In this document: piece by piece, positions 1-64,000 of the stretch
Layout of the letters: each line of letters begins with the position of its first letter
Position numbering within the stretch: position 1 is the stretch's first letter
Source of the DNA: Cytophagales bacterium CG12_big_fil_rev_8_21_14_0_65_40_12
GTDB taxonomy: Bacteria > Bacteroidota > Bacteroidia > Cytophagales > Cyclobacteriaceae
Direction of reading: 5' to 3'
Assembly (NCBI GenBank): GCA_002786855.1
Contig: PCUU01000008.1
Coordinates: 32,660 to 96,659, forward strand
Length of the DNA stretch: 64,000 nucleotides
The notes under the pieces: model-generated
The model's input: the letters and a program-made list of their open reading frames with translations, nothing else
Told to the model about the DNA's origin: nothing
Databases searched by the model: none
Position numbers and translations under genes: made by a program

Positions 1-24
1 TTTTTAAATAGGATTGAAAAGAGT

Positions 25-348
25 TTAAGCTTCGCCTACTGTACCTCCGAAATTCATGGGGAATTTCGGGGCTTCTTCAGATTGCTTAATGTTGCCAAAA
101 TGCTTTTCGAATTTATCGATATTATCCTTTAGCGCCATCAATAGCCTTTTGGCATGTTCTGGTGTAATGATAATTCTCGATTTTACTTTTGCTTTTGGCA
201 CTCCTGGCATCATTTTGATAAAATCAATCACAAACTCACTGTTAGAATGAGCGATCATGGCCAAATTAACATATTGACCTTCAGCAGTTTCCTCTGAAAG
301 CTCAATATTGATTTGGTTCTGATTGGTTTGATTTTTCTCGTCTGCCAT
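25..348 (-). CDS. DUF3467 family protein
   Basis: This is a 107-residue acidic protein of the DUF3467 family, whose function is unknown. The core reads as a small beta-strand/helix domain: a segment about surviving and seeing antigens of the form YVNLAMIAHSNSEFVIDF, then a basic strand with SRIIITPEHAKRLLMAL and a helix ending in KFEKHFG. The first 20 residues are polar and probably disordered. It starts only three bases after the rpoC stop, on the same strand, so it is very probably the last gene of the rpoBC transcript. Family assignment is by recognition of the conserved pattern; the role is not known. Confidence 0.85.
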   Translation of the reverse strand: MADEKNQTNQNQINIELSEETAEGQYVNLAMIAHSNSEFVIDFIKMMPGVPKAKVKSRIIITPEHAKRLLMALKDNIDKFEKHFGNIKQSEEAPKFPMNFGGTVGEA

Positions 349-351
349 GGA

Positions 352-3300
352 TTAATACTCTACTTCTTGTTCTTCTGATTCTGTTTGATAAGCCGCTTTT
401 GCTGCTTGCAATCTCTCGTAAGCCTCCTTGTTTCCAACAACAAAGTTGTCGTATTCTCTCAAACCTGTACCGGCTGGGATCAAGTGACCAACAATTACGT
501 TTTCCTTCAAACCTTTCAAATGATCAGCTTTACCACGAATCGCAGCTTCGCTCAACACCTTAGTAGTCTCTTGGAAAGACGCAGCAGAAATAAAGCTCTC
601 AGTACCTAACGAAGCTTGAGTAATACCTTGAAGCTTAGGCTGTGAAACCGCAGGCTGGGCATCTCTTACTTCTACCAACTTCATATCTTTTCTTCTCAAG
701 CTAGAGTTTTCATCTCTTAGCTGACGAGGAGTCACGATCTGACCTGGTTTTAGGTTGGTAGAATCGCCTGATTCCATTACTACCTTCATGTCTAGCATTG
801 CATCGTTTTCTTCTCTGAAGACAAACTTATCGACTACTTGACCTGGAAGGAAGCTAGTGTCACCGGCATCGATGATTTCTACCTTCTGCATCATTTGTTT
901 TACGATTACCTCAATGTGCTTATCATTGATCTTCACACCTTGTAATCTATATACTTCCTGAATCTCATTTACCAAATACTCTTGTACCGCAGTCGGGCCT
1001 TGAATGTTTAGAATGTCATTTGGAGTAATTGCACCATCTGAAAGTGAGTAACCTGCTCTTACAAAGTCATTATCTTGAACAAGGATATGCTTAGACAATG
1101 GCACCATGTATTTCTTCTTCACGCCATCTTTAGAGTCGATGAAGATTTCTCGGTTACCTCTTTTGATACCACCATAGGTTACCACACCATCGATTTCAGA
1201 CACTACTGCTGGGTTTGATGGGTTTCTAGCCTCGAACAATTCCGTTACCCTAGGAAGACCCCCAGTGATATCTCGGGATTTACCCATTGTTCTTGGAATT
1301 TTAGCCAATGGTTGACCAACTTTCACTTTATCTCCAGCTTCGACTGCTAAGTGAGCCCCTACTGGAATATTATATGATTTCGAATCGCTCTTGGCAACTA
1401 CAACTACCGCAGGGTTTTTAGTTTTATCTCTGGTATCAGTGATTACTTTTTCTCTGTGGCCTGTTTGCTCATCAAACTCTTCTTTGAAAGTAACACCTTC
1501 TTCAATGGCATCGAATTCAACTTTACCATCGAATTCTGAAAGAATTACGGCATTGTATGGATCCCACTTACAAAGTTGCTGACCCTTTTCAACTTTATCG
1601 CCTTCTTTTACTTCTAGAATAGCACCATAAGGCACGTGGTTAGAAATAAGGACTTTGTCAGTTTTAGGATCAACGATTACGATCTCTCCAGTTCTTCCCA
1701 TTACTACATTCACTTTGTTACCATCGTTATCTGTAGTAGGAAGCGATCTAAGCTCTTCAAACTTGATCACACCTTCGAATTTCGCCTTTACAGTTGCATC
1801 AACCGCAATGTTTGAAGCAGTACCCCCAACGTGGAAGGTCCTTAAAGTAAGCTGTGTTCCCGGCTCTCCAATTGATTGGGCAGCAATTACACCTACCGCT
1901 TCACCTTTTTGTACCATCTGAGCCGTAGATAAGTTTCTACCGTAACATTTAGCACAAATACCTCTCTTCGTTTCGCAAGTCAATACCGATCTGATCTCTA
2001 CATCTTCAATTGCAGTCTCTTCAATATGAGCAGCAATTTCTTCTGTAAATTCTTCACCTGCCGAAATAATCAATTCTTCGGTAAGTGGATCATAAATATC
2101 ATGTACAGAAACTCTACCTAAAATTCTTTCAGTCAATGTTTCAACAACATCCTCATTGTCTTTCAAAGCAGATACAGTTAAACCTCTTAAGGTTCCACAA
2201 TCTTCTTCGTTAACAACAGCATCTTGTGCTACATCCACCAAACGTCTTGTCAAGTAACCCGCATCGGCAGTTTTAAGGGCTGTATCAGCCAAACCTTTAC
2301 GAGCACCGTGAGTGGAAATAAAGTACTCCAAAACGTCAAGTCCTTCTTTAAAGTTAGAAAGGATTGGGTTTTCAATGATCGCTCCCACAGAACCAGCAAG
2401 GTTCTTTTGTGGTTTCGCCATCAAACCTCTCATTCCACCTAACTGACGAATTTGCTCTCTTGAACCTCTGGCACCAGAGTGCATCATCATATAAATAGAG
2501 TTGAAGCCTTGGTTGTCTTCTTCCATTTGATTCATCAAGTCATTCGTCAAGCGAGTGTTCACCCTTGTCCAAATGTCAATTACCTGATTGTATCTTTCAT
2601 TATCTGTGATCAGACCCATTAGGTAGTTTTGCCATACAGCTTCTACTTCCTCTTTAGCCCCTGCTACTAATTCTTCTTTGTGATCTGGAATGTGAATATC
2701 ATTCAATCCCATAGACAAACCACCTTTATAAGCCATTTGGAAACCAAGTTCTTTGATATCATCTAAGAATTGGGCCGTTCTGGCTACTCCAGAAATCGCG
2801 AATACCTTTGCGATAATTTTCTGTAGTTTCTTCTTGGTCAAAAGTTCGTCAACGTAACCTACTTCCGCAGGTACAGTCTGGTTGAATAATACTCTACCAG
2901 CAACAGTTTCAATCATTTTGCTGACAAGTTCTTCGCCTTCTCTCACCTTTGCTTTCACGTGGATGTAAGCATGTTTAGAAAGTTTGCCTTCGTTCATCGC
3001 AATGATCACCTCTTCAGCGCTATAGAAACGCATGCCTTCACCATCAACTTTATTATCCTCAGTTGATCTACGGCCTTTGGTTACATAATACAGACCCAAA
3101 ACCATGTCTTGAGAAGGTACTGTTACCGGAGCTCCGTTAGCTGGGTTAAGAATGTTGTGTGATGAAATCATCAAAGTAGCGGCTTCCAATACTGCCTCGT
3201 GTCCTAGTGGAACGTGAACAGCCATTTGGTCACCGTCAAAGTCAGCGTTGAATGCAGTACATACCAATGGATGCAACTGTATCGCTTTTCCTTCAATCAG

Positions 3301-4662
3301 TTTTGGTTGGAAAGCCTGAATACCTAATCTGTGCAAAGTTGGAGCACGGTTAAGCAATACTGGATGTCCTTTCAATACGTTTTCAAGAATATCCCAAACT
3401 ACTGGATCTTTTCTATCAACAATTTTCTTAGCTGACTTTACTGTTTTTACAATACCTCTTTCAATCAGTTTTCTGATGATAAATGGTTTGAAAAGCTCAG
3501 CAGCCATATTTTTAGGCAAACCGCACTCATGCAATTTCAATTCAGGACCTACTACAATCACCGAACGGCCAGAGTAATCCACCCTTTTACCCAATAAGTT
3601 TTGACGGAAACGTCCTTGTTTACCTTTAAGCATATCACTCAAAGATTTCAATGCACGGTTACCATCTGAACGCACAGCGTTAACTTTTCTTGAGTTATCA
3701 AAAAGTGAGTCAACAGCTTCCTGAAGCATCCTTTTTTCGTTACGCAGGATTACTTCTGGCGCTTTAATATCTATTAATCTTTTGAGACGGTTGTTTCTAA
3801 TGATTACCCTTCTGTAAAGATCATTCAAATCTGATGTCGCAAAACGGCCACCATCTAGAGGCACCAATGGCCTTAATTCTGGTGGAATAACAGGCACCAT
3901 CTTGATAATCATCCACTGAGGACGGTTTTCAATTCTGGTTCTTGCATCACGGAAAGCTTCAACGACTTTCAACCTCTTTAAAGCTTCTGCTTTTCTTTGT
4001 TGAGAAGTATCCGTAGCCGCTTGGTGACGTAAAGCATAAGAAAGTTCATCAAGGTTGATTCTTGACAACAACATTTCTAATGAATCTGCTCCCATTTTAG
4101 CGATGAACTTATTAGGATCGTCATCATCTAACATTTGATTTTCTCTTGGAAGCTTATCTAGAATATCTAGATATTCATCTTCTGTCAAGAAATCCATGTA
4201 TGCGATTCCTTCTTCTTCCTTAATACCAGGTTGAATTACCACGTAACGTTCGTAGTAAATGATCTGATCTAATTTTTTGGTAGGAAGACCTAATAAGTAT
4301 CCGATTTTGTTCGGCAAAGACTTGAAGTACCAGATGTGAGCAACAGGCACTACCAATTCGATATGACCCATGCGCTCTCTTCTTACCTTTTTCTCGGTAA
4401 CTTCAACACCACATCTGTCGCAGATAATGCCTTTGTATCTGATTCTTTTATATTTCCCACAATGACACTCCCAGTCCTTTACAGGTCCGAATATTCTTTC
4501 GCAGAATAAACCACCCATTTCAGGTTTGTAAGTTCTATAGTTTATCGTTTCCGGTTGTGTAACCTCACCATGAGAACTCTCAAGGATTGATTCCGGAGAA
4601 GCTAAGCTTATAGTGACTTTGTCGAAGTCATTGTTAAGTTTTCTATTCTTTTTAAATGCCAT
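352..4662 (-). CDS. rpoC: DNA-directed RNA polymerase subunit beta'
   Basis: This encodes the 1436-residue beta' subunit, which carries part of the RNA polymerase active site. The N-terminal zinc-binding site uses Cys66, Cys68, Cys81 and Cys84. The catalytic Mg-binding loop [12 protein letters not shown] lies near residue 475. A second cysteine cluster ([11 protein letters not shown]) lies at about 895-910. The length is usual for Bacteroidota. It follows rpoB by 42 bases with no terminator visible, so the two are co-transcribed. The start [10 protein letters not shown] is the first methionine and fits the family. Confidence 0.99.
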
Positions 4663-4704
4663 AGCTTTTGTATTCTAAATAATTGGCCGAAGCCTGGTTA
4701 AGAA

Positions 4705-7700
4705 TTAGTCAAGAGTAATTTCGAGTGCCAAACCTCTAAGTTCGTGAACCAATACATTGAATGATTCAGGAATATTTGGTTTAGGAATATTCTCACCTTT
4801 AACGATGGCTTCGTAAGCTTTCGCTCTACCGATTACGTCATCAGATTTTACAGTAAGAATTTCTTGCAACACGTGTGATGCACCGAATGCCTCAAGTGCC
4901 CAAACCTCCATTTCACCGAAACGCTGACCACCAAATTGCGCTTTACCACCCAATGGTTGTTGTGTAATCAATGAATAAGGTCCGATAGAACGAGCGTGCA
5001 TTTTATCATCAACCAAGTGACCCAATTTCAGCATGTAAGCAATACCTACAGTAACTGGCTGATCGAATCTAACTCCTGAAAGACCATCGTATAAGTAAGC
5101 TCTACCTGCATCTGGCAAACCAGCTTCAGCTAATTCTGCTTGTACTTCTTCCATTGTAGCTCCATCAAAAATAGGAGTAGAATACTTTCTACCTAATTCA
5201 AGACCTGCCCATGCTAGTACAGTTTCGTAGATCTGACCAATGTTCATCCTTGAAGGTACACCTAGTGGATTCAAAACGATATCCATTGGAGTTCCATCTT
5301 CTAAGAACGGCATGTCTTCTTCTCTTACGATTCTGGCGACAACACCTTTGTTACCGTGACGACCAGCCATTTTATCACCTACTTTAAGCTTACGCTTTTT
5401 AGCGATGTATACTTTGGCCAGTTGCACAATACCTGTTGGTAATTCGTCACCTACTTCGATTGTGAAGCGTTTTCTCTTGAATTCTCCTGCAATTTCGTTT
5501 CTTTTCAAATTGTAATTCTTGATCAGTCTTACAATCAAAGCGTTGGTTTTCTCGTCAGTAGTCCAATTGTCAAGGTTCAAATCAGAAACCAAATTCACCT
5601 CTGCCTGAACATTATAGTTACTTTCGTCTCTATAAATGTTCTTCTCAGGGAAGATGTTTTCTGTAATGTTCGTTTTATTGAACTTTACTCCTTTGGCAAT
5701 TACTTCATCGCCAAATTTGTGTTTAACACCTTGTGAAGTTTTTCCTTGAAGTAAAGAGAACATTTTGTCGATCATCTCATTTCTCACTACAGTCAAATCT
5801 TTGCTGTATTGGGCCTTCAATGTTTCAACCTCTTTCTTCGACTTAACTCTTAAATCTTTATCCTTTTTAGGTCTAGTGAAGAGTTTGGTGTCAATTACAA
5901 CTCCTTGCAAAGATGGAGAAGCTTTCAATGAAGCATCTTTTACATCACCAGCTTTATCTCCAAAGATTGCTCTTAAAAGCTTTTCTTCAGGAGTTGGGTC
6001 AGTTTCACCTTTAGGAGTGATTTTACCAATAAGAATATCGCCTTCTTTAATCTCAGCGCCTACTCTGATGATACCGTTCTCATCTAGGTTTTTCACTGCT
6101 TCCTCACTTACGTTTGGAATTTCAGAAGTCAATTCCTCTTCACCTCTCTTTGTATCTCTTACTTCGAGTTCGTATTCATCAATGTGGATAGAAGTGAACA
6201 CGTCATCCCTTACCACTCTCTCAGAAATTACAATCGCATCCTCGAAGTTATATCCTTGCCATGGCATGTAAGCCACTCTCAAGTTTTTACCTAAAGCTAG
6301 CTCACCGTTTTGAGTAGAATAACCTTCACACAAAACTTGGCCTTTAGTTACCTTATCGCCTTTCAAAACGATTGGTGTAAGGTTGATTGAAGTGTCTTGG
6401 TTAGTTCTTCTGAACTTGATTAGCTTGTATGTTTTGTATTCGTTATCGAAGTTGACAAGTTCATCTGCATCAGATTGCTCGTATTTTACGATAATCTTAG
6501 TGGCATCTACATAATGAACAACTCCTTCGCCTTCCGCTATGATCATCATTCTTGAATCTCTAGCGGCTCTTCCTTCCAAGCCAGTTCCAACAATTGGAGC
6601 TTCAGCTTTCAATAAAGGAACAGCTTGACGTTGCATGTTCGATCCCATCAAAGCTCTGTTCGCATCATCATGTTCCAAGAAAGGAATCAATGAAGCCGCT
6701 ACAGACACAATTTGATTGGGAGCCACATCCATATAGGTCAACTCTTTAGGTTCAACTACAGGGAAATCACCTTCAAAACGGGCTTTTACTCTGTCATTAA
6801 TGAATGTGCCTTTAGCATCTAATGGCGCATTGGCCTGTGCTATGTTATGAGTATCTTCTTCTTCAGCAGTTAAGTAAACTACATCTTCCGACATGTTCAC
6901 TTTTCCGTCATTCACCTTTCTGTAAGGAGTTTCAATGAAGCCCATGCTATTGATTTTAGCATGAACGCAAAGAGAAGAAATCAAACCAATATTCGGACCC
7001 TCTGGGGTTTCAATTGTACAAAGACGTCCGTAGTGAGTATAATGAACGTCACGTACCTCAAAACCAGCTCTTTCTCTTGAAAGACCACCTGGACCTAAAG
7101 CAGACATTCTTCTTTTGTGCGTAATCTCTGCCAATGGATTGGTTTGATCCATGAACTGAGAAAGCTGGTTAGTTCCGAAGAAGGAGTTGATTACAGAAGA
7201 AAGCGTTCTAGCGTTAATAAGGTCAACTGGTTTGAAGTCCTCGTTATCACGAACGTTCATTCTTTCTTTAATAGTTCTAGCCATTCTAGCTAAACCTACA
7301 CCGAATTGAGCATAAAGCTGCTCTCCTACAGTTCTAACCCTTCTGTTCGACAAGTGGTCAATATCATCAACGACTGCTTTTGAGTTGATCAAACCGATCA
7401 AATACTTAACAATTGAGATAATATCTTGAGTTGTTAAAACTCTCTTATCAAACGAAATATCAAGTCCTAACTTTTTGTTAATTCTATATCTACCAACTTC
7501 TCCTAAGTCATATCGCTTGTCAGAAAAGAATAAACTTTGGATGATATCTCTTGCGGTTTGCTCATCTGGAGCCTCAGTATTTCTTAACTGACGATAGATT
7601 TGCTCAACGGCCTCCTTTTCAGAGTTGGAATTATCTTTTGATAGTGTATTGTATATAATAGTGTAATCAGCAATGTTGATGTCCTCTCTGTGAAGGATAA

Positions 7701-8577
7701 TAGAATCAACACCTGAGTCTAAGATCAAATCAACATCCTCTTCTGCCAAGATTGAGTCACGCTCCAGAAGCACCTCATTTCTATCGATAGATACCACTTC
7801 ACCAGTATCTTCATCTACGAAATCCTCAATCCAAGTTCTAAGAACTCTTGCAGCAAGTTTTCTACCAACTCCTTTTTTAAGTTGAGCTTTGTTAGCCTTA
7901 ATCTCCTCAGAAAGACCAAACAAATCTAGAATGTCCTTGTCAGTACCATAACCAATTGCTCTTAACAATGTAGTTACAGGAAATTTCTTTTTACGGTCAA
8001 TGTAGGCATACATGACGCTGTTCACGTCAGTCGCAAATTCAATCCAAGAACCTTTGAAAGGGATAATCCTAGCCGAATAAAGTGCAGTACCATTAGTATG
8101 CTTGCTTTGCGCAAAGAATACACCTGGCGATCTGTGCAATTGAGAAACGATAACTCTTTCAGCTCCATTTACAACAAACGAACCTTTGATGGTCATGTAA
8201 GGAATGTTTCCTAAGAAAACTTCCTGCTCAATAGTCTCAAAATCTTCATTGTCTTTGTCATTACAAGAAAGACGAAGTTTGGCTTTAAGAGGAACGGAAT
8301 AGGTTAAACCTCTATCGATACACTCCTCTACAGAGTATTTTGGGGGATCTACTAGGTAATCAATGAACTCTAAAACAAAGTTTTCTCTAGAATCCGAAAT
8401 AGGGAAGTTCTCTGAGAACACTTTGAAAAGGCCATCTTGAGTCCTTTTTTCTGCTGGGGTTTCCAACTGAAAAAAATCTTCGAAAGACTTCACTTGAATG
8501 TCAAGAAAATCAGGGTAATCTAATACTGACTTAATTGAAGAAAAACTTATTCTTTCTGTTTGAATTGCGTTAGCCAA
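4705..8577 (-). CDS. rpoB: DNA-directed RNA polymerase subunit beta (TTG start)
   Basis: This encodes the 1290-residue beta subunit of RNA polymerase. Recognisable blocks include the rifampicin-pocket region [17 protein letters not shown] and the MSALGPGGL segment around residues 470-500, and the C-terminal [17 protein letters not shown] clamp contact. The reading frame [12 protein letters not shown] matches the usual Bacteroidota N-terminus, but the start codon is TTG at 8577. An in-frame stop lies four codons upstream (only ATT intervenes as another rare start) and the next in-frame ATG is over 120 codons downstream. A 174-base gap with two hairpins separates it from rplL. Confidence 0.98.
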
Positions 8578-8688
8578 GGCCGTAATATTTTAGTTTAAAC
8601 CAAGAATAATTTTGCACTTAAAGCGTGCAGGGCTTGAAGAGACAAGGCTCTAAAATGTATACAAACAGGAAAAGACCCATGATTCCGA

Positions 8689-8704
8689 TCCCGAAAATTC
8701 GGGA
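8689..8704. repeat. Palindrome in the rplL-rpoB gap
   Basis: TCCCGAAAATTCGGGA is a perfect 16-base inverted repeat. Followed at once by CGGGACC, it looks like a dispersed intergenic palindrome, although no second copy was noticed in this window. On the transcribed minus strand it would form a short GC-rich hairpin without a following T-run. Confidence 0.6.
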
Positions 8705-8723
8705 CGGGACCAGGGCCTATTCC

Positions 8724-8746
8724 TTTGCCATAGGAGCTATGGCGAA
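8724..8746 (-). promoter_or_regulatory. Hairpin just after rplL (attenuator or processing site)
   Basis: GCCATAG-GAG-CTATGGC gives seven perfect pairs with a three-base loop, extended to ten by flanking T-A and G-T pairs. It starts six bases past the rplL stop. There is no T-run on the minus strand, so a simple terminator is unlikely. In E. coli the rplL-rpoB gap holds a partial attenuator and an RNase III site; a similar role here is inference. Confidence 0.55.
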
Positions 8747-8751
8747 TCAAA

Positions 8752-9129
8752 TTATTTAAGCTCTACTTCAGCACCAGCTTCTTCAAGCTGTTTTTTCAAT
8801 GCCTCAGCCTCGTCTTTAGCAATACCTTCTTTGATTGCTTTAGGAGCGCCATCAACTAATTCTTTAGCTTCTTTCAATCCTAAACCAGTTAAATCTTTTA
8901 CCAATTTAACTACAGCAAGTTTCGAAGCACCAGCTGCTTTCAACACAACGTCAAAAGTGCTTTTCTCTTCAACAACAGCGTCACCACCACCAGCAACTGG
9001 GCCAGCTACAGCAACTGCAGCAGCTGCAGGCTCGATACCGTACTCATTCTTAAGGATATCAGCTAATTCGTTAACTTCCTTAACAGTTAAGTTCACTAAC
9101 TGCTCTGCGAAATCTTTTAAATCTGCCAT
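8752..9129 (-). CDS. rplL: 50S ribosomal protein L7/L12
   Basis: This is the 125-residue stalk protein that recruits translation GTPases to the ribosome. The N-terminal dimerisation helix pair (residues 1-35) is followed by an Ala/Gly/Val-rich hinge (about 36-55) and the C-terminal domain with the conserved [29 protein letters not shown] and [11 protein letters not shown] blocks. It lies 40 bases after rplJ on the same strand, the standard order for the L10-L12 stalk operon. Confidence 0.99.
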
Positions 9130-9169
9130 TTTACTTTTCGTTTATTAAATTCTAAATCTTGATTAATTA

Positions 9170-9703
9170 TTAATTTTCACGCTCAGATAACGTCTTTAAG
9201 ATGCCGGCCAGTTTGCCACCCGCGCCCTTAAGGCCAGAGATAACATTCTTAGCAGGTGATTGTAACAATCCTATCACCTCTCCAATAAGCTCAGCTTTCG
9301 ACTTGAGACTTACTAGCATATCTAAAGACTCCTCTCCAATGAAAAGATCGGTATCGATGGAAGCACCTTTCAACAATGGATAGTTTATACCTGATTTTTT
9401 TCTAAATTCTTTGATCAACTTTGCAGGAGCATTCGCATCTTGTGCAGAAAACATTATTCCTGAAAATCCTTTGAGCACTTTTTCATCAAATGGAGCATAA
9501 TCTGCATCCATTCTCAAAAGAGCTTTTTGGATCAATGAATTTTTGAACACTTTAAATTCGATGCCTTTTTCAAAGCATAGTCTTCTCAGTGCCGTGGTCT
9601 GTGCCACCGACATACGGGAAGCATCAGTTATGTAGAAATTGCTGTTATCAGAAAATTTCTGATACAATTCTTCAATTAATACGCCTTTTTCTTCTCTAGT
9701 CAT
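9170..9703 (-). CDS. rplJ: 50S ribosomal protein L10
   Basis: This 177-residue protein is the base of the ribosomal stalk: it binds 23S rRNA through its N-terminal domain and L7/L12 dimers through the C-terminal helix. The start MTREEKGVLIEEL and the RNA-binding segment TALRRLCFEKGIEFKVFKNSLI are typical. It starts two bases after the rplA stop, so there is no room for a separate L10 leader RNA as found in enterics. Autoregulation, if present, must act elsewhere in the transcript. Confidence 0.99.
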   Translation of the reverse strand: MTREEKGVLIEELYQKFSDNSNFYITDASRMSVAQTTALRRLCFEKGIEFKVFKNSLIQKALLRMDADYAPFDEKVLKGFSGIMFSAQDANAPAKLIKEFRKKSGINYPLLKGASIDTDLFIGEESLDMLVSLKSKAELIGEVIGLLQSPAKNVISGLKGAGGKLAGILKTLSEREN

Positions 9704-9705
9704 GA

Positions 9706-10404
9706 TTATAATCCTACTACGGAGTTTTTATCAACTTTAATACTTGGACTTTGAGTCGAAGACAAATTGATACTTTTCATATAAGTACCTTTTGCCGAAG
9801 CCGGTTTCAATTTTGAGAGTGTTAGAAGCACTTCAGCAGTGTTCTCAGCGATTTTCTCAGGAGAGAAAGAAGCCTTACCTACACTTGTATGAACGATTCC
9901 GTATTTATCAACTTTGAAGTCGATTTTACCTCCCTTAACTTCTTCGACTGCTTTTCCAACCTCCAAAGTAACTGTACCAGATTTTGGGTTAGGCATTAAA
10001 CCTCTTGGTCCAAGAACTCGACCTAGACGACCTACTTTGGCCATAACCGTAGGCATAGTGATGATGACATCAATGTCAGTCCATCCACCTTCGATTTTTG
10101 CTATGTAATCATCTAAACCTACGTGATCAGCACCAGCATCTCTTGCTTCCTGCTCTTTGTCAGGAGAACACAACACTAAAACTTTCACTTCTTTTCCTGT
10201 TCCATGTGGCAATGCTACTACGCCTCTCACCATCTGATCTGCCTTGCGCGGATCCACTCCCAAGCGAACATCAATATCTACAGACGCATCGAATTTTGCG
10301 ATGGAGATTTCCTTCACAATCGATGATGCCTCAGTTAGAGAATATACTTTCTGTGGATCATATTTACTTAAAGCTTCTTTTTGCTTTTTTGTCAACTTTG
10401 CCAT
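9706..10404 (-). CDS. rplA: 50S ribosomal protein L1
   Basis: This is the 232-residue L1 protein of the mobile stalk near the ribosomal E site; in many bacteria it also represses its own operon. The two-domain signature is present: [25 protein letters not shown] in the N-terminal half, then [33 protein letters not shown] sequence in the middle. The gene lies 12 bases after rplK. Confidence 0.99.
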
Positions 10405-10416
10405 TTTAACAAATCT

Positions 10417-10860
10417 TTAGTTTTCCCAAGGTGCTTTTCCGGTCACTCTAATACCCATGCTTCTTGCCGTTCCAGCCACCATTTTCATGGCAGATTCAAG
10501 CGTGAAAGCATTCAAATCCGGCATCTTAACTTCAGCGATCTCTTTCACTTGATCCCAACTCACCGAACCGACTTTAATACGGTTAGACTCGTTAGAACCT
10601 TTTTTGATCTTAGATGCTTCCATTAACATTACCGGTGCAGGAGGAGTTTTGATAACAAAATCAAAAGACTTGTCAGTATACATGGTAATAAGTACTGGAA
10701 GTACTTGTCCCATTTTATCCTGAGAACGTCCATTGAATTGCTTACAGAACTCCATAATATTTAGTCCCTTAGAACCTAAAGCGGGACCAACCGGAGGGGA
10801 AGGGTTTGCTTGACCTCCCTTAACTTGCAACTTCAGATAACCAGATATTTCCTTAGCCAT
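10417..10860 (-). CDS. rplK: 50S ribosomal protein L11
   Basis: This is the 147-residue L11 protein, which binds the GTPase-associated region of 23S rRNA. The N-terminal block [20 protein letters not shown] and the C-terminal RNA-binding end ([16 protein letters not shown]) are diagnostic. It starts one base after nusG ends, in the order nusG-rplK-rplA-rplJ-rplL common to most bacteria. Confidence 0.99.
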
Positions 10861-10861
10861 C

Positions 10862-11422
10862 TTAATCTTGTTTTTCGACTTGCATGTAACTTAATTCAAC
10901 TGGTGTATTTCGCCCGAAGATCTTAACCATAACGTTAAGTTTTCTTCGTTCCTCAAATACCTCCTCTATAGTACCCGTAAATCCACTAAAGGGCCCATCC
11001 ATTACTTTGATAGACTCTCCAACTATATATGGTGTATCAGTGTGTTCGTCAAACTCATCGATTTCTTCAACCTTACCTAAAATACGGTCGACTTCAATCT
11101 GTCGTAACGGAACAGGGGGAGTGTTGGAAGCATTACCACCCTTTTGACCTAAGAACCCAATGATACCCGGGATATTTTTAATCATATGAATGACCTCACC
11201 ATTGGTAAGATCAGCTTGCACCATAATGTAGCCTGGAAACATGTTTCGATCACGAGAGCGTTTCTTTCCGTTACGCATCTCATACACTTTTTCAGCTGGA
11301 ATAATCACCTGAGGAATAAAATCTAAAACGTTCTCCTGTTCGATCTCATTTTCAAGATACTCCTTGGCCTTTCTTTCCTGACCCGAAACAGCCCGAACCA
11401 TATACCACTTTAGCTCTGCCAT
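10862..11422 (-). CDS. nusG: Transcription termination/antitermination protein NusG
   Basis: This 186-residue elongation factor binds the RNA polymerase clamp through its N-terminal NGN domain ([18 protein letters not shown] at the start, [12 protein letters not shown] near residue 70) and Rho or S10 through the C-terminal KOW domain ([16 protein letters not shown] near residue 140). It is eight bases downstream of secE. Confidence 0.98.
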
Positions 11423-11430
11423 TCTATAAA

Positions 11431-11625
11431 TTATCTTCTAATTGTATAAAACCAATCCATGATATTATCGAAACCTAAATCAATGATCCCTATAAAAAGG
11501 GCAAAGATCAAGGAAGCTACCAACACTAAAACCGAGCTAGCTTGTAGCTCAGAATACTTTGGCCAACTTACCTTATGCCTTAACTCGACATAAGATTCAG
11601 CGATAAATGTCTTCAATTTGTTCAT
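11431..11625 (-). CDS. secE: Preprotein translocase subunit SecE
   Basis: This is the small single-membrane-span SecE of the SecYEG channel. I start it at the internal ATG ([18 protein letters not shown]), giving 64 residues, because a longer frame would begin inside the tRNA-Trp gene. The amphipathic helix with [16 protein letters not shown] is followed by one hydrophobic segment (about 31-51). The length matches Bacteroidota SecE. Confidence 0.93.
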
Positions 11626-11646
11626 CAGCTTTATATTTCTTCGTTG

Positions 11647-11719
11647 CACGGGTGGTAAGATTCGAACTCACGACCTTTGGTTTTGGAGACCACTGCTCTA
11701 CCAACTGAGCTACACCCGT
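11647..11719 (-). tRNA. tRNA-Trp (anticodon CCA)
   Basis: A complete cloverleaf of 73 bases folds on the minus strand. The acceptor arms ACGGGTG/CACCCGT pair perfectly, the anticodon loop is CTCCAAA, the T-arm holds TTCGAAT and the discriminator is G, as expected for Trp. The anticodon stem has one mismatch at the outer pair. The 3'-CCA is not encoded; the next bases are CAA. It heads the secE-nusG transcript. Confidence 0.97.
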
Positions 11720-11846
11720 GTATCAATTATCACAGATTTGCCCTGTCCTTAAAACATTAAAAATCAATGCTTTTGACTGTCTTCAGTTTGATTGAACTCC
11801 AAAAGGACGAGGTACAATTCCAACATTCCATCCCTAAAACGGGCTG

Positions 11847-11878
11847 CAAATGTAGATAAAAATACTATATGAAACAAA
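11847..11878 (-). promoter_or_regulatory. Promoter of the tRNA-Trp/secE/nusG operon
   Basis: On the minus strand TTTG (11875-11878) and TACATTTG (11847-11854) are separated by 20 bases, which fits the Bacteroidota primary sigma consensus TTTG-N19-21-TAnnTTTG. Transcription should start near 11841, about 120 bases before the tRNA. The distal element lies inside the hairpin that follows tuf. Confidence 0.75.
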
Positions 11879-11908
11879 CGCGTTTCCGATATTTCGAAAA
11901 CGCGTTTG
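11875..11908 (-). terminator. Hairpin downstream of tuf
   Basis: CAAACGCGTTT and AAACGCGTTTG form an 11-base-pair stem with a 12-base loop, 25 bases after the tuf stop. The T-run after it on the minus strand is short (GTTTGTTTC), so termination may be partial. One arm contains the -33 element of the next promoter. Confidence 0.6.
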
Positions 11909-11932
11909 ATATATTTGGTAAATCTTAAAAGA

Positions 11933-13120
11933 TTAGTCTAAAATTTCAGTAACCTGACCGGCACCTACTGTTCTACCACCTTCTCTGATCGCGAATCTTA
12001 ATCCTTTTTCAAGAGCAATAGCGTTAATCAAAGTAACTTCGATTGTAACGTTATCACCTGGCATTACCATTTCGATATCTGCAGGAAGCTTAATCTCACC
12101 AGTAACGTCAGTTGTTCTTAAATAGAACTGTGGACGATATTTGTTAAAGAATGGAGTATGACGTCCACCTTCTTCTTTTGAAAGTACGTAAACCTCAGCA
12201 TTGAAATGTGCATGTGGTTTTACAGAACCTGGCTTACAAATAATCATACCTCTCTTGATTTGAGATTTTTCAATACCTCTCAACAAAAGACCTACGTTGT
12301 CACCAGCTTCTCCTCTATCCAAAATCTTACGGAACATTTCTACTCCTGTGATTGTAGACTTAAGACCTTCAGCACCCATACCGATGATTTCAACAGGATC
12401 ACCAGTGTTGGTAACACCTCTTTCAATTCTACCAGTAGCAACAGTACCACGACCTGTGATCGAGAATACGTCTTCAACAGGCATCAAGAAATCTTTATCG
12501 ATCAAACGCTCTGGAAGTGGAATGTAAGCATCAACTGCAGCCATAAGCTCATTGATTTTACCAACCCACTGATCATCACCATTCAAACCGCCCAAAGCAG
12601 AACCTTGGATTACAGGAATGTCATCACCAGGATATTCGTAGAAAGAAAGAAGTTCTCTAATTTCCATCTCAACTAGCTCAAGAAGTTCTTCATCATCCAC
12701 AAGATCAACCTTGTTCATGAAAACTACAAGAGCAGGTACTCCTACCTGACGAGCCAAAAGAATATGCTCTCTTGTCTGCGGCATAGGACCATCAGTCGCA
12801 GCTACAACAAGAATTGCACCGTCCATCTGTGCAGCACCAGTAACCATGTTCTTCACATAATCCGCGTGACCAGGACAGTCAACGTGGGCATAGTGACGAT
12901 TCACAGTTTGATACTCAACGTGAGATGTGTTAATTGTGATACCTCTTTCTTTCTCTTCAGGAGCATTATCAATAGAAGAGAAATCTCTGTTTTCGGCAAG
13001 ACCTTGTGATGCCAAAACTTTAGTAATAGCAGCAGTTAATGTGGTCTTACCGTGGTCAACGTGACCGATAGTACCAATATTAACGTGCGGCTTAGAACGG
13101 TCAAAGTTTGCTTTAGCCAT
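11933..13120 (-). CDS. tuf: Elongation factor Tu
   Basis: This is the 395-residue GTPase that delivers aminoacyl-tRNA to the ribosome. The P-loop GHVDHGKT is at residues 19-26, followed by the DCPGHADY switch II region and the NKVD guanine motif. Domains 2 and 3 are complete up to the C-terminal [13 protein letters not shown]. It is the last gene of a transcript that begins with tRNA-Tyr, tRNA-Gly and tRNA-Thr, a common layout in Bacteroidota. Confidence 0.99.
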
Positions 13121-13194
13121 AACTTGAAAATTAGTTAATATTTAAATTCAATTATTTAATTTATTCTTCGACATCTGATTTTTTCAGTGCCTTG

Positions 13195-13266
13195 AGCCAA
13201 TGACGAGATTTGAACTCGTGACCCCTTCCTTACCAAGGAAGTACTCTACCCCTGAGCTACATCGGC
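13195..13266 (-). tRNA. tRNA-Thr (anticodon GGT)
   Basis: A 72-base cloverleaf. The acceptor GCCGATG pairs with CATTGGC (one G-T), the anticodon stem CTTCC/GGAAG encloses loop TTGGTAA, and the T-arm holds TTCAAAT. The discriminator is T; the genome continues CAA rather than CCA. Confidence 0.97.
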
Positions 13267-13336
13267 TTGTTCAAGTTCATATCGAAGTTTGATGTTCGAT
13301 GCACATTAAACTTCGCATTTGTAACTCAAAGTTTTG

Positions 13337-13409
13337 AGCGGGTGACCAGGTTCGAACCGGCGACCTACAGCTTGGAAGGCTGTCGCTCTACCAACTGAGC
13401 TACACCCGC
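13337..13409 (-). tRNA. tRNA-Gly (anticodon TCC)
   Basis: A 73-base cloverleaf. The acceptor GCGGGTG pairs perfectly with CACCCGC, the anticodon stem ACAGC/GCTGT encloses CTTCCAA, and the T-loop is TTCGAAC. The discriminator is T, followed by CAA rather than an encoded CCA. Confidence 0.97.
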
Positions 13410-13485
13410 TTGTTCAAATTCCAACTCTTAAAGCTCAAATTCCAAAATGGCCTTTGAACGATGATCACTGGTATTTGATCTATTG

Positions 13486-13568
13486 TGGGGGGAGAAGGAT
13501 TCGAACCTTCGAAGACATAAGTCAACGGATTTACAGTCCGTCCCAGTTGGCCGCTTTGGTATCCCCCC
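13486..13568 (-). tRNA. tRNA-Tyr (anticodon GTA)
   Basis: An 83-base class II tRNA with a long variable arm. The acceptor GGGGGGA pairs with TCCCCCC, the anticodon stem ACGGA/TCCGT encloses CTGTAAA, and the discriminator is A. CAA follows in place of CCA. It is the first gene of the Tyr-Gly-Thr-tuf transcript. Confidence 0.97.
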
Positions 13569-13891
13569 AACTGATTTTCAATCCCTAAAAGAACGTCATA
13601 AAAAATCCTTTCAGCGAAAGGGAATGCAAAATTAGACCCTTTTTTATATTATTCAAATATATCTCAAAAAAAGATGTAGCGTTTTTTCGACCACCTTAAA
13701 ACAGCTAAAAAACGATTCTAAGAAAGATAAAAAGCCAGAGAATAATTCCGCCCTGCACGACTTAAGAGATATGTCCTTCAAAGCCTCAAATTAAAATACT
13801 TCTTTATATTTGCGTGATTTAGATTTCTATTGAAAAAGACAGCACAACAATAATCTAGACATTTAAAGCCGCAAGGCCTTAAACTAACTTT
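13569..13891. other. Divergent intergenic region, tRNA-Tyr / biotin carrier gene
   Basis: This 323-base stretch has no gene that I can see. It holds the minus-strand promoter of the tRNA-tuf transcript (13627-13657) and, on the plus strand, a -7-like box TATATTTG at 13805-13812 (the -33 element is not clear) about 80 bases before the biotin carrier gene. The middle is AT-rich without obvious structure. Confidence 0.7.
13627..13657 (-). promoter_or_regulatory. Promoter of the tRNA-Tyr/Gly/Thr-tuf transcript
   Basis: On the minus strand TTTG (13654-13657) is followed by exactly 19 bases and TAATTTTG (13627-13634), a full match to TTTG-N19-TAnnTTTG. Transcription should begin near 13621, about 50 bases before tRNA-Tyr. 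Confidence 0.8.
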
Positions 13892-14389
13892 ATGTATAAA
13901 ATAAGCCTTGAAAAAGATCATCAAGTTGAAGTTGAGTTGAATGCTGGTCATATCAGTGTTAATGGATCAAACTTCGAATGGAACCTTTCAAAAATAAGTA
14001 AACAGAAATTCCATATTCTAAAGGACAATAAATCCTTCAATGCAGAGGTCATCTCATTTGATAAGGATAAAAAGGTGGTCGAAATAAAAATCAACAATCA
14101 GATTTATACTGTCCAAGTTAAGGACAAAATGGATCAGCTGCTCGAAAGAATGGGCATAACTAATTTAACTTCTTCGATAATAACTGATATCAAAGCACCG
14201 ATGCCAGGGCTGATCCACGATATTTTTGTAAAGGTGGGACAAGAAGTGAAGAAGGGAGATCAAATTATGGTATTAGAGGCCATGAAAATGGAGAATGTAC
14301 TTAAGTCTCCAGGAGACTGTACAATCCAAAGCATTGAAGTCGCAGTCGGTGCGAGCGTGGAGAAAAATCAAATTTTAATCAAATTTTAA
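13892..14389 (+). CDS. Biotin carboxyl carrier-type protein
   Basis: This 165-residue protein ends in a biotinyl/lipoyl domain: [20 protein letters not shown] leads to the biotinylation motif EAMKMEN, with the acceptor lysine between the methionines near residue 131. The first 75 residues form a beta-rich domain typical of the stand-alone carrier subunit of acyl-CoA (acetyl- or propionyl-CoA) carboxylases. No carboxylase subunit lies nearby; the neighbours are pyrH and frr. Whether it serves acetyl-, propionyl- or another carboxylase cannot be read from this sequence alone. Confidence 0.88.
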
Positions 14390-14402
14390 TCACAAAGAAC
14401 GA

Positions 14403-15110
14403 ATGAAGTACAAGAGGATTCTTTTGAAATTAAGTGGTGAAGCATTGATGGGCAATCAGCAATACGGAATTGATCCAGACAGATTAAACCAATATGCCGA
14501 AGAAATAAAAAGGATTCATGATAAAGGTGTAGAAATCGCAATTGTAATTGGTGGTGGTAACATCTATCGTGGAGTTCAAGCAGAAGCCTCAGGTATAGAC
14601 CGTGTGCAAGGTGATTACATGGGCATGCTGGCGACCGTAATTAATGCAATGGCCATTCAGAGCACTCTCGAAAATCACGGAATGTTTACCCGACTAATGT
14701 CAGGCATTAAAATGGAAGCCGTTTGTGAACCCTTTATTCGAAGAAGAGCGGTGAGACACCTTGAAAAAGGCAGGGTCGTGATATTTGGAGCAGGCATAGG
14801 CAATCCTTATTTCACTACTGACTCCACTGCGAGCTTAAGAGCGATTGAAATCGAAGCCGAAGTAGTCTTAAAGGGCACCAGAGTTGATGGAGTATACACC
14901 GCAGACCCAGAGAAAGACCCGACAGCCACCAGAATTGAAAATCTTTCGTTCGAACAAGCAATTAGAGAAGGCTACAATATCATGGATATGACGGCTTTTA
15001 CGCTTTGCCAAGAAAATAATGTCCCTATTATTGTATTTGATATGAACACCAAGGACAACCTTTTAAACCTTATGGAAGGAAAAGAAAACGTAGGAACTTT
15101 GATAAGCTAA
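14403..15110 (+). CDS. pyrH: UMP kinase
   Basis: This 235-residue enzyme phosphorylates UMP to UDP in pyrimidine nucleotide synthesis. It shows the amino-acid-kinase fold signature: [12 protein letters not shown] at residues 4-15, [11 protein letters not shown] near 50, and [13 protein letters not shown] and VDGVYTADP in the second half. It lies 13 bases after the biotin carrier gene and eight bases before frr; the pyrH-frr pair is widely conserved. Confidence 0.98.
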
Positions 15111-15118
15111 TTTAAATC

Positions 15119-15679
15119 ATGGAAGAACTGGAATTATACTTAGAAACCGCTAAGGAAATGATGGAGAAGGCCATCGCTCATACTAAAGTAGAACTTGCCA
15201 AAATTAGAGCAGGTAAAGCAATGCCCAATATGCTTGATGTAATCAAAGTAGATTATTATGGTACATCAACCCCACTAAATCAAGTAGCCTCGGTGAACAG
15301 CCCAGATGCACGAACTCTTTTTGTTAAGCCTTGGGAAAAATCAATGACAGGTCCGATTGAAAGGGCGATTCTCAACAGTGATTTAGGTTTAAACCCTCAA
15401 AATGATGGAGAACAAATTATCATCAATATACCAATGCTGACGGAAGAGCGAAGAAGAGATTTGGTAAGACAAGCCAAAGCGGCTACCGAAGATGGTAGAA
15501 TAAGTATCCGAAGCGCCAGAAAAGAAACGAATGATGAACTCAAAAAGCTTCAGAAAGATGGTCTTTCAGAGGATGCTGTAAAAGTAGCCGAAGATAAAGT
15601 GCAAGACTTGACCAACTTATTCAATAAAAAAATGGACGAACTCTTCAATCATAAAGAGCAGGAGATTATGACTGTTTAA
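15119..15679 (+). CDS. frr: Ribosome recycling factor
   Basis: This 186-residue factor splits the post-termination ribosome together with EF-G. The two-domain pattern is complete: the helix with ELAKIRAGKAMPNMLD, the domain II strand YYGTSTPLNQVASVN, and the returning helices with TEERRRDLVRQAKA and ISIRSARKE. A strong terminator follows 28 bases later. Confidence 0.99.
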   Translation: MEELELYLETAKEMMEKAIAHTKVELAKIRAGKAMPNMLDVIKVDYYGTSTPLNQVASVNSPDARTLFVKPWEKSMTGPIERAILNSDLGLNPQNDGEQIIINIPMLTEERRRDLVRQAKAATEDGRISIRSARKETNDELKKLQKDGLSEDAVKVAEDKVQDLTNLFNKKMDELFNHKEQEIMTV

Positions 15680-15705
15680 ATTAAAGGACTCAGAATCCTT
15701 TAACA

Positions 15706-16155
15706 TTAAGGCACCTTTTTGGTGCCTTTTTCATTTGTAAGTACCTTTTGAATTAAAAACTGTTCGGCAGTGAGCACCTCAATATTCGAAAAAAAATAGT
15801 CCGAAAGATTTTCGGTCACAATGCTCTTACAACCAGCCTCAATAGCCGCATAATATTGAAAACCATCCTCTAAATCATTCACCCTAGGATCCATTATGGA
15901 CTTTTTAATTGCACTTTCTGAAATTACAGCAATAGACAGATGTTGACACAATGCCGCTATCTTAGTTTTAGCCAAGGCCTCTCCTGACTTTTTTGAGGAA
16001 AAGTAAAAGGCAATTGCTAAGCATAAAGATGAAGTATATAGCTGAAAGTTCTTATCATTTGCTAAACTCAATACCCTAGAAGAATATAAAAACAGCGGAT
16101 ATTCTTTATTCAGCACAGAGACTAATACATTCGCATCTATAAAAACCTTACCCAT
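15706..16155 (-). CDS. PIN-domain toxin of a type II toxin-antitoxin pair
   Basis: This 149-residue protein starts with MGKVFIDANVLVSVLNKEYP, the first acidic residue (Asp7) of the PIN ribonuclease fold; the second acidic cluster is VNDLEDGFQYYAAIEAGC near residues 97-114, and IVTENLSDY supplies the last. It is very probably a VapC-like RNase, target unknown. It overlaps the antitoxin gene by one base (TAATG), which couples translation. Its last codons are built from the frr terminator hairpin. Identity as a PIN protein is clear; toxicity is inferred. Confidence 0.85.
   Translation of the reverse strand: MGKVFIDANVLVSVLNKEYPLFLYSSRVLSLANDKNFQLYTSSLCLAIAFYFSSKKSGEALAKTKIAALCQHLSIAVISESAIKKSIMDPRVNDLEDGFQYYAAIEAGCKSIVTENLSDYFFSNIEVLTAEQFLIQKVLTNEKGTKKVP
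15708..15731 (+). terminator. Rho-independent terminator of pyrH-frr
   Basis: AAGGCACC-TTTTT-GGTGCCTT forms an eight-base-pair stem, followed by a T-run on the plus strand. The same bases encode the last residues of the convergent PIN-domain gene. Confidence 0.85.
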
Positions 16156-16403
16156 TACCTTTTTTCGTAGAAATCTGCCTTAGAAATCTTTCTTGGCTTA
16201 GTTCTGTATTCTGCCTCGCCCTCAGCTACTACAGAAATCCAATCAGCAATAGGCAAATCTTCAATGGAAGTATATTGGTTTGATGTAATCTGCCTAAGCA
16301 AAAACTCCGTGAGCCTAGAAAGACTGATGTTGTTCTTCTCGGCAAAGGCTTTGGCCGATTGAATTACTTCTTGATCGAAACTGAGTGTGACTTTAGCATC
16401 CAT
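16155..16403 (-). CDS. Antitoxin (DUF6364-like)
   Basis: This 82-residue protein begins MDAKVTLSFDQEVIQSAKAF, a ribbon-helix-helix-like DNA-binding N-terminus, with helix AEKNNISLSRLTEFLLRQI next. The C-terminal tail (about 50-82, basic, with KPRKISKADFY) should wrap the PIN toxin encoded immediately downstream. A -7-like box TAAGTTTG (16421-16428, minus strand) lies 17 bases before the start; the -33 element is unclear. The antitoxin-first order with a one-base overlap fits type II pairs. Confidence 0.82.
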   Translation of the reverse strand: MDAKVTLSFDQEVIQSAKAFAEKNNISLSRLTEFLLRQITSNQYTSIEDLPIADWISVVAEGEAEYRTKPRKISKADFYEKR

Positions 16404-16665
16404 AACCTTTAATTATACGACAAACTTATTAATTTAATACGTAAATAAAAATCAATTGCTGTGATTTAGGATGCGGCTAGAAGTACATTGTTCAACAACT
16501 CACTACACATAAAGGCTTATTGACTCCTTTTGGATTTAAAATGGCGTTAAAATCAAGTAACTACGCAGCATGAATCTTTCGGCAAACTATATCTTCGCTA
16601 TTTGCATGAAAAATCAGTTTTCTATTCTTACATTTTTCATACATTTAAAGAATAAATAAAAATCA

Positions 16666-16998
16666 ATGAAAGGAACAAACTTAGGCGAATTCGAAGAAGT
16701 AGTCTTATTGACCATCGCCTCGCTGATGTCTGATGCCTACAGCGTGGCCATTTGTGATGAGATAGAAAGGATTACTGAAAGATCGGTCAAGTTGGGGGTG
16801 GTTCACGCTGTACTCAATAGGTTAGAAGAAAAAGGATATGTGCTTTCGCAGTTAGGAGAAGCCACTAAAGTACGAGGAGGCAGACGCAAGCGGTATTTCG
16901 AAGTAACTGATGCTGGCAAAGCCACATTAACAAAGGTGAAAGAGCAAAGAGATGAATTATGGAGGCTTATTCCAGAATTCAATCTTAAAATGATATGA
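16666..16998 (+). CDS. PadR family transcriptional regulator
   Basis: This 110-residue winged-helix protein has the PadR pattern: LGEFEEVVLLTIASL at the start, AYSVAICDEIERIT in the middle, then VHAVLNRLEEKGYV and RGGRRKRYFEVTDAGKATL for the recognition helix and wing. PadR proteins usually repress an adjacent membrane-protein gene. Here it overlaps the following permease gene by four bases (ATGA), so that permease is its likely target. Confidence 0.92.
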   Translation: MKGTNLGEFEEVVLLTIASLMSDAYSVAICDEIERITERSVKLGVVHAVLNRLEEKGYVLSQLGEATKVRGGRRKRYFEVTDAGKATLTKVKEQRDELWRLIPEFNLKMI

Positions 16999-19619
16999 AC
17001 AATAAGCTCACAAATCAACCACCTAAATGGGCAAACCGCTTTCTAGAATGGTATTGCCGCCATGATCTTTTAGAAGATCTACAAGGTGATTTGTATGAGC
17101 ATTTCGACAGGAACCTTACCAGCAAAAGCCTTAAGTCTGCAAAAATCACATATTGGTTAGATGTGATCAAGTTTTGCAGACCTTATACCATTAGAAAATT
17201 CAAAATAGTCAACAACATAAACTCAATTGTCATGTTTAAAAATTACTTCAAAACATCGTTAAGGAGCATAGCCAGGAACAAGCTATTTTCCGCCATTAAC
17301 ATCTTTGGCTTAGCAGTCGGAATGTCGGTTTGCTTACTTATGATTACCCTTTTTATGGAAGTGAGGAGCTATGATCGCTTCCACGAAGACGCAGAACGGA
17401 TCTATAGAATTAACAACATCTATCAATCCTTGGACGAAGACCCATCCTATTTTGCCTCCACATCTATTATTGCAGGCAAAAGACTTCAAGAGGAAGTTCC
17501 CGGAATTGATGCCTCAGTAATTATGAGAAGAAACTTTGGTGGTGATGCCAAAGTAGATGATAAAGTTGTTCCCCTTTCGGGAGTATATGCTTCTGAAGGC
17601 TTCTTTGATGTCTTTTCCTTTAAAATATTGAGAGGGAATGGGGCCACAGCCCTTGTTGAGCCATATTCTCTAGTACTTACTGATGAGACTGCTTCTAAAA
17701 TCTTTGATGAAGGAGTTGACCCCTTAAATCAGATCATAAAGGTGAATGACAAGGATTTTAAGGTAACAGCTATTGTTGAGAAACCTCCATTCAATTCTCA
17801 CCTAAAATTTCAATCACTGGCCTCTTTTTCCACCCATGAGAGCCAAGAAAAGGAAAGAGATAACAATATCATGGGCTGGACTAACATGTGGATGAACTAT
17901 TGCTACATGAAATTGGCTGAAGGCACTACGATGCAGCAGATAGAAGAAAGATTAGCAAAAATAAGCGAAGAAGAAAATGAGAAGTTTGACAGGATTAAAA
18001 TTGAGCTTACGCTTCAATCTGTATTAAATATTATGACTGGCCCTGACTTAAGCAACCAAATTGGGCCGAGCATTGGTGGCAAAGGTTTGTGGGTATTTGG
18101 GCTCTTAGTTTTTGTGGTCATTCTATCCGCTGGATTTAATTATACCAACCTCTCTATCGCTCGCTCATTGCGCAGGGCCAAAGAAGTGGGCGTAAGAAAA
18201 GTGGTGGGAGCCACAAGAAGTCAGATTATCTCACAGTTTATCATTGAGGCTTGTGTCATTTCCGTTTCATCTTTGGTACTTGCCTATTTCCTTTTCCTCG
18301 TCCTCAAGCCTTATTTTCTAAATCTTGCTCCAGAAATTCAGCAAACCCTGCACTTAGCAACCGAGCCTAAACTTTTTATCTACTTCTTCTTGTTCGCCAT
18401 ACTAGTGGGAATTTTAGCGGGCTTGTTCCCTGCCACCCTGCTTTCCAAATTAAAGGCTGCTCAGGTGATGAAAGGGGTAAGCAACACTAAACTGTTTTCT
18501 AAAATTAATTTGAGAAAAGTACTCATCGTCATTCAATTCACCTTATCTCTTGTTTTTATCATTTCAGCCAGCATTGCCTTCAAACAATACAAATATGCGC
18601 TGGCTTTTGACCTAGGGTACAAAACAGAAAATGTATTGAACATTGAGCTACAAGGCAATGACGCTGATCAGGTCAAAAGTATATATGAAGCCATACCAGA
18701 AGTTTCTGAAATCGCAGTTTCATCTCATCTGCTGAGTGTTGGAAGCCGCTGGGGGGCCGACATGAAATATGAAGACCCAATGGATTCTACTACGCTTTGG
18801 TATGCCAGCATTGATGGAAACTACATTCCGATGATGAAACATAGATTACTGGCAGGAACCAACTTTGATCAAAGGCCGCTTCAGGAAGAAGAGTCAGAAA
18901 TCATTGTAAATGAAACCACCATTAAGCGGTTCAATGTAGGAACACCAGAAGAATCCATTGGCAAGTACTTAAAGGTAGACGACAAAAAACTAAGGATCAT
19001 TGGCGTAATCGAAGATTTCCATTACGCGAAAGTCAGTGAAAGTATTGAATGTTTCGGTTTCAGGTACCAACCCAAAGAAGTATATACCATTAATTTGAAA
19101 ATAGCATCGCCTGATTTACTAGGCACAATGGAAAAGATAGCGTCTGCTTGGAATGACTTTGACCCTGTTCATGAATTCGATGCCACTTTTTATGACGAAA
19201 AACTACAAAAAGCTTACAGCGAATATTCGGTAATGTTTACTCTAGTAGGTTTCTTGGCCTTCTTGACCATGACAATTGCTTCCTTGGGACTATTAGGAAT
19301 GGCCGTTTACACAGCAGAAACCAGAGTTAAAGAAATTAGTATTCGAAAGGTGCTTGGTGCAACTGAAGGCAGTTTAATTACCCTTTTAGCGAAAGGCTTT
19401 ATGTGGTTATTGGTAATTTCAGCTGCCATTGCAGTTCCCCTCGCCTACTATTTCTTTGATAATGTAATTCTACAAGGTGCCGTGAATCGGGCCAGCATTG
19501 GCGCAATAGAATTATTTGGTGGGGTGCTCATCATCTTCACAATTGGTTTTATCACAATTGGTTCGCAAACCTGGAAAGCAGCCAAAGCTAACCCTGCAAA
19601 TACATTAAGAAACGAGTAA
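16995..19619 (+). CDS. FtsX-like ABC permease with N-terminal prefix domain
   Basis: This 874-residue protein is a MacB/FtsX-type permease, an ABC-system component that works by mechanotransmission rather than as a pore. Residues 1-75 form a soluble prefix (PPKWANRFLEWYCRHDLLEDL) found in PadR-linked permeases of Bacteroidota. A membrane span lies near 95-115, then a periplasmic domain, an FtsX block (about 365-500, with SLRRAKEVGVRKVVGATRS), a second periplasmic domain and a second FtsX block (about 750-870, with VKEISIRKVLGATEGSL). No ATPase gene is adjacent, so the partner must be elsewhere. Confidence 0.92.
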   Translation: MNNKLTNQPPKWANRFLEWYCRHDLLEDLQGDLYEHFDRNLTSKSLKSAKITYWLDVIKFCRPYTIRKFKIVNNINSIVMFKNYFKTSLRSIARNKLFSAINIFGLAVGMSVCLLMITLFMEVRSYDRFHEDAERIYRINNIYQSLDEDPSYFASTSIIAGKRLQEEVPGIDASVIMRRNFGGDAKVDDKVVPLSGVYASEGFFDVFSFKILRGNGATALVEPYSLVLTDETASKIFDEGVDPLNQIIKVNDKDFKVTAIVEKPPFNSHLKFQSLASFSTHESQEKERDNNIMGWTNMWMNYCYMKLAEGTTMQQIEERLAKISEEENEKFDRIKIELTLQSVLNIMTGPDLSNQIGPSIGGKGLWVFGLLVFVVILSAGFNYTNLSIARSLRRAKEVGVRKVVGATRSQIISQFIIEACVISVSSLVLAYFLFLVLKPYFLNLAPEIQQTLHLATEPKLFIYFFLFAILVGILAGLFPATLLSKLKAAQVMKGVSNTKLFSKINLRKVLIVIQFTLSLVFIISASIAFKQYKYALAFDLGYKTENVLNIELQGNDADQVKSIYEAIPEVSEIAVSSHLLSVGSRWGADMKYEDPMDSTTLWYASIDGNYIPMMKHRLLAGTNFDQRPLQEEESEIIVNETTIKRFNVGTPEESIGKYLKVDDKKLRIIGVIEDFHYAKVSESIECFGFRYQPKEVYTINLKIASPDLLGTMEKIASAWNDFDPVHEFDATFYDEKLQKAYSEYSVMFTLVGFLAFLTMTIASLGLLGMAVYTAETRVKEISIRKVLGATEGSLITLLAKGFMWLLVISAAIAVPLAYYFFDNVILQGAVNRASIGAIELFGGVLIIFTIGFITIGSQTWKAAKANPANTLRNE

Positions 19620-19627
19620 TTGAAATA

Positions 19628-19658
19628 ACAAAAGGAGTGCTTAAAGCACTCCTTTTGT
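19628..19658. terminator. Shared terminator between the permease gene and hisB
   Basis: ACAAAAGGAGTGCT and its complement form a 14-base-pair stem with a three-base loop and A/T tracts on both sides, so it can act in both directions. It begins nine bases after the permease stop and includes the hisB stop codon. Confidence 0.85.
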
Positions 19659-20738
19659 ACTAGGTAATCGGTTCATTTCATTGGCATTGCGTTGCACAGC
19701 CATTTTAATGGCTTTCGCGAAGGCCTTGAAGATGGACTCAATTTTATGGTGCTCGTTTTCTCCTTCTACTTTGATATTGAGGTTGCACTTGGCGGCATCG
19801 GAAAAGGATTTGAAGAAGTGCATAAACATCTCAGTTGGCATATCTCCTACCCTTTCGCGCGTAAATTTGGCTTCCCAAACCAACCATGGCCTTCCGCTAA
19901 AATCAATGGCGACTTGTGCTAAGGCTTCATCCATTGGCAATAAAAAGCCATAGCGATTTACTCCTTTTTTATCTCCAATCGCTTTTGCATATGCTTCTCC
20001 CAAAGCCAAGGCTGTATCTTCGATGGTATGGTGTTCATCAATATGCAAATCACCTTTGACCTTAATTGTTAAATCAGCACCAGAATGTTTCCCTAATTGA
20101 TCAAGCATATGATCGAAGAAACCTAACCCAGTTTCATTATGGCATTGGCCAGTACCGTCTAAATTCAATTGAATTAGAATATCTGTTTCTTTTGTCACCC
20201 GGTGTACTTCCGCAGTACGAGGTGGCATTTGCAAGAAATTGAAGATTTCATCCCAACTCATTGTCGTTAAGGCTGCTCTTTCATTTTTTTCTTCAGCAAT
20301 GAAAATCGCCTTCGCCCCAAGGTTATCCGCCAATTGAATATCTGTTACTCGATCTCCCAAAACATAGGAATTAGCAAGATCAAAATCTCCATTCATATAG
20401 TGCGTCAACAAACCCGTCCCAGGCTTTCTCGTAGGTGCATTCTCATGCCCAAATGTGCGGTCAATGGCAATTTCGTCAAATACGACACCTTCATTTTCAA
20501 GCGTTTGGAGCATTTTATTATGTGCAGGCCAAAAAGTATCTTCTGGAAAAGACGCTGTTCCCAAGCCATCTTGATTGGTGACCATCACCAACCTATAGTC
20601 AAGTTGTTCAGCAATTTTACGCAAGTTCGAAATCGCCCCGGGCAAGAACTCTAATTTTTCTAAAGAATCTACCTGCTGATCTTCCTTAGGCTCGATAATA
20701 ATGGTACCATCACGATCTATAAACAATATTTTTTTCAT
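19641..20738 (-). CDS. hisB: Bifunctional histidinol-phosphatase / imidazoleglycerol-phosphate dehydratase
   Basis: This 365-residue fusion performs steps 6 and 8 of histidine synthesis. Residues 1-165 are a HAD phosphatase with catalytic Asp8 and Asp10 in DRDGT, and the TRKPGTGLL segment. Residues from about 175 form the IGPD dehydratase with [18 protein letters not shown] and the metal-binding DEHHTIED. It is the last gene of the his transcript and stops inside a terminator; a 77-base gap separates it from hisC. Confidence 0.97.
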
Positions 20739-20815
20739 CCTTCATGGTTTATTGTTCGCAGTTTAATGTTCTTGGTTGAAACCACTTCTGTCAACTTTGA
20801 ACTTCAAACTTTAAA

Positions 20816-21877
20816 CTAATTTAAAACTGTTTTGAGTGCTTCAATCAGCATTTCATTTTCCTTTTCGGTACCCACAGTAATTCGGATACCTCCCTCGCAA
20901 AGCGCAACTTTTGATCGATCCCTTGTAATGATCTTCTTAGCGATCAAAGCTTGATAAACTGCCGAGGCATTGTCCATTTTGACTAAAAAGAAGTTTGCGT
21001 CCGTTGGACAAATCGTTTTGATCTTTAGATTTTCAGCCAAAGCCTTTCCTAATATTTCGCGATTCGCAAGAATTTGTGCTACCATTTGATCTTTGGCTTG
21101 CACATTATCCAAGGCTTCTATAACCGTCCTTTGTATCAGGCCACTAAGGTTATAAGGTGCCTTGATTCTATTCAAAATGGCTAGGATTTCTTTTGATGCG
21201 AAGGCCATTCCTAATCTCAAAGAAGCCAAGCCCCATGCCTTGCTAAAAGTTTGCAGCACCAACAAATTCGGATATTGATCGAGTTTATGCACAAAGCTTT
21301 CTCTCGATGTAAAATCAACATAAGCCTCATCCACTATCACAATGCCTTTAAAGGATTTGATCACTTCTTCAATTTTAACTAAAGAGACATCATTTCCTGT
21401 TGGGTTATTTGGCGAACATATAAACAAAAGCTTACTGTTTCCGTCAATCTTGGCCTCAATGCTTGCTAAGTCCAAATCATAGTAAGCAGTAAGCAATGCT
21501 TCGCGCACTTCCACATTATTGATATCCGCACTGACCTTATACATGCCATAAGTCGGTGGGTTGATAATGATATTGTCCTTAATTGGCTCGCAAAACGCTC
21601 TCAGCAGTAAATCAATAGGCTCATCGCTGCCATTTCCCAGAAAAATATTCTCGGCCTTTACCCCTTTAATTTGAGCAATCTTAGCCTTTAAATCGTATTG
21701 ATAAGGATCAGGATATCGGTTCCAATTTTCTTTTGTAATCGAGCCAATTGGGTTCTCGTTGGCATCGAGAAAAACGCCCTTGCTACCTTTATAATCATCG
21801 CGTGCAGAAGAATAAGGCACCAACTTTTGCAAGTGGGCTCTTAAAAGTACGTTCGGATCAAACATTGTTGATTTCAT
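20816..21877 (-). CDS. hisC: Histidinol-phosphate aminotransferase
   Basis: This 353-residue PLP enzyme converts imidazole-acetol phosphate to histidinol phosphate. The Schiff-base lysine lies in QTFSKAWGLASLRLG near residue 214; CSPNNPTGN and IVDEAYVDF are class II aminotransferase landmarks. The first methionine gives a 20-base overlap with hisD. Met5 (MFDPNVLLRAHL) resembles the family N-terminus better and would reduce the overlap to eight bases. Confidence 0.96.
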   Translation of the reverse strand: MKSTMFDPNVLLRAHLQKLVPYSSARDDYKGSKGVFLDANENPIGSITKENWNRYPDPYQYDLKAKIAQIKGVKAENIFLGNGSDEPIDLLLRAFCEPIKDNIIINPPTYGMYKVSADINNVEVREALLTAYYDLDLASIEAKIDGNSKLLFICSPNNPTGNDVSLVKIEEVIKSFKGIVIVDEAYVDFTSRESFVHKLDQYPNLLVLQTFSKAWGLASLRLGMAFASKEILAILNRIKAPYNLSGLIQRTVIEALDNVQAKDQMVAQILANREILGKALAENLKIKTICPTDANFFLVKMDNASAVYQALIAKKIITRDRSKVALCEGGIRITVGTEKENEMLIEALKTVLN

Positions 21878-23147
21878 TTAATCTGATGGTCACCGCATTT
21901 TTGTGTGCTTGCAGCAACTCTGCTTCAGCCAATTTTTCTACCACCGGCCCTAAAGCCTTTAAACCCTCTTTTGTGATTTCTTGATAGGTGATTTTTTTCA
22001 AGTAACTATCCAGCGAAACACCGCTGTACATTTTCGCATAACCGTTGGTTGGTAAAGTGTGATTAGTACCTGAAGCGTAATCGCCTGCCGATTCGGGAGT
22101 ATAATTACCTATAAAAACGGAACCAGCATTCATGATTTGATCGGAAACGATCCACGGGTTTTCTACCGAAAGGATCAAATGCTCTGCGCCATATTCGTTC
22201 AACAAAGCGATGGCTTCTTTTGGGCTTTCCATCACAATTGCCATACTGTTTTCTAAAGCCTTAGCCGCGATTTCTTTCCTTGGTAATTCAATCAATTGTA
22301 AGTCTAATTCTGATTGTATGGCCTGAACAACAGTTTCAGAAGAAGCCACCAATACCACCTGAGAATCCATTCCGTGTTCAGCCTGCGAAAGCAAGTCGGC
22401 AGCCACGAAAGCTGGAACCGCAGTTTCATCGGCATAAATCGCCACTTCTGAAGGACCAGCTGGCATGTCTATTGCCAAACCATATTTTGTTGAAAGCTGT
22501 TTGGCAGCCGTTACGTATTGATTTCCTGGGCCAAATATCTTGTTGACTTTCGGGATAGTATCCGTTCCGAAAGTCATGGCGGCAATGGCTTGCGCCCCTC
22601 CAACTTTAAAAATCTTAGTTACTCCAACCAAATGAGCTGTGTATAAAATGGCAGGATTGATCTTCCCATTTTGATCAGGCGGAGTGCATAATACGATCTC
22701 TTTGCAGCCTGCAATCTTTGCCGGCACTCCCAACATCAATACGGTAGAAAGTAAAGGAGCGGTACCCCCTGGGATGTAAAGACCGACCTTTTCGATCGCC
22801 ACGGATTTTCGATAACAGTTTACGCCTGGCATGGTTTCTACTTGAAGCAACCCCTGTTTTTGAGCACTATGAAAAGTGTCGATATTGTGTTTTGCCGTGG
22901 CAATAGCTACTTTCAAATCATCCGGCACTAAATTAATCGCATCTTGGACTTCGGCATTGCTGACATCCAATGAGCTGATTTCTACCCCGTCAAACTTTAA
23001 GGTGAAGCGTTTCAAAGCCACATCGCCTTCTGCCTTCACCTGTTCCATAATGGGCTTTACAATGGCCTCGATGGTTTCTAAATCCATGGTAGGCCGCTTT
23101 AAAAGTAGCTCCCATGTTGATTTCTGAGGATTGATCACGTTTTTCAT
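21858..23147 (-). CDS. hisD: Histidinol dehydrogenase
   Basis: This 429-residue zinc enzyme oxidises histidinol to histidine in two NAD-dependent steps, the last of the pathway. GPGNQYVTAAKQ, MPAGPSEVAIYAD and LLSQAEHGMDSQ (zinc-binding Gln/His) stand at about residues 205-270, and the C-terminal GVSLDSYLKKITYQEIT is typical. It overlaps hisG by four bases (ATGA). Confidence 0.98.
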   Translation of the reverse strand: MKNVINPQKSTWELLLKRPTMDLETIEAIVKPIMEQVKAEGDVALKRFTLKFDGVEISSLDVSNAEVQDAINLVPDDLKVAIATAKHNIDTFHSAQKQGLLQVETMPGVNCYRKSVAIEKVGLYIPGGTAPLLSTVLMLGVPAKIAGCKEIVLCTPPDQNGKINPAILYTAHLVGVTKIFKVGGAQAIAAMTFGTDTIPKVNKIFGPGNQYVTAAKQLSTKYGLAIDMPAGPSEVAIYADETAVPAFVAADLLSQAEHGMDSQVVLVASSETVVQAIQSELDLQLIELPRKEIAAKALENSMAIVMESPKEAIALLNEYGAEHLILSVENPWIVSDQIMNAGSVFIGNYTPESAGDYASGTNHTLPTNGYAKMYSGVSLDSYLKKITYQEITKEGLKALGPVVEKLAEAELLQAHKNAVTIRLNEINNV

Positions 23148-24004
23148 AAAATCATTTTTTCGATTGGAACTACTAAGATACCCTGTGCGCCTGCATCTCT
23201 CAAATCTTCAATGATTTGCCAGAAATCATCTTCCTTGATTACAGAATGTACAGAACTCCAGCCTTCGGTAGCCAATGGCAAAACGGTCGGACTTTTCATA
23301 CCTGGTAGAATGCTGATAATCTTAGCAACAGCATCGTTAGGCGCATTCAACAGAATGTATTTGTTGTTCTTGGCCGTTTGAACTGAATCAATTCTAAAAA
23401 TCAATCGATCTAAAATGGCTTTCTTTTCATCAGAAAGGTTCTTGTTCGCCAGCAAAACCGCCTCGGATTTGAAAATCACCTCTACCTCCTTTAAGCCATT
23501 GCTCAGTAGTGTTGAGCCAGAACTTACGATATCGCAAATACCATAGGCCAAACCGATACTCGGGGCGATTTCTACCGACCCGCTAATTTCGTGGATATCA
23601 GCAGTGATATTATTCGCCTTTAGGTAGTCTCCCAAAATCTTTGGGTACGAAGTAGCCAAGCTCCTTCCTTCAAAATCTTGAATCCCATTGTAAGTTTGAT
23701 TTTTGTCAATGGCCAAAGAAAGTCGGCATTTAGAAAAACCCAGTTTCTTTACCCAATCCACTTGCTTGTCCTTTTCTTCAGCTTCGTTTGCCCCAACGAT
23801 ACCCAAATCTGCTATGCCATCTTGTACGTAACCAGGGATATCATCATCCCTCAGAAAAAGAAACTCCATTGGAAAATTAGAAGCTTCTGCCTTCAATTTC
23901 CCGGTTCCATTGTTCACTTTAATGCCACATTCTTTGATTAAGGAAAGTGATTCCTCGCTTAATCTTCCACTTTTTTGAACTGCAATGCGTAGTGTAGTAT
24001 TCAT
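23144..24004 (-). CDS. hisG: ATP phosphoribosyltransferase (long form)
   Basis: This 286-residue enzyme carries out the first, committed step of histidine synthesis from ATP and PRPP. It is the long form: catalytic domains in residues 1-205 (LRIAVQKSGRLSEESL, DLGIVGANEAEE) plus a C-terminal ACT-like regulatory domain (about 210-286, ending GAQGILVVPIEKMI) that binds histidine for feedback inhibition. Long-form HisG does not need a HisZ partner. It begins the operon, about 130 bases downstream of the histidine leader peptide. Confidence 0.97.
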   Translation of the reverse strand: MNTTLRIAVQKSGRLSEESLSLIKECGIKVNNGTGKLKAEASNFPMEFLFLRDDDIPGYVQDGIADLGIVGANEAEEKDKQVDWVKKLGFSKCRLSLAIDKNQTYNGIQDFEGRSLATSYPKILGDYLKANNITADIHEISGSVEIAPSIGLAYGICDIVSSGSTLLSNGLKEVEVIFKSEAVLLANKNLSDEKKAILDRLIFRIDSVQTAKNNKYILLNAPNDAVAKIISILPGMKSPTVLPLATEGWSSVHSVIKEDDFWQIIEDLRDAGAQGILVVPIEKMIL

Positions 24005-24096
24005 TTTTTATGTTTTGAAATCGGCCTAAGGCAAATGTAATCAGCCTTATCAACCGTAAAGTCTTGAAAATGATTTATAAATTTTGATCGAATGTA

Positions 24097-24113
24097 CCGA
24101 CAGGAACTGCCGG
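24097..24113 (-). promoter_or_regulatory. Hairpin in the his leader RNA
   Basis: On the minus strand CCGGCAG-TTC-CTGTCGG gives seven pairs (one G-T) with a three-base loop, between the leader peptide stop and hisG. No long T-run follows, so it is not a textbook intrinsic terminator. It may be the attenuating structure or part of a competing fold. Confidence 0.5.
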
Positions 24114-24129
24114 GCAGGGGTGTTTATAT

Positions 24130-24147
24130 ATCTCTCTTACGAGAGAT
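24130..24147 (-). promoter_or_regulatory. Hairpin over the stop codon of the his leader peptide
   Basis: ATCTCTC-GTAA-GAGAGAT on the minus strand is a perfect seven-base-pair stem whose four-base loop region includes the leader TAA. A ribosome stalled on the histidine codons just upstream would cover or free this stem, as expected for an attenuation switch. Confidence 0.6.
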
Positions 24148-24205
24148 GGTGGAAATGATGCACATGATGTGCAGGAATTGAAGCGATATCTGTGTTTTTC
24201 AACAT
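24137..24205 (-). CDS. hisL: Histidine leader peptide (attenuation)
   Basis: This 22-residue open frame, too short for ordinary gene finding, reads MLKNTDIASIPA then HHVHHFHH and LS. Six of eight consecutive codons near its end are histidine. It lies about 130 bases upstream of hisG on the same strand, directly after a Bacteroidota-type promoter, with a perfect hairpin over its stop. Histidine-rich leader peptides control his operons in enterics by ribosome stalling when charged tRNA-His is scarce. The reading frame is seen directly; the mechanism is inferred by analogy. The symbol hisL is used by function, not homology. Confidence 0.85.
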   Translation of the reverse strand: MLKNTDIASIPAHHVHHFHHLS

Positions 24206-24211
24206 CGTTGG

Positions 24212-24242
24212 CAAAGGTAGTGAAGGCTGGCAATTGAGCAAA
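24212..24242 (-). promoter_or_regulatory. Promoter of the his leader/operon
   Basis: On the minus strand TTTG (24239-24242), 19 bases, then TACCTTTG (24212-24219) match the Bacteroidota consensus. Only six bases separate the box from the leader ATG, so the transcript would be almost leaderless. A second -7-like box TACATTTG (24032-24039) lies near hisG but has no matching upstream element. Confidence 0.75.
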
Positions 24243-24322
24243 CAAAAAACAAACTCTTTAGCAGTTCATTGTTTAAAGTTCATGGCTAAAGCTTATTTTA
24301 GGTCAGATTAAAGAACAATCAA

Positions 24323-24661
24323 ATGGCATTTAGCGATTTTTTAGCAGACAGGGTTCGCCAACGACTATCCAAGGCCAATATTACTGAGGAAAAAAAGATG
24401 ATGGGTGGACTAATTTTTATGGTCAATGATAAAATGTGCATTGGAGTAGATATTGATAAAACCACTGGACTGGACCGTTTAATGGTGCGCGTTGGCAAAG
24501 CCGCACACGAACAATTACTTTTTAAAAAGGGAAGTCAACAAATGGATTTTACTGGTAAAGCGATGCGAGGCTTTTTATTTATTAGCCCTGAAGGTTTTGA
24601 TGCTGATGAAGACCTAGACTTTTGGACAGAAAAGGCACTTGAGTTTAATAAAGAAATCTAA
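24323..24661 (+). CDS. TfoX N-terminal domain protein
   Basis: This 112-residue protein consists of a single TfoX/Sxy N-terminal domain: VRQRLSKANITEEKKMMGGL at the start, MVNDKMCIGVD, RLMVRVGKAAHEQLL and the C-terminal GFLFISPEGFDADEDLDFW. TfoX proteins activate competence genes in Gammaproteobacteria, but the small single-domain forms in Bacteroidota have no known role. It is followed closely by a DUF4260 gene. Confidence 0.88.
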   Translation: MAFSDFLADRVRQRLSKANITEEKKMMGGLIFMVNDKMCIGVDIDKTTGLDRLMVRVGKAAHEQLLFKKGSQQMDFTGKAMRGFLFISPEGFDADEDLDFWTEKALEFNKEI

Positions 24662-24671
24662 ATCGTTGACT

Positions 24672-25055
24672 ATGAACATGAGAACCACCTTAAAACTCGA
24701 ACAACTCCCTCTTTTCATCCTCTTCACATTGGTATATTTTGAATTCTATGAAGGAGGTTGGGTACTCTTTGCAAGCTTATTCTTTGCTCCAGATCTAGCT
24801 TTTTTGGCCATACTCATTAATAAGAAGGTAGCCACCATTGCCTACAATGCTGCCCATCATAAAGGCCTGATTTCTTTGATGATGATTATTGGCTATGCAA
24901 TTTCTAATGAACTACTGATTTTGATAGGCCTTATCTTTATGGCCCATTCTTGCTTCGATAGAATGTTAGGTTATGGACTCAAATTCTTCGATAGTTTCGA
25001 CCATACCCACTTAGGTTGGATGGGCAAAAGCAAGCATAAGAACCTAGAAGTCTGA
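24672..25055 (+). CDS. DUF4260 family membrane protein
   Basis: This is a 127-residue protein with about four hydrophobic segments and the DUF4260 landmarks: LFASLFFAPDLAFLAILINKKVATIAYNAAHH-type core and the C-terminal AHSCFDRMLGYGLKFFDSF ending DTHLG-like (DHTHLGW). I start it at the ATG at 24672, 10 bases after the TfoX-like gene; a TTG inside that gene would add 11 residues. The function of the family is unknown. Confidence 0.85.
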   Translation: MNMRTTLKLEQLPLFILFTLVYFEFYEGGWVLFASLFFAPDLAFLAILINKKVATIAYNAAHHKGLISLMMIIGYAISNELLILIGLIFMAHSCFDRMLGYGLKFFDSFDHTHLGWMGKSKHKNLEV

Positions 25056-25059
25056 CGGC

Positions 25060-25089
25060 AAAAAAGCGGATTACTTTATCCAGTAATCC
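25060..25089 (-). terminator. Terminator of the Dabb lipoprotein gene
   Basis: GGATTACT and AGTAATCC form an eight-base-pair stem (25068-25089) followed on the minus strand by a run of six T. The stem covers the end of the coding region and its stop codon. It lies between two convergent genes. Confidence 0.7.
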
Positions 25090-25499
25090 ACGACTAAAAC
25101 ATCTCCCAAAATTCTATCCAATAAGGCTCCAAATGCTTTATGATCAGGATGAGGTAAATAAATCGCCCTATCTTCTTCAGACTTGAAAGTCAAAAAATAG
25201 CAATGGGTAAATCCTTTATCTAAACCTTCTGGGCTATTGTTTAAGCCCCATTCAAAGCCTTTGATCTGTGGAATTTTATTGGGTAAGTCCAAAAAAGCAT
25301 CTTCTGCTTTCTTGATGGCATCAGGATCAGCATCTGGTTTAAACTGAAAAAGTACTACATGCCTTAGGAGTGGTTCTGACTTAACATCGGTCATGGTCTT
25401 TTCAACTTCTTCGTTTTTGGTTTGACAAGAAAAGGTCATAGTCGCAAGCAAGAGAATACTCGCTACTAGTAAGATTGATGATTTTAGGTTGCGTTTCAT
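25071..25499 (-). CDS. Dabb-domain lipoprotein
   Basis: This 142-residue protein has a lipoprotein signal: a basic start MKRNLKSS, a hydrophobic stretch and the lipobox ending at Cys25 (TFSC). The mature part is a Dabb (stress-responsive alpha/beta barrel) domain with LRHVVLFQFKPDADPDAIKKAE, FEWGLNNSPEGLDKGFTHCY and HPDHKAFGALL. Dabb domains form ferredoxin-like dimers; a catalytic role for exported forms is not established. It is convergent with the DUF4260 gene and divergent from the Crp/Fnr gene. Confidence 0.88.
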   Translation of the reverse strand: MKRNLKSSILLVASILLLATMTFSCQTKNEEVEKTMTDVKSEPLLRHVVLFQFKPDADPDAIKKAEDAFLDLPNKIPQIKGFEWGLNNSPEGLDKGFTHCYFLTFKSEEDRAIYLPHPDHKAFGALLDRILGDVLVVDYWIK

Positions 25500-25684
25500 T
25501 GCGGAAGTTAGTTAAAAAACGGAATGGCACTAACTCAATTTTAATCAATTCGATAGTGTGATTTGAGAGTTAGTTTACATTTCACAAGTTTTCCTTATAA
25601 TCAATTGGGAGATTTCTCATCACAGGGCTAAAAGTGAAATAATCTGATAACTTTATAGCCTTTACACAAAAGCATTATCAAATC

Positions 25685-26257
25685 GTGTCCTTCGATCCAA
25701 TTCTTTCTAATCTTAGAAAACACATTGCGCTCAGCCCAGCCGAGGAAACTTATTTTGTAAGTCTGCTGAAGCCTAAGCGTTTTCAGAAAAAGGAATTTAT
25801 TCTAAAAGAAGGCCAAGTTTGTAAGCATATCAACTTTGTAAATTCTGGATTGCTAAGAGCTTTTTATCTTAATCAAGAAAATAAAGAGTCTACCATCATG
25901 TTCGCCATTTCGGATTGGTGGGTCACCGATATGCATTGTTTTTTAGAGGAAAAACCAGCCATGCTCAACATTCAATCGGTAAGCGAAAGTGAAGTTTTGC
26001 AATTGTCCAAAATAGATCTAGATCACCTTTATATAGAAATCCCAAAATTTGAGAGGTTTTTCCGCATTTTGATGCAGAATGCTTATGTCCGTGAACAACT
26101 TCGTGTTATCCAAAACTTGTCGTTATCTGCTGAAGAACGCTATCACAACTTTTTAGCCAAATACCCTCAAATTGGAAGTCAGGTAACACAAAAACAAATC
26201 GCATCCTATTTGGGTATTACCCCAGAATTCTTGAGTGTAATCAGGGGCCAAAAGTGA
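25685..26257 (+). CDS. Crp/Fnr family transcriptional regulator
   Basis: This 190-residue protein has an N-terminal cyclic-nucleotide-binding-fold domain (about 20-125, with FILKEGQVCKHINFVNSGLLRAF and IMFAISDWWVTDM) and a short C-terminal helix-turn-helix (TQKQIASYLGITPEFLSVI). The residues that contact cAMP in Crp are not preserved, so the ligand is unknown. The start codon is GTG. Target genes cannot be read from the sequence; the divergent Dabb gene is one possibility. Confidence 0.88.
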   Translation: MSFDPILSNLRKHIALSPAEETYFVSLLKPKRFQKKEFILKEGQVCKHINFVNSGLLRAFYLNQENKESTIMFAISDWWVTDMHCFLEEKPAMLNIQSVSESEVLQLSKIDLDHLYIEIPKFERFFRILMQNAYVREQLRVIQNLSLSAEERYHNFLAKYPQIGSQVTQKQIASYLGITPEFLSVIRGQK

Positions 26258-26322
26258 TTTCTTAAAGTACATTAAGCTTTGTAAGGCCGGGATTTAGTTT
26301 CTTTACTTCAAATTGAAATCGC

Positions 26323-26679
26323 ATGCTAATTCTAATTGCTGGCCCTTACCGCAGTGGTACAAACGACAACCCCGAACTGATTAAACAGAACCTCGATCGA
26401 TTGGAAGCTATGGCTTTACCTATTTTCAGAAAAGGCCATGTACCCATGATTGGCGAATGGGTTGCCTTACCATTAATGCATTTAGCGGGGTCAAAAGCCT
26501 TAGGTGATGAAGTTTGGGATGAAATTCAATACCCTGTGGCTCATCGTTTACTCGAAAAGTGCGATGCGGTTTTACGAATTGATGGAGCTTCCAAAGGAGC
26601 TGACAATGACGTGAAAATCGCTAAAGAAAGAGGCCTCCATATTTTTTACAGCCTAGACGAAATCCCCAATGAAGAATAA
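26323..26679 (+). CDS. DUF4406 / nucleoside deoxyribosyltransferase-like protein
   Basis: This 118-residue protein has the nucleoside 2-deoxyribosyltransferase-like Rossmann fold: [20 protein letters not shown] at the N-terminus, then [10 protein letters not shown], and [21 protein letters not shown] with the conserved serine/glycine and aspartates. The substrate is unknown. Its end overlaps the start of the Nudix gene by 11 bases, so the two are translationally coupled and may act on related nucleotides. Confidence 0.82.
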
Positions 26680-27259
26680 AAGAGTTCGAAACCTCAGCTG
26701 CAAATTGCTTTCTGACAATTGGTATAAGCTCCACAGAGTTGATTTCGAATACCTAAAAAACGACAAAACTTGGCAGCAACAAAGCAGAGAGGCCTATGAC
26801 CGAGGGAATGGCGCTACAATTCTGTTGTATAACAAAACGAAATGCACGGTAATTTTAACACGGCAATTCAGACTGCCGACTTACCTCAATGGCAACCCAA
26901 GTGGTATGTTAATCGAAGCTTGCGCTGGTTTGTTGGATTTAGATAATCCTGAAGACTGCATTCGAAGAGAAACAGAGGAGGAGACTGGTTACCAAATCAA
27001 ATCGGTTGAAAAAGTGTTCGAAGCATATATGTCGCCCGGCTCGGTAACTGAAATCCTCTACTTTTTTATTGCTGAATACTCCGCAAGTATGAAAGTCAAT
27101 GATGGCGGTGGCATTGAACATGAGCAAGAAGATATCGAAGTTTTAGAGCTCCCCATTGACCAAGCCATGGCAATGATTAAAACAGGTGAAATCAAAGATG
27201 CAAAGACCATTATGCTTTTGCAGCATTTGCAGTTGAGTGAGGTTCTGGGAAGTAAGTAA
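26669..27259 (+). CDS. Nudix hydrolase, NudK-like (GDP-mannose pyrophosphatase family)
   Basis: This 196-residue protein carries a Nudix box ending RETEEETGY near residue 100, preceded by [11 protein letters not shown]. The layout (long N-terminal strand region, [15 protein letters not shown] before the box, [14 protein letters not shown] after it) resembles NudK, which hydrolyses GDP-mannose and related sugar nucleotides. Exact substrate is unproven. It ends five bases before the first REP-like palindrome of the RAYT unit. Confidence 0.88.
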
Positions 27260-27264
27260 TTCCC

Positions 27265-27297
27265 ATTCACTAGGTTACTTTGAGTAACCTAGTGAAT
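27265..27297. repeat. REP-like palindrome, copy 1 (3' side of the RAYT gene)
   Basis: A perfect 15-base-pair stem with loop TTG; the core arms are CTAGGTTACT and AGTAACCTAG. It lies five bases after the Nudix gene stop and 28 bases before the RAYT stop, and may terminate both convergent transcripts. Confidence 0.85.
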
Positions 27298-27324
27298 TCA
27301 AGATTTCAGGTTGGCTGTTAGAGA

Positions 27325-27930
27325 TTATTCTAACGTCCATCTTTCTGATAAATCAAGCTTCTGACCTAAATGAAAATCAGCATATGCATTTTGTCCACCA
27401 AACCAACTGAGAACATCACTCCGTTGTAGTTTGGTAGGTTTATCCCCTAAATGCGAAAGATAAGACGAATAAGGGTAGACACGAAAATCTTCGACCAACT
27501 TATGCTTCTGTGGGTTACCATGAATATAGGCTATCAACCTCGTGAAGTACTCATCCTTTTCAACGACAATTCGTTTGAAGGGAGTTTCAAAAAGAGAGCC
27601 AGTTCTAGAGTACATTTTGTTAATCGCACGGGTGTAACTTTGAAAGAAACTTGAAAATGCATTGCTCGCATACCATGAGAGAGGCTTATCCTTGTCTTCA
27701 GTTATTCCCTCTAAAATTTCTTGCTCTGATTTGATTCGAATCAGTAAATGATAGTGATTACCCAAAAGGCAATAAGCATAGGTTAAAGCAAAGGGAGAGA
27801 CATACTTATCATATTGCTTTAAAAAGAAGTGATAATTTTTCTTTTCAAAAAAAACAGCAGTACCATTAATCCCTCGATTGAAAATATGGTAAAACTTGTC
27901 TGGTTCTAGCTGATCACCTCTAATGTCCAT
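27325..27930 (-). CDS. REP-associated tyrosine transposase (RAYT)
   Basis: This 201-residue protein belongs to the Y1/IS200-like HUH transposase superfamily. The start MDIRGDQLEPDKFYHIFNRG is typical, the metal-binding HUH motif is in LLGNHYHLLIRI near residue 65, and the catalytic tyrosine is probably in RLIAYIHGNPQKHKL near residue 140. The C-terminal region with VYPYSSYLSHL follows. RAYTs cut and mobilise single-stranded REP hairpins; the two flanking palindromes are its likely substrates. It looks full length. Confidence 0.9.
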   Translation of the reverse strand: MDIRGDQLEPDKFYHIFNRGINGTAVFFEKKNYHFFLKQYDKYVSPFALTYAYCLLGNHYHLLIRIKSEQEILEGITEDKDKPLSWYASNAFSSFFQSYTRAINKMYSRTGSLFETPFKRIVVEKDEYFTRLIAYIHGNPQKHKLVEDFRVYPYSSYLSHLGDKPTKLQRSDVLSWFGGQNAYADFHLGQKLDLSERWTLE

Positions 27931-28052
27931 CTCATAATACTTAAATTCGATAAAGTGCTTATCCTAAAATTAGGTGAATAAACATAGACTAAAGTAACAC
28001 AGTTTTATATTTAATTTTTTTAATTTAAAATCTAATCTGAAGCTCACCGACA

Positions 28053-28085
28053 ATTAACTAGGTTACTTTGAGTAACCTAGTTAAT
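28053..28085. repeat. REP-like palindrome, copy 2 (5' side of the RAYT gene)
   Basis: A perfect 15-base-pair stem with loop TTG, sharing the 23-base core of copy 1 but with different outer arms (ATTAA instead of ATTCA). It overlaps the end of the flavoenzyme gene and supplies its TAG stop codon. Confidence 0.85.
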
Positions 28086-29249
28086 CTGACCTAGACCCAC
28101 CTCAAACTGACTTTTTACACGCGTTAAACCTTTGAGTCGGTCAAGCGCAAAGAAGCTAGGGAAAGGTTTGGTCTGAGTGATTAAATCAGCGACCATTTCG
28201 CCAACGGCTGGCCCCACTTTAAAGCCATGACCAGAGGAACCACAAAGGATTATGCCGTTACTGAAACTTGGTGCATTGTCCATTATAAATTCACCATCTA
28301 GTGAATTTTCATAAACACAGGTATGATGATGGTGTAATCCCGCGCCTTTTAACGCTGGAAAACGTTGAGCCAAAACACTATTCATTTGCTCAAAAATAGT
28401 AGCCGTAAGATCTCTATCATCTCGATCAGGGTCAAGTGCCCAATCGCGTTGGTCATAAGCGAGCTTAAAGCCTTGCTGCAGGTGATCTGGAATGCCATAG
28501 TACATTTCATCGCCAGCCCTAAATTCTAGCCAAATGGGCAAATGGTCTCCTAAATGATTTGCAGGAGCATCGAAATAATAAACTTCCTGCCGCGTGACAT
28601 TGATGTAAAGAGCCAAACTCGGAAAAAGGTTTTTCATCCATGGCCCACAGGCAAATACATAATGGTCGGCCTTCAGTCTTTCTCGGTCTGCGGTAATCAA
28701 GGCATCGATTTTCCCATCACCCTCAATCTTAGCTATTTCAGCCTGTACAAATCGTCCACCCAGTTTTTCGAACTCGGTTTTTACCAAACTACAAGACCTG
28801 CTGGCTTCAAGATAAGCCGCTTTGGGTTCTATATATGCGGAAGTAATTCCTTCTAAATTGATTTGGGGATATCGCTGGGCTAAATCAGCCAATGAAATTT
28901 CGTCTAAAGCAAAGCCTCGCTTTTGCATGAGCGGTTGTGATAGTTCGGCATAGGTGGACGAGATACCATTGAACATCCACAAAGCTTCTTTTGGATGAAT
29001 CACTTGCTCCCCAGTCAATTCACAGAAATCATCCCAAAGTTGGAAAGAGCGATCTACCATTTCGGTATAGATTTCATTACCACCATAAGCCATTCTGATC
29101 ACTCTTGTTTTACCACCAGAACCAGAAAAAGCATTACCAGGGCTACTCTTATCCACTAAAGTAACTTGGCAACCTGCTTTTTGCAGGCAATAGGCCGACC
29201 AGCCTCCCCAAGCGCCAGCACCTATAACGATTACTGATTTTTTCAACAT
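28077..29249 (-). CDS. FAD-dependent amine oxidase (SolA / monomeric sarcosine oxidase family)
   Basis: This is a 390-residue flavoprotein of the DAO family. The N-terminal VIVIGAGAWGG is the dinucleotide-binding loop, and the cysteine in HHHTCVYENSLDGEFIMD near residue 310 matches the covalent FAD attachment site of sarcosine oxidase and N-methyltryptophan oxidase. The C-terminal GSSGHGFKVGPAVGEM is also diagnostic. I start at the second methionine (MLKKSVIVIG) because the fold begins there. The last two codons and stop lie in a palindrome of the RAYT unit. Substrate unknown. Confidence 0.88.
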   Translation of the reverse strand: MLKKSVIVIGAGAWGGWSAYCLQKAGCQVTLVDKSSPGNAFSGSGGKTRVIRMAYGGNEIYTEMVDRSFQLWDDFCELTGEQVIHPKEALWMFNGISSTYAELSQPLMQKRGFALDEISLADLAQRYPQINLEGITSAYIEPKAAYLEASRSCSLVKTEFEKLGGRFVQAEIAKIEGDGKIDALITADRERLKADHYVFACGPWMKNLFPSLALYINVTRQEVYYFDAPANHLGDHLPIWLEFRAGDEMYYGIPDHLQQGFKLAYDQRDWALDPDRDDRDLTATIFEQMNSVLAQRFPALKGAGLHHHHTCVYENSLDGEFIMDNAPSFSNGIILCGSSGHGFKVGPAVGEMVADLITQTKPFPSFFALDRLKGLTRVKSQFEVGLGQIN

Positions 29250-29381
29250 AACGAGTGAAGTAAAACAAAAAATCATTCTGTTGTTTACATTGATTTTATT
29301 CTTTCTCGGTAATCAAGTTGATTTTTTACGAAGCCATAACCCTTGCAACTTTTGGTTAAGTTTGCAAGAGAGTTTTAAGCG

Positions 29382-30383
29382 ATGGAAAAAAAGAAAAAAG
29401 AAATACCCCAGGAGAAACCCAGGCTTCACCCACGAAACCAACATCGCGAACGCTATGATTTCAAGAAGCTGATTGCTGCTCTACCAGCACTGACTGAATT
29501 CGTTCTTCCGAATAAATACGGGAATGACTCCATAGATTTCGCCAATCCTGAGGCAGTTAAGACCCTAAATAAAGCTCTCTTAAAAGTTCATTACGATATC
29601 GACTATTGGGATATTCCAGAAGGCTATTTATGCCCGCCAATCCCTGGCAGGGCCGATTATATCCATCATATTGCCGACTTGCTTTGCAGCAATAATTATG
29701 GCAAAATTCCAACTGGCGATAAAATCATTTGCCTAGATATTGGCGTTGGCGCCAACTGCGTATATCCCATGATCGGCATTAAAGAATATGGTTGGTCATT
29801 CATTGGGTCAGAAATTGACTCGATAGCACTAAAATCTGCGCAAGCAATTGTTGACAAAAACCCATCGCTAAAAGACAAGATTGAATTAAGGCAGCAAATG
29901 GAACCTAAAGATACCATTTACGGGGCGATGCGAAAAGAGGAAAAAGTAGATGTAACCATCTGTAACCCTCCATTCCATTCTTCGCCAGAAGAATCTAAAG
30001 AAAGCTCTTTGCGCAAACTGAGCAACTTAAAAGGTAAAAAAGTAAAGGAAGTAACCTTAAATTTTGGAGGAAAAAACTCAGAATTATGGTGCGAGGGTGG
30101 CGAAAGAAAATTCATTATGGGGATGATTCGCGAAAGTAAAAAATTTGGAGAATCCTGCTTTTGGTTTTCCAGCTTGGTAAGTAAACAGACTAACCTCAAG
30201 GCAATTTATGAATCATTAGAAAAAGCCGAAGCCGTCAAAGTAGAAACGATCCCTATGGGCCAAGGCAATAAAAGCAGCCGCATCGTGGCTTGGACTTTTC
30301 TGGATGCTGCTCAGCAGAAAGAATGGAAAAACACACGCTGGAAAGAACTCACTAAACCATTATCGGAAGACGGAAATGCGTAA
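29382..30383 (+). CDS. rlmF: 23S rRNA (adenine(1618)-N6)-methyltransferase
   Basis: This 333-residue SAM-dependent enzyme methylates A1618 in 23S rRNA. The basic N-terminus leads to HPRNQHRERYDF, then DYIHHIADLL, the SAM-binding LDIGVGANCVYPMIG near residue 125 and the catalytic NPPF of VTICNPPFHSS near residue 195. A -7-like box TAAGTTTG (29357-29364) lies 17 bases upstream. Confidence 0.95.
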   Translation: MEKKKKEIPQEKPRLHPRNQHRERYDFKKLIAALPALTEFVLPNKYGNDSIDFANPEAVKTLNKALLKVHYDIDYWDIPEGYLCPPIPGRADYIHHIADLLCSNNYGKIPTGDKIICLDIGVGANCVYPMIGIKEYGWSFIGSEIDSIALKSAQAIVDKNPSLKDKIELRQQMEPKDTIYGAMRKEEKVDVTICNPPFHSSPEESKESSLRKLSNLKGKKVKEVTLNFGGKNSELWCEGGERKFIMGMIRESKKFGESCFWFSSLVSKQTNLKAIYESLEKAEAVKVETIPMGQGNKSSRIVAWTFLDAAQQKEWKNTRWKELTKPLSEDGNA

Positions 30384-30420
30384 GACATTCTTGTCTACTG
30401 ATGACCAATTTTGACATAAA

Positions 30421-30897
30421 ATGATGTTGGAAGAATTTAGACACCTTTCAGAGTTCATCAATAAGATTGATGTGCATTGCCCTAATTGCGCAAAGAAAGC
30501 AGTGATTATTTCGGATCCTGAAAACAGAAATCGAACTCGGTTCACCTGCGCTCAATGCGGTTCGAGCAAAGAGTGGATTGGTCAAGGTAACGTTGTCCTT
30601 TCATCAAAATCAAAATTAGCTGGCTATTTGGGAGTTCATGTTGGCATTCCCACTGATCCCTATTTCGGTTTTTCGCTTTGGTATGCTGCCATCGCAAAGG
30701 AAGAAGTTCTTTTTGCCTATAACTTAGACCATCTTCAATTCCTTGAAGAGTACGTAACAGACAAGCTGCGCAAAAGAAGGCCAAATGAACATGGCTGGAG
30801 TAATCAGAGCCTACAAAGCCGACTGCCTAAATGGTTGCTTTCTGCCAAAAACCGAGATACTATTCTTGCCAAAATCAAGGAATTAAAATCGAAGTAG
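30421..30897 (+). CDS. Uncharacterised zinc-ribbon protein
   Basis: I do not recognise a family for this 158-residue protein. The N-terminal 45 residues carry two CxxC pairs (CPNC and CAQC) about 20 residues apart, a zinc ribbon. The rest has conserved-looking aromatic segments (GVPTDPYFG-like GIPTDPYFGFSLWYA, HLQFLEEYVTDKLR, SRLPKWLLSAKNR). The product is soluble and slightly basic. It lies 37 bases after rlmF on the same strand, so the two may be co-transcribed, but a link to ribosome modification is only a guess. Confidence 0.75.
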   Translation: MMLEEFRHLSEFINKIDVHCPNCAKKAVIISDPENRNRTRFTCAQCGSSKEWIGQGNVVLSSKSKLAGYLGVHVGIPTDPYFGFSLWYAAIAKEEVLFAYNLDHLQFLEEYVTDKLRKRRPNEHGWSNQSLQSRLPKWLLSAKNRDTILAKIKELKSK

Positions 30898-30965
30898 AAG
30901 CAAATTCCTTCTTCAACCATAGGCCAAGATTTTAACAAAAAAAACAACCTTGTTCTCTTAATTAA

Positions 30966-30973
30966 TATCTTTG
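30966..30973 (+). promoter_or_regulatory. -7-like box upstream of aguB
   Basis: TATCTTTG matches the TAnnTTTG box 22 bases before the aguB start. No good -33 element stands at the right distance. Confidence 0.45.
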
Positions 30974-30995
30974 GGCTTTCATTTAATTGAAGGCT

Positions 30996-31886
30996 ATGGC
31001 AAAGAATTCGTACAAAATTGCGGTAATCCAACTTAACCTGAACAACACTCCCGATGAGAACAGAAAAAAATGTCTCAGTTGGATCAGAGATGCTGCGGCA
31101 AAAGGTGCTGAGGTAATCAGTTTGCCAGAGCTTTATTCAAGCCATTACTTTTGTCAAAGTGAAGATGTTGAAAACTTCAACCTTGCCGAACCACTTGGGG
31201 ATATCTCTTTTACTGCCTTCAGCGCACTAGCCAAAGAATTAAAAGTTGCTTTGATCATTCCTTTCTTCGAAAAAAGAATGCCTGGCGTATACCATAACAG
31301 CGCCTACATCATCGACACTGATGGTACTCAAGCTGGTTTGTATCGCAAAATGCACATTCCAGACGACCCCTGTTTTTACGAGAAATTCTACTTTACTCCG
31401 GGTGATTTGGGCTTCAAAACCATCAATACTGAAAAAGGAAAAATCGGAACTCTTATTTGTTGGGACCAATGGTATCCAGAAGCGGCTAGACTTACTGCCC
31501 TACAAGGAGCAGAAGCACTTTTTTACCCAACTGCTATTGGTTGGCATCCATCTGAAAAAGCACAATATGGCGAAAACCAGTACGGTGCTTGGATGAACGT
31601 AATGAAAGGCCATGCGGTAGCCAACGGTGTTTATGTAGCCGCAGCCAATAGAATTGGCTTAGAAAATTATTTACCAAATACAGATGGAATTGAGTTCTGG
31701 GGAGCTTCATTTATCTGTGGTCCTCAGGGAGAAATTTTGGCCATGGCTTCACACGACAAAGAAGAAATTTTGATTGCGGAAGTAGACTTGGCTCATCAAG
31801 AAAATGTACGTCAAAACTGGCCATTCTTCCGCGACAGAAGAATTGATGCATTCCATGATATCACGAAACGCGTAATCGAGCAATAA
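30996..31886 (+). CDS. aguB: N-carbamoylputrescine amidase
   Basis: This 296-residue nitrilase-family enzyme hydrolyses N-carbamoylputrescine to putrescine. The catalytic triad is complete: Glu45 in LPELYS, Lys118 in YRKMHIPDD, Cys155 in GTLICWDQWYPE. I start at ATG 30996; a TTG three codons upstream is the alternative. It overlaps the next gene, agmatine deiminase, by one base, so the two consecutive steps agmatine to carbamoylputrescine to putrescine are coupled. Confidence 0.95.
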   Translation: MAKNSYKIAVIQLNLNNTPDENRKKCLSWIRDAAAKGAEVISLPELYSSHYFCQSEDVENFNLAEPLGDISFTAFSALAKELKVALIIPFFEKRMPGVYHNSAYIIDTDGTQAGLYRKMHIPDDPCFYEKFYFTPGDLGFKTINTEKGKIGTLICWDQWYPEAARLTALQGAEALFYPTAIGWHPSEKAQYGENQYGAWMNVMKGHAVANGVYVAAANRIGLENYLPNTDGIEFWGASFICGPQGEILAMASHDKEEILIAEVDLAHQENVRQNWPFFRDRRIDAFHDITKRVIEQ

Positions 31887-32920
31887 TGGCAGCAAGAAGA
31901 TTTCCTGCAGAATGGGAAGAGCAGCAAGGCCTATTGCTTTGTTTTCCTCATAATGGAAAAGATTGGCCTGGTAAATTTGGTGCCATTCAATGGGTGTTTG
32001 TAGAATTCATCAAGAAAGTAGCTGCCGTAGAAACGGTTTTTCTGTTGGTTGAAGATAAAGCTCACCAAGAAAAGGTGACTGAACTGCTCGAAATTGCCAC
32101 GGTGAAAATGGAAAACGTCAGCTTTCTTTTCCAAAAAACGAACAGAAGCTGGATGCGTGATTCGGGACCCATCATTGTGAAAAATGGAGATCAGCGAGAG
32201 GCGCTCAACTTTAATTTTAATGCTTGGGCAAAGTACAAGAACTTCAAACTAGATAAAAAAACGCCAAGCACTGTAGCGGAGCATTTAGGAATTCCACTCA
32301 CCAAAGTGACTTATAAAGGCAAGCCAGTAGTACTTGAAGGAGGCGCGCTAGAAGTAAACGGCAAAGGCACTTTGGTGACTTCTGAAGAATGTCTTCTCCA
32401 CCCAAGTATTCAGGTAAGAAATGCTGGTTTTACAAAAGCAGATTACGAAGCCGTTTTCAAAGAATACTTTGGAGTGACCAATACCATTTGGCTAGGCGAT
32501 GGCATTCTCGGAGATGATACTCATGGCCATATCGATGATTTGTGCCGATTTGTGAATGCTGACACAGTCATCACCGTAATTGAAGAGGATAAAAATCATA
32601 AGAATTATGCGCCTCTCCAGGACAATTTGAGGCGATTAAAAAAGGCTAAATTAGAAGAAGGCAGTCCATTGAAGATTGTGGAACTGCCAATGCCTGGGAT
32701 AATACATTTCGATGGATTGGAGCTTCCTGCGAGTTATGCCAACTTTCTTATTCTGAACAAAGTGGTGCTAATGCCCACCTTCAACGACCCAAAGGATAGA
32801 ATAGCTTTAGACATTCTTCAAGGTTGTTTCCCTAACAGGACCGTGATAGGTATTAGCTCGATTGATCTTATTTGGGGTTTTGGCACCTTGCACTGTTTGA
32901 GCCAGCAAATACCTTTGTAA
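31886..32920 (+). CDS. aguA: Agmatine deiminase
   Basis: This 344-residue enzyme of the guanidino-group-modifying superfamily converts agmatine to N-carbamoylputrescine. Key blocks are SWMRDSGPI near residue 90, VLEGGALEVNGKGTL near 150, DTHGHIDDLCRF near 215 and the catalytic Cys337 in GTLHCLSQQ at the C-terminus. It shares the TAATG junction with aguB. The arginine decarboxylase that would feed the pathway is not in the window. Confidence 0.96.
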   Translation: MAARRFPAEWEEQQGLLLCFPHNGKDWPGKFGAIQWVFVEFIKKVAAVETVFLLVEDKAHQEKVTELLEIATVKMENVSFLFQKTNRSWMRDSGPIIVKNGDQREALNFNFNAWAKYKNFKLDKKTPSTVAEHLGIPLTKVTYKGKPVVLEGGALEVNGKGTLVTSEECLLHPSIQVRNAGFTKADYEAVFKEYFGVTNTIWLGDGILGDDTHGHIDDLCRFVNADTVITVIEEDKNHKNYAPLQDNLRRLKKAKLEEGSPLKIVELPMPGIIHFDGLELPASYANFLILNKVVLMPTFNDPKDRIALDILQGCFPNRTVIGISSIDLIWGFGTLHCLSQQIPL

Positions 32921-33038
32921 GGTTGAAACGTCAAATTGCCTTATGTTTCGTGAAAAGATCTCTGCGAGATGACTGCTATGTCTAGGTCAATTTGTACTCA
33001 AGACCAAATACCCAATACCATAGACCCTACACTCACCT

Positions 33039-33965
33039 TTACTTCCTATTCAAAAACGCTAAAACGGCTGAATTAAATTCATCGGGTTTTTCGATAAAGG
33101 GAAAATGTCCAGCACCATCAATCACTCTCAATTCACCCTTGGGGAAAGCTTCGGCCATTTTGGTAGCGTGCAGATAAACGGAGGGTTCACGGTTGCCATA
33201 AAGCACTAAAGTCGGGCAAGTGATTTTATTGATTTCAGGATACAAATCGAAATCCGTGAGGTCAGGTGCGAGAAGTCCAAAAAGTCCACTGCGCTGCAAA
33301 TAGTCTTTCGGGACATAAAGATTGAGTTCGTTCAATTTAGTGGTATCCGCCATTTGTGGTCTAAAGGAAATACGAAGCAATTTTTTGATCGCTTCTGTTG
33401 GATCTTCGCCTTGAAGCGCCCCAGAAGTCATTATAGCTTGCCTTTCCAAAAAGTCATTTTCAGTCGCCTTTTGGCTTACCACTTGCCCTTCCATTTGCCA
33501 TTCGCTGACATTCGGAGCTATTGAATTTGAGAGAATTAATTTATTGAGGTGTTCATTATATTTTATGGCATAGGTCATGGCGATTAAACCACCCCAAGAA
33601 TGCCCCAACAGATTTACTTTATCCAATTTAAAGGCCTTTCTGATCGATTCAATGTCTTCGGCAAAGCCATCCAGCGTCATGGTAGCACTATCCACTTCGA
33701 TTGAGGATCTGCCGCTTACCTTCTGATCGTAAAAAATGAGTTGGTAGTTTTCGCTTAGGCTTTCTAACTGAGGCAAAAAATAAGAATGATCCAATACTGG
33801 GCCACCGTGCACTATAATCAAAGGCTCACCTTGACCAATTGTTTTGTAGAAGAGGTCGGTGCCGTTGATTCGCAACATACCAGAACTATTCTCTTCAATT
33901 GAAGGCGTTTTATCGCAAGCAAAAACTACAATCAGGATTAAAAATAAAAAAATACCCTTCCTCAT
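33039..33965 (-). CDS. Alpha/beta hydrolase lipoprotein (proline iminopeptidase-like)
   Basis: This 308-residue protein begins MRKGIFLFLILIVVFAC, a lipoprotein signal with Cys17. The mature part is an alpha/beta hydrolase: oxyanion loop VHGGPVLDH near residue 53, nucleophile Ser123 in GHSWGG, a late LYGNREPSV region and catalytic His in GAGHFPF near residue 288. The pattern resembles prolyl aminopeptidases, but the substrate is uncertain. It follows the SUI1-type gene by nine bases. Confidence 0.88.
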   Translation of the reverse strand: MRKGIFLFLILIVVFACDKTPSIEENSSGMLRINGTDLFYKTIGQGEPLIIVHGGPVLDHSYFLPQLESLSENYQLIFYDQKVSGRSSIEVDSATMTLDGFAEDIESIRKAFKLDKVNLLGHSWGGLIAMTYAIKYNEHLNKLILSNSIAPNVSEWQMEGQVVSQKATENDFLERQAIMTSGALQGEDPTEAIKKLLRISFRPQMADTTKLNELNLYVPKDYLQRSGLFGLLAPDLTDFDLYPEINKITCPTLVLYGNREPSVYLHATKMAEAFPKGELRVIDGAGHFPFIEKPDEFNSAVLAFLNRK

Positions 33966-33974
33966 ATGCATTAA

Positions 33975-34325
33975 TCAGCCTACCCTTTTCGCCCTATAAC
34001 CCTCATTCAATAACATTTGCAATACTTTATCCCTGAAGTCACCTTGTATCAGGATCTCCCCATCTTTGGCGGAGCCACCTACTCCACATTTCTGCTTGAG
34101 CATCTTCCCGAGTTCTTTCAAATCTTCGTCTGCCCCCACAAAGCCTTCTACCAAGGTCACTTGCTTGCCTCCTCTGCTCTTTTTATCAAGCATTACTTTT
34201 AGGTTTTGGCGACTTGGCTCAAGCGTTTCTTGCTCTGGTTCGCCTTCATAGGCATACTGAAAATCATTGCTGGTAGAATACACTACCCCAGATCGTCCTT
34301 TTTCTCTTGTGTTCTTTTTGGCCAT
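33975..34325 (-). CDS. SUI1/YciH-type translation initiation factor
   Basis: This 116-residue protein has the SUI1 (eIF1-like) fold in its C-terminal half: [36 protein letters not shown] and [16 protein letters not shown]. Bacterial YciH homologues can influence start-site selection, but are not essential. A -7 box TATTTTTG (34330-34337, minus strand) lies four bases before the ATG, suggesting a leaderless message. Confidence 0.93.
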
Positions 34326-34341
34326 GCTTCAAAAATAACAA

Positions 34342-34361
34342 AGCCCGGCATTAATCGGGCT
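34342..34361 (-). terminator. Terminator of the universal stress protein gene
   Basis: AGCCCG and CGGGCT form a six-base-pair GC-rich stem with an eight-base loop, followed on the minus strand by a T-rich tract (TTGTTATTTTTG). That tract also contains the -7 box of the downstream SUI1-type gene. Confidence 0.65.
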
Positions 34362-34389
34362 CTGTTTAGTTCAAATTTATGAGTCGAAA

Positions 34390-35238
34390 TTACTTCTTTA
34401 AAGAAAGCGTCCAAACTGGAATTTGAGAGTGATTAACTAAATCTTCGGCAATGCTACCGCTCAACAAATGAAGCAAGCCTGTTCTGCCGTGCGTTCCAAT
34501 CGCAATTAAATCTGCCTGAACATCTTCTGCATAACTTAAAATACCATCTTCCTCAGAGGTTGCATTGTAAAGGCAGGTGTCATAATTATCGAATGAATAG
34601 GTCTGCACATACTTTTCGAATTCTGCTTCTGACTGTCTTTGCGTGTGGAAGTTGTTGGGTGTATTTACTTTTACCAAATGAATTTTAGCACCTGTAAGAT
34701 GTTGCAATTTTTTGATCTCCTTTACCACGGTGGGTTGCGGTTCGTTGAGGTTGGTTGCCAATACAATGTGCTTCATTTTAGAGAAGTCCACATCAGATTT
34801 CAGCGTAATGACAGGGCACTTGGCGTAACGCACCACTTTCTCTGTATTCGAGCCAATTAAAACCTCATCAATACCGCTACTACCTTTGGTTCCCATGACC
34901 ACCAAATCAGCATTATAATCAGCAATTGCCTTAGCAATGCTTTGATATGGGTTACCCACCACCACTGTTGCAGAAATATTCAGACCACTGTACTTACCTT
35001 GTCCGATAAGGTTATGAAGGTTCTCTTTGGTCTTGTCATAAAGCTGTTTTAAAAAGAATTCATCTTCGGTGTAATTGGTTGCTCCTTCGCCCATGGTATT
35101 GAATGATGACGGAGTTAACCCTTCAATAATATTGATTACTTCAATTTTAATACGGCCTTTACCTGCCATTTGAGCAGCCAAATCGAGTGCATGCTTAGAT
35201 TGAGAAGAGAAGTCGATAGGTACGAGGATAGTTTTCAT
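34390..35238 (-). CDS. Universal stress protein, tandem UspA domains
   Basis: This 282-residue protein has two UspA domains. Each carries the ATP-binding loop: VMGTKGSSGIDEVLIGSNTE near residue 130 and IGTHGRTGLLHLLSGS near 255. I start at the internal ATG (MKTILVPIDFSSQSKHAL), since that is the first strand of the fold. Such proteins respond to starvation and redox stress; the trigger here is unknown. Confidence 0.93.
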   Translation of the reverse strand: MKTILVPIDFSSQSKHALDLAAQMAGKGRIKIEVINIIEGLTPSSFNTMGEGATNYTEDEFFLKQLYDKTKENLHNLIGQGKYSGLNISATVVVGNPYQSIAKAIADYNADLVVMGTKGSSGIDEVLIGSNTEKVVRYAKCPVITLKSDVDFSKMKHIVLATNLNEPQPTVVKEIKKLQHLTGAKIHLVKVNTPNNFHTQRQSEAEFEKYVQTYSFDNYDTCLYNATSEEDGILSYAEDVQADLIAIGTHGRTGLLHLLSGSIAEDLVNHSQIPVWTLSLKK

Positions 35239-35415
35239 AATAATTACTTTAAAGGTCAGTGCAACTGTTTCTGATGTAAAACTGCACAATTTGAATATTT
35301 TAGATCATGATAAAAATCAGCTTTAAAAATAAATTTTAGCAGATTTAACTAGCTCTACCTCAATTCATTGCCAATTCAGACCGTTATTATCTGGCGATCT
35401 CGAACGAAGTAAATG

Positions 35416-35435
35416 TAATTTAGTCGACTAAATTA
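35416..35435. promoter_or_regulatory. 20-base perfect palindrome (possible operator)
   Basis: TAATTTAGTC followed by GACTAAATTA is perfectly self-complementary with no spacer. It lies 50 bases before the CREST-family gene and about 180 bases upstream of the divergent universal stress protein gene, a good place for a dimeric repressor or activator site. The regulator is unknown. Confidence 0.5.
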
Positions 35436-35485
35436 GGTCTTATGGCCAACTAATCCTTTCATTCAACAGTTCTATCTCCTGAGTT

Positions 35486-36178
35486 ATGATTTTTGAATTA
35501 GATCAAATTATAGATGGAGGTCCTTGGTATGCCGAAACGCATATCACAGATCAAATTATAGTAGAGCCTTGGAATGCTTTCTCCTCATTGGCCATAGCTG
35601 CTCCTGCCATTTATTTTCTTTGGAGGATCCGGAAAAACCCGATGCAATTCAAGTTTCTGCTCTTTTGTATTCCGATTCTATTTCTCAACGGAATTGGAAG
35701 CACGCTATTCCATGGACTGAGGTCTTCTCAATACTTGCTATTGATGGATTATTTACCCGCCTTGGCGCTTACCTTATCCATTACTGTCTATTTATGGTAT
35801 AAAGTGCTCCCCACGTGGTGGATGGTGATCTTCACCGTAGGCCCACTTTTTGGCCTGCGCTTTCTGGTGATGAATTATTTTTCTGGCGCTTTTGGAATGA
35901 ACCTCTCTTACATCATTGGTGGCATCGCTTTTCTTTTGCCTTTTTTATTAATTCTCAGAAAGTATCAATATCAAAAAAGCCTGAATATCATAACAGCTGT
36001 TCTGTGCTTTATACTGGCCATATATTTCCGCGGTGCGGATAAAGAATTCACACATATTGTCTCCTTCGGGACGCATTTTCTTTGGCATATATTCACTGGA
36101 ATAGGTGCTTACTACTTGGCCGATTACCTCTATTTTTTGCGTAAGAAGGAATTGGGTCAGCAAATCAACCCCGTCTAG
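35486..36178 (+). CDS. CREST-superfamily membrane hydrolase (ceramidase-like)
   Basis: This 230-residue protein has about seven membrane spans and the full CREST hydrolase signature: Glu27 in IVEPWNAFSS, the Ser72-x3-His76 pair in GSTLFH, Asp88 in LLMDYLP and the His197-x3-His201 pair in GTHFLWHIF. These residues bind zinc in alkaline ceramidases and related enzymes. Bacteroidota make sphingolipids, so an amide-lipid substrate is plausible but unproven. Confidence 0.82.
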   Translation: MIFELDQIIDGGPWYAETHITDQIIVEPWNAFSSLAIAAPAIYFLWRIRKNPMQFKFLLFCIPILFLNGIGSTLFHGLRSSQYLLLMDYLPALALTLSITVYLWYKVLPTWWMVIFTVGPLFGLRFLVMNYFSGAFGMNLSYIIGGIAFLLPFLLILRKYQYQKSLNIITAVLCFILAIYFRGADKEFTHIVSFGTHFLWHIFTGIGAYYLADYLYFLRKKELGQQINPV

Positions 36179-36257
36179 TCTGTTCAGGCTTAGCTATTCC
36201 TTAATTTACTTTTCAGAAATATAGGCTTAACTTGAAAACGACTAGCCTAAAGACCCT

Positions 36258-37871
36258 ATGAGAATACCCACCGTTGTAGCCAAGTTTTCAGATTTAAAAG
36301 AAAAAGTACCCACCGCAGCACTCGTCTCACAAACCGATCTGGTTGTGATCAGGTATGGCGATGAAGTATCTGTGCTTTATGGAAGGTGCCTTCACCGTGG
36401 GGCGCTTTTGGCCGATGGTAGAGTTGAAGGCCACAACCTTATTTGTGGTTTGCACAATTGGGACTATAGAATTGATACGGGCGTAAGTGAGTACAACAAT
36501 AATGAAGTGCTCGAAAAGTTCGAGGTAGAGATCAATGGCGATGAAGTTTTGATCGACAAACAGGATATTCTCGACTTTGAAAAAATTCACCCCGCCCCAT
36601 TTAGCAGAGAGGAATACTTGGGCATTTATGCGGATACTCATCCAGAATCGACAGAACCTTATACCCGATATATTAAAGAATTAGCACAAAATGGACTGAA
36701 AAATTGGGGGCATCATGGGCCATCTGAGGCGATGGGGGTTGATAGAAATACCCTGCCAAAATGGGAAGACATTCAATTTCTTCCTGCCCAATTATCGAGA
36801 AGACCACTTTTTGACCATGAAAGCGTGAACGCAAAAACCGTAATCGGTCCAAAAGCAAAAAAACCGCTCATTTTGGACATACCGCTGTTCGTGTCGGATA
36901 TGTCTTTTGGTGCACTATCTAAAGAGGCGAAAATCGCCTTGTCCAAAGGGGCAGAAATGGCCGGCACGGGAATTTGCTCAGGCGAAGGGGGGATGTTACC
37001 AGATGAACAACAAAATAACCAACGCTATTTCTATGAATTGGCATCTGCTCAATTTGGCTTTAGTTGGGATAAACTAGAAAAAGTACAAGCCTTTCATTTC
37101 AAAGGCGGCCAAGGCGCAAAGACAGGTACGGGTGGACATTTGCCTGGCAATAAGGTGACAAAAGAGATTGCCCAAGTCAGGGGCTTAAAGGAAGGTGAGG
37201 ATGCCATTTCTCCTGCTACCTTCACTAATTTTCATGGGGTTGATGACTTCAAAAATTTCGCCAGCAAGGTGCGAAATGTTACTGGAGGCATTCCGATTGG
37301 GTTTAAAATAGCCGCAAGCCGCATTGAAGATGACATTGATTTCGCGCTAGCGGTAGGCGTTGATTATATCATTCTTGATGGCCGAGGTGGCGGAACAGGT
37401 GCCGCTCCGAGCATTTTGCGCAACAATATCAATGTGCCAACTATTCCTGCATTGGCCAGGGCAAGAAAGCATTTGGACAAAAGAGAGGCTACCGATGTAA
37501 CGCTCATCATCACAGGAGGGCTACGAGTGGCCGAAGACTTCGCCAAAGCTTTAATGCTGGGAGCAGATGCCGTTGCGGTGTCAAACTCGGCATTGCAAGC
37601 CATTGGTTGTTTGGGTATGCGCGCCTGCAACACCAACAACTGCCCTGTAGGCATTGCCACACAAAAAGAAGACCTGAGGGCCAGATTACAAATTCAGGCC
37701 TCGGCCAAACAACTGGCCAATTTCTTCAACGCCTCCACCGACTTAATGAAAGTGATAGCCAGGGCATGTGGACATAGCGATTTTGCCAAATTCAATGCAA
37801 GTGACTTGAGTACTTACAACTGGGATATGCATAAACTGGCAGGAATTTCATATGCAGGTGTAAATCCATAA
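36258..37871 (+). CDS. Rieske-FMN glutamate synthase-like enzyme
   Basis: This 537-residue protein joins an N-terminal Rieske [2Fe-2S] domain (Cys44/His46 in RCLHRG and Cys63/His66 in CGLHNWDY) to a glutamate-synthase-type FMN barrel (about 150-530). The barrel keeps SDMSFGALSKEAK, GEGGMLPDEQ, FKGGQGAKTGTGGHLPG and DGRGGGTGAAP, and the cysteine set of CLGMRACNTNNC that holds a 3Fe-4S cluster in GltB. The glutaminase domain is absent, so it is not a complete glutamate synthase. It leads a five-gene redox cassette; substrate and electron acceptor are unknown. Confidence 0.9.
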   Translation: MRIPTVVAKFSDLKEKVPTAALVSQTDLVVIRYGDEVSVLYGRCLHRGALLADGRVEGHNLICGLHNWDYRIDTGVSEYNNNEVLEKFEVEINGDEVLIDKQDILDFEKIHPAPFSREEYLGIYADTHPESTEPYTRYIKELAQNGLKNWGHHGPSEAMGVDRNTLPKWEDIQFLPAQLSRRPLFDHESVNAKTVIGPKAKKPLILDIPLFVSDMSFGALSKEAKIALSKGAEMAGTGICSGEGGMLPDEQQNNQRYFYELASAQFGFSWDKLEKVQAFHFKGGQGAKTGTGGHLPGNKVTKEIAQVRGLKEGEDAISPATFTNFHGVDDFKNFASKVRNVTGGIPIGFKIAASRIEDDIDFALAVGVDYIILDGRGGGTGAAPSILRNNINVPTIPALARARKHLDKREATDVTLIITGGLRVAEDFAKALMLGADAVAVSNSALQAIGCLGMRACNTNNCPVGIATQKEDLRARLQIQASAKQLANFFNASTDLMKVIARACGHSDFAKFNASDLSTYNWDMHKLAGISYAGVNP

Positions 37872-37895
37872 TATTATCAAAGAGAGCTGAATTAT

Positions 37896-38108
37896 ATGGT
37901 AGAATTGATAATTTCAATGGTGCTTATTTTGATGGGAATCTACTTGCTGATTGGGCTATTTTTCTGTTTTGTGTTTTTCAGAAAAGGAGTTCAATCGATT
38001 GATGAGGGAGTAAAGGGAGCCCCCATTTTTATGAAAATCTTGATTTTCCCTGGAACTGTGGCTTTATGGCCAGTATTATTAGCTAAATGGAGAAAAACTA
38101 AAAAATGA
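37896..38108 (+). CDS. Small two-span membrane protein of the redox cassette
   Basis: This 70-residue protein has a hydrophobic N-terminal segment (about 2-28), a short charged loop and a second hydrophobic segment (about 46-62) ending in a basic tail. I do not recognise a family. It lies 24 bases after the Rieske-FMN gene and overlaps the next by four bases (ATGA), so it is part of the same transcript. Confidence 0.7.
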   Translation: MVELIISMVLILMGIYLLIGLFFCFVFFRKGVQSIDEGVKGAPIFMKILIFPGTVALWPVLLAKWRKTKK

Positions 38109-38563
38109 ATGTAAAACTCCGCCAAAGACATCGATATATCTGGATGGTGATGGGAATCGCCTTGCCTTTATTGTGCTTAGAAGCCATTGAGCACATTCCA
38201 GCCAATCCCTTAGCAAGGATCCCAATCAATATTTGTCCTGTTGGAATCGCCAATTGCGAGGTTGTTTCATCTCATGACATAGATTATCATGCTTTTGAGT
38301 GGAGCTATGATATCATCGATGAAACCACAACTTTAAAATTAGACTTGGTAAGACCTTTAAAATCTGCTTTTTCACTGGTTTATCTCTCTAAAGGTGAAAG
38401 TCCAGATAAGAACTCTATTTTATTGGGCGGCTTGAATGAAATGAAACATTATGAATTCTCCTTTCCATGGGGAACGGCAAGTAAAATGGATCATATTTTA
38501 GTTTGGGACAAGCTCAACAATAAGCAACTCTTTTTTAATTCCATTAATGACCTGAAGCCATGA
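38105..38563 (+). CDS. Membrane-anchored exported protein of the redox cassette
   Basis: This 152-residue protein has one N-terminal hydrophobic segment (about 12-27) after a basic start, so most of it should sit outside the cytoplasm. The outer part includes two cysteines in INICPVGIANCEVV near residues 42-50, then beta-rich sequence. No family was recognised. It overlaps both neighbours by four bases. Confidence 0.7.
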   Translation: MNVKLRQRHRYIWMVMGIALPLLCLEAIEHIPANPLARIPINICPVGIANCEVVSSHDIDYHAFEWSYDIIDETTTLKLDLVRPLKSAFSLVYLSKGESPDKNSILLGGLNEMKHYEFSFPWGTASKMDHILVWDKLNNKQLFFNSINDLKP

Positions 38564-39591
38564 GCGTAAGCTACAAAGGCATATTATGGAATAGACAAAA
38601 GTGGATTTACGATGCCATCTTGTTTGCATTCATACTGATTTACCTCGCAGTTTTTATTGGTTTATCTTCCGTTTTTTTAGTTGAGATCACTTTTGAAACA
38701 CTAATCATTCGGGCAACAGCTACGCTTGCCATTTTGCTTTTGCACATTATCCTAATGATTGGCCCTTTGGCGAGACTCAATGGTAAATTCCTTCCGCTGC
38801 TCTATAATCGAAGGCACTTAGGGGTGACCATGTTTTTTATTGCGTTGATCCATGGTGTCTTTAGTCTTTTACAATTCCATTCCCTTGGTTCGAAAAACGT
38901 ATTCATATCACTCTTTACTTCAAATGAGGCTTACAATTCCCTAGGCGGCTTTCCATTTCAGGTTTTGGGCTTCTTCGCACTTATCATCCTCTTTCTAATG
39001 GCCGCGACAAGCCATGATTTTTGGTTGAAAAACCTGAGTCCAAAAGTTTGGAAAAGCTTGCACATGACTGTGTATTTGGCTTATGCATTAATTGTAATGC
39101 ACGTGATGCTCGGAATCATTCAGCTTGAGTCTTCACCATTTGGCTATGGCTTTTTAATGATGGGAATGATTGTGCTGATCGGTTTGCATTTCGCTTCAAG
39201 CATTAAATCAGGTCGAGGCCTTGACCTAAAATCTAAGCCAGGCTTTTATCATGCCTGTGATCTAAATCAGATTGAAGAAAACCGCGCTAAGATTATCACA
39301 TTGAACGGAGAGGGCATTGCCATCTTTAAATATGATGGTAAACTTTCGGCCATTAGTAATATCTGCAAGCATCAGAATGGCCCCTTGGGCGAAGGCAAAA
39401 TAATTGACGGCTGCGTTACTTGTCCGTGGCACGGCTACCAATATGAGCCACATAACGGGAGTTCACCTCCACCCTTTACTGAAAAAGTTGCCACCTATTT
39501 ATTAAAACTAGAGGGCAATAAAGTATTTGTAAACCCAGACCCTTTGCCTGAAGGAACTACAGTTGAACCAATAACTTATAAGGAATCATGA
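38560..39591 (+). CDS. Haem-type membrane protein fused to a Rieske domain
   Basis: This 343-residue protein has about six membrane spans of the ferric-reductase/MsrQ type. Candidate haem-ligand histidines are in LLLHIILM, NRRHLGVTMFFIALIHG and KSLHMTVYLAYALIVMH. A C-terminal Rieske [2Fe-2S] domain follows, with Cys269/His271 in CKHQNGPLG and Cys288/His291 in CPWHGYQY. It could carry electrons across the membrane. The four-base overlaps on both sides tie it to its neighbours. Confidence 0.85.
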   Translation: MSVSYKGILWNRQKWIYDAILFAFILIYLAVFIGLSSVFLVEITFETLIIRATATLAILLLHIILMIGPLARLNGKFLPLLYNRRHLGVTMFFIALIHGVFSLLQFHSLGSKNVFISLFTSNEAYNSLGGFPFQVLGFFALIILFLMAATSHDFWLKNLSPKVWKSLHMTVYLAYALIVMHVMLGIIQLESSPFGYGFLMMGMIVLIGLHFASSIKSGRGLDLKSKPGFYHACDLNQIEENRAKIITLNGEGIAIFKYDGKLSAISNICKHQNGPLGEGKIIDGCVTCPWHGYQYEPHNGSSPPPFTEKVATYLLKLEGNKVFVNPDPLPEGTTVEPITYKES

Positions 39592-40367
39592 GCCAAGATG
39601 AATTCTATATTGGCTATCTGCCAAAGGTACCTAAGAAAATTGCTCGCTTCGTAAAAGTGGCGAGCTTCCTAATGCTCTCAATACTGATTTTTGGAGCCTA
39701 CATCATGGTTGCCAATCAAGAGGTAATCTCAAACGGCATCTATGAATATGGTGAACTTACGGAAATTGAAGGCCTGCTTTACACTGAACCTGCCCCTTTT
39801 CTGAAAGTGATTGAGGGGAAAGACATTGATGGAAACATCATCCATAAAAACATTCTACTGATCAATTTTGGGAAGTTTGGCGCTGATGAAAGCCTTCAAA
39901 AAATCAAAGCAAAATCAGGTGGTGACTTGAGCAAAGTATGGGTGAAATTAAGAGGAACGCTTATTTTTCATAATGGCGTCACTTTATTAGAGCTGACTGA
40001 AAATGAAAACGCCTATCAAAGTCATCGACCTTTGGAAGAAGCTCAACTTTATCAGCGCTCCTTCATCCAAATGGCTACTGAAACACTTTATGGCGAAATC
40101 ATAGATCCCAAATGTTATTTCGGTTCTATGAAGCCAGGCCAAGGCAAGCCACATCAATCTTGCGCAGCTTTATGTATTGCTGGAGGAATCCCGCCTATGT
40201 TTGCGGTTGAGAATACAAATGGTATTGCAAAATATTACCTCATTAAAACCAAGGGTGAATATGCCATCCAATCAGATATACTACCTTATATAGGCCAACC
40301 AATGGCCATTTCAGGCAAAATAGAGCAGCTGGACGAATGGAATATCATTTATCTCGATTCAAAATAA
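39588..40367 (+). CDS. Membrane protein with conserved cysteine motif, last of the redox cassette
   Basis: This 259-residue protein has one membrane span (about 24-43) and a long hydrophilic part. Near residues 172-205 it carries a striking motif: Cys176 in DPKCYFGSMKPG and Cys192/Cys196 in HQSCAALCIAGGIPPMF. The cysteines could bind a metal or a cluster or undergo thiol chemistry. I recall similar proteins next to Rieske/ferric reductase genes in other bacteria, but no function. It starts inside the stop of the Rieske-membrane gene. Confidence 0.75.
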   Translation: MSQDEFYIGYLPKVPKKIARFVKVASFLMLSILIFGAYIMVANQEVISNGIYEYGELTEIEGLLYTEPAPFLKVIEGKDIDGNIIHKNILLINFGKFGADESLQKIKAKSGGDLSKVWVKLRGTLIFHNGVTLLELTENENAYQSHRPLEEAQLYQRSFIQMATETLYGEIIDPKCYFGSMKPGQGKPHQSCAALCIAGGIPPMFAVENTNGIAKYYLIKTKGEYAIQSDILPYIGQPMAISGKIEQLDEWNIIYLDSK

Positions 40368-40457
40368 AGGACTAAATAATAATTAGGAGGAAGTCAAAAT
40401 TTAACGAACTTGCATCTTGCCCATAGGCATAAAGTTGCCGCATTGAATTAAAACCAA

Positions 40458-42071
40458 ATGAAAACCGATAAACGAAATTTTGCTGTCTTGCATGACGACC
40501 AACTCAATAAGTCAGTCGCTTTTTCCAGAGAAGAACGTGAGGAACTCGGCCTGCGAGGACTTTTACCTTACACAGTTAGCTCGCAAGCTTTACAAATGAA
40601 GCGTCTGATGGAAAACCTACGCAGAAAAGAATCGGACATTGAACGCTACATACAACTTTCCTCTTTGCAAAACCGAAATGAACGCTTGTTCTATAGAGCA
40701 GTAATTGACAATATTGAGGAAATCATGCCTCTAATTTATACGCCTACGGTTGGGCAGGCTTGCCGAGAATTTTCTCAAATTTTCAGAAAGGCCAATGGCT
40801 TTTTTATCTCTCCAGAAGACAAGGGCGAAATCAGAAAAATATTGGATAATTGGCCTCACGAGGATGTCAGAGTGATTGTGGTGACAGATGGTGAGCGGAT
40901 TCTAGGCCTTGGTGATTTGGGGGCAAATGGGATGGGAATTCCTATTGGAAAACTTGCGCTATACTCGGCTTGCGCGGGTATTCATCCAAGGCAATGCATG
41001 CCAGTAATGTTGGATGTTGGCACCAATAACGAGGAGATTTTAAATGATATCCTCTATTTGGGTTATCCCCACAAGCGAATTAAAGGACAGGCCTATCTGG
41101 AATTGGTAGATGAATTTATCATGGCCATTCAAGATAAATACCCCAAGGCACTGATTCAATTCGAAGATTTTCTAACGCCCAATGCCTACGCGCTTTTGCG
41201 CAAGTACAAACACAGAGCGCTTTGCTTCAATGACGATATTCAGGGAACTGCAGCGGTAACCTTGGCCGGAGTTTATGCCTCTTCGCGCATCACCAAAAAG
41301 GCATTCTCCAAACTTAAAATTATGTTCTTAGGGGCAGGCTCAGCGGCAACTGGTATTGCCGATTTAATGGTAAGGGCATTTGAAGCTGAAGGACTTAGCA
41401 ATCAAGAAGCCAAGGAAAGACTTTGGTTTGTCGATATCAATGGGTTGGTTGTAGCTGAAAGAACAGATTTAATGGAGCACAATCTTCCATATGCACACCA
41501 TCATGAGGCAGCTAATTTCCTAGAAGCCATCGACAAAATCAAACCTGATATCTTGATTGGCGCAACAGGTTCTCCGGGCACATTCACCAAAGATGTAATC
41601 GAGAGAATGAGTTCCCATAATCAAAGGCCCGTGATATTCGCCCTTTCTAACCCAACTTCCCGAGCGGAATGTACCGCAGAAGAAGCCTATAAATGGAGTA
41701 GAGGAAGGGCGGTTTTTGCAAGTGGAAGCCCTTTTGAAAAAGTGACTTATGGCAATTTTCATTTCAAACCTGGCCAAGGCAATAATGCTTATATCTTCCC
41801 TGGCATAGGGCTTGGAGCCATCCATACCGAAGCCAGTATGATCAATGAAGAGACTTTTTTGATTGCTGCCCGAACTTTAGCTGATCAGGTTTCTGATGAT
41901 GATATTGCCAATGGAGCAGTTTACCCACCATTAACCAAGATCAGAAACATCTCTCTTGAAATTGCGGTGAATGTAGCCCAAGCGAATTATGACAACGGCT
42001 TGGCTAGAAATGAAAAACCAGAAGATTTAAGGCAAAGTATAATCGACTACATGTTCGATCCAACTTATTAA
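40458..42071 (+). CDS. maeA: NAD-dependent malic enzyme
   Basis: This 537-residue enzyme oxidatively decarboxylates malate to pyruvate. The N-terminal domain has the substrate site YTPTVGQACREFS and the EDFLTPNAYALL/FNDDIQGTAAVTLAG metal and catalytic region; the NAD-binding loop FLGAGSAATGIADLM lies near residue 295. The length and arrangement match the long ScfA/MaeA-type NAD enzymes rather than the NADP-dependent MaeB-phosphotransacetylase fusion. Confidence 0.95.
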   Translation: MKTDKRNFAVLHDDQLNKSVAFSREEREELGLRGLLPYTVSSQALQMKRLMENLRRKESDIERYIQLSSLQNRNERLFYRAVIDNIEEIMPLIYTPTVGQACREFSQIFRKANGFFISPEDKGEIRKILDNWPHEDVRVIVVTDGERILGLGDLGANGMGIPIGKLALYSACAGIHPRQCMPVMLDVGTNNEEILNDILYLGYPHKRIKGQAYLELVDEFIMAIQDKYPKALIQFEDFLTPNAYALLRKYKHRALCFNDDIQGTAAVTLAGVYASSRITKKAFSKLKIMFLGAGSAATGIADLMVRAFEAEGLSNQEAKERLWFVDINGLVVAERTDLMEHNLPYAHHHEAANFLEAIDKIKPDILIGATGSPGTFTKDVIERMSSHNQRPVIFALSNPTSRAECTAEEAYKWSRGRAVFASGSPFEKVTYGNFHFKPGQGNNAYIFPGIGLGAIHTEASMINEETFLIAARTLADQVSDDDIANGAVYPPLTKIRNISLEIAVNVAQANYDNGLARNEKPEDLRQSIIDYMFDPTY

Positions 42072-42081
42072 AATTACAGAT

Positions 42082-42363
42082 ATGAAAGCAATTTGGAATG
42101 GAGAAGTAATCGCTGAAAGTGATGAAACGGTAGTGGTGGAAGGCAACCATTATTTTCCACACAACTCAATTAAAAGTGACTTTTTTAAACCAAGCAATAC
42201 CCACACCACGTGCCATTGGAAAGGAGTAGCGAGTTATTATTCTTTAGAAGTAAATGGAAAAGAGAACAAAGATGCCGCTTGGTTCTACCCTGAGACCAAA
42301 GAATTGGCCAAAGGCATTAAAAATTATGTCGCCTTTTGGAAAGGGGTAAAAGTTGAGAAGTAA
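42082..42363 (+). CDS. DUF427 family protein
   Basis: This 93-residue protein is a single DUF427 domain: MKAIWNGEVIAESDETVVVE, YFPHNSI, CHWKGVASYYSLEVNG and the C-terminal DAAWFYPETK...VAFWKGV. The fold is a small beta barrel; the function is unknown. It follows the malic enzyme gene by ten bases and precedes a terminator. Confidence 0.92.
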   Translation: MKAIWNGEVIAESDETVVVEGNHYFPHNSIKSDFFKPSNTHTTCHWKGVASYYSLEVNGKENKDAAWFYPETKELAKGIKNYVAFWKGVKVEK

Positions 42364-42389
42364 CAGCAAATCTCGATATCAATAATTAA

Positions 42390-42423
42390 AAAATCCTCAG
42401 CCCTTTTCAGTACTGAGGATTTT
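42390..42423. terminator. Bidirectional terminator between DUF427 gene and sdhB
   Basis: AAAATCCTCAG and CTGAGGATTTT form an 11-base-pair stem with a 12-base loop and A/T tracts on both sides, between convergent genes. Confidence 0.8.
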
Positions 42424-42445
42424 AAATCAACTTTATTTAAGAGAA

Positions 42446-43213
42446 TTACTCTGCGCTAATGCTTGCGCTCATGTATTCTCTGTTCATACGAGCGATGTTT
42501 TCTAGGCTGATGCCTTTCGGACATTCCACTTCGCAAGCACCTGTGTTCGAACAGTTACCAAAACCTTCTTCGTCCATTTGCTTTACCATGTTAAGCACAC
42601 GCTCTTGACGCTCTACTTGGCCTTGAGGCAATAGTGCGAATTGAGATACTTTAGCAGAAACGAAAAGCATCGCTGAAGCATTTTTACAAGTCGCTACACA
42701 AGCACCACAACCAATACAAGTAGCAGCGTCCATTGCTTTGTCGGCATTTTCTTTCTGAATCGGGATAGCGTTAGCATCTTGGGTATTGCCCGAAGTGTTG
42801 ACGCTGATAAAACCACCCGCAGCCATCACTCTATCAAAAGCACCTCTGTCTACAACCAAATCCTTGATTACAGGAAAAGCCTTCGCCCTCCAAGGTTCGA
42901 TATAAATAGTGTCGCCATCTTTGAAAGATCGCATGTGCAGTTGGCAAGTAGTCACTCCTTTTACAGGGCCGTGAGCTTCACCATTAATGTACATTGAACA
43001 GCTACCGCAAATACCTTCTCTACAATCATGATCAAAGGCCACAGGCTCGTTATTCTCCCCAACCAATTGCTCGTTGAGGATGTCCATCATTTCAAGAAAA
43101 GAGCTATCAGGAGAAATATCCGATACCTTATAAGTTTCCATACTCCCTTGAGCTTGGCTATTTTTTTGTCTCCAAACTTTCAGTGTAAGGTTCATTCCTT
43201 TTGTCGTTGACAT
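42446..43213 (-). CDS. sdhB: Succinate dehydrogenase/fumarate reductase iron-sulfur subunit
   Basis: This 255-residue subunit carries three clusters: [2Fe-2S] ligands in [13 protein letters not shown] plus a later CQLH, [4Fe-4S] in [12 protein letters not shown], and [3Fe-4S] in [16 protein letters not shown]. It passes electrons from the flavoprotein to quinone through the membrane cytochrome. It is the last gene of sdhC-sdhA-sdhB, 24 bases after sdhA, and ends near a bidirectional terminator. Confidence 0.97.
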
Positions 43214-43237
43214 ATTCTTACTCTTTACGATTCTTAA

Positions 43238-45247
43238 TTATTTGTATGACCTGGTTTTCAACTCAATATTTTCATAAATGAGTTCTTCTTTGTGAAGCAC
43301 GGCATCCGATGGCTCACCCTTATATTCCCAAGCGGCAACATAAGTGAACTTATCATCTACCCTTACGGCTTCTCCTTCAGGTGTTTGGTGTTCTTCTCTA
43401 AAATGGCCTCCACAAGACTCTTCTCTTTCGAGGGCATCTTTCGCGAAAAGCTCTCCCAGTTCTAAGAAGTCGGCTACTCTACCCGCCTTCTCTAGCTCTT
43501 GGTTGATGCCATCATTCGCCCCAGGAACTCTAACGTCTTTATAAAACTCCTCTCGGATCTGTTTGATCTCAGCAATTGCTTCCTTCAGGCCTTTTTCGTT
43601 TCGGGCCATCCCAACTTTATTCCACATTACTTTTCCTAAGCGCTTATGGAAATAATCCACTGACTTGGTTCCCTTATTATTGACAAAGAAATCAATCTTG
43701 GTTTTGACGGCCTTTTCTGCTTCATCAAATTCAGGAGAATTTGTTGGTATTGCACCCGTTCTAATATCATCAGCCAAATAATCACCAATGGTATAAGGCA
43801 AAACAAAGTAACCATCTGCCAATCCTTGCATAAGTGCTGATGCACCTAAACGGTTCGCTCCATGTTCTGAGAAGTTGGCCTCGCCAATTGCAAAGCAGCC
43901 TGGCACTGTGGTCATTAAGTTATAATCCACCCAAACGCCACCCATGGTGTAATGTACCGCAGGATAAATCTTCATTGGAGTTTTGTAAGGATCATCGTTA
44001 GTAATCTGCTTGTACATTTGGAACAAGTTGCCATACTTGCTTTCAATCACCTTTTCTCCCAATTCTCTGATTTGAGCGTCAGTTGCATTATGAATGCCTT
44101 TGATATTGGCTTGTTCACGACCGTAGCGCATAATGGCAGCTTCAAAATCAAGGAATACCGCTTCGTTTGTCGCGTTCTTTTCTACTCCAAAACCAGCGTC
44201 ACATCTTTCTTTAGCAGCACGCGAGGCAACATCTCGAGGAACAAGGTTACCAAAGGCAGGGTACCTTCTTTCCAAGAAGTAATCTCTGTCTTCTTCTTTA
44301 AGGTCTGTCGCTTTCTTTTTACCCTCACGAATCGCTTCTGCGTCTTCAATTTTCTTAGGCACCCAAATTCTACCATCATTTCTCAACGATTCCGACATCA
44401 AAGTCAATTTGGATTGTTGTTCTCCGTGTTGCGGAATACAAGTTGGGTGTATTTGGGTAAAGCAAGGGTTCGCGAAAAATGCTCCTCTTTTATGTATTTT
44501 CCAAGCTGCAGAACAGTTAGAACCCATTGCATTGGTGGAAAGGAAAAATACGTTTCCGTAACCTCCAGAAGCAATCACAACCGCATGGGCAGAATGTCTT
44601 TCTATTTCACCTGTCACAAGATTTCGGGCGATGATACCACGGGCTTTCCCTCCCACAATCACCAAATCCATCATCTCATGACGGTTGTACATTTTAATTT
44701 TTCCTTTACCAATCTGACGCGACATGGCAGAGTAGCAACCTAAAAGCAATTGCTGACCCGTTTGTCCTTTGGCATAAAAAGTCCTTGAAACCTGAACACC
44801 ACCAAATGAACGGTTATCTAGCAGCCCACCATAATCCCTTGCAAACGGAACTCCTTGGGCAACGCATTGGTCGATGATATTTGTGGAAACTTCTGCAAGT
44901 CGATAAACATTCGCTTCTCTCGACCTATAATCACCACCCTTCACGGTATCGTAGAATAATCTGTAAGTAGAGTCACCATCACCTTGATAATTCTTGGCAG
45001 CATTGATACCCCCTTGGGCTGCGATGGAGTGCGCCCTTCTTGGTGAATCTTGGTAACAGAATGCTTTTACATTGTAGCCCAATTCGGCCAACGTTGCGGC
45101 AGCCGAACCTCCCGCCAAACCAGTACCAACAACAATCACATCAATCGCTCTTTTATTGGCTGGGTTAACGAGTCTAATGTTATTTTTATGGCTTGTCCAT
45201 TTATCTTTTAATGGACCTGCAGGAATTTTTGAATCTAATTTTGTCAT
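43238..45247 (-). CDS. sdhA: Succinate dehydrogenase/fumarate reductase flavoprotein subunit
   Basis: This 669-residue subunit contains covalent FAD and the dicarboxylate site. [14 protein letters not shown] is at residues 37-50, His73 in [10 protein letters not shown] is the FAD attachment histidine, and the active-site region includes [20 protein letters not shown] and the [13 protein letters not shown] block. The length matches the epsilon-proteobacterial/Bacteroidota B-type enzyme, which pairs with one dihaem cytochrome subunit. Confidence 0.98.
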
Positions 45248-45260
45248 AGCTTCTTAAAAA

Positions 45261-45935
45261 TTAAAGAGCATTTAGATGATGATAAAGGGCAATGAAGATA
45301 AAGCCGGCTGGAATAGCGATGGCATAAATCTTTCCGATTTTAGCAATCAGCGGAGTGTATTTGCTGTGGCGAGCACCAACCGATTGGAATGCCGATTGAA
45401 AGCCGTGCAACAAGTGCATTGACAAGAGCACAAAAGACAAGCTGTAAATACCGACCCTAATTGGGTCGTGAAACTTTTCAACCGTTTCTGTCCAATAGCG
45501 GTTTGGATCTTCTGGGGCGAATTCCACATACTTGTGAAGAATTTCGGGAATCCAGAAATCATAGAAGTGAACAACCAAAAAAGCTAAAATCACTAAGCCC
45601 GAAACAATCATGTTTCTTGAAAACCAAGTAGAATTAGCTTCTCCTTTGTTCATGGCGTATTTAACATTTCTCGCTTTATTGTTTTTAATTTCGAGAACAA
45701 AGCCCATCACAAAGTGATACACCACTCCAAAAATCAACACAGGTTGCAATGCAAACTGCACCAATGGGTTGGTTCCCATGAAATGCGATAACTCATTGAA
45801 AGTTTTTTCACTAAAAACTGAGGTGAAATTGATCGCAAAGTGTTGAAGTAAGAAGATGATCAGAAAAAGGGCCGAAAGTGCCATAGCGTATTTCCTGCCT
45901 ATGGAACTTGTAAAGGTTTGTTTTAACCAGCTCAT
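45261..45935 (-). CDS. sdhC: Succinate dehydrogenase cytochrome b subunit
   Basis: This 224-residue protein has five membrane spans and the histidines expected of a B-type dihaem anchor (in FLLQHFAIN, VVYHFVMG, LVVHFYDFW and SMHLLHGFQSAFQS). It anchors SdhAB and exchanges electrons with menaquinone. It opens the operon; a full promoter and a 16-base palindrome lie just upstream. Confidence 0.95.
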   Translation of the reverse strand: MSWLKQTFTSSIGRKYAMALSALFLIIFLLQHFAINFTSVFSEKTFNELSHFMGTNPLVQFALQPVLIFGVVYHFVMGFVLEIKNNKARNVKYAMNKGEANSTWFSRNMIVSGLVILAFLVVHFYDFWIPEILHKYVEFAPEDPNRYWTETVEKFHDPIRVGIYSLSFVLLSMHLLHGFQSAFQSVGARHSKYTPLIAKIGKIYAIAIPAGFIFIALYHHLNAL

Positions 45936-45939
45936 TAAG

Positions 45940-45955
45940 ATTTAATCGATTAAAT
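45940..45955. promoter_or_regulatory. Palindrome between the sdh promoter and sdhC
   Basis: ATTTAATCGATTAAAT is perfectly self-complementary and ends five bases before the sdhC start codon. It may be an operator or a weak 5' stem affecting translation; its A/T content keeps this uncertain. Confidence 0.45.
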
Positions 45956-45963
45956 TTGGAAGT

Positions 45964-45995
45964 CAAAGTTAAGTTTGCATTCGTTAGCAATCAAA
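45964..45995 (-). promoter_or_regulatory. Promoter of sdhC-sdhA-sdhB
   Basis: On the minus strand TTTG (45992-45995), 20 bases, then TAACTTTG (45964-45971) fit the Bacteroidota consensus. The start site should be near 45958, giving a 5' leader of about 23 bases. Confidence 0.75.
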
Positions 45996-46121
45996 TGAGT
46001 TTTCTATTTGAATGCATTCTAAATTACATCTTTAAATCGACAACTGATTGATAACTTTTTTTGTTTGGAAGTATTAGTTATTCGTGATATTGCGTTAAAG
46101 CAGCAACCAGCGTTATTAAGT

Positions 46122-48974
46122 ATGGGTTTAGTCAAAAAAGTAACCATCATCCTTCTCCTTCTCCTTTTTGCCAAGGTTGAAGCACTTGCCACCCACCTCA
46201 GAGCAGGTGAAATCACTGCGGTAAGAATCTCTCAAACAAGCCTTCGGTTTAGATTTACGCTTGTGATTTATTCCGACACAGGCTCTCCCGTTCAAGTTTT
46301 CGAGGGTGGTCTATTTAATTTTGGTCAGGGAAGAACAATCGGCAATGGTGGTCTGGGCAATCGGCAGCTTTTCATCAACGAAGCGGTATTTTTTGAAGAA
46401 AAATTGATTGGGAATGACACCCGAATGACAATTATTCAGTTTGAACACACCTTCGATGGCCCAGGCGTTTATTGCATTAGCTACACCGAACAAAACAGGA
46501 ATAATGAAATTTTGAACATCAATGGTGGGCGTTCTCAAGAAGTACCTTTCCACCTTGAAACTTGTATCAGAATTGATCCAGGGCTTGATGTAAATGCCAC
46601 TCCACAATTGACCATCCCCCCAATTGACAGAGGTTGTGTTGGTGCAAGATTTATCCATAACCCAGGTGCATTCGACCCTGATGGAGACAGCATCGCTTAC
46701 AGAATGGTGAACATATTGCAGGACAGAGGAGTGCCTGTACTTGGCGCACTTCCCCTCAATGACCCGTCAATTTCAAATAGAAGAGAAGATGGAGGCAGTC
46801 CAGCCATTTTTGAAATTGATCCAATTACAGGAAATTTCGTTTGGGATGCCCCGCAAGTAGCAGGCGAGTACAATGCCGCTTTTATTGTAGAAGAATGGCG
46901 TTTTTCTGAAATTACTGGCCAATACGAACTTTTAGGATATGTAACCCGTGATATGCAAATCCTGGTAGAGGACTGCGACAATGAACGGCCAGAACTCGAA
47001 ATCCCAGCGGATACTTGCATTGAGGCAGGGACTTTGTTGGAAGCAGTAATTCGAGGAACCGATCCGGATGGTGACAGGATTCTTGTTGAAGCGTTCAGCG
47101 GAATTTTTGACTTTAACCCAAATCCAGCGCAATTTTTACCAACTCCAGAATTCAAAAGGCCGCCAGTAGAACAATTGTTGCGATGGCAAACTGATTTGTC
47201 GCATGTAAGAACAAGGCCTTATGAAGTGGTTTTTAAAGTATCCGACATTCCTTTGGATCCAGATGCTCCTTCACTCGTTGATTTTAAAACATGGAACATC
47301 ACAGTTGTTGCCCCTGCTCCAACTGGTTTGACTTCTGCCATTGCAGATGGGCGGTCAATTCAGTTGGTTTGGGATGAGTACGTGGGTAGAAATTTTAACC
47401 CCGTAATGAAGGTTTATAGGCGAATTGATAGCTTCGACTTTGTTCCTGAAGATTGTAATTTAGGCATTCCAGAGGGTGCTGGCTACGAGCTTATCGCCAA
47501 TCTACCAATCAATCAAACCAGTTATGTCGACACGGATAATATTAGACCCGGTGTAAAATATTGCTACAGAATTGTAGCAGAATTTCCCCTTCCAAAAGGC
47601 GGAACTAGTTATGCATCGACCGAAACCTGTACCACTATTCCTATTGATGTTCCGGCCATTACCAATGTTTCCATTGAAGAAACGAGCGAAACCACTGGAG
47701 AGGCCTTTGTGAGGTGGACATCTCCCCTACAAATTGATCAAGTATTATTTCCTCCTCCCTATCGATATGAACTGGTGAGGTACTTCGGTTTTACCGGACT
47801 TGGCGGAAGGACTGTGGTCACCTCTACCACTGATACCACTTTTACCGATACCAACCTCAACACGCTAGACCTTGTTTATCATTATCAAGTAAGGTTTTAT
47901 GACGCGGGAAACAATTTGATTGATAGCTCGGCAAATGCTTCGAGTGTTAGATTGGATGCCCTTGGACTCACTCAGGCCGTTGAGCTTACCTGGCAGGCCG
48001 ATGTACCATGGTCCAATCGGGTGCAAGCTTTTCCATATCATTACATCTTTAGGAACAGGACCGATGCCTCGGCCGATGACGCCCTCAATTTTGAACTCAT
48101 TGACAGTGTGTTGGTGACCAGCAGCGGCTTCAAATACTTAGACAAAGGCGACTTTAATGGTGTGACCTTATTGGATGACCGAGAGTATTGCTACATCGTA
48201 ACCACTCAGGGTAGTTATGGCAATGATATAATTCCAGCCCCGCTACTCAATAACTCTCAGCGAGTTTGCATTCAGCCTAATGACAATGTGCCCCCGGTAG
48301 ACCCTGAAATAGAGGTCCCTGAGGAAGCCGAAGAGATCAATGGTTTAATAGTTCTAGAGAGCCCCAATTGCCCTGAATTAGAAAATCTCGGCTGCGCTTT
48401 TTCCAATTTTTCCAATACAATCACCTGGACCGCTGCCAATGTTGATGGCGACTTGGCCAGTTATAACATTTATTTCTCACCAACCGGAGAGGAAGGTAGC
48501 TTTAACCTTGTGGGGAATTCGAGAGAAACAAACTTTACCCACACTGGATTGGCATCCTATAAGGGATGTTACAAGGTAAGTTCTGTGGATAGGTCCAATA
48601 ATGAGAGCGGTTTGAGTGAGGCCATTTGCTTTGACAATTGCCCTAATTATGAATTGCCCAATACCTTCACTCCGAATGGCGATGGATTGAATGATACTTT
48701 CAGGGCCTTTGACAGGCCCAACGGAAAATGCCCTAGGTTCGTACAAGCGGTAGAATTCCAAGTATTCAATCGTTGGGGTGGACAGGAATTATTCAGCTAT
48801 AATTCGAGAGAAGAAACCGAACCTAATTTCTTTATCGACTGGGATGGCAAAGACAAAAATGGCAACCAAGTGGCCGATGGCACCTATTTCTATCGGGTTT
48901 TGGTGACATTCGATGTCTTTGATCCAGACAAACGAACTCAGGAATTTAAAAACTGGGTCAAAATTGTCAGATAA
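46122..48974 (+). CDS. Large T9SS-exported protein with gliding-motility-type C-terminal domain
   Basis: This is a 950-residue secreted protein. I start at the ATG giving MGLVKKVTIILLLLLFAKVE, a clear signal peptide, rather than 19 codons earlier. The body has repeated beta-rich modules, including fibronectin type III-like units (for example around 415-520 and 525-640). The last 95 residues form a type B sorting domain: LPNTFTPNGDGLNDTF, FNRWGGQELF and WDGKDKNGNQVADGTYFYRV. Such tails send proteins through the type IX secretion system to the cell surface. Function beyond surface display is unknown. Confidence 0.9.
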   Translation: MGLVKKVTIILLLLLFAKVEALATHLRAGEITAVRISQTSLRFRFTLVIYSDTGSPVQVFEGGLFNFGQGRTIGNGGLGNRQLFINEAVFFEEKLIGNDTRMTIIQFEHTFDGPGVYCISYTEQNRNNEILNINGGRSQEVPFHLETCIRIDPGLDVNATPQLTIPPIDRGCVGARFIHNPGAFDPDGDSIAYRMVNILQDRGVPVLGALPLNDPSISNRREDGGSPAIFEIDPITGNFVWDAPQVAGEYNAAFIVEEWRFSEITGQYELLGYVTRDMQILVEDCDNERPELEIPADTCIEAGTLLEAVIRGTDPDGDRILVEAFSGIFDFNPNPAQFLPTPEFKRPPVEQLLRWQTDLSHVRTRPYEVVFKVSDIPLDPDAPSLVDFKTWNITVVAPAPTGLTSAIADGRSIQLVWDEYVGRNFNPVMKVYRRIDSFDFVPEDCNLGIPEGAGYELIANLPINQTSYVDTDNIRPGVKYCYRIVAEFPLPKGGTSYASTETCTTIPIDVPAITNVSIEETSETTGEAFVRWTSPLQIDQVLFPPPYRYELVRYFGFTGLGGRTVVTSTTDTTFTDTNLNTLDLVYHYQVRFYDAGNNLIDSSANASSVRLDALGLTQAVELTWQADVPWSNRVQAFPYHYIFRNRTDASADDALNFELIDSVLVTSSGFKYLDKGDFNGVTLLDDREYCYIVTTQGSYGNDIIPAPLLNNSQRVCIQPNDNVPPVDPEIEVPEEAEEINGLIVLESPNCPELENLGCAFSNFSNTITWTAANVDGDLASYNIYFSPTGEEGSFNLVGNSRETNFTHTGLASYKGCYKVSSVDRSNNESGLSEAICFDNCPNYELPNTFTPNGDGLNDTFRAFDRPNGKCPRFVQAVEFQVFNRWGGQELFSYNSREETEPNFFIDWDGKDKNGNQVADGTYFYRVLVTFDVFDPDKRTQEFKNWVKIVR

Positions 48975-49026
48975 GACCGGGGAACATTATTGATCTAATT
49001 TTGGTCTTAGCCGTATGGTTCAAGTA

Positions 49027-49437
49027 ATGAGCAATCAACAAAATGATGTACTTCTGTTTGACGGGGTTTGTAATCTCTGCAACGGAGCGGTGAACTTTAT
49101 CATTGACCATGATCCCAAAGCTCATTTCAAATTTGCGGCATTACAATCAGATTACGGTCAGGCACAATTGACTGCGCTGGGTTACAACACCGAAGCATTC
49201 GATAGCTTGGTTTTATTGAGCAAAGGCCAAGTGTACATTAAAAGTACAGCGGCACTGAAAATAGCCAGAAAATTAAGCGGCCTTTGGCCAATCTTCTCTG
49301 TTTTTCTTGGTTTACCTCCTGTTTTGCGAGATTGGGCTTATAATATCATTGCCAAAAACCGCTATAGCTGGTGGGGAAAACGCGACTCTTGCCGCATGCC
49401 AACGCCCGACTTGAAGCAACGCTTTATGGAAGCTTAG
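49027..49437 (+). CDS. DCC-family thiol-disulfide protein (DUF393)
   Basis: This 136-residue protein has the DCC signature FDGVCNLCNG with Cys15 and Cys18, followed by FIIDHDPKAHFKFAALQS and a C-terminal RDWAYNIIAKNRYSWWGKRD segment. The family is predicted to be thioredoxin-like. I start at the second ATG; a -7-like box TAATTTTG (48996-49003) lies 23 bases upstream of it. Confidence 0.9.
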   Translation: MSNQQNDVLLFDGVCNLCNGAVNFIIDHDPKAHFKFAALQSDYGQAQLTALGYNTEAFDSLVLLSKGQVYIKSTAALKIARKLSGLWPIFSVFLGLPPVLRDWAYNIIAKNRYSWWGKRDSCRMPTPDLKQRFMEA

Positions 49438-49477
49438 GGAATATTCCTTAGTTTTGCGCCTCATAAAAAATCGAAAT

Positions 49478-50353
49478 ATGAACGCATATGTTTTCCCAGG
49501 CCAGGGAGCGCAATTCCCGGGCATGGCCAAAGATTTATACGACTCTTCTGAAAAAGCAAAAGCACTCCTTGAGTCGGCCAATGATATTCTTGGTTTCAGA
49601 ATCACCGACATTATGTTTGACGGCACTGCCGAAGAACTGAAAGAAACCAAAGTAACTCAACCAGCCATTTTTCTCCACTCTGTGGTTTTAGCATTGATTT
49701 CAGACAATTTCAAGCCTGATATGGTAGCAGGGCACTCTTTGGGAGAATTCTCTGCTTTGGTAGCCAATGGCGTTTTGTCTTTTGAGGATGGTCTAAAATT
49801 AGTTGCTCAAAGGGCACTTGCCATGCAAAAAGCCTGTGAAATCAACCCTTCTACCATGGCAGCTATTCTTGGTTTAGAAGATGAAAAAGTGGAAGAAATT
49901 TGCGCTTCAATTGACGAAGTCGTTGTGGCCGCCAATTACAATTGCCCTGGTCAATTGGTGATTTCTGGTTCGCACAAAGGCATTGAACTCGCCTGTGCTG
50001 CCATGCTTGAAGCTGGAGCCAAAAGAGCACTTCCGCTTCCAGTGGGTGGAGCTTTCCATTCACCATTAATGGAGCCAGCGCGTGAAGAACTGGAACGAGC
50101 AATTGATGCTACTGAATTCAATCCTGCTAAATGTCCCGTTTACCAAAACGTGACGGCCAAAGCTTCTACAGACTTAAACGAGATCAAAGCAAACCTGAAA
50201 ATCCAGTTGACAGCACCAGTGCGTTGGACACAATCTGTTCAAGCCATGGTCGCAGATGGCGCTACTAATTTTATAGAATCTGGTCCAGGAAAAGTATTGC
50301 AAGGTTTGGTGAAAAAGATTCATAAAGAAGCTGAGGTTTCAAGCATCGCCTAA
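49478..50353 (+). CDS. fabD: Malonyl-CoA:acyl carrier protein transacylase
   Basis: This 291-residue enzyme loads malonyl groups on ACP for fatty acid synthesis. MNAYVFPGQGAQFPGMAK opens the fold, the nucleophile is Ser87 in GHSLGEFSAL, and the active-site histidine is in VGGAFHSPLM near residue 195. I start at ATG 49478, where homology begins. A -7-like box TAGTTTTG (49449-49456) lies 21 bases upstream. No other fab gene is adjacent. Confidence 0.96.
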   Translation: MNAYVFPGQGAQFPGMAKDLYDSSEKAKALLESANDILGFRITDIMFDGTAEELKETKVTQPAIFLHSVVLALISDNFKPDMVAGHSLGEFSALVANGVLSFEDGLKLVAQRALAMQKACEINPSTMAAILGLEDEKVEEICASIDEVVVAANYNCPGQLVISGSHKGIELACAAMLEAGAKRALPLPVGGAFHSPLMEPAREELERAIDATEFNPAKCPVYQNVTAKASTDLNEIKANLKIQLTAPVRWTQSVQAMVADGATNFIESGPGKVLQGLVKKIHKEAEVSSIA

Positions 50354-50380
50354 AGGATGCACTAGACTTAACATTTCAAG

Positions 50381-50410
50381 AAAATCTCTATCTTCATAGG
50401 TAGAGATTTT
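50381..50410 (+). terminator. Terminator-like hairpin after fabD
   Basis: AAAATCTCTA and TAGAGATTTT form a ten-base-pair stem with a ten-base loop, followed by a T-run. The T-run ends at the ATG of the next gene, so it also abuts that gene's start. Confidence 0.7.
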
Positions 50411-50413
50411 TTT

Positions 50414-51625
50414 ATGCTTAAACATTTGAAAACAAGTCTTTTCTGGAACTTGAGCCTTTTAATGGTCATCACCATGTCATGTAACACCACTAAAAATCCT
50501 TTGGAAGACATTCTAAAAAGTGATTCGCCTAAAATCAAAACCATCACGGATAACTTAGCTGATCATGAAGTTCAGATTTTATATACACAAATCGATAGAG
50601 ACGAAAGTGGAACTCCAGCTTTTAAAGAGTTTTCATTTCAGTTGAACAAAAACAACTATTTCTACCCCGCCAGCACGGCCAAATTACCAGTGGCGATCCT
50701 TGCACTTCAACGAATCAACGAATTGCGAGCTGTAGGTTCGGAAATTACCAGAGAAAGCCCCTTTGAAATCTTTAATCCTGAAACCAATGAAGTGATTTTG
50801 ACGGGAGATTCTACCCAAGAAAATGGCAAAGCTACAGTCGCACATATGATTAAGAAGATTTTCTTAGTCAGCGATAATGACGCCTACAATTACCTTTTTG
50901 AATTCTTGGGAAGGGACTATATCAATCAAGAACTTCGAAAAAGAAACATTGGCCCAGCCCATATCAACCATAAATTTCAATTAGGCGCTGACAACAAAAA
51001 CACAATGGCTTTGAAGTTCTTTACAGACGATGGTATTGAAACAATAGCCGCTAAAACTTCAGAAGTCGATAGGCATTCCTTCCCATTAAAAAAAATGATC
51101 AAGGGCATTGGCTATACTGATGATGCTGGAAACCTGTTCAATGAACCTTTCAACTTCGCTGAAAAAAACTACTTCTCATTAGAGAGCCTTAACAAAATGG
51201 TCAAGTCCATCATTTTCCCAGAAAGCCTTCCTGAAAACGAGCGATTTGATATTTCAGAAGAGGACTACATATTTTTGAGGCATTGGATGAGCCGATTGCC
51301 GAAAGAAAGCAAGTACCCTAATTATAGCGATGTAGAACATTACGACAGTTATGTCAAATTTCTGATGTTTGGTGATGACCAATCTCCCATTCCTGAGAAC
51401 GTTAGAATCTTCAACAAAATAGGGATGGCATATGGAACACTTACTGATGCCGCTTACTTCAAGGATGAGCAGAATAATGTTGAATTTATGTTATCGGCAA
51501 CAATACTTATCAATGAGAACGGTATCTTCAACGATGGTATTTATGAATATGCAGAACAAGGGCTTCCATTTTTAGCAGAGCTAGGAAGACAAGTCTATCA
51601 ATTTGAATTAACCCGAACCCAGTAA
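50414..51625 (+). CDS. Serine hydrolase lipoprotein of the class A beta-lactamase fold
   Basis: This 403-residue protein begins with a lipoprotein signal ending at Cys23 (ITMSC). It carries SxxK (Ser87-Thr-Ala-Lys90 in YPASTAKLP) and SDN (Ser153-Asp-Asn155). The third motif reads KIG (335-337) in FNKIGMAYGTLTDAA, where class A enzymes have KTG; the following YGT and Asp are kept. No typical omega-loop glutamate was seen. A beta-lactamase role is therefore unlikely; a peptidoglycan or peptide hydrolase is more plausible. Confidence 0.85.
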   Translation: MLKHLKTSLFWNLSLLMVITMSCNTTKNPLEDILKSDSPKIKTITDNLADHEVQILYTQIDRDESGTPAFKEFSFQLNKNNYFYPASTAKLPVAILALQRINELRAVGSEITRESPFEIFNPETNEVILTGDSTQENGKATVAHMIKKIFLVSDNDAYNYLFEFLGRDYINQELRKRNIGPAHINHKFQLGADNKNTMALKFFTDDGIETIAAKTSEVDRHSFPLKKMIKGIGYTDDAGNLFNEPFNFAEKNYFSLESLNKMVKSIIFPESLPENERFDISEEDYIFLRHWMSRLPKESKYPNYSDVEHYDSYVKFLMFGDDQSPIPENVRIFNKIGMAYGTLTDAAYFKDEQNNVEFMLSATILINENGIFNDGIYEYAEQGLPFLAELGRQVYQFELTRTQ

Positions 51626-51638
51626 TAAACCGCGCAAG

Positions 51639-52502
51639 ATGAAAAAAACATCAATTCTTCTACTCCTATTCTTTTTAGTCGCAAGCACAACTTTTGCCCA
51701 AAGCGGCAAAGTCTTCGATAACCTATCGGTAAAAAGCACCATCCTTAAAATGGACAGAAAATTTGCCATCTACCTTCCGCCTGACTATGAAACCTCATCG
51801 AGAAGTTACCCCGTGCTGTATTTATTACATGGCGCTGGAGATGATCACACAGGTTGGGTACAGTTTGGCGAAGTATTAAGAATTACCGACAATGCCATAA
51901 AAGACGGCACCGCCACCCCAATGATCATTGTGATGCCCGATGCCCAAACGGGTCAAATGGGATATTTTAACAGCCCCAATGGCGAGTGGGCTTATGAAGA
52001 TTTTTTCTTTAATGAATTAATGCCCCATGTAGAAAAAACCTACAGAATTAAAGGCCAAAAGAGGTTTAGGGCCATTGCTGGTCTTTCTATGGGAGGCGGA
52101 GGCACCCTTATGTATGCCATGCACAGACCAGATTTATTTTCATCTGCTGCCCCTTTGAGCGCCTATATTGGGCCTCTTACCCTTGACCAGTTCAAGCAAC
52201 AAGCCCAAAGGATGAACCTAAAGGCAAGCGATGCAGAAATGGAAACTTATTTTAAAAAGCATAATGCCCTTTCTTTGGTAGAAGATGGCGATATAAAAGC
52301 ACTGAGTAGTATAAGATGGTTCATGGATTGCGGAGATGATGATTTTCTTTTTGAAGGCAACAGCCTACTGCACATTGCCATGAAGAAAAAAGAAATCCCA
52401 CATGAATACCGAGTGAGACAAGGGGGGCATACTTGGACTTATTGGAGAGAATCGCTGCCTGTAGTGTTAAAGTTTATCTCAGATGCTTTTCATCAGTATT
52501 GA
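51639..52502 (+). CDS. Secreted esterase (esterase D / feruloyl-esterase family)
   Basis: This 287-residue protein has an N-terminal signal peptide ending near TTFAQS. The alpha/beta hydrolase core shows VLYLLHGAGDDHTGW near residue 60, the nucleophile Ser150 in AGLSMGGG, an Asp region CGDDDFLFEGN and the catalytic His in GGHTWTYWRESL near residue 269. This pattern is shared by XynZ-like feruloyl and related esterases; the substrate is unknown. It follows the serine hydrolase gene by 13 bases. Confidence 0.9.
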   Translation: MKKTSILLLLFFLVASTTFAQSGKVFDNLSVKSTILKMDRKFAIYLPPDYETSSRSYPVLYLLHGAGDDHTGWVQFGEVLRITDNAIKDGTATPMIIVMPDAQTGQMGYFNSPNGEWAYEDFFFNELMPHVEKTYRIKGQKRFRAIAGLSMGGGGTLMYAMHRPDLFSSAAPLSAYIGPLTLDQFKQQAQRMNLKASDAEMETYFKKHNALSLVEDGDIKALSSIRWFMDCGDDDFLFEGNSLLHIAMKKKEIPHEYRVRQGGHTWTYWRESLPVVLKFISDAFHQY

Positions 52503-52987
52503 TCTGTATTTACAGCTTTAGCCTCTAGTTGATCAGCACAGTCATTAAGCAACGCAGATTGGGTTTTTCCACTCACAGGATGGACCTGATCTGCTGCTAT
52601 TTCAACCAAAGGCATTAAGGTAAACCTTCGATTAGGAATTTCTGGATGCGGAATTTTAAGTCGTGGTTCGTCTACGATCAAATCGTTGTAATAAAGAATA
52701 TCAATATCGATCAATCGCTGGGCCCACTTTTCATTCCTGATTCTCCCCATCGACTCTTCAATGATTTGAATGATGATCAAAATGCGCTCGGGGTTCTTGC
52801 TTGTATCTACTTCGATGACTTGATTTAAAAAATTGGGTTGGTCTTCAATGCCCCAAGCGGCAGTTTCATACACCTTAGATTCCTTCTTAATCACAAGCTG
52901 ATGGGCTGTAAGATGTTCCTTAGCTATTTGGAGATTTCTCTCTCTATTCCCAAGATTAGTCCCCAACAATAAATAGATACCATTCAT
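52493..52987 (-). CDS. folK: 2-amino-4-hydroxy-6-hydroxymethyldihydropteridine diphosphokinase
   Basis: This 164-residue enzyme transfers pyrophosphate in folate synthesis. The start MNGIYLLLGTNLGNRERNL is the first strand of the fold, and RLIDIDILYYND plus IPHPEIPNRRFTLMPLVEIA are the signature. A longer open frame continues upstream across the divergent bioB gene and is not real. A -7-like box TATATTTG (52994-53001, minus strand) stands six bases before the ATG. Its end overlaps the esterase gene's end by ten bases. Confidence 0.96.
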   Translation of the reverse strand: MNGIYLLLGTNLGNRERNLQIAKEHLTAHQLVIKKESKVYETAAWGIEDQPNFLNQVIEVDTSKNPERILIIIQIIEESMGRIRNEKWAQRLIDIDILYYNDLIVDEPRLKIPHPEIPNRRFTLMPLVEIAADQVHPVSGKTQSALLNDCADQLEAKAVNTDQY

Positions 52988-53062
52988 AGTGGGCAAATAT
53001 AGTATTTGGTTATTGGAGTTGATAGCGAAGCTCTTTAATTTGCCTACCGATAAATTTGTTGA

Positions 53063-54166
53063 ATGAGCGAGATCAGAAACGACTGGACCAAAGAAGAAAT
53101 TATAGCCGTCTACAACAAGCCATTGCTTGAATTGGTATATGAAGCGGCCACAGTACATAGAAAATTCCACAACCCAAACGAAGTGCAAATCAGCACTTTG
53201 CTTTCCATTAAAACTGGCGGTTGCCCAGAGGATTGCGCTTATTGCCCTCAAGCAGCGCGTTATCATACCGATATCGAAACCAATGACTTGATGACCGTGA
53301 GCCAGGTGAAAGCACAAGCTTTACGCGCCAAGTCAACGGGTTCTTCGCGCGTTTGTATGGGCGCTGCTTGGAGAAATGTAGAAGATGGGCCTGAATTCGA
53401 CCAAGTTTTGGACATGGTGCGCACCATCAATTCTCTGGATATGGAAGTTTGCTGTACACTAGGTATGCTAACCGAAAACCAAGCACAGCGTTTGGCAGAA
53501 GCTGGCCTTTATGCCTACAACCATAACCTTGATTCTTCAGAAGAATACTATAAAGAAATTATTTCGTCAAGAGGTTTTGACGATCGTCTGCAAACCTTAA
53601 AGAATGTTCGGAAAACCAATGTTACGGTTTGTTCAGGTGGAATTATTGGGATGGGCGAATCCATTGAAGATAGGGCCGGAATGTTGATTGCTTTGGCTTC
53701 TTTGAGCCCGCAACCAGAATCTGTGCCTATCAATGCATTGGTGGCGGTTGAAGGAACTCCGTTGGAAGATCAAGAAATTGTACCGATCTGGGATATGATC
53801 AGAATGGTAGCGACCACCAGAATTGTATTGCCAGCTACTACCGTGCGCCTTTCTGCTGGCAGAACCGAAATGAGCAAAGAAGGTCAGGCATTCTGTTTCT
53901 TAGCTGGGGCAGGGTCTATTTTCGCGGGCGATAAGCTTTTAACCACGCCCAACCCTGATGTAAATGACGACATGGACTTGTTCAAAATTCTTGGATTGAC
54001 TCCAATGAAACCTTATGCCAAGGGTGCAAAACCTACACCCGTGAATCCAGATGAGATGACTGCCGCAGAAGCTGAAAAAGCGAAGTGGAGCAGACCGGGC
54101 CATCGCATAGAAAAGAACGTGGAAGCCACTAAGAAGGCCAACAAAAAAAGAAAGGAAGCTTTATAA
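53063..54166 (+). CDS. bioB: Biotin synthase
   Basis: This 367-residue radical SAM enzyme inserts sulfur into dethiobiotin. The cluster motif is Cys54, Cys58, Cys61 in GGCPEDCAYCPQ, and the second-cluster region includes CMGAAWRN, MEVCCTLG, YNHNLDSS and LSAGRTEMS. A lysine-rich C-terminal tail of about 35 residues extends past the catalytic barrel. The weak promoter TTG-N19-TTAATTTG lies in the 75-base divergent gap with folK. It is separate from other bio genes here. Confidence 0.98.
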   Translation: MSEIRNDWTKEEIIAVYNKPLLELVYEAATVHRKFHNPNEVQISTLLSIKTGGCPEDCAYCPQAARYHTDIETNDLMTVSQVKAQALRAKSTGSSRVCMGAAWRNVEDGPEFDQVLDMVRTINSLDMEVCCTLGMLTENQAQRLAEAGLYAYNHNLDSSEEYYKEIISSRGFDDRLQTLKNVRKTNVTVCSGGIIGMGESIEDRAGMLIALASLSPQPESVPINALVAVEGTPLEDQEIVPIWDMIRMVATTRIVLPATTVRLSAGRTEMSKEGQAFCFLAGAGSIFAGDKLLTTPNPDVNDDMDLFKILGLTPMKPYAKGAKPTPVNPDEMTAAEAEKAKWSRPGHRIEKNVEATKKANKKRKEAL

Positions 54167-54181
54167 GCTTCCTTTCTTTTT
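54145..54181 (+). terminator. Terminator of bioB
   Basis: A 17-base-pair stem built around AAGCTT-TAT-AAGCTT, with an A-rich left arm and T-rich right arm. The left arm is the lysine-coding end of bioB and the loop contains part of its stop codon. The convergent VOC gene ends inside it. Confidence 0.75.
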
Positions 54182-54689
54182 AAAATCTTTCGATCATTTC
54201 GATAAACATGCCATCGGGATCTCGGATAAAAATTATCCTATAGCCATCCCTTTTCACATCTCCAACAAGCTTAATCCCTGCCTTTTCAATTCTTGCCAAC
54301 ACAGGAGTTAGGCTGTCATAGCTGAAAGTCAAATAATTGACCCCAGACTTCATATCAATACCTTCGGATTCTTTCGCCTTAGAAGTTTTATCAAAATAGG
54401 CCAGTTTAAGTATTGTTGCTGAAGGCTTATCCTTCATTTTAAACATCTTCACCGAAAATGGCTTATCATTAGCCGCACCCGCATCCTTACTCCATTGAGT
54501 ATCAAGACTGAATTGCCCTGCTGGCACCATTCCAACAATTTCAGTATAAAACTTCTCTGAAGCTTCAATATCAGAAACAACAAAGCCAATGGCCAAAACA
54601 CCTAGCTCCTCATTACTTTGCCACGCTTTAGCGATAAAGCTAGATGCTAGTAACAAGAACGCCAGTAATCCAATTCTAAGATTTTTCAT
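54180..54689 (-). CDS. Exported VOC-fold protein
   Basis: This 169-residue protein starts MKNLRIGLLAFLLLASSFIAKA, a signal peptide; the longer frame upstream is not needed. The rest is one vicinal-oxygen-chelate half-barrel pair (GVLAIGFVVSDIEASEKFYT at the start, GYRIIFIRDPDGMFIEMIERF at the end). Family members include glyoxalases and dioxygenases, but exported single-copy forms have no assigned role. Confidence 0.88.
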   Translation of the reverse strand: MKNLRIGLLAFLLLASSFIAKAWQSNEELGVLAIGFVVSDIEASEKFYTEIVGMVPAGQFSLDTQWSKDAGAANDKPFSVKMFKMKDKPSATILKLAYFDKTSKAKESEGIDMKSGVNYLTFSYDSLTPVLARIEKAGIKLVGDVKRDGYRIIFIRDPDGMFIEMIERF

Positions 54690-54800
54690 TTTATACTGTT
54701 CTTCAATGATCAATAAATCTTTAAGCAATGAAAACCTATTTGCAGGGAAGAAGGGATGCTATGCAGGGAATTATTTTAAAATGCTCTTTTCAGTAAACTT

Positions 54801-55400
54801 TTAGAACATCTTAAAACCAACAGCCAAAACGATTTGGCTTGGTCTGTCATCAGTCGCAAATGTGTTTCCACCAGCAGTAATGCTATCTCCGAACTTTTCA
54901 CCAAAGCTACCTTCGTATTTTAAGTCAATCACAAACTTTAAAAGGTCAACCCCAATACCGGCCTGAAAACCAACTGATGACTCGCTATAATTGTCCTTAA
55001 CATCCACAACTACACCACTGATATCACTTTCGGCACTTGTCAAAAAGCTAAAAGAAGGGCCAGCATTAATTCTCATTGGGCCAATTTTAGCCCCAATCAT
55101 TACCGGTACATCAATTCTGTTGAAGCTTAAATCTACATTGCTAGTACCTGAAGTAACTGTTGAGCTATTTGAGCTGAAAAGTACTTCGGGTTGAACGTAG
55201 ATTCCTACCACAGGCACTTTCACTCTCATGAATAAACCAAATTGGTAACCAAACTCAGCATCTCCTTCTTCGACATTGACCACGTTATCTCTTAGGCTCA
55301 AATTCGAGGAAGTAAGCGCCACTCTAGGGCCTAAGCTAAATTGGGCGGAAGCGCTGTATACTGTAAACAACAACATTCCTAAGATTAAAACTCTTTTCAT
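54801..55400 (-). CDS. Outer membrane beta-barrel (porin family) protein
   Basis: This 199-residue protein has a signal peptide ending near SASAQF and then alternating beta strands ending in an aromatic residue (VLAVGFKMF), as in small eight-stranded OmpA/OmpX-like barrels of Bacteroidota. Segments such as FGYQFGLFMRVKVP and SSVGFQAGIGVDLLKF fit this class. Cargo is unknown. It is the last gene of the run that begins with fahA. Confidence 0.88.
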   Translation of the reverse strand: MKRVLILGMLLFTVYSASAQFSLGPRVALTSSNLSLRDNVVNVEEGDAEFGYQFGLFMRVKVPVVGIYVQPEVLFSSNSSTVTSGTSNVDLSFNRIDVPVMIGAKIGPMRINAGPSFSFLTSAESDISGVVVDVKDNYSESSVGFQAGIGVDLLKFVIDLKYEGSFGEKFGDSITAGGNTFATDDRPSQIVLAVGFKMF

Positions 55401-55431
55401 TTCTCTTAAAATTTGGGTTAGGTTATAGTTT

Positions 55432-56322
55432 CTAAATCTGTTGTAATAGAGTAAGCCATGCTTCCTCCAATTTATTTTCCTTTAATAAATCCTGCGCTAA
55501 GGTATGCAAATGATACTCTAAAGATTCACCATCGTTCTTAAAACGTTCAAAAATTTCTACTATTACTGCTGAATCAGAATACTCCTTGACGGCATCAAAA
55601 TCTGGGATTTTCTCAATATTTCCTAATCTACCCAAGTTATTGCCAGTCAGCACCAAACTATTGCGGATGGCCTCTGGAATTTGATCATATCCAATGCCGA
55701 TGTTTTTATTGGGCTTTGGTAATTCAAAGATAGCCTCGCCATTGGCCCTACAATACCAGTCCCCGCCCATCCTACTTACTAAATCTGTTTTGAATGGATC
55801 GGGCATTCCAGAATCGTCAAGTACTTCATCTTTGATGTGAATCAAAAGCACTTCGCAAATGATCAAATTGCCCGCACCACCTTGATCTCCCAAGGCTATT
55901 ACTTCCTTCACTTTGCACTCATAAGCAGCGATTGCTTCACCTACCCTTGGTGGTTTCACATGCTCAGAGGCCACTTGGGTAAGTCCTGATTTAATAAATT
56001 CATTTACTCCCTTCTCATACTCTGTACTTGAAAGTGACATCTGCTCAACGATTGGATAGCTTACAATATTGATGACCACCTCTTTGGTTTCAAGCGCATT
56101 TTCGAGCGTATGCTTAATCGTGTTGTCCCTTACCCTTCGGGCTGGAGAAAAGATTAGCGTTGGTGGATTTGAACTAAAAACGTTGAAAAAACTATAAGGG
56201 CTGAGGTTTACATTCCCTTGCTTATCGATGGTACTGGCAAAAGCTATCGGTCTTGGTGCGATAGTACCAAGCATTAAACCGTGTAGTTTACCAGTGGGGG
56301 TTTCTTTTGGGTCGATTCTCAT
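55432..56322 (-). CDS. Flavin reductase-like domain protein
   Basis: This 296-residue protein begins with an FMN-binding split barrel: GLMLGTIAPRPIAFASTIDK, NLSPYSFFNVFSSNPPTLIF and the later YECKVKEVIALGDQGG. The C-terminal third (about 205-296) is an extra helical region. It probably reduces or uses FMN; a specific role with fumarylacetoacetase is suggested only by position. Confidence 0.9.
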   Translation of the reverse strand: MRIDPKETPTGKLHGLMLGTIAPRPIAFASTIDKQGNVNLSPYSFFNVFSSNPPTLIFSPARRVRDNTIKHTLENALETKEVVINIVSYPIVEQMSLSSTEYEKGVNEFIKSGLTQVASEHVKPPRVGEAIAAYECKVKEVIALGDQGGAGNLIICEVLLIHIKDEVLDDSGMPDPFKTDLVSRMGGDWYCRANGEAIFELPKPNKNIGIGYDQIPEAIRNSLVLTGNNLGRLGNIEKIPDFDAVKEYSDSAVIVEIFERFKNDGESLEYHLHTLAQDLLKENKLEEAWLTLLQQI

Positions 56323-56366
56323 AATAAACGCTTTACCTTAGATCAAGCGTTGAACCAACCCAAAAC

Positions 56367-56774
56367 CTAAGCTTTCTTAATCAAACTGAGCAATTGCTGC
56401 TTATTTGAATCAAAATTAAGAAGTAATGCGATACTACAACTTACAAATACAATAATTGCTAGCGCGAAAAGATAACCGCCATCGCCTTGCACTTCGATAC
56501 CCAACTTGGTCAAATGAAAGAAAATGGCACCTGACATTGCACCCGCTCCCATCAAACAACCTAATCCGTACCATCTTGTCAGTAAAATGACACTAGCGAT
56601 AAGTTCGGTGACCCCGACCAAGTAGCGCCCCCAAGGTTCCATACCGATTTGGCTAAAAATGTAGATCGATTCCTCGGCTCCTGTGAATTTGAAAAATAAG
56701 GTTTGGAACATGATAATCGCGGCAATTAGCCTTAAAATCCATGTTATGATCAATTTTGGTTTCGAAGTTTTCAT
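56367..56774 (-). CDS. DoxX-family membrane protein
   Basis: This 135-residue protein has four membrane spans and the DoxX pattern (IIMFQTLFFKFTGAEESIYIF, WGRYLVGVTELIASVILL). It lies between fahA (61 bases) and the flavin reductase gene (44 bases). Function in this context is unknown. Confidence 0.88.
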   Translation of the reverse strand: MKTSKPKLIITWILRLIAAIIMFQTLFFKFTGAEESIYIFSQIGMEPWGRYLVGVTELIASVILLTRWYGLGCLMGAGAMSGAIFFHLTKLGIEVQGDGGYLFALAIIVFVSCSIALLLNFDSNKQQLLSLIKKA

Positions 56775-56835
56775 AAGGTTGAGAATGGTTTGAAATCCAT
56801 CAACCTAATAAAGCGAATTAATCGATCATTTTAAA

Positions 56836-58110
56836 TCAGTTGGCGGGCAGCACCTTGGCCAGCACTTCACCAAAACCAATGCGGACGCCATCTTTTACTG
56901 CATGGCCAGACATGATCACGGTATCCCCATCTTGAATGAACTTCCGTTCTGAGCCATCCTTCATTTTCACTGGCTTTTCTCCACGCCATGTGATCTCTAG
57001 CATAGAACCAAATTCCTCAGGTTTGGGTCCAGAAATAGTACCAGAACCATAGAGATCGCCTACTTGAAGATTGCAACCATTGCTAGTATGATGCGCTACT
57101 TGCTGGTTTACATTCCAATACATGTACTTAAAATTGGAATTGCTAACCACAGTTGGCTCAGCTTTCTCTGGTTTAATCTGCACCTCAAGCTTGACATCAT
57201 AATGCAAGCTCCCTTCAGTTTTTAAATAAGGAAGTACTGCTGGATTTTGCTTAGGGCCAGCCACTTTAAAAGGCTCAAGGGCATCCATAGTCACAATCCA
57301 TGGCGAAATATGAGAGGCAAAATTCTTTGCTAAAAATGGACCCAATGGCACATATTCCCATTTCTGAATATCTCTGGCTGACCAATCATTTAAAATGACG
57401 AATCCAAATATATAATCAGCTGCTTCTTTGGCAGAAACTGAAGTGCCCATCGGATTTTCTTTGCAAGTGATAAAGGCCATTTCCAATTCAAAATCGAGCA
57501 AACGACAAGGCCCGAAAGAAGGCATTTCAGCGTCATCGGCCTTGGTTTGGCCTTTAGGTCTGTGAAAGTCAGTTCCTGAAACTACAATACTTGAAGCCCT
57601 GCCATGATATGCCACAGGCAAATGCTTCCAGTTGGGCATCAATGCATTTTTGGGGTCACGGAACATGGTGCCCACATTACGTGCATGATCTTCTGAAGAA
57701 TAAAAGTCGGTATAGTTAGGCACGCGCACTGGAATCAACATTTCCACCTCATCCATGGGAATCATAGACAATTCACGCACCGCAAAATTATCCCTAAGCT
57801 CATCGTTCTCGGCACTGAGTAATTCCGAAATTCTATTTCTTACCTCACGAGTTTTGGCCTTTCCTAAGGCCATAAAATCGTTTAAATAAGCTTGATTGAA
57901 AATACCTGCTGGCAATTCAAGCCCATCGAAATAGCCATTCTCATACATATAAGTAAGGTCGAGCACCAAATCGCCAATACGCACCCCCGCTCCCGGGGCC
58001 AGGTAATCCGTTTTAAAGATCCCGAAAGGAAGGTTTTGGATGGGGAAGTCAGAGTTTTCAGGGATTTCCACCCAAGTAGACAATTTGGGGTCGTTCGCTT
58101 TAATTTTCAT
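56836..58110 (-). CDS. fahA: Fumarylacetoacetase
   Basis: This 424-residue enzyme performs the last step of tyrosine/homogentisate degradation, giving fumarate and acetoacetate. The N-terminal SH3-like domain is followed by the catalytic FAH fold with DFYSSEDHARNVGTMFR, VAYHGRASSIVVSGT, LDFELEMAF and DLYGSGTISGPKPEEFGSML. Other homogentisate genes are not in the window. Confidence 0.97.
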   Translation of the reverse strand: MKIKANDPKLSTWVEIPENSDFPIQNLPFGIFKTDYLAPGAGVRIGDLVLDLTYMYENGYFDGLELPAGIFNQAYLNDFMALGKAKTREVRNRISELLSAENDELRDNFAVRELSMIPMDEVEMLIPVRVPNYTDFYSSEDHARNVGTMFRDPKNALMPNWKHLPVAYHGRASSIVVSGTDFHRPKGQTKADDAEMPSFGPCRLLDFELEMAFITCKENPMGTSVSAKEAADYIFGFVILNDWSARDIQKWEYVPLGPFLAKNFASHISPWIVTMDALEPFKVAGPKQNPAVLPYLKTEGSLHYDVKLEVQIKPEKAEPTVVSNSNFKYMYWNVNQQVAHHTSNGCNLQVGDLYGSGTISGPKPEEFGSMLEITWRGEKPVKMKDGSERKFIQDGDTVIMSGHAVKDGVRIGFGEVLAKVLPAN

Positions 58111-58267
58111 ATGAGCCTAATTTCGAATCAAAGTTAAGGATCAAATCGAACTTTAGCCCATGGATTGATTTTGAAATGCGAGAATCAAATCTCAAAACCC
58201 TTCTTTTTTGGCTATGCACTATGGACTAATAATCCTATTTTTGCGCCTCAATTACAGATTTAAGAAA

Positions 58268-60952
58268 ATGTCACTTTCAACGAAGTATAACCCCAGCGAG
58301 GTAGAAGACAAATGGTATGCACACTGGATGGCCAAAGGCTATTTCCACGCAAAGGTCAACCCGAATAAGGAACCTTACTCTATAGTTATTCCTCCTCCCA
58401 ACGTAACGGGAGTACTTCATATGGGCCACATGCTGAACAATACTATCCAAGATATATTGATCAGAAAGGCACGTATGGAAGGCAAAGAGGCTTGTTGGGT
58501 GCCTGGCACTGACCATGCCTCGATAGCTACTGAAGCGAAAGTTGTGAAGATGCTTCGTGAAAAAGGCATCAAAAAATCTGACTTAACTCGTGAAGAATTT
58601 CTTACCCATGCTTGGGAATGGAAAGAAAAGTATGGTGGCATCATCCTAGAGCAGTTGAAAAAACTAGGCGCTTCTTGCGACTGGGAAAGAACTGCCTTTA
58701 CCATGGATGAAGGTTATCACAAAGCAGTATTGCGCGTTTTCGTTGACCTTTATAATAAGGGTTATATCTACCGCGATTTGCGCATGGTGAACTGGGATGT
58801 TGAAGCCCAAACTACCGTTTCGAACGAAGAGGTGATCTATGCCGATCAAGATGAAGTTTCAAAGCTTTATAAGTTTCAATACAGCATTAAGGATTCTGAT
58901 GAAAAGGTAGTGATTGCTACACAGCGACCAGAAACCATTTTAGGGGATGCCGCAATCGCTGTTAACCCTAAAGATGCACGCTATCAGCATTTAATTGGCA
59001 AGACCGCCATTGTGCCTTTCGTGAATCGCGAAATCCCAATCATTGCGGACGATTACGTAGAAATTGAATTTGGAACAGGCTGCCTTAAAGTAACACCTGC
59101 CCACGATCCAAATGACTATGAAATTGGCTTACGACATAACTTAGAAGTTATCGATACCATCGACTTCGATGGTACTTTGAATGAGAAATGTGGCGTACCA
59201 AAATACGTGGGCATGGAGCGTTTCAAGGCCAGAAAAGTAATGGTGAAGGATTTAGAAGAAGCGGGTTATTATATCGGTTTCGAAGAGTTTACTACCAGAA
59301 TTGGCCGATCGGAAAGAACGAATACCGTGATTGAACCAAAGCTTTCTTTGCAGTGGTTCATCAAAATGAAAAAAATTTCGCGCACCGCTCACAAAGTGGT
59401 GATGAACGATGAAATTGAATTGCTTCCAGCCAAATTCAAGAATACCTATAACCACTGGATGGAAGGTGTTCGTGATTGGTGTATTTCACGCCAGCTTTGG
59501 TGGGGACAACAAATCCCGGCTTATTTCTATGGCGCGGGCGAACACGACTTTGTAGTTGCTGAAACGGCCGAAGAAGCCCTCGAATTGGCAAAAGCTAAAT
59601 CTGGAAACAGTAAATTAAATGCTGAAGATTTAAGGCAAGACCCAGATGTTTTGGACACCTGGGCATCGTCATGGCTTTTTCCAATGGCCGTTTTCAATGG
59701 TTTCGATGATTCTTGTTTCGACAGAGAAACTGGTAAAATCATCAAAGGCAAGAATGCCGAATTAGACTACTTCTACCCTACTTCTACCTTGGTAACTGCT
59801 CCAGAAATCTTATTCTTCTGGGTGGCAAGAATGATCATTGCGGGTTATGAATACACCGATGAGAAACCATTTAAACATGTTTATCTCACGGGAATTGTTC
59901 GCGACAAGCAACGCAGAAAAATGTCCAAATCTTTGGGTAATTCTCCCGACCCTTTGGACTTGATCAAAGAATTAGGCGCTGATGCTGTCCGTACAGGAAT
60001 GCTTTTCTCCTCACCAGCAGGTAACGACTTGTTGTATGATGAAAAGTTGGTAGAGCAAGGAAGAAACTTCGCTAATAAAATCTGGAATGCCTTCCGTTTG
60101 GTCAAAGGATGGGAAGTAGGAAAAACAACCACAGGTGTAGAAAATCAAACCGCCATCCGTTGGTTCGATTCGCGCTTCAATGCGGCTTTGGCTGAAATTG
60201 AAGATCATTTCAATAAATTCAGAATGTCGGATGCCTTGATGTCAACCTACAAGTTGATTTGGAACGACTTCTGCGCTTGGTATTTAGAAATGATCAAACC
60301 TGCGTTTGGTGAGCCGATTGACTTGGCCACTTATGAGGTGACCTTGAATTTCTTCGAGAAGATCATGAAAATACTTCATCCATTTATGCCTTTTATTACT
60401 GAAGAAATCTGGAGCGAATTAAGAGAGAGGGCCGAAGGACAAGATATTATTGTTTCTACTTGGCCAGTGATTGGTGGTTCTGATGACGAACTGAACAAGC
60501 AATCTGAAATCGTTTTTGAGTTGGTTTCTAACCTTAGAAACTTGCGTTCATCAAAAGGAATTTCACCGAAAAAGGCACTTGATTTATCGATCAAAGCTGA
60601 AGATAACGATGCTTATAAACCGTTTGAGAGCATCATTAAAAAGCTGGCCAATATCGATCAACTTACCTTCACGGATGAAAAACTCAATGGAGCGGTGGGT
60701 TTTATAATCAAATCTGATGAGTTCTTTATTCCAATGGAAGAAGGCGCCATTGATGTTGAAGCAGAAAAAGCCGAACTCATTAAAGAGATTGAGTATACCA
60801 AAGGTTTCTTGAACTCAGTAATGAAAAAGCTTAGCAACGAGCGCTTTGTAGCAGGTGCTCCAGCAGAAGTTGTGGCTACAGAAAAGGCCAAACAAGCCGA
60901 TGCCGAAGGGAAAATTAAGGTGTTAGAAGAGAAATTGGCTTCTTTTAATTAA
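58268..60952 (+). CDS. valS: Valine-tRNA ligase
   Basis: This 894-residue class I synthetase charges tRNA-Val. The HIGH-type motif HMGH is at residues 51-54 and KMSKS at 551-555. The CP1 editing domain lies at about 190-350 and a C-terminal coiled coil (about 830-890) is present. I start at MSLSTKYNPSEVEDKW; upstream codons are not conserved. A -7-like box TATTTTTG (58236-58243) lies 24 bases upstream. Confidence 0.98.
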   Translation: MSLSTKYNPSEVEDKWYAHWMAKGYFHAKVNPNKEPYSIVIPPPNVTGVLHMGHMLNNTIQDILIRKARMEGKEACWVPGTDHASIATEAKVVKMLREKGIKKSDLTREEFLTHAWEWKEKYGGIILEQLKKLGASCDWERTAFTMDEGYHKAVLRVFVDLYNKGYIYRDLRMVNWDVEAQTTVSNEEVIYADQDEVSKLYKFQYSIKDSDEKVVIATQRPETILGDAAIAVNPKDARYQHLIGKTAIVPFVNREIPIIADDYVEIEFGTGCLKVTPAHDPNDYEIGLRHNLEVIDTIDFDGTLNEKCGVPKYVGMERFKARKVMVKDLEEAGYYIGFEEFTTRIGRSERTNTVIEPKLSLQWFIKMKKISRTAHKVVMNDEIELLPAKFKNTYNHWMEGVRDWCISRQLWWGQQIPAYFYGAGEHDFVVAETAEEALELAKAKSGNSKLNAEDLRQDPDVLDTWASSWLFPMAVFNGFDDSCFDRETGKIIKGKNAELDYFYPTSTLVTAPEILFFWVARMIIAGYEYTDEKPFKHVYLTGIVRDKQRRKMSKSLGNSPDPLDLIKELGADAVRTGMLFSSPAGNDLLYDEKLVEQGRNFANKIWNAFRLVKGWEVGKTTTGVENQTAIRWFDSRFNAALAEIEDHFNKFRMSDALMSTYKLIWNDFCAWYLEMIKPAFGEPIDLATYEVTLNFFEKIMKILHPFMPFITEEIWSELRERAEGQDIIVSTWPVIGGSDDELNKQSEIVFELVSNLRNLRSSKGISPKKALDLSIKAEDNDAYKPFESIIKKLANIDQLTFTDEKLNGAVGFIIKSDEFFIPMEEGAIDVEAEKAELIKEIEYTKGFLNSVMKKLSNERFVAGAPAEVVATEKAKQADAEGKIKVLEEKLASFN

Positions 60953-60979
60953 GAATTAGGATTGACGAATTACGACAAG

Positions 60980-61004
60980 AGCAGCTCGAAAGGGCTGCTT
61001 TTTT
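60980..61004 (+). terminator. Rho-independent terminator of valS
   Basis: AGCAGC and GCTGCT form a six-base-pair GC-rich stem with an eight-base loop, followed by six T, 27 bases after the valS stop. Confidence 0.85.
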
Positions 61005-61114
61005 CATGCTTGGATAAGATCTTGATACTCTCCTAGTCTTGGCGCATAAAAGTCGTGTTTCTGTCACTATCTTTTTTTAGCTTCCTTTCTATTTTTGAAA
61101 TAAAAATACATTCA

Positions 61115-61696
61115 ATGGAACTAGGTAAAAAAGTAAAGGAACTGAGAAAACGAAAAGGACTTTCGCAAGAGGAGTTAGCCGAAAAGGCTAGTCTTAGCTT
61201 AAGAACTATCCAACGAATTGAATCTGGTGAAACAGCGCCCAGGGGTGATACACTAAAAAGATTGTCTAAGGCTTTAGATGTTTCGCCAGATGAGCTCTTG
61301 GATTGGGCAGAGGCCGAGGATCGTGGTTATTTGGCCCTACTTTATCTTTCACCACTAGGCATGTTCCTACATCCGTTATTGGCCATTATTCTTCCGCTTA
61401 TATTATGGATTTTTAAGAAAGATAAAGTGAAAGGTGTAAACGTTGCGGGCAAAGCTATTCTAAACTTTCAGATCACTTGGCTATTGGCTTTCCTTGTGTT
61501 CTTTATGATGTCTTTTGGCAATCTGTTCTTAGGATTTGGCATTTCTAGCGATACGGAAATGGATAATATTTTCAATGCTTTTTGGAAGTTGGCTCTACTT
61601 TACGGTTACAATGTGGTATTCACTATTATGTCAGTTGTGAGAAGTCAACTGGACAAAAGCATATTATTGGTGCCTGCAATCCCATTTTTGCGATAA
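61115..61696 (+). CDS. XRE-type regulator with membrane domain
   Basis: This 193-residue protein joins an N-terminal XRE helix-turn-helix (residues 1-65, MELGKKVKELRKRKGLSQEE and LSLRTIQRIESGETAP) to about three membrane spans resembling DUF4870 (YLSPLGMFLHPLLAIILPLI, NVAGKAILNFQITWLL). Such fusions tether a DNA-binding domain to the membrane. I start at ATG 61115; a -7-like box TATTTTTG (61090-61097) lies 17 bases upstream. Ligand and target are unknown. Confidence 0.88.
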   Translation: MELGKKVKELRKRKGLSQEELAEKASLSLRTIQRIESGETAPRGDTLKRLSKALDVSPDELLDWAEAEDRGYLALLYLSPLGMFLHPLLAIILPLILWIFKKDKVKGVNVAGKAILNFQITWLLAFLVFFMMSFGNLFLGFGISSDTEMDNIFNAFWKLALLYGYNVVFTIMSVVRSQLDKSILLVPAIPFLR

Positions 61697-61709
61697 TCAA
61701 ATTCTGTGC

Positions 61710-62447
61710 TTAATTCCCCTTATATTTATACTTAGCCCCTTTCACATACTTCTGATAAATATTTACCAGCGTTTTTTGAGAAGCACCTAGGAAGAACAAT
61801 ACAAATACCAATACATTGATCACATTGGTTTTGAAGTAATTATTGGCTTCCATCTTTCTGGCAGAAATAATTACCTTTTCATCCATGATATGAATTTTCT
61901 CATGTTTTCTGGCGCGAAGTAAAATTTCATAATCCTCCATAATCACGGTGTCATCATCAAAGCCTCCAATCAAATCAAAAAAGTCACGGGTCATATAGAG
62001 TGTTTGGTCACCCCCCCGGAAAAAGATGCCTTGATACTTGGAAAGTGAGCTGTTGAATTTTAATCCTGGCACAGGTCGATCAAAAGTTACTTGGTAGCAG
62101 CCATAGCGATGACCATTTTCAACTGCTGTTAGAATATCATCGAAGAAAGAATCTGGAGGAACAAGGTCCGCATGAACGAAGTAAAGCACCTCGCCTTTGG
62201 CAATTTTTGCCCCTACATTCATCTGCTTGGCTCGGCAACAGGCAGGCCCGGTAATCACTTTGGCACCAGCTGCTCTGGCAATATTTGCAGTCCCATCTTG
62301 GCTCTCAGCATCTGCAACTATGATCTCTATCTCCCTACCTCGGCATTGCTCGTTGAGTTTGGCAATTAAACTACCAATGACTTTGGCTTCATTTAGTGTA
62401 GGAATAATAATGCTGATTTTCACTTGATCCAATTTAGCTAAAAGCAT
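61710..62447 (-). CDS. TIGR04283-type family 2 glycosyltransferase
   Basis: This 245-residue protein is a GT-A glycosyltransferase with SIIIPTLNEAKVIGSLIAKL near the start, VADAESQDGTANIA, GPACCRAKQMNVGAKIAKG and the DxD-like FVHADLVPP. These match the TIGR04283 group, linked in some bacteria to arsenosugar synthesis. One hydrophobic C-terminal segment (about 212-230) anchors it to the membrane. No radical SAM partner is adjacent, so the product is uncertain. Confidence 0.87.
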   Translation of the reverse strand: MLLAKLDQVKISIIIPTLNEAKVIGSLIAKLNEQCRGREIEIIVADAESQDGTANIARAAGAKVITGPACCRAKQMNVGAKIAKGEVLYFVHADLVPPDSFFDDILTAVENGHRYGCYQVTFDRPVPGLKFNSSLSKYQGIFFRGGDQTLYMTRDFFDLIGGFDDDTVIMEDYEILLRARKHEKIHIMDEKVIISARKMEANNYFKTNVINVLVFVLFFLGASQKTLVNIYQKYVKGAKYKYKGN

Positions 62448-62496
62448 ATACGGAACGGTTCCTTGTTCTGGATTTTAGACAAAGTTTAAAGCTGAA

Positions 62497-62991
62497 TTAA
62501 GAAATGGGTTCAAGAGAATCACCATTGCGAATTACCCCTGAAGAAATCACTTTGGCCGTAATGCCTCCGTGTCCTCTCATTGCATTGTAACCACCCTCTC
62601 CTAGGTTTTCTTCCGTCCGAGAACAAGGATGACAATCACCAGTATGCTCCAAAATAGCTTCACCTAATTTAAACTGTTTCCCCTTTAAGGATTGAAGGTT
62701 GATACCATGCACAACGACATTTCTTCTAAGCGATAAAGGATCAATCATCTCTCTTCCGAGCATGGAACTCACCGCGGCAATATGCTCTGCTTGAATCAAA
62801 GTGACTTGGCGTTTGCCACCTTTGGATGCATAATGGTCACCATCAAGGCCTCGATCTACAATGGCCTCCACCTCTTGAACGATTACTGGTAATTCTCCCC
62901 TTTTCGGTCTTATGGTAACCAATTCAACCGTTCCGTTTTGAGAAAATTGACTTGTCAAATAGGCGATGGATTTTTGTTCTATGGGTAGCAT
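62497..62991 (-). CDS. MOSC-domain protein
   Basis: This 164-residue protein is a stand-alone MOSC domain. LRRNVVVHGINLQSLKGKQF, the cysteine-bearing GDCHPCSRTEENLGEG and RGHGGITAKVISSGVI are the usual blocks. MOSC proteins bind molybdenum cofactor or act as sulfur carriers; the conserved cysteine is kept. It starts one base after the sterol desaturase-like gene, so the two are co-transcribed. Confidence 0.92.
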   Translation of the reverse strand: MLPIEQKSIAYLTSQFSQNGTVELVTIRPKRGELPVIVQEVEAIVDRGLDGDHYASKGGKRQVTLIQAEHIAAVSSMLGREMIDPLSLRRNVVVHGINLQSLKGKQFKLGEAILEHTGDCHPCSRTEENLGEGGYNAMRGHGGITAKVISSGVIRNGDSLEPIS

Positions 62992-62992
62992 T

Positions 62993-63847
62993 TCAATTCC
63001 CTTCTTTTAACTTTCCAAACTTAGTACCCTCTGGAGTTCTATAAGGCTGAAAAGGAATTTTGAGTAAGTTACTCATGCGATCATTTTCTTCAGAGTCCAT
63101 ATGCGTATCAATGCCATAGATCAGTTCGGTTGTATCTTCTACCTGCGCAAAAGTCCCAAATATTCGATCCCAAAACGAAAAGATATTGCCATAGTTGGTG
63201 TCCGTTAAGGGCTGGGTATAATGATGGTGTACCTTGTGCATCAGTGGAGTAACAAAAACCCATGAAAGGGCACGATCTATCGTTTTAGGCATTTTTATGT
63301 TCGCATGAGTAATATGGGCAAATAAGACAGAAACGCTTTGATAAAGCATAATGAGCCACATCGGTGCCCCAACTACAATTACGGCCAAAATAGTAAAGCC
63401 AATCCTAAAAACTGTTTCCCCTGGATGATGCCTTAAGCCTGTGGTAACATCTACCGTGGTATCAGAGTGATGCACCAAATGAAACTTCCACATCCATTTT
63501 ACTTTGTGCTCGGTGTAGTGAACTAGATAAGCACCAATAAAATCGAGTAAAAGGAGCCCAAGTACCAACTGACCCCATAATGGCAATTCAATTATATACA
63601 ATAGCCCAAATTGATTGTTGGCGACCATATCCGAAGCAGCCAATAAAACGCCAGCAAGTCCAAAGCCTATAACCGCTGTCGTCAGGGTAAAAAACAGGTT
63701 CAATCCTGCATGGCGTACTTTTTTGTATTGAAAACTAAACAGCGGCAATGTGCCTTCAATCACCCAGAAAATCACAACACCCCCTATTAGAATTCCTGCT
63801 CGAAATTCGGTGGGAATGTCATTAAAGAAATTTACGATCCACTCCAT
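62993..63847 (-). CDS. Sterol desaturase/fatty acid hydroxylase family protein
   Basis: This 284-residue membrane protein has about four hydrophobic spans and the diiron histidine boxes of the family: HYTEHKVKWMWKFHLVHH near residue 112 and a late MHKVHHHYTQP. A third set is in GLRHHPGE. The enzyme should hydroxylate or desaturate a lipid; substrate not readable. Both homologous genes and a membrane location support the call. Confidence 0.9.
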   Translation of the reverse strand: MEWIVNFFNDIPTEFRAGILIGGVVIFWVIEGTLPLFSFQYKKVRHAGLNLFFTLTTAVIGFGLAGVLLAASDMVANNQFGLLYIIELPLWGQLVLGLLLLDFIGAYLVHYTEHKVKWMWKFHLVHHSDTTVDVTTGLRHHPGETVFRIGFTILAVIVVGAPMWLIMLYQSVSVLFAHITHANIKMPKTIDRALSWVFVTPLMHKVHHHYTQPLTDTNYGNIFSFWDRIFGTFAQVEDTTELIYGIDTHMDSEENDRMSNLLKIPFQPYRTPEGTKFGKLKEGN

Positions 63848-64000
63848 AACATCACTTAAATTGGCAGTCTAAGATATCGAATCCTGACAATAAGAATTCT
63901 TAATTATAGGGTTACTCATTTAAGTCGCAAGAATTATGTCTCTTCTAGTGATTGGGCTTGTACTTACACATCTTTCGATAAGCCTATCGAGTATTGATTC

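Follow-up and report, generated by a model that had tools for sequence, protein, structure and literature searches.

Which of the genes at positions 36258-40367 of the window (the whole stretch of DNA that was analysed, 64,000 nucleotides long) belong together, and along which route electrons could pass between the two Rieske proteins encoded there, are the questions raised by this locus of a Roseivirga-like bacterium. All five open reading frames, here called G1 to G5, were found in this interval (Table 1), with a 24-base gap between G1 and G2 and with ATGA overlaps at G2/G3, G3/G4 and G4/G5. The coordinates of these frames confirmed the five genes, the three four-base overlaps and the gap described in an earlier, sequence-only reading of this DNA. 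The Pfam search bore out its description of G1 as a Rieske protein with a glutamate-synthase-like FMN enzyme domain and of G4 as a ferric-reductase-like protein fused to a second Rieske domain. The same search returned nothing above the cut-off for G2, G3 and G5, in agreement with the claim that the two small proteins, G2 and G3, have no recognised family, and the C-x15-C-x3-C motif noticed in the last protein was found again in G5. The proposal of a dedicated five-gene redox set held in part: two Rieske proteins, a heme-type membrane protein and the Cys-motif protein are conserved neighbours, but the unit that is kept in evolution comprises G2-G5.

Table 1. Positions in the window, strands and basis of assignment of the gene set and the genes flanking it.
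Feature	Position	Strand	Basis
Ceramidase-like membrane protein	35486..36178	+	PF05875, 45.2 bits (cut-off 32.5)
G1, 537 aa	36258..37871	+	Pfam Rieske 36273-36488; Glu_synthase FMN core 36810-37772
G2, 70-aa membrane protein	37896..38108	+	No family match; hydropathy
G3, 152 aa	38105..38563	+	Conserved position and residues; AlphaFold2 model
G4, 343 aa	38560..39591	+	Pfam Ferric_reduct 38719-39096; C-terminal ferredoxin-type Rieske 39247-39462
G5, 259 aa	39588..40367	+	Cys motif at 40113-40175; AlphaFold2 model
Malic enzyme	40458..42071	+	PF00390, PF03949

The conservation of the gene set was analysed in loci retrieved by G5 alone, and the sample consisted of the best 80 of 251 loci by G5 similarity. 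The gene counts were obtained with an in-house ORF caller and clustering, with neighbour families assigned from one representative each. The data showed that, in these best 80 of 251 loci, G4 was present in 77, G3 in 71 and G2 in 71, and that the order G2-G3-G4-G5 was kept in 69. Because loci that were retrieved by G5 alone still show this arrangement, the neighbourhood of G2-G5 is far from chance, and the objection that these genes might rarely be neighbours in other genomes fails. The same 13 of 395 Bacteroidota genomes were found to encode G4 and a full-length G5; twelve of these, including the window genome, have sequence 5′ of G4, with G2 present in 12/12 and G3 in 11/12. G4 also adjoins G5 on five Rhizobium plasmids, and all three annotated ones hold the complete G2-G5, with relatives of G2 at the equivalent position. 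Hence, the evolutionarily kept unit is the four genes G2-G5 (37896-40367), and not all five.

The position of G1 relative to this module is different. G1 was found in 48 of the 395 Bacteroidota genomes, as compared to 13 for G4, and it was present in 12 of the 13 genomes with the module versus 36 of the 382 others, a comparison in which the Fisher tests disregard relatedness. In the host genus, all 11 module-positive members have G1 versus one of the eight module-negative members. These data show that G1 is a frequent partner of the module, which is also found without it. The sequence-only reading counted two Rieske proteins in the set, which is correct here, but relatives often add a third, as a pyruvate-oxidase-like Rieske-thiamine enzyme is encoded in 35 of the best 80 of 251 loci; the gene for this enzyme was not found in the window genome. 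When G1 or the Rieske-thiamine gene lies near the module it shares the module's strand (68/68 genes). On the other hand, neither of them was present in the available flank of 42 loci (of the best 80 of 251), or in 27 of the 59 loci with both flanks complete, and no match to G1 over 80% of its length was found on any Rhizobium plasmid. The module must therefore have electron donors besides G1 and the thiamine enzyme.

The flanking genes were also compared. The ceramidase-like gene, which is located 79 bases 5′ of G1, was found immediately 5′ of G1 in six relatives (L013, L014, L015, L016, L018 and L019), and it is possibly the first gene of the transcript in the host genus. The malic enzyme gene is located 90 bases 3′ of G5, and malic enzymes were found near the gene set in 8 of the 80 loci (best 80 of 251); in L012, L013, L014 and L019 the malic enzyme gene is placed behind the Rieske-thiamine gene.

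The FMN core of G1 matched PF01645 with 302.3 bits. The alignment to solved glutamate synthases showed that cysteines C451, C457 and C462 form a Cys-x5-Cys-x4-Cys motif of the [3Fe-4S] type, and the cluster ligands and the 2-oxoglutarate substrate residues, the roles of which we take to be those of their counterparts in glutamate synthases, are invariant in 40/40 aligned sequences. No glutaminase domain was found in G1 by the Pfam search, and its score of 130.8 bits is below the cut-off of 1047 for full-length GltB. In a Vibrio relative of the G1 core, CDGSH stretches occupy the place of the Rieske domain, which suggests that the electron port on a G1-type core could be exchangeable. The closest solved relative of the thiamine enzyme is E. 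coli PoxB; the match extends no further than residue 526 of the 572 in PoxB, and the thiamine enzyme has an additional N-terminal Rieske domain.

G4, which is the sole ferric-reductase-family match in the genome, scored 50.8 bits against PF01794 (cut-off 28), and the only other family detected in it was Rieske. R84, H98, H168 and H181, which are invariant in 78/78 sequences, correspond to the YedZ heme signature, in which an arginine replaces the first canonical histidine and the remaining three histidines are retained (relevant parts of PMC3591440). The membrane domain appears to consist of six helices, and G4 is predicted to bind heme b. The Rieske residues C269, H271, C288 and H291 are also invariant (78/78); the two boxes read CKHQNG and CPWHG, without second cysteines, and an additional invariant cysteine, C285, is located three residues ahead of C288. 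From the loop charges and hydropathy, a cytosolic position is predicted for the Rieske domain.

The motif of G5 is formed by C176-x15-C192-x3-C196, and together with these cysteines M181 and H189 are invariant in 81/81 sequences. The AlphaFold2 model (pLDDT 86.8) consists of a membrane anchor and two predicted OB folds, with the motif in the second one, and the model confidence is low in the loop between the cysteines. No solved relative of G5 was found when its alignment was searched against solved structures. The conserved Cys3/His/Met set would be suited to holding a metal or a redox cysteine centre. In G2, the residues G20, D36, P52 and W58 are invariant (72/72), as are R6, H9 and W13 in the single N-terminal membrane helix of G3 (72/72). 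The helix of G3 is followed by a predicted beta-sandwich (AlphaFold2, pLDDT 86.6), which is probably periplasmic. In seven genomes a shortened G3 of 31-61 aa was found, in which the helix part alone remains; the E-values of these forms are weak (2e-7 to 2e-4), and their identification is based partly on position. In five genomes the spacing between G1 and G4 seemed too small for a full-length G3.

The reading that we prefer, and to which we give slightly less than an even chance, is that the products of G2-G5 assemble into a membrane complex and that G4 accepts electrons from Rieske enzymes of the cytosol, among them G1, and delivers them to the periplasmic side. In G1, electrons would be exchanged among FMN, the [3Fe-4S] cluster and the Rieske domain during the conversion between glutamate and 2-oxoglutarate, and the cytosolic Rieske enzymes would hand them to the Rieske domain of G4. 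The predicted cytosolic position of this domain is the one that the flavin/NADPH domain has in NADPH oxidases, and the Rieske domain could therefore take the flavin's role as the electron entry point. G1, G4 and the thiamine enzyme all have Rieske domains of the soluble ferredoxin type, in which the additional cysteines of the cytochrome bc type are missing, and this makes direct Rieske-to-Rieske electron transfer plausible. The heme b of G4 would then carry the electrons across the membrane, and its outer heme would pass them to periplasmic G5, with G2 and the G3 helix as putative structural or docking subunits and the G3 sandwich as a dispensable part. The outward direction of electron flow and the acceptor are those that we infer. 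A more far-reaching and somewhat more tentative proposal is a Rieske-wired circuit, in which a G1-type flavoenzyme and the PoxB-like thiamine enzyme swap electrons directly via Rieske plugs, in Bacteroidota also with a membrane Rieske-heme b exporter that ends in a new periplasmic Cys/His/Met OB-fold protein; the enzyme pair would have been exchanged by Bacteria with Archaea, and the module by Bacteroidota with Alphaproteobacteria.

Several other explanations were weighed against this outward-directed complex. It is conceivable, but unlikely, that G2-G5 are a Rieske:quinone reductase, in which G4 feeds the quinone pool from the oxidation of pyruvate or glutamate as a respiratory entry, and G5 serves as a structural or maturation factor. 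The thiamine enzyme resembles PoxB, which feeds quinone, and its match stops short of the PoxB C-terminal tail, which binds the membrane; the Rieske domains are presumably of the low-potential type. A single heme would suit a short electron path, and YedZ-type proteins probably bind only one (relevant parts of PMC3591440). However, the quinone reductase would leave the invariant residues of G5 without a role, and G5 accompanies G4 in the same 13 of 395 genomes, though at two loci of the best 80 of 251 (L026 and L033) G5 has upstream sequence without a nearby G4.

The opposite direction of flow, from quinol or a periplasmic donor through heme b and the G4 Rieske domain to G1 for reductive glutamate synthesis, is quite improbable. 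Such flow would be consistent with the glutamate-synthase substrate residues and the [3Fe-4S] motif that G1 retains at the positions checked. A role of glutamate as a salt-stress solute would fit the Na+/H+ antiporter family that occurs in the vicinity of the set at 22 of the best 80 of 251 loci and that, on one haloarchaeal plasmid, neighbours the gene for the thiamine enzyme. On the other hand, the transfer from quinol to a low-potential Rieske domain is uphill by the redox potentials of the two, 36 of the 48 genomes with G1 do not have the module, and in both NADPH oxidases and MsrQ the electrons move outward (PMC5676040, in the parts on these proteins).

We also regard it as rather improbable that G1 and the thiamine enzyme are a separate soluble pair, in which pyruvate oxidation drives glutamate synthesis via Rieske-to-Rieske transfer, with G2-G5 as a merely co-regulated neighbour. 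Locus L106 combines G1 and DUF2721 with the thiamine enzyme in a single set, with no module gene within the 16 kb read, three haloarchaeal plasmids carry both enzymes with no match to G4 over 80% of its length on the plasmids themselves, and G1 is present in 9 of the 10 genomes that carry the thiamine enzyme, all of which would fit such a pair. The co-variation of G1 and the module in the host genus argues against it, as does the presence of both in the window genome despite its having no thiamine enzyme. Finally, although the sources of some named G4 relatives label them YedZ or MsrQ-type heme-binding subunit, it is highly improbable that G4 and G5 form an MsrPQ-like methionine-sulfoxide-reductase system, since G4 scores 39.5 bits against the NCBIfam MsrQ cut-off of 130, and the molybdopterin partner family PF00174 (MsrP) has no match in the window genome, where its absence contradicts an MsrP-dependent system, while the same search was positive in 9 of 14 control genomes.

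If the complex that passes electrons outward exists, Rieske domains would serve as a shared plug of central metabolism instead of ferredoxin, NADPH or quinone, which would account for the Rieske domains on relatives of glutamate synthase and pyruvate oxidase in these bacteria and in haloarchaea. It would also give a function to the three nameless families G2, G3 and G5. Many proteins now named YedZ/MsrQ would then be something else; 120/120 G4 relatives among the matches listed, from at least 8000 scored candidates, have both the ferric-reductase and the Rieske domain.

The open-literature search found no characterised homologous complex covering all five genes, and neither this search nor that of solved structures with the G5 alignment bore against the sequence-only reading, which had named such a complex as a possible refutation. 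Complexes of the bc type combine cytochrome b with a Rieske domain that has additional disulfide cysteines, whereas G4 is without the cytochrome b family and its Rieske domain is without these cysteines. MsrQ/YedZ proteins are similar to G4 in the ferric-reductase-type membrane domain with an arginine at the first canonical heme position and three histidines, but G4 differs in its C-terminal Rieske domain, in its companions G2, G3 and G5, and in a genome without an MsrP-type family. NOX/FRE proteins share with G4 a membrane core of the heme-binding type followed by a C-terminal cytosolic electron-entry domain, the position of which is deduced for G4; in contrast to them, G4 has a Rieske domain where the FAD/NADPH domain sits, and the first heme histidine is arginine in 78/78 sequences. 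The pairing of a ferric reductase membrane domain with Rieske was described as model M4 (Zhang 2013; PMC3591440), the relevant parts of which give no partner genes or function for it; compared by its legend, which marks FMN beside Rieske, M4 may be another architecture than G4. The thiamine enzyme differs from PoxB in its N-terminal Rieske domain and shorter C-terminal end. GltB and G1 share the FMN core, the [3Fe-4S] motif and the 2-oxoglutarate residues, but G1 has an added Rieske domain and a glutaminase domain was not found in it. Type 5 CDGSH proteins, as covered in parts of PMC3174974, resemble G1 in the fusion of a [2Fe-2S] domain to a glutamate-synthase FMN domain, with CDGSH in the place where G1 carries Rieske.

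The five adjoining genes G1 to G5, which the sequence-only reading had proposed as a five-gene Rieske/FMN/haem redox cassette, do lie side by side with the overlaps and the gap it described, in a genome of 4.06 Mb whose closest named relatives are Roseivirga, but the conserved unit consists of four genes, G2-G3-G4-G5. A protein search with G5 returned 337 relatives, and a genome scan with G5 gave 251 loci, the best 80 of which, selected by G5 alone, were kept. The neighbourhood analysis suggested for G5 showed the other three genes to be its common neighbours: among these best 80 loci G4 was found in 77, G3 in 71 and G2 in 71, and the order G2-G3-G4-G5 was kept in 69. Neighbouring genes of this module mostly overlapped or lay a few tens of bases apart, with the largest gaps of 475, 969 and 1181 bases. 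A contig end interrupts four of the 11 incomplete loci (L021, L039, L052, L060), and in L026 and L033 G5 has upstream sequence but no G4. Around the module, the ceramidase-like gene was seen directly 5' of G1 in six relatives, and protein family c7, which has no Pfam match, near G1 or the module in 30 of the 80 loci. Several Flavobacteriaceae (L056, L068, L071, L073-L075, L088) share a fixed gene string downstream of G5, whose members, judged by their sequence starts, are presumably LysE-like, DinB-like, NRDE-like, ATP-grasp-like and outer membrane-like (about 190 aa) proteins.

Coordinates of the features discussed (L numbers, loci of relatives in their own coordinates)
Feature	Position	Strand	Remark
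Genes G1 to G5, window	36258-40367	+	one 24-base gap, three ATGA overlaps
Ceramidase-like membrane protein gene, window	35486-36178		79 bases upstream of G1
Malic enzyme gene, window			90 bases 3' of G5
G2 with second hydrophobic stretch at its end	L103 7976-8338		120 aa, possible G2-G3 fusion
Protein of family c7	L108 8531-9265		about 250 aa
Halorussus plasmid protein	L110 5007-6779		590 aa, N-terminal Rieske-like stretch
Haloarchaeal enzyme-pair stretches	L111 5615-10674; L112 3972-11689; L113 7192-27545		near merA
Vibrio fortis plasmid gene	L114 4680-6230		G1 core at 65% identity, two CDGSH stretches replacing Rieske

G4 contains Ferric_reduct and Rieske domains (Pfam), while G2, G3 and G5 matched no family above its cut-off in Pfam or NCBIfam. 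In all 78 G4 sequences R84, H86, H98, H152, H168, H181, H210 and the Rieske ligands were invariant, and H62 was kept in 77. With helix boundaries drawn by eye, hydropathy and the charges of the loops place both ends of the protein in the cytosol. G5 contains the C-x15-C-x3-C motif noticed earlier, and C176, M181, H189, C192 and C196 were invariant in 81 of 81 sequences; its model (pLDDT 86.8) shows one helix followed by two beta barrels comparable with OB folds. G4 occurred in 13 (E <= 1e-60) of 395 evenly drawn Bacteroidota genomes, and the G5 profile matched 20, which were the same 13 and seven matching the second OB fold only; the H-x2-C-x3-C spacing was kept in the five of these seven that were read. 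Small proteins of L097-L101, in which just the second OB fold of G5 and its Cys/His motif remain, begin with signal-peptide-like sequences, and two of them match DUF5818 weakly.

The surroundings of G4 were read in 12 of the 13 genomes, all but the window's own, and in one of them (G290) the contig begins inside G4. Of the 11 genomes with sequence upstream of G4 plus the window, all 12 had G2 and 11 had a G3. The G3 model (pLDDT 86.6) has one helix and then a seven-strand sandwich, and structure comparison returned no specific relative of the G3 or G5 models. Because in seven genomes (G084, G114, G164, G176, G227, G360, G391) G3 shrinks to a membrane helix of 31-61 aa without the sandwich while G2, G4 and G5 stay, the helix with its R-x2-H-x3-W motif is the constant part of G3. 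Such helix-only forms were seen at L119, L120, L121, L122, L124, L126 and L102. No separate G3 was found in G220, where the longer G2 finishes with another hydrophobic stretch, possibly a fused G3 helix.

G1 joins Rieske and Glu_synthase domains (Pfam), and its four Rieske ligands and three [3Fe-4S]-type cysteines were invariant in 40 of 40 sequences. The glutamate-synthase residues E243, K282, Q285, K288 and R308 (positions from alignment to glutamate synthases) were kept in all 40. The fullest Roseivirga loci (e.g., L019) run from the ceramidase-like gene through G1, a 408-aa malic enzyme, G2, G3, G4 and G5 to a DUF2721-type gene, a Rieske-thiamine enzyme and a second malic enzyme; other loci miss single genes of this set. 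Among solved structures E. coli PoxB scored highest against the thiamine enzyme (249.5 bits; acetolactate synthase next, 206.6), whose top NCBIfam match, pyruvate oxidase, is below cut-off (401.1 versus 742). Within the available flank G1 was found in 33, the thiamine gene in 35 and both in 30 of the 80 loci, and all 68 nearby copies were on the module's strand. Across the 395 genomes G1 occurred in 48, including 12 of the 13 with G4, and the thiamine gene in 10, nine of them with G1 and five with G4; one-sided Fisher tests, uncorrected for relatedness, gave 3e-11 for the pair G4 and G1, 4e-6 for G4 and the thiamine gene, and 3e-8 for G1 and the thiamine gene. Among the 13 G4 genomes G1 was no more than about 3 kb away from G4 in seven, lay elsewhere in five, and was absent from one.

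We tentatively favour a reading of G2-G5 as a membrane electron wire. Electrons would enter at the cytosolic Rieske domain of G4, where NADPH oxidases have their flavin domain, and would leave through G5 on the periplasmic side; the donors would be cytosolic Rieske enzymes, with G1, the most constant one seen, first and the thiamine enzyme second. The outward direction, the acceptor and a metal in G5 are what we infer. R84-x13-H98 and H168-x12-H181 of G4 match the heme signature in its YedZ form, which PMC3591440 ties to a single, surface-proximal heme; such a one-heme G4 would be among the strongest points against the wire. Set beside the shared occurrence of G4 and G5, reduction of quinone by G4 seems unlikely. 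Inward electron flow serving glutamate synthesis, for which G1 would be the enzyme to consider, is improbable.

Plasmids bear on whether G1 and the thiamine enzyme are a soluble pair and the module an unrelated neighbour. A G1 (58-59% identity, almost full-length) and the thiamine enzyme (58-59%) occur together on plasmids of Salinirubellus, Halorarius and Halorubrum, about 1.4 kb, 4 kb and 17 kb apart, respectively, and this pair likely moved across domains, between Bacteroidota and haloarchaea. For Haloferax larsenii the matches listed include the thiamine enzyme (58%) but no G1. In Halorarius the gene after the thiamine gene encodes a Na+/H+ antiporter, and one of the same Pfam family (28% identity to it) lies near the module in 22 of the 80 Bacteroidota loci. 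In the plasmid search G4 was matched over 80% of its length only in five Rhizobium plasmids, where G4 and G5 are side by side; the three with annotation have, ahead of G4, relatives of G2 (71 aa) and of G3 (short), sequence-tested in all three. The Rhizobium G5 as query found 1309 relatives, the named ones, among 120 listed, being mostly Rhizobiales and Rhodobacterales. The Rhizobium plasmids and the loci without a nearby Rieske donor are also among the strongest points against the wire. In a genus sample of the window genome and 18 others, G1 accompanied G5 in 11 of 11 genomes versus one of eight without G5, and the thiamine gene in nine of 11 versus none of eight. The two exceptions are an 80% complete genome and the window genome, in which the best match to the thiamine enzyme was 31%, without the Rieske part. 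A soluble pair beside an unrelated module is as doubtful as inward flow.

The gene set is real and widespread, and no description of it was found in the literature searched. A ferric-reductase-type membrane domain paired with Rieske, perhaps in another architecture, was already listed in 2013 (PMC3591440). The fusion in G1 has a known parallel in CDGSH-bearing fusions with glutamate-synthase-type domains, named type 5 CDGSH proteins (PMC3174974; also PMC5859297).
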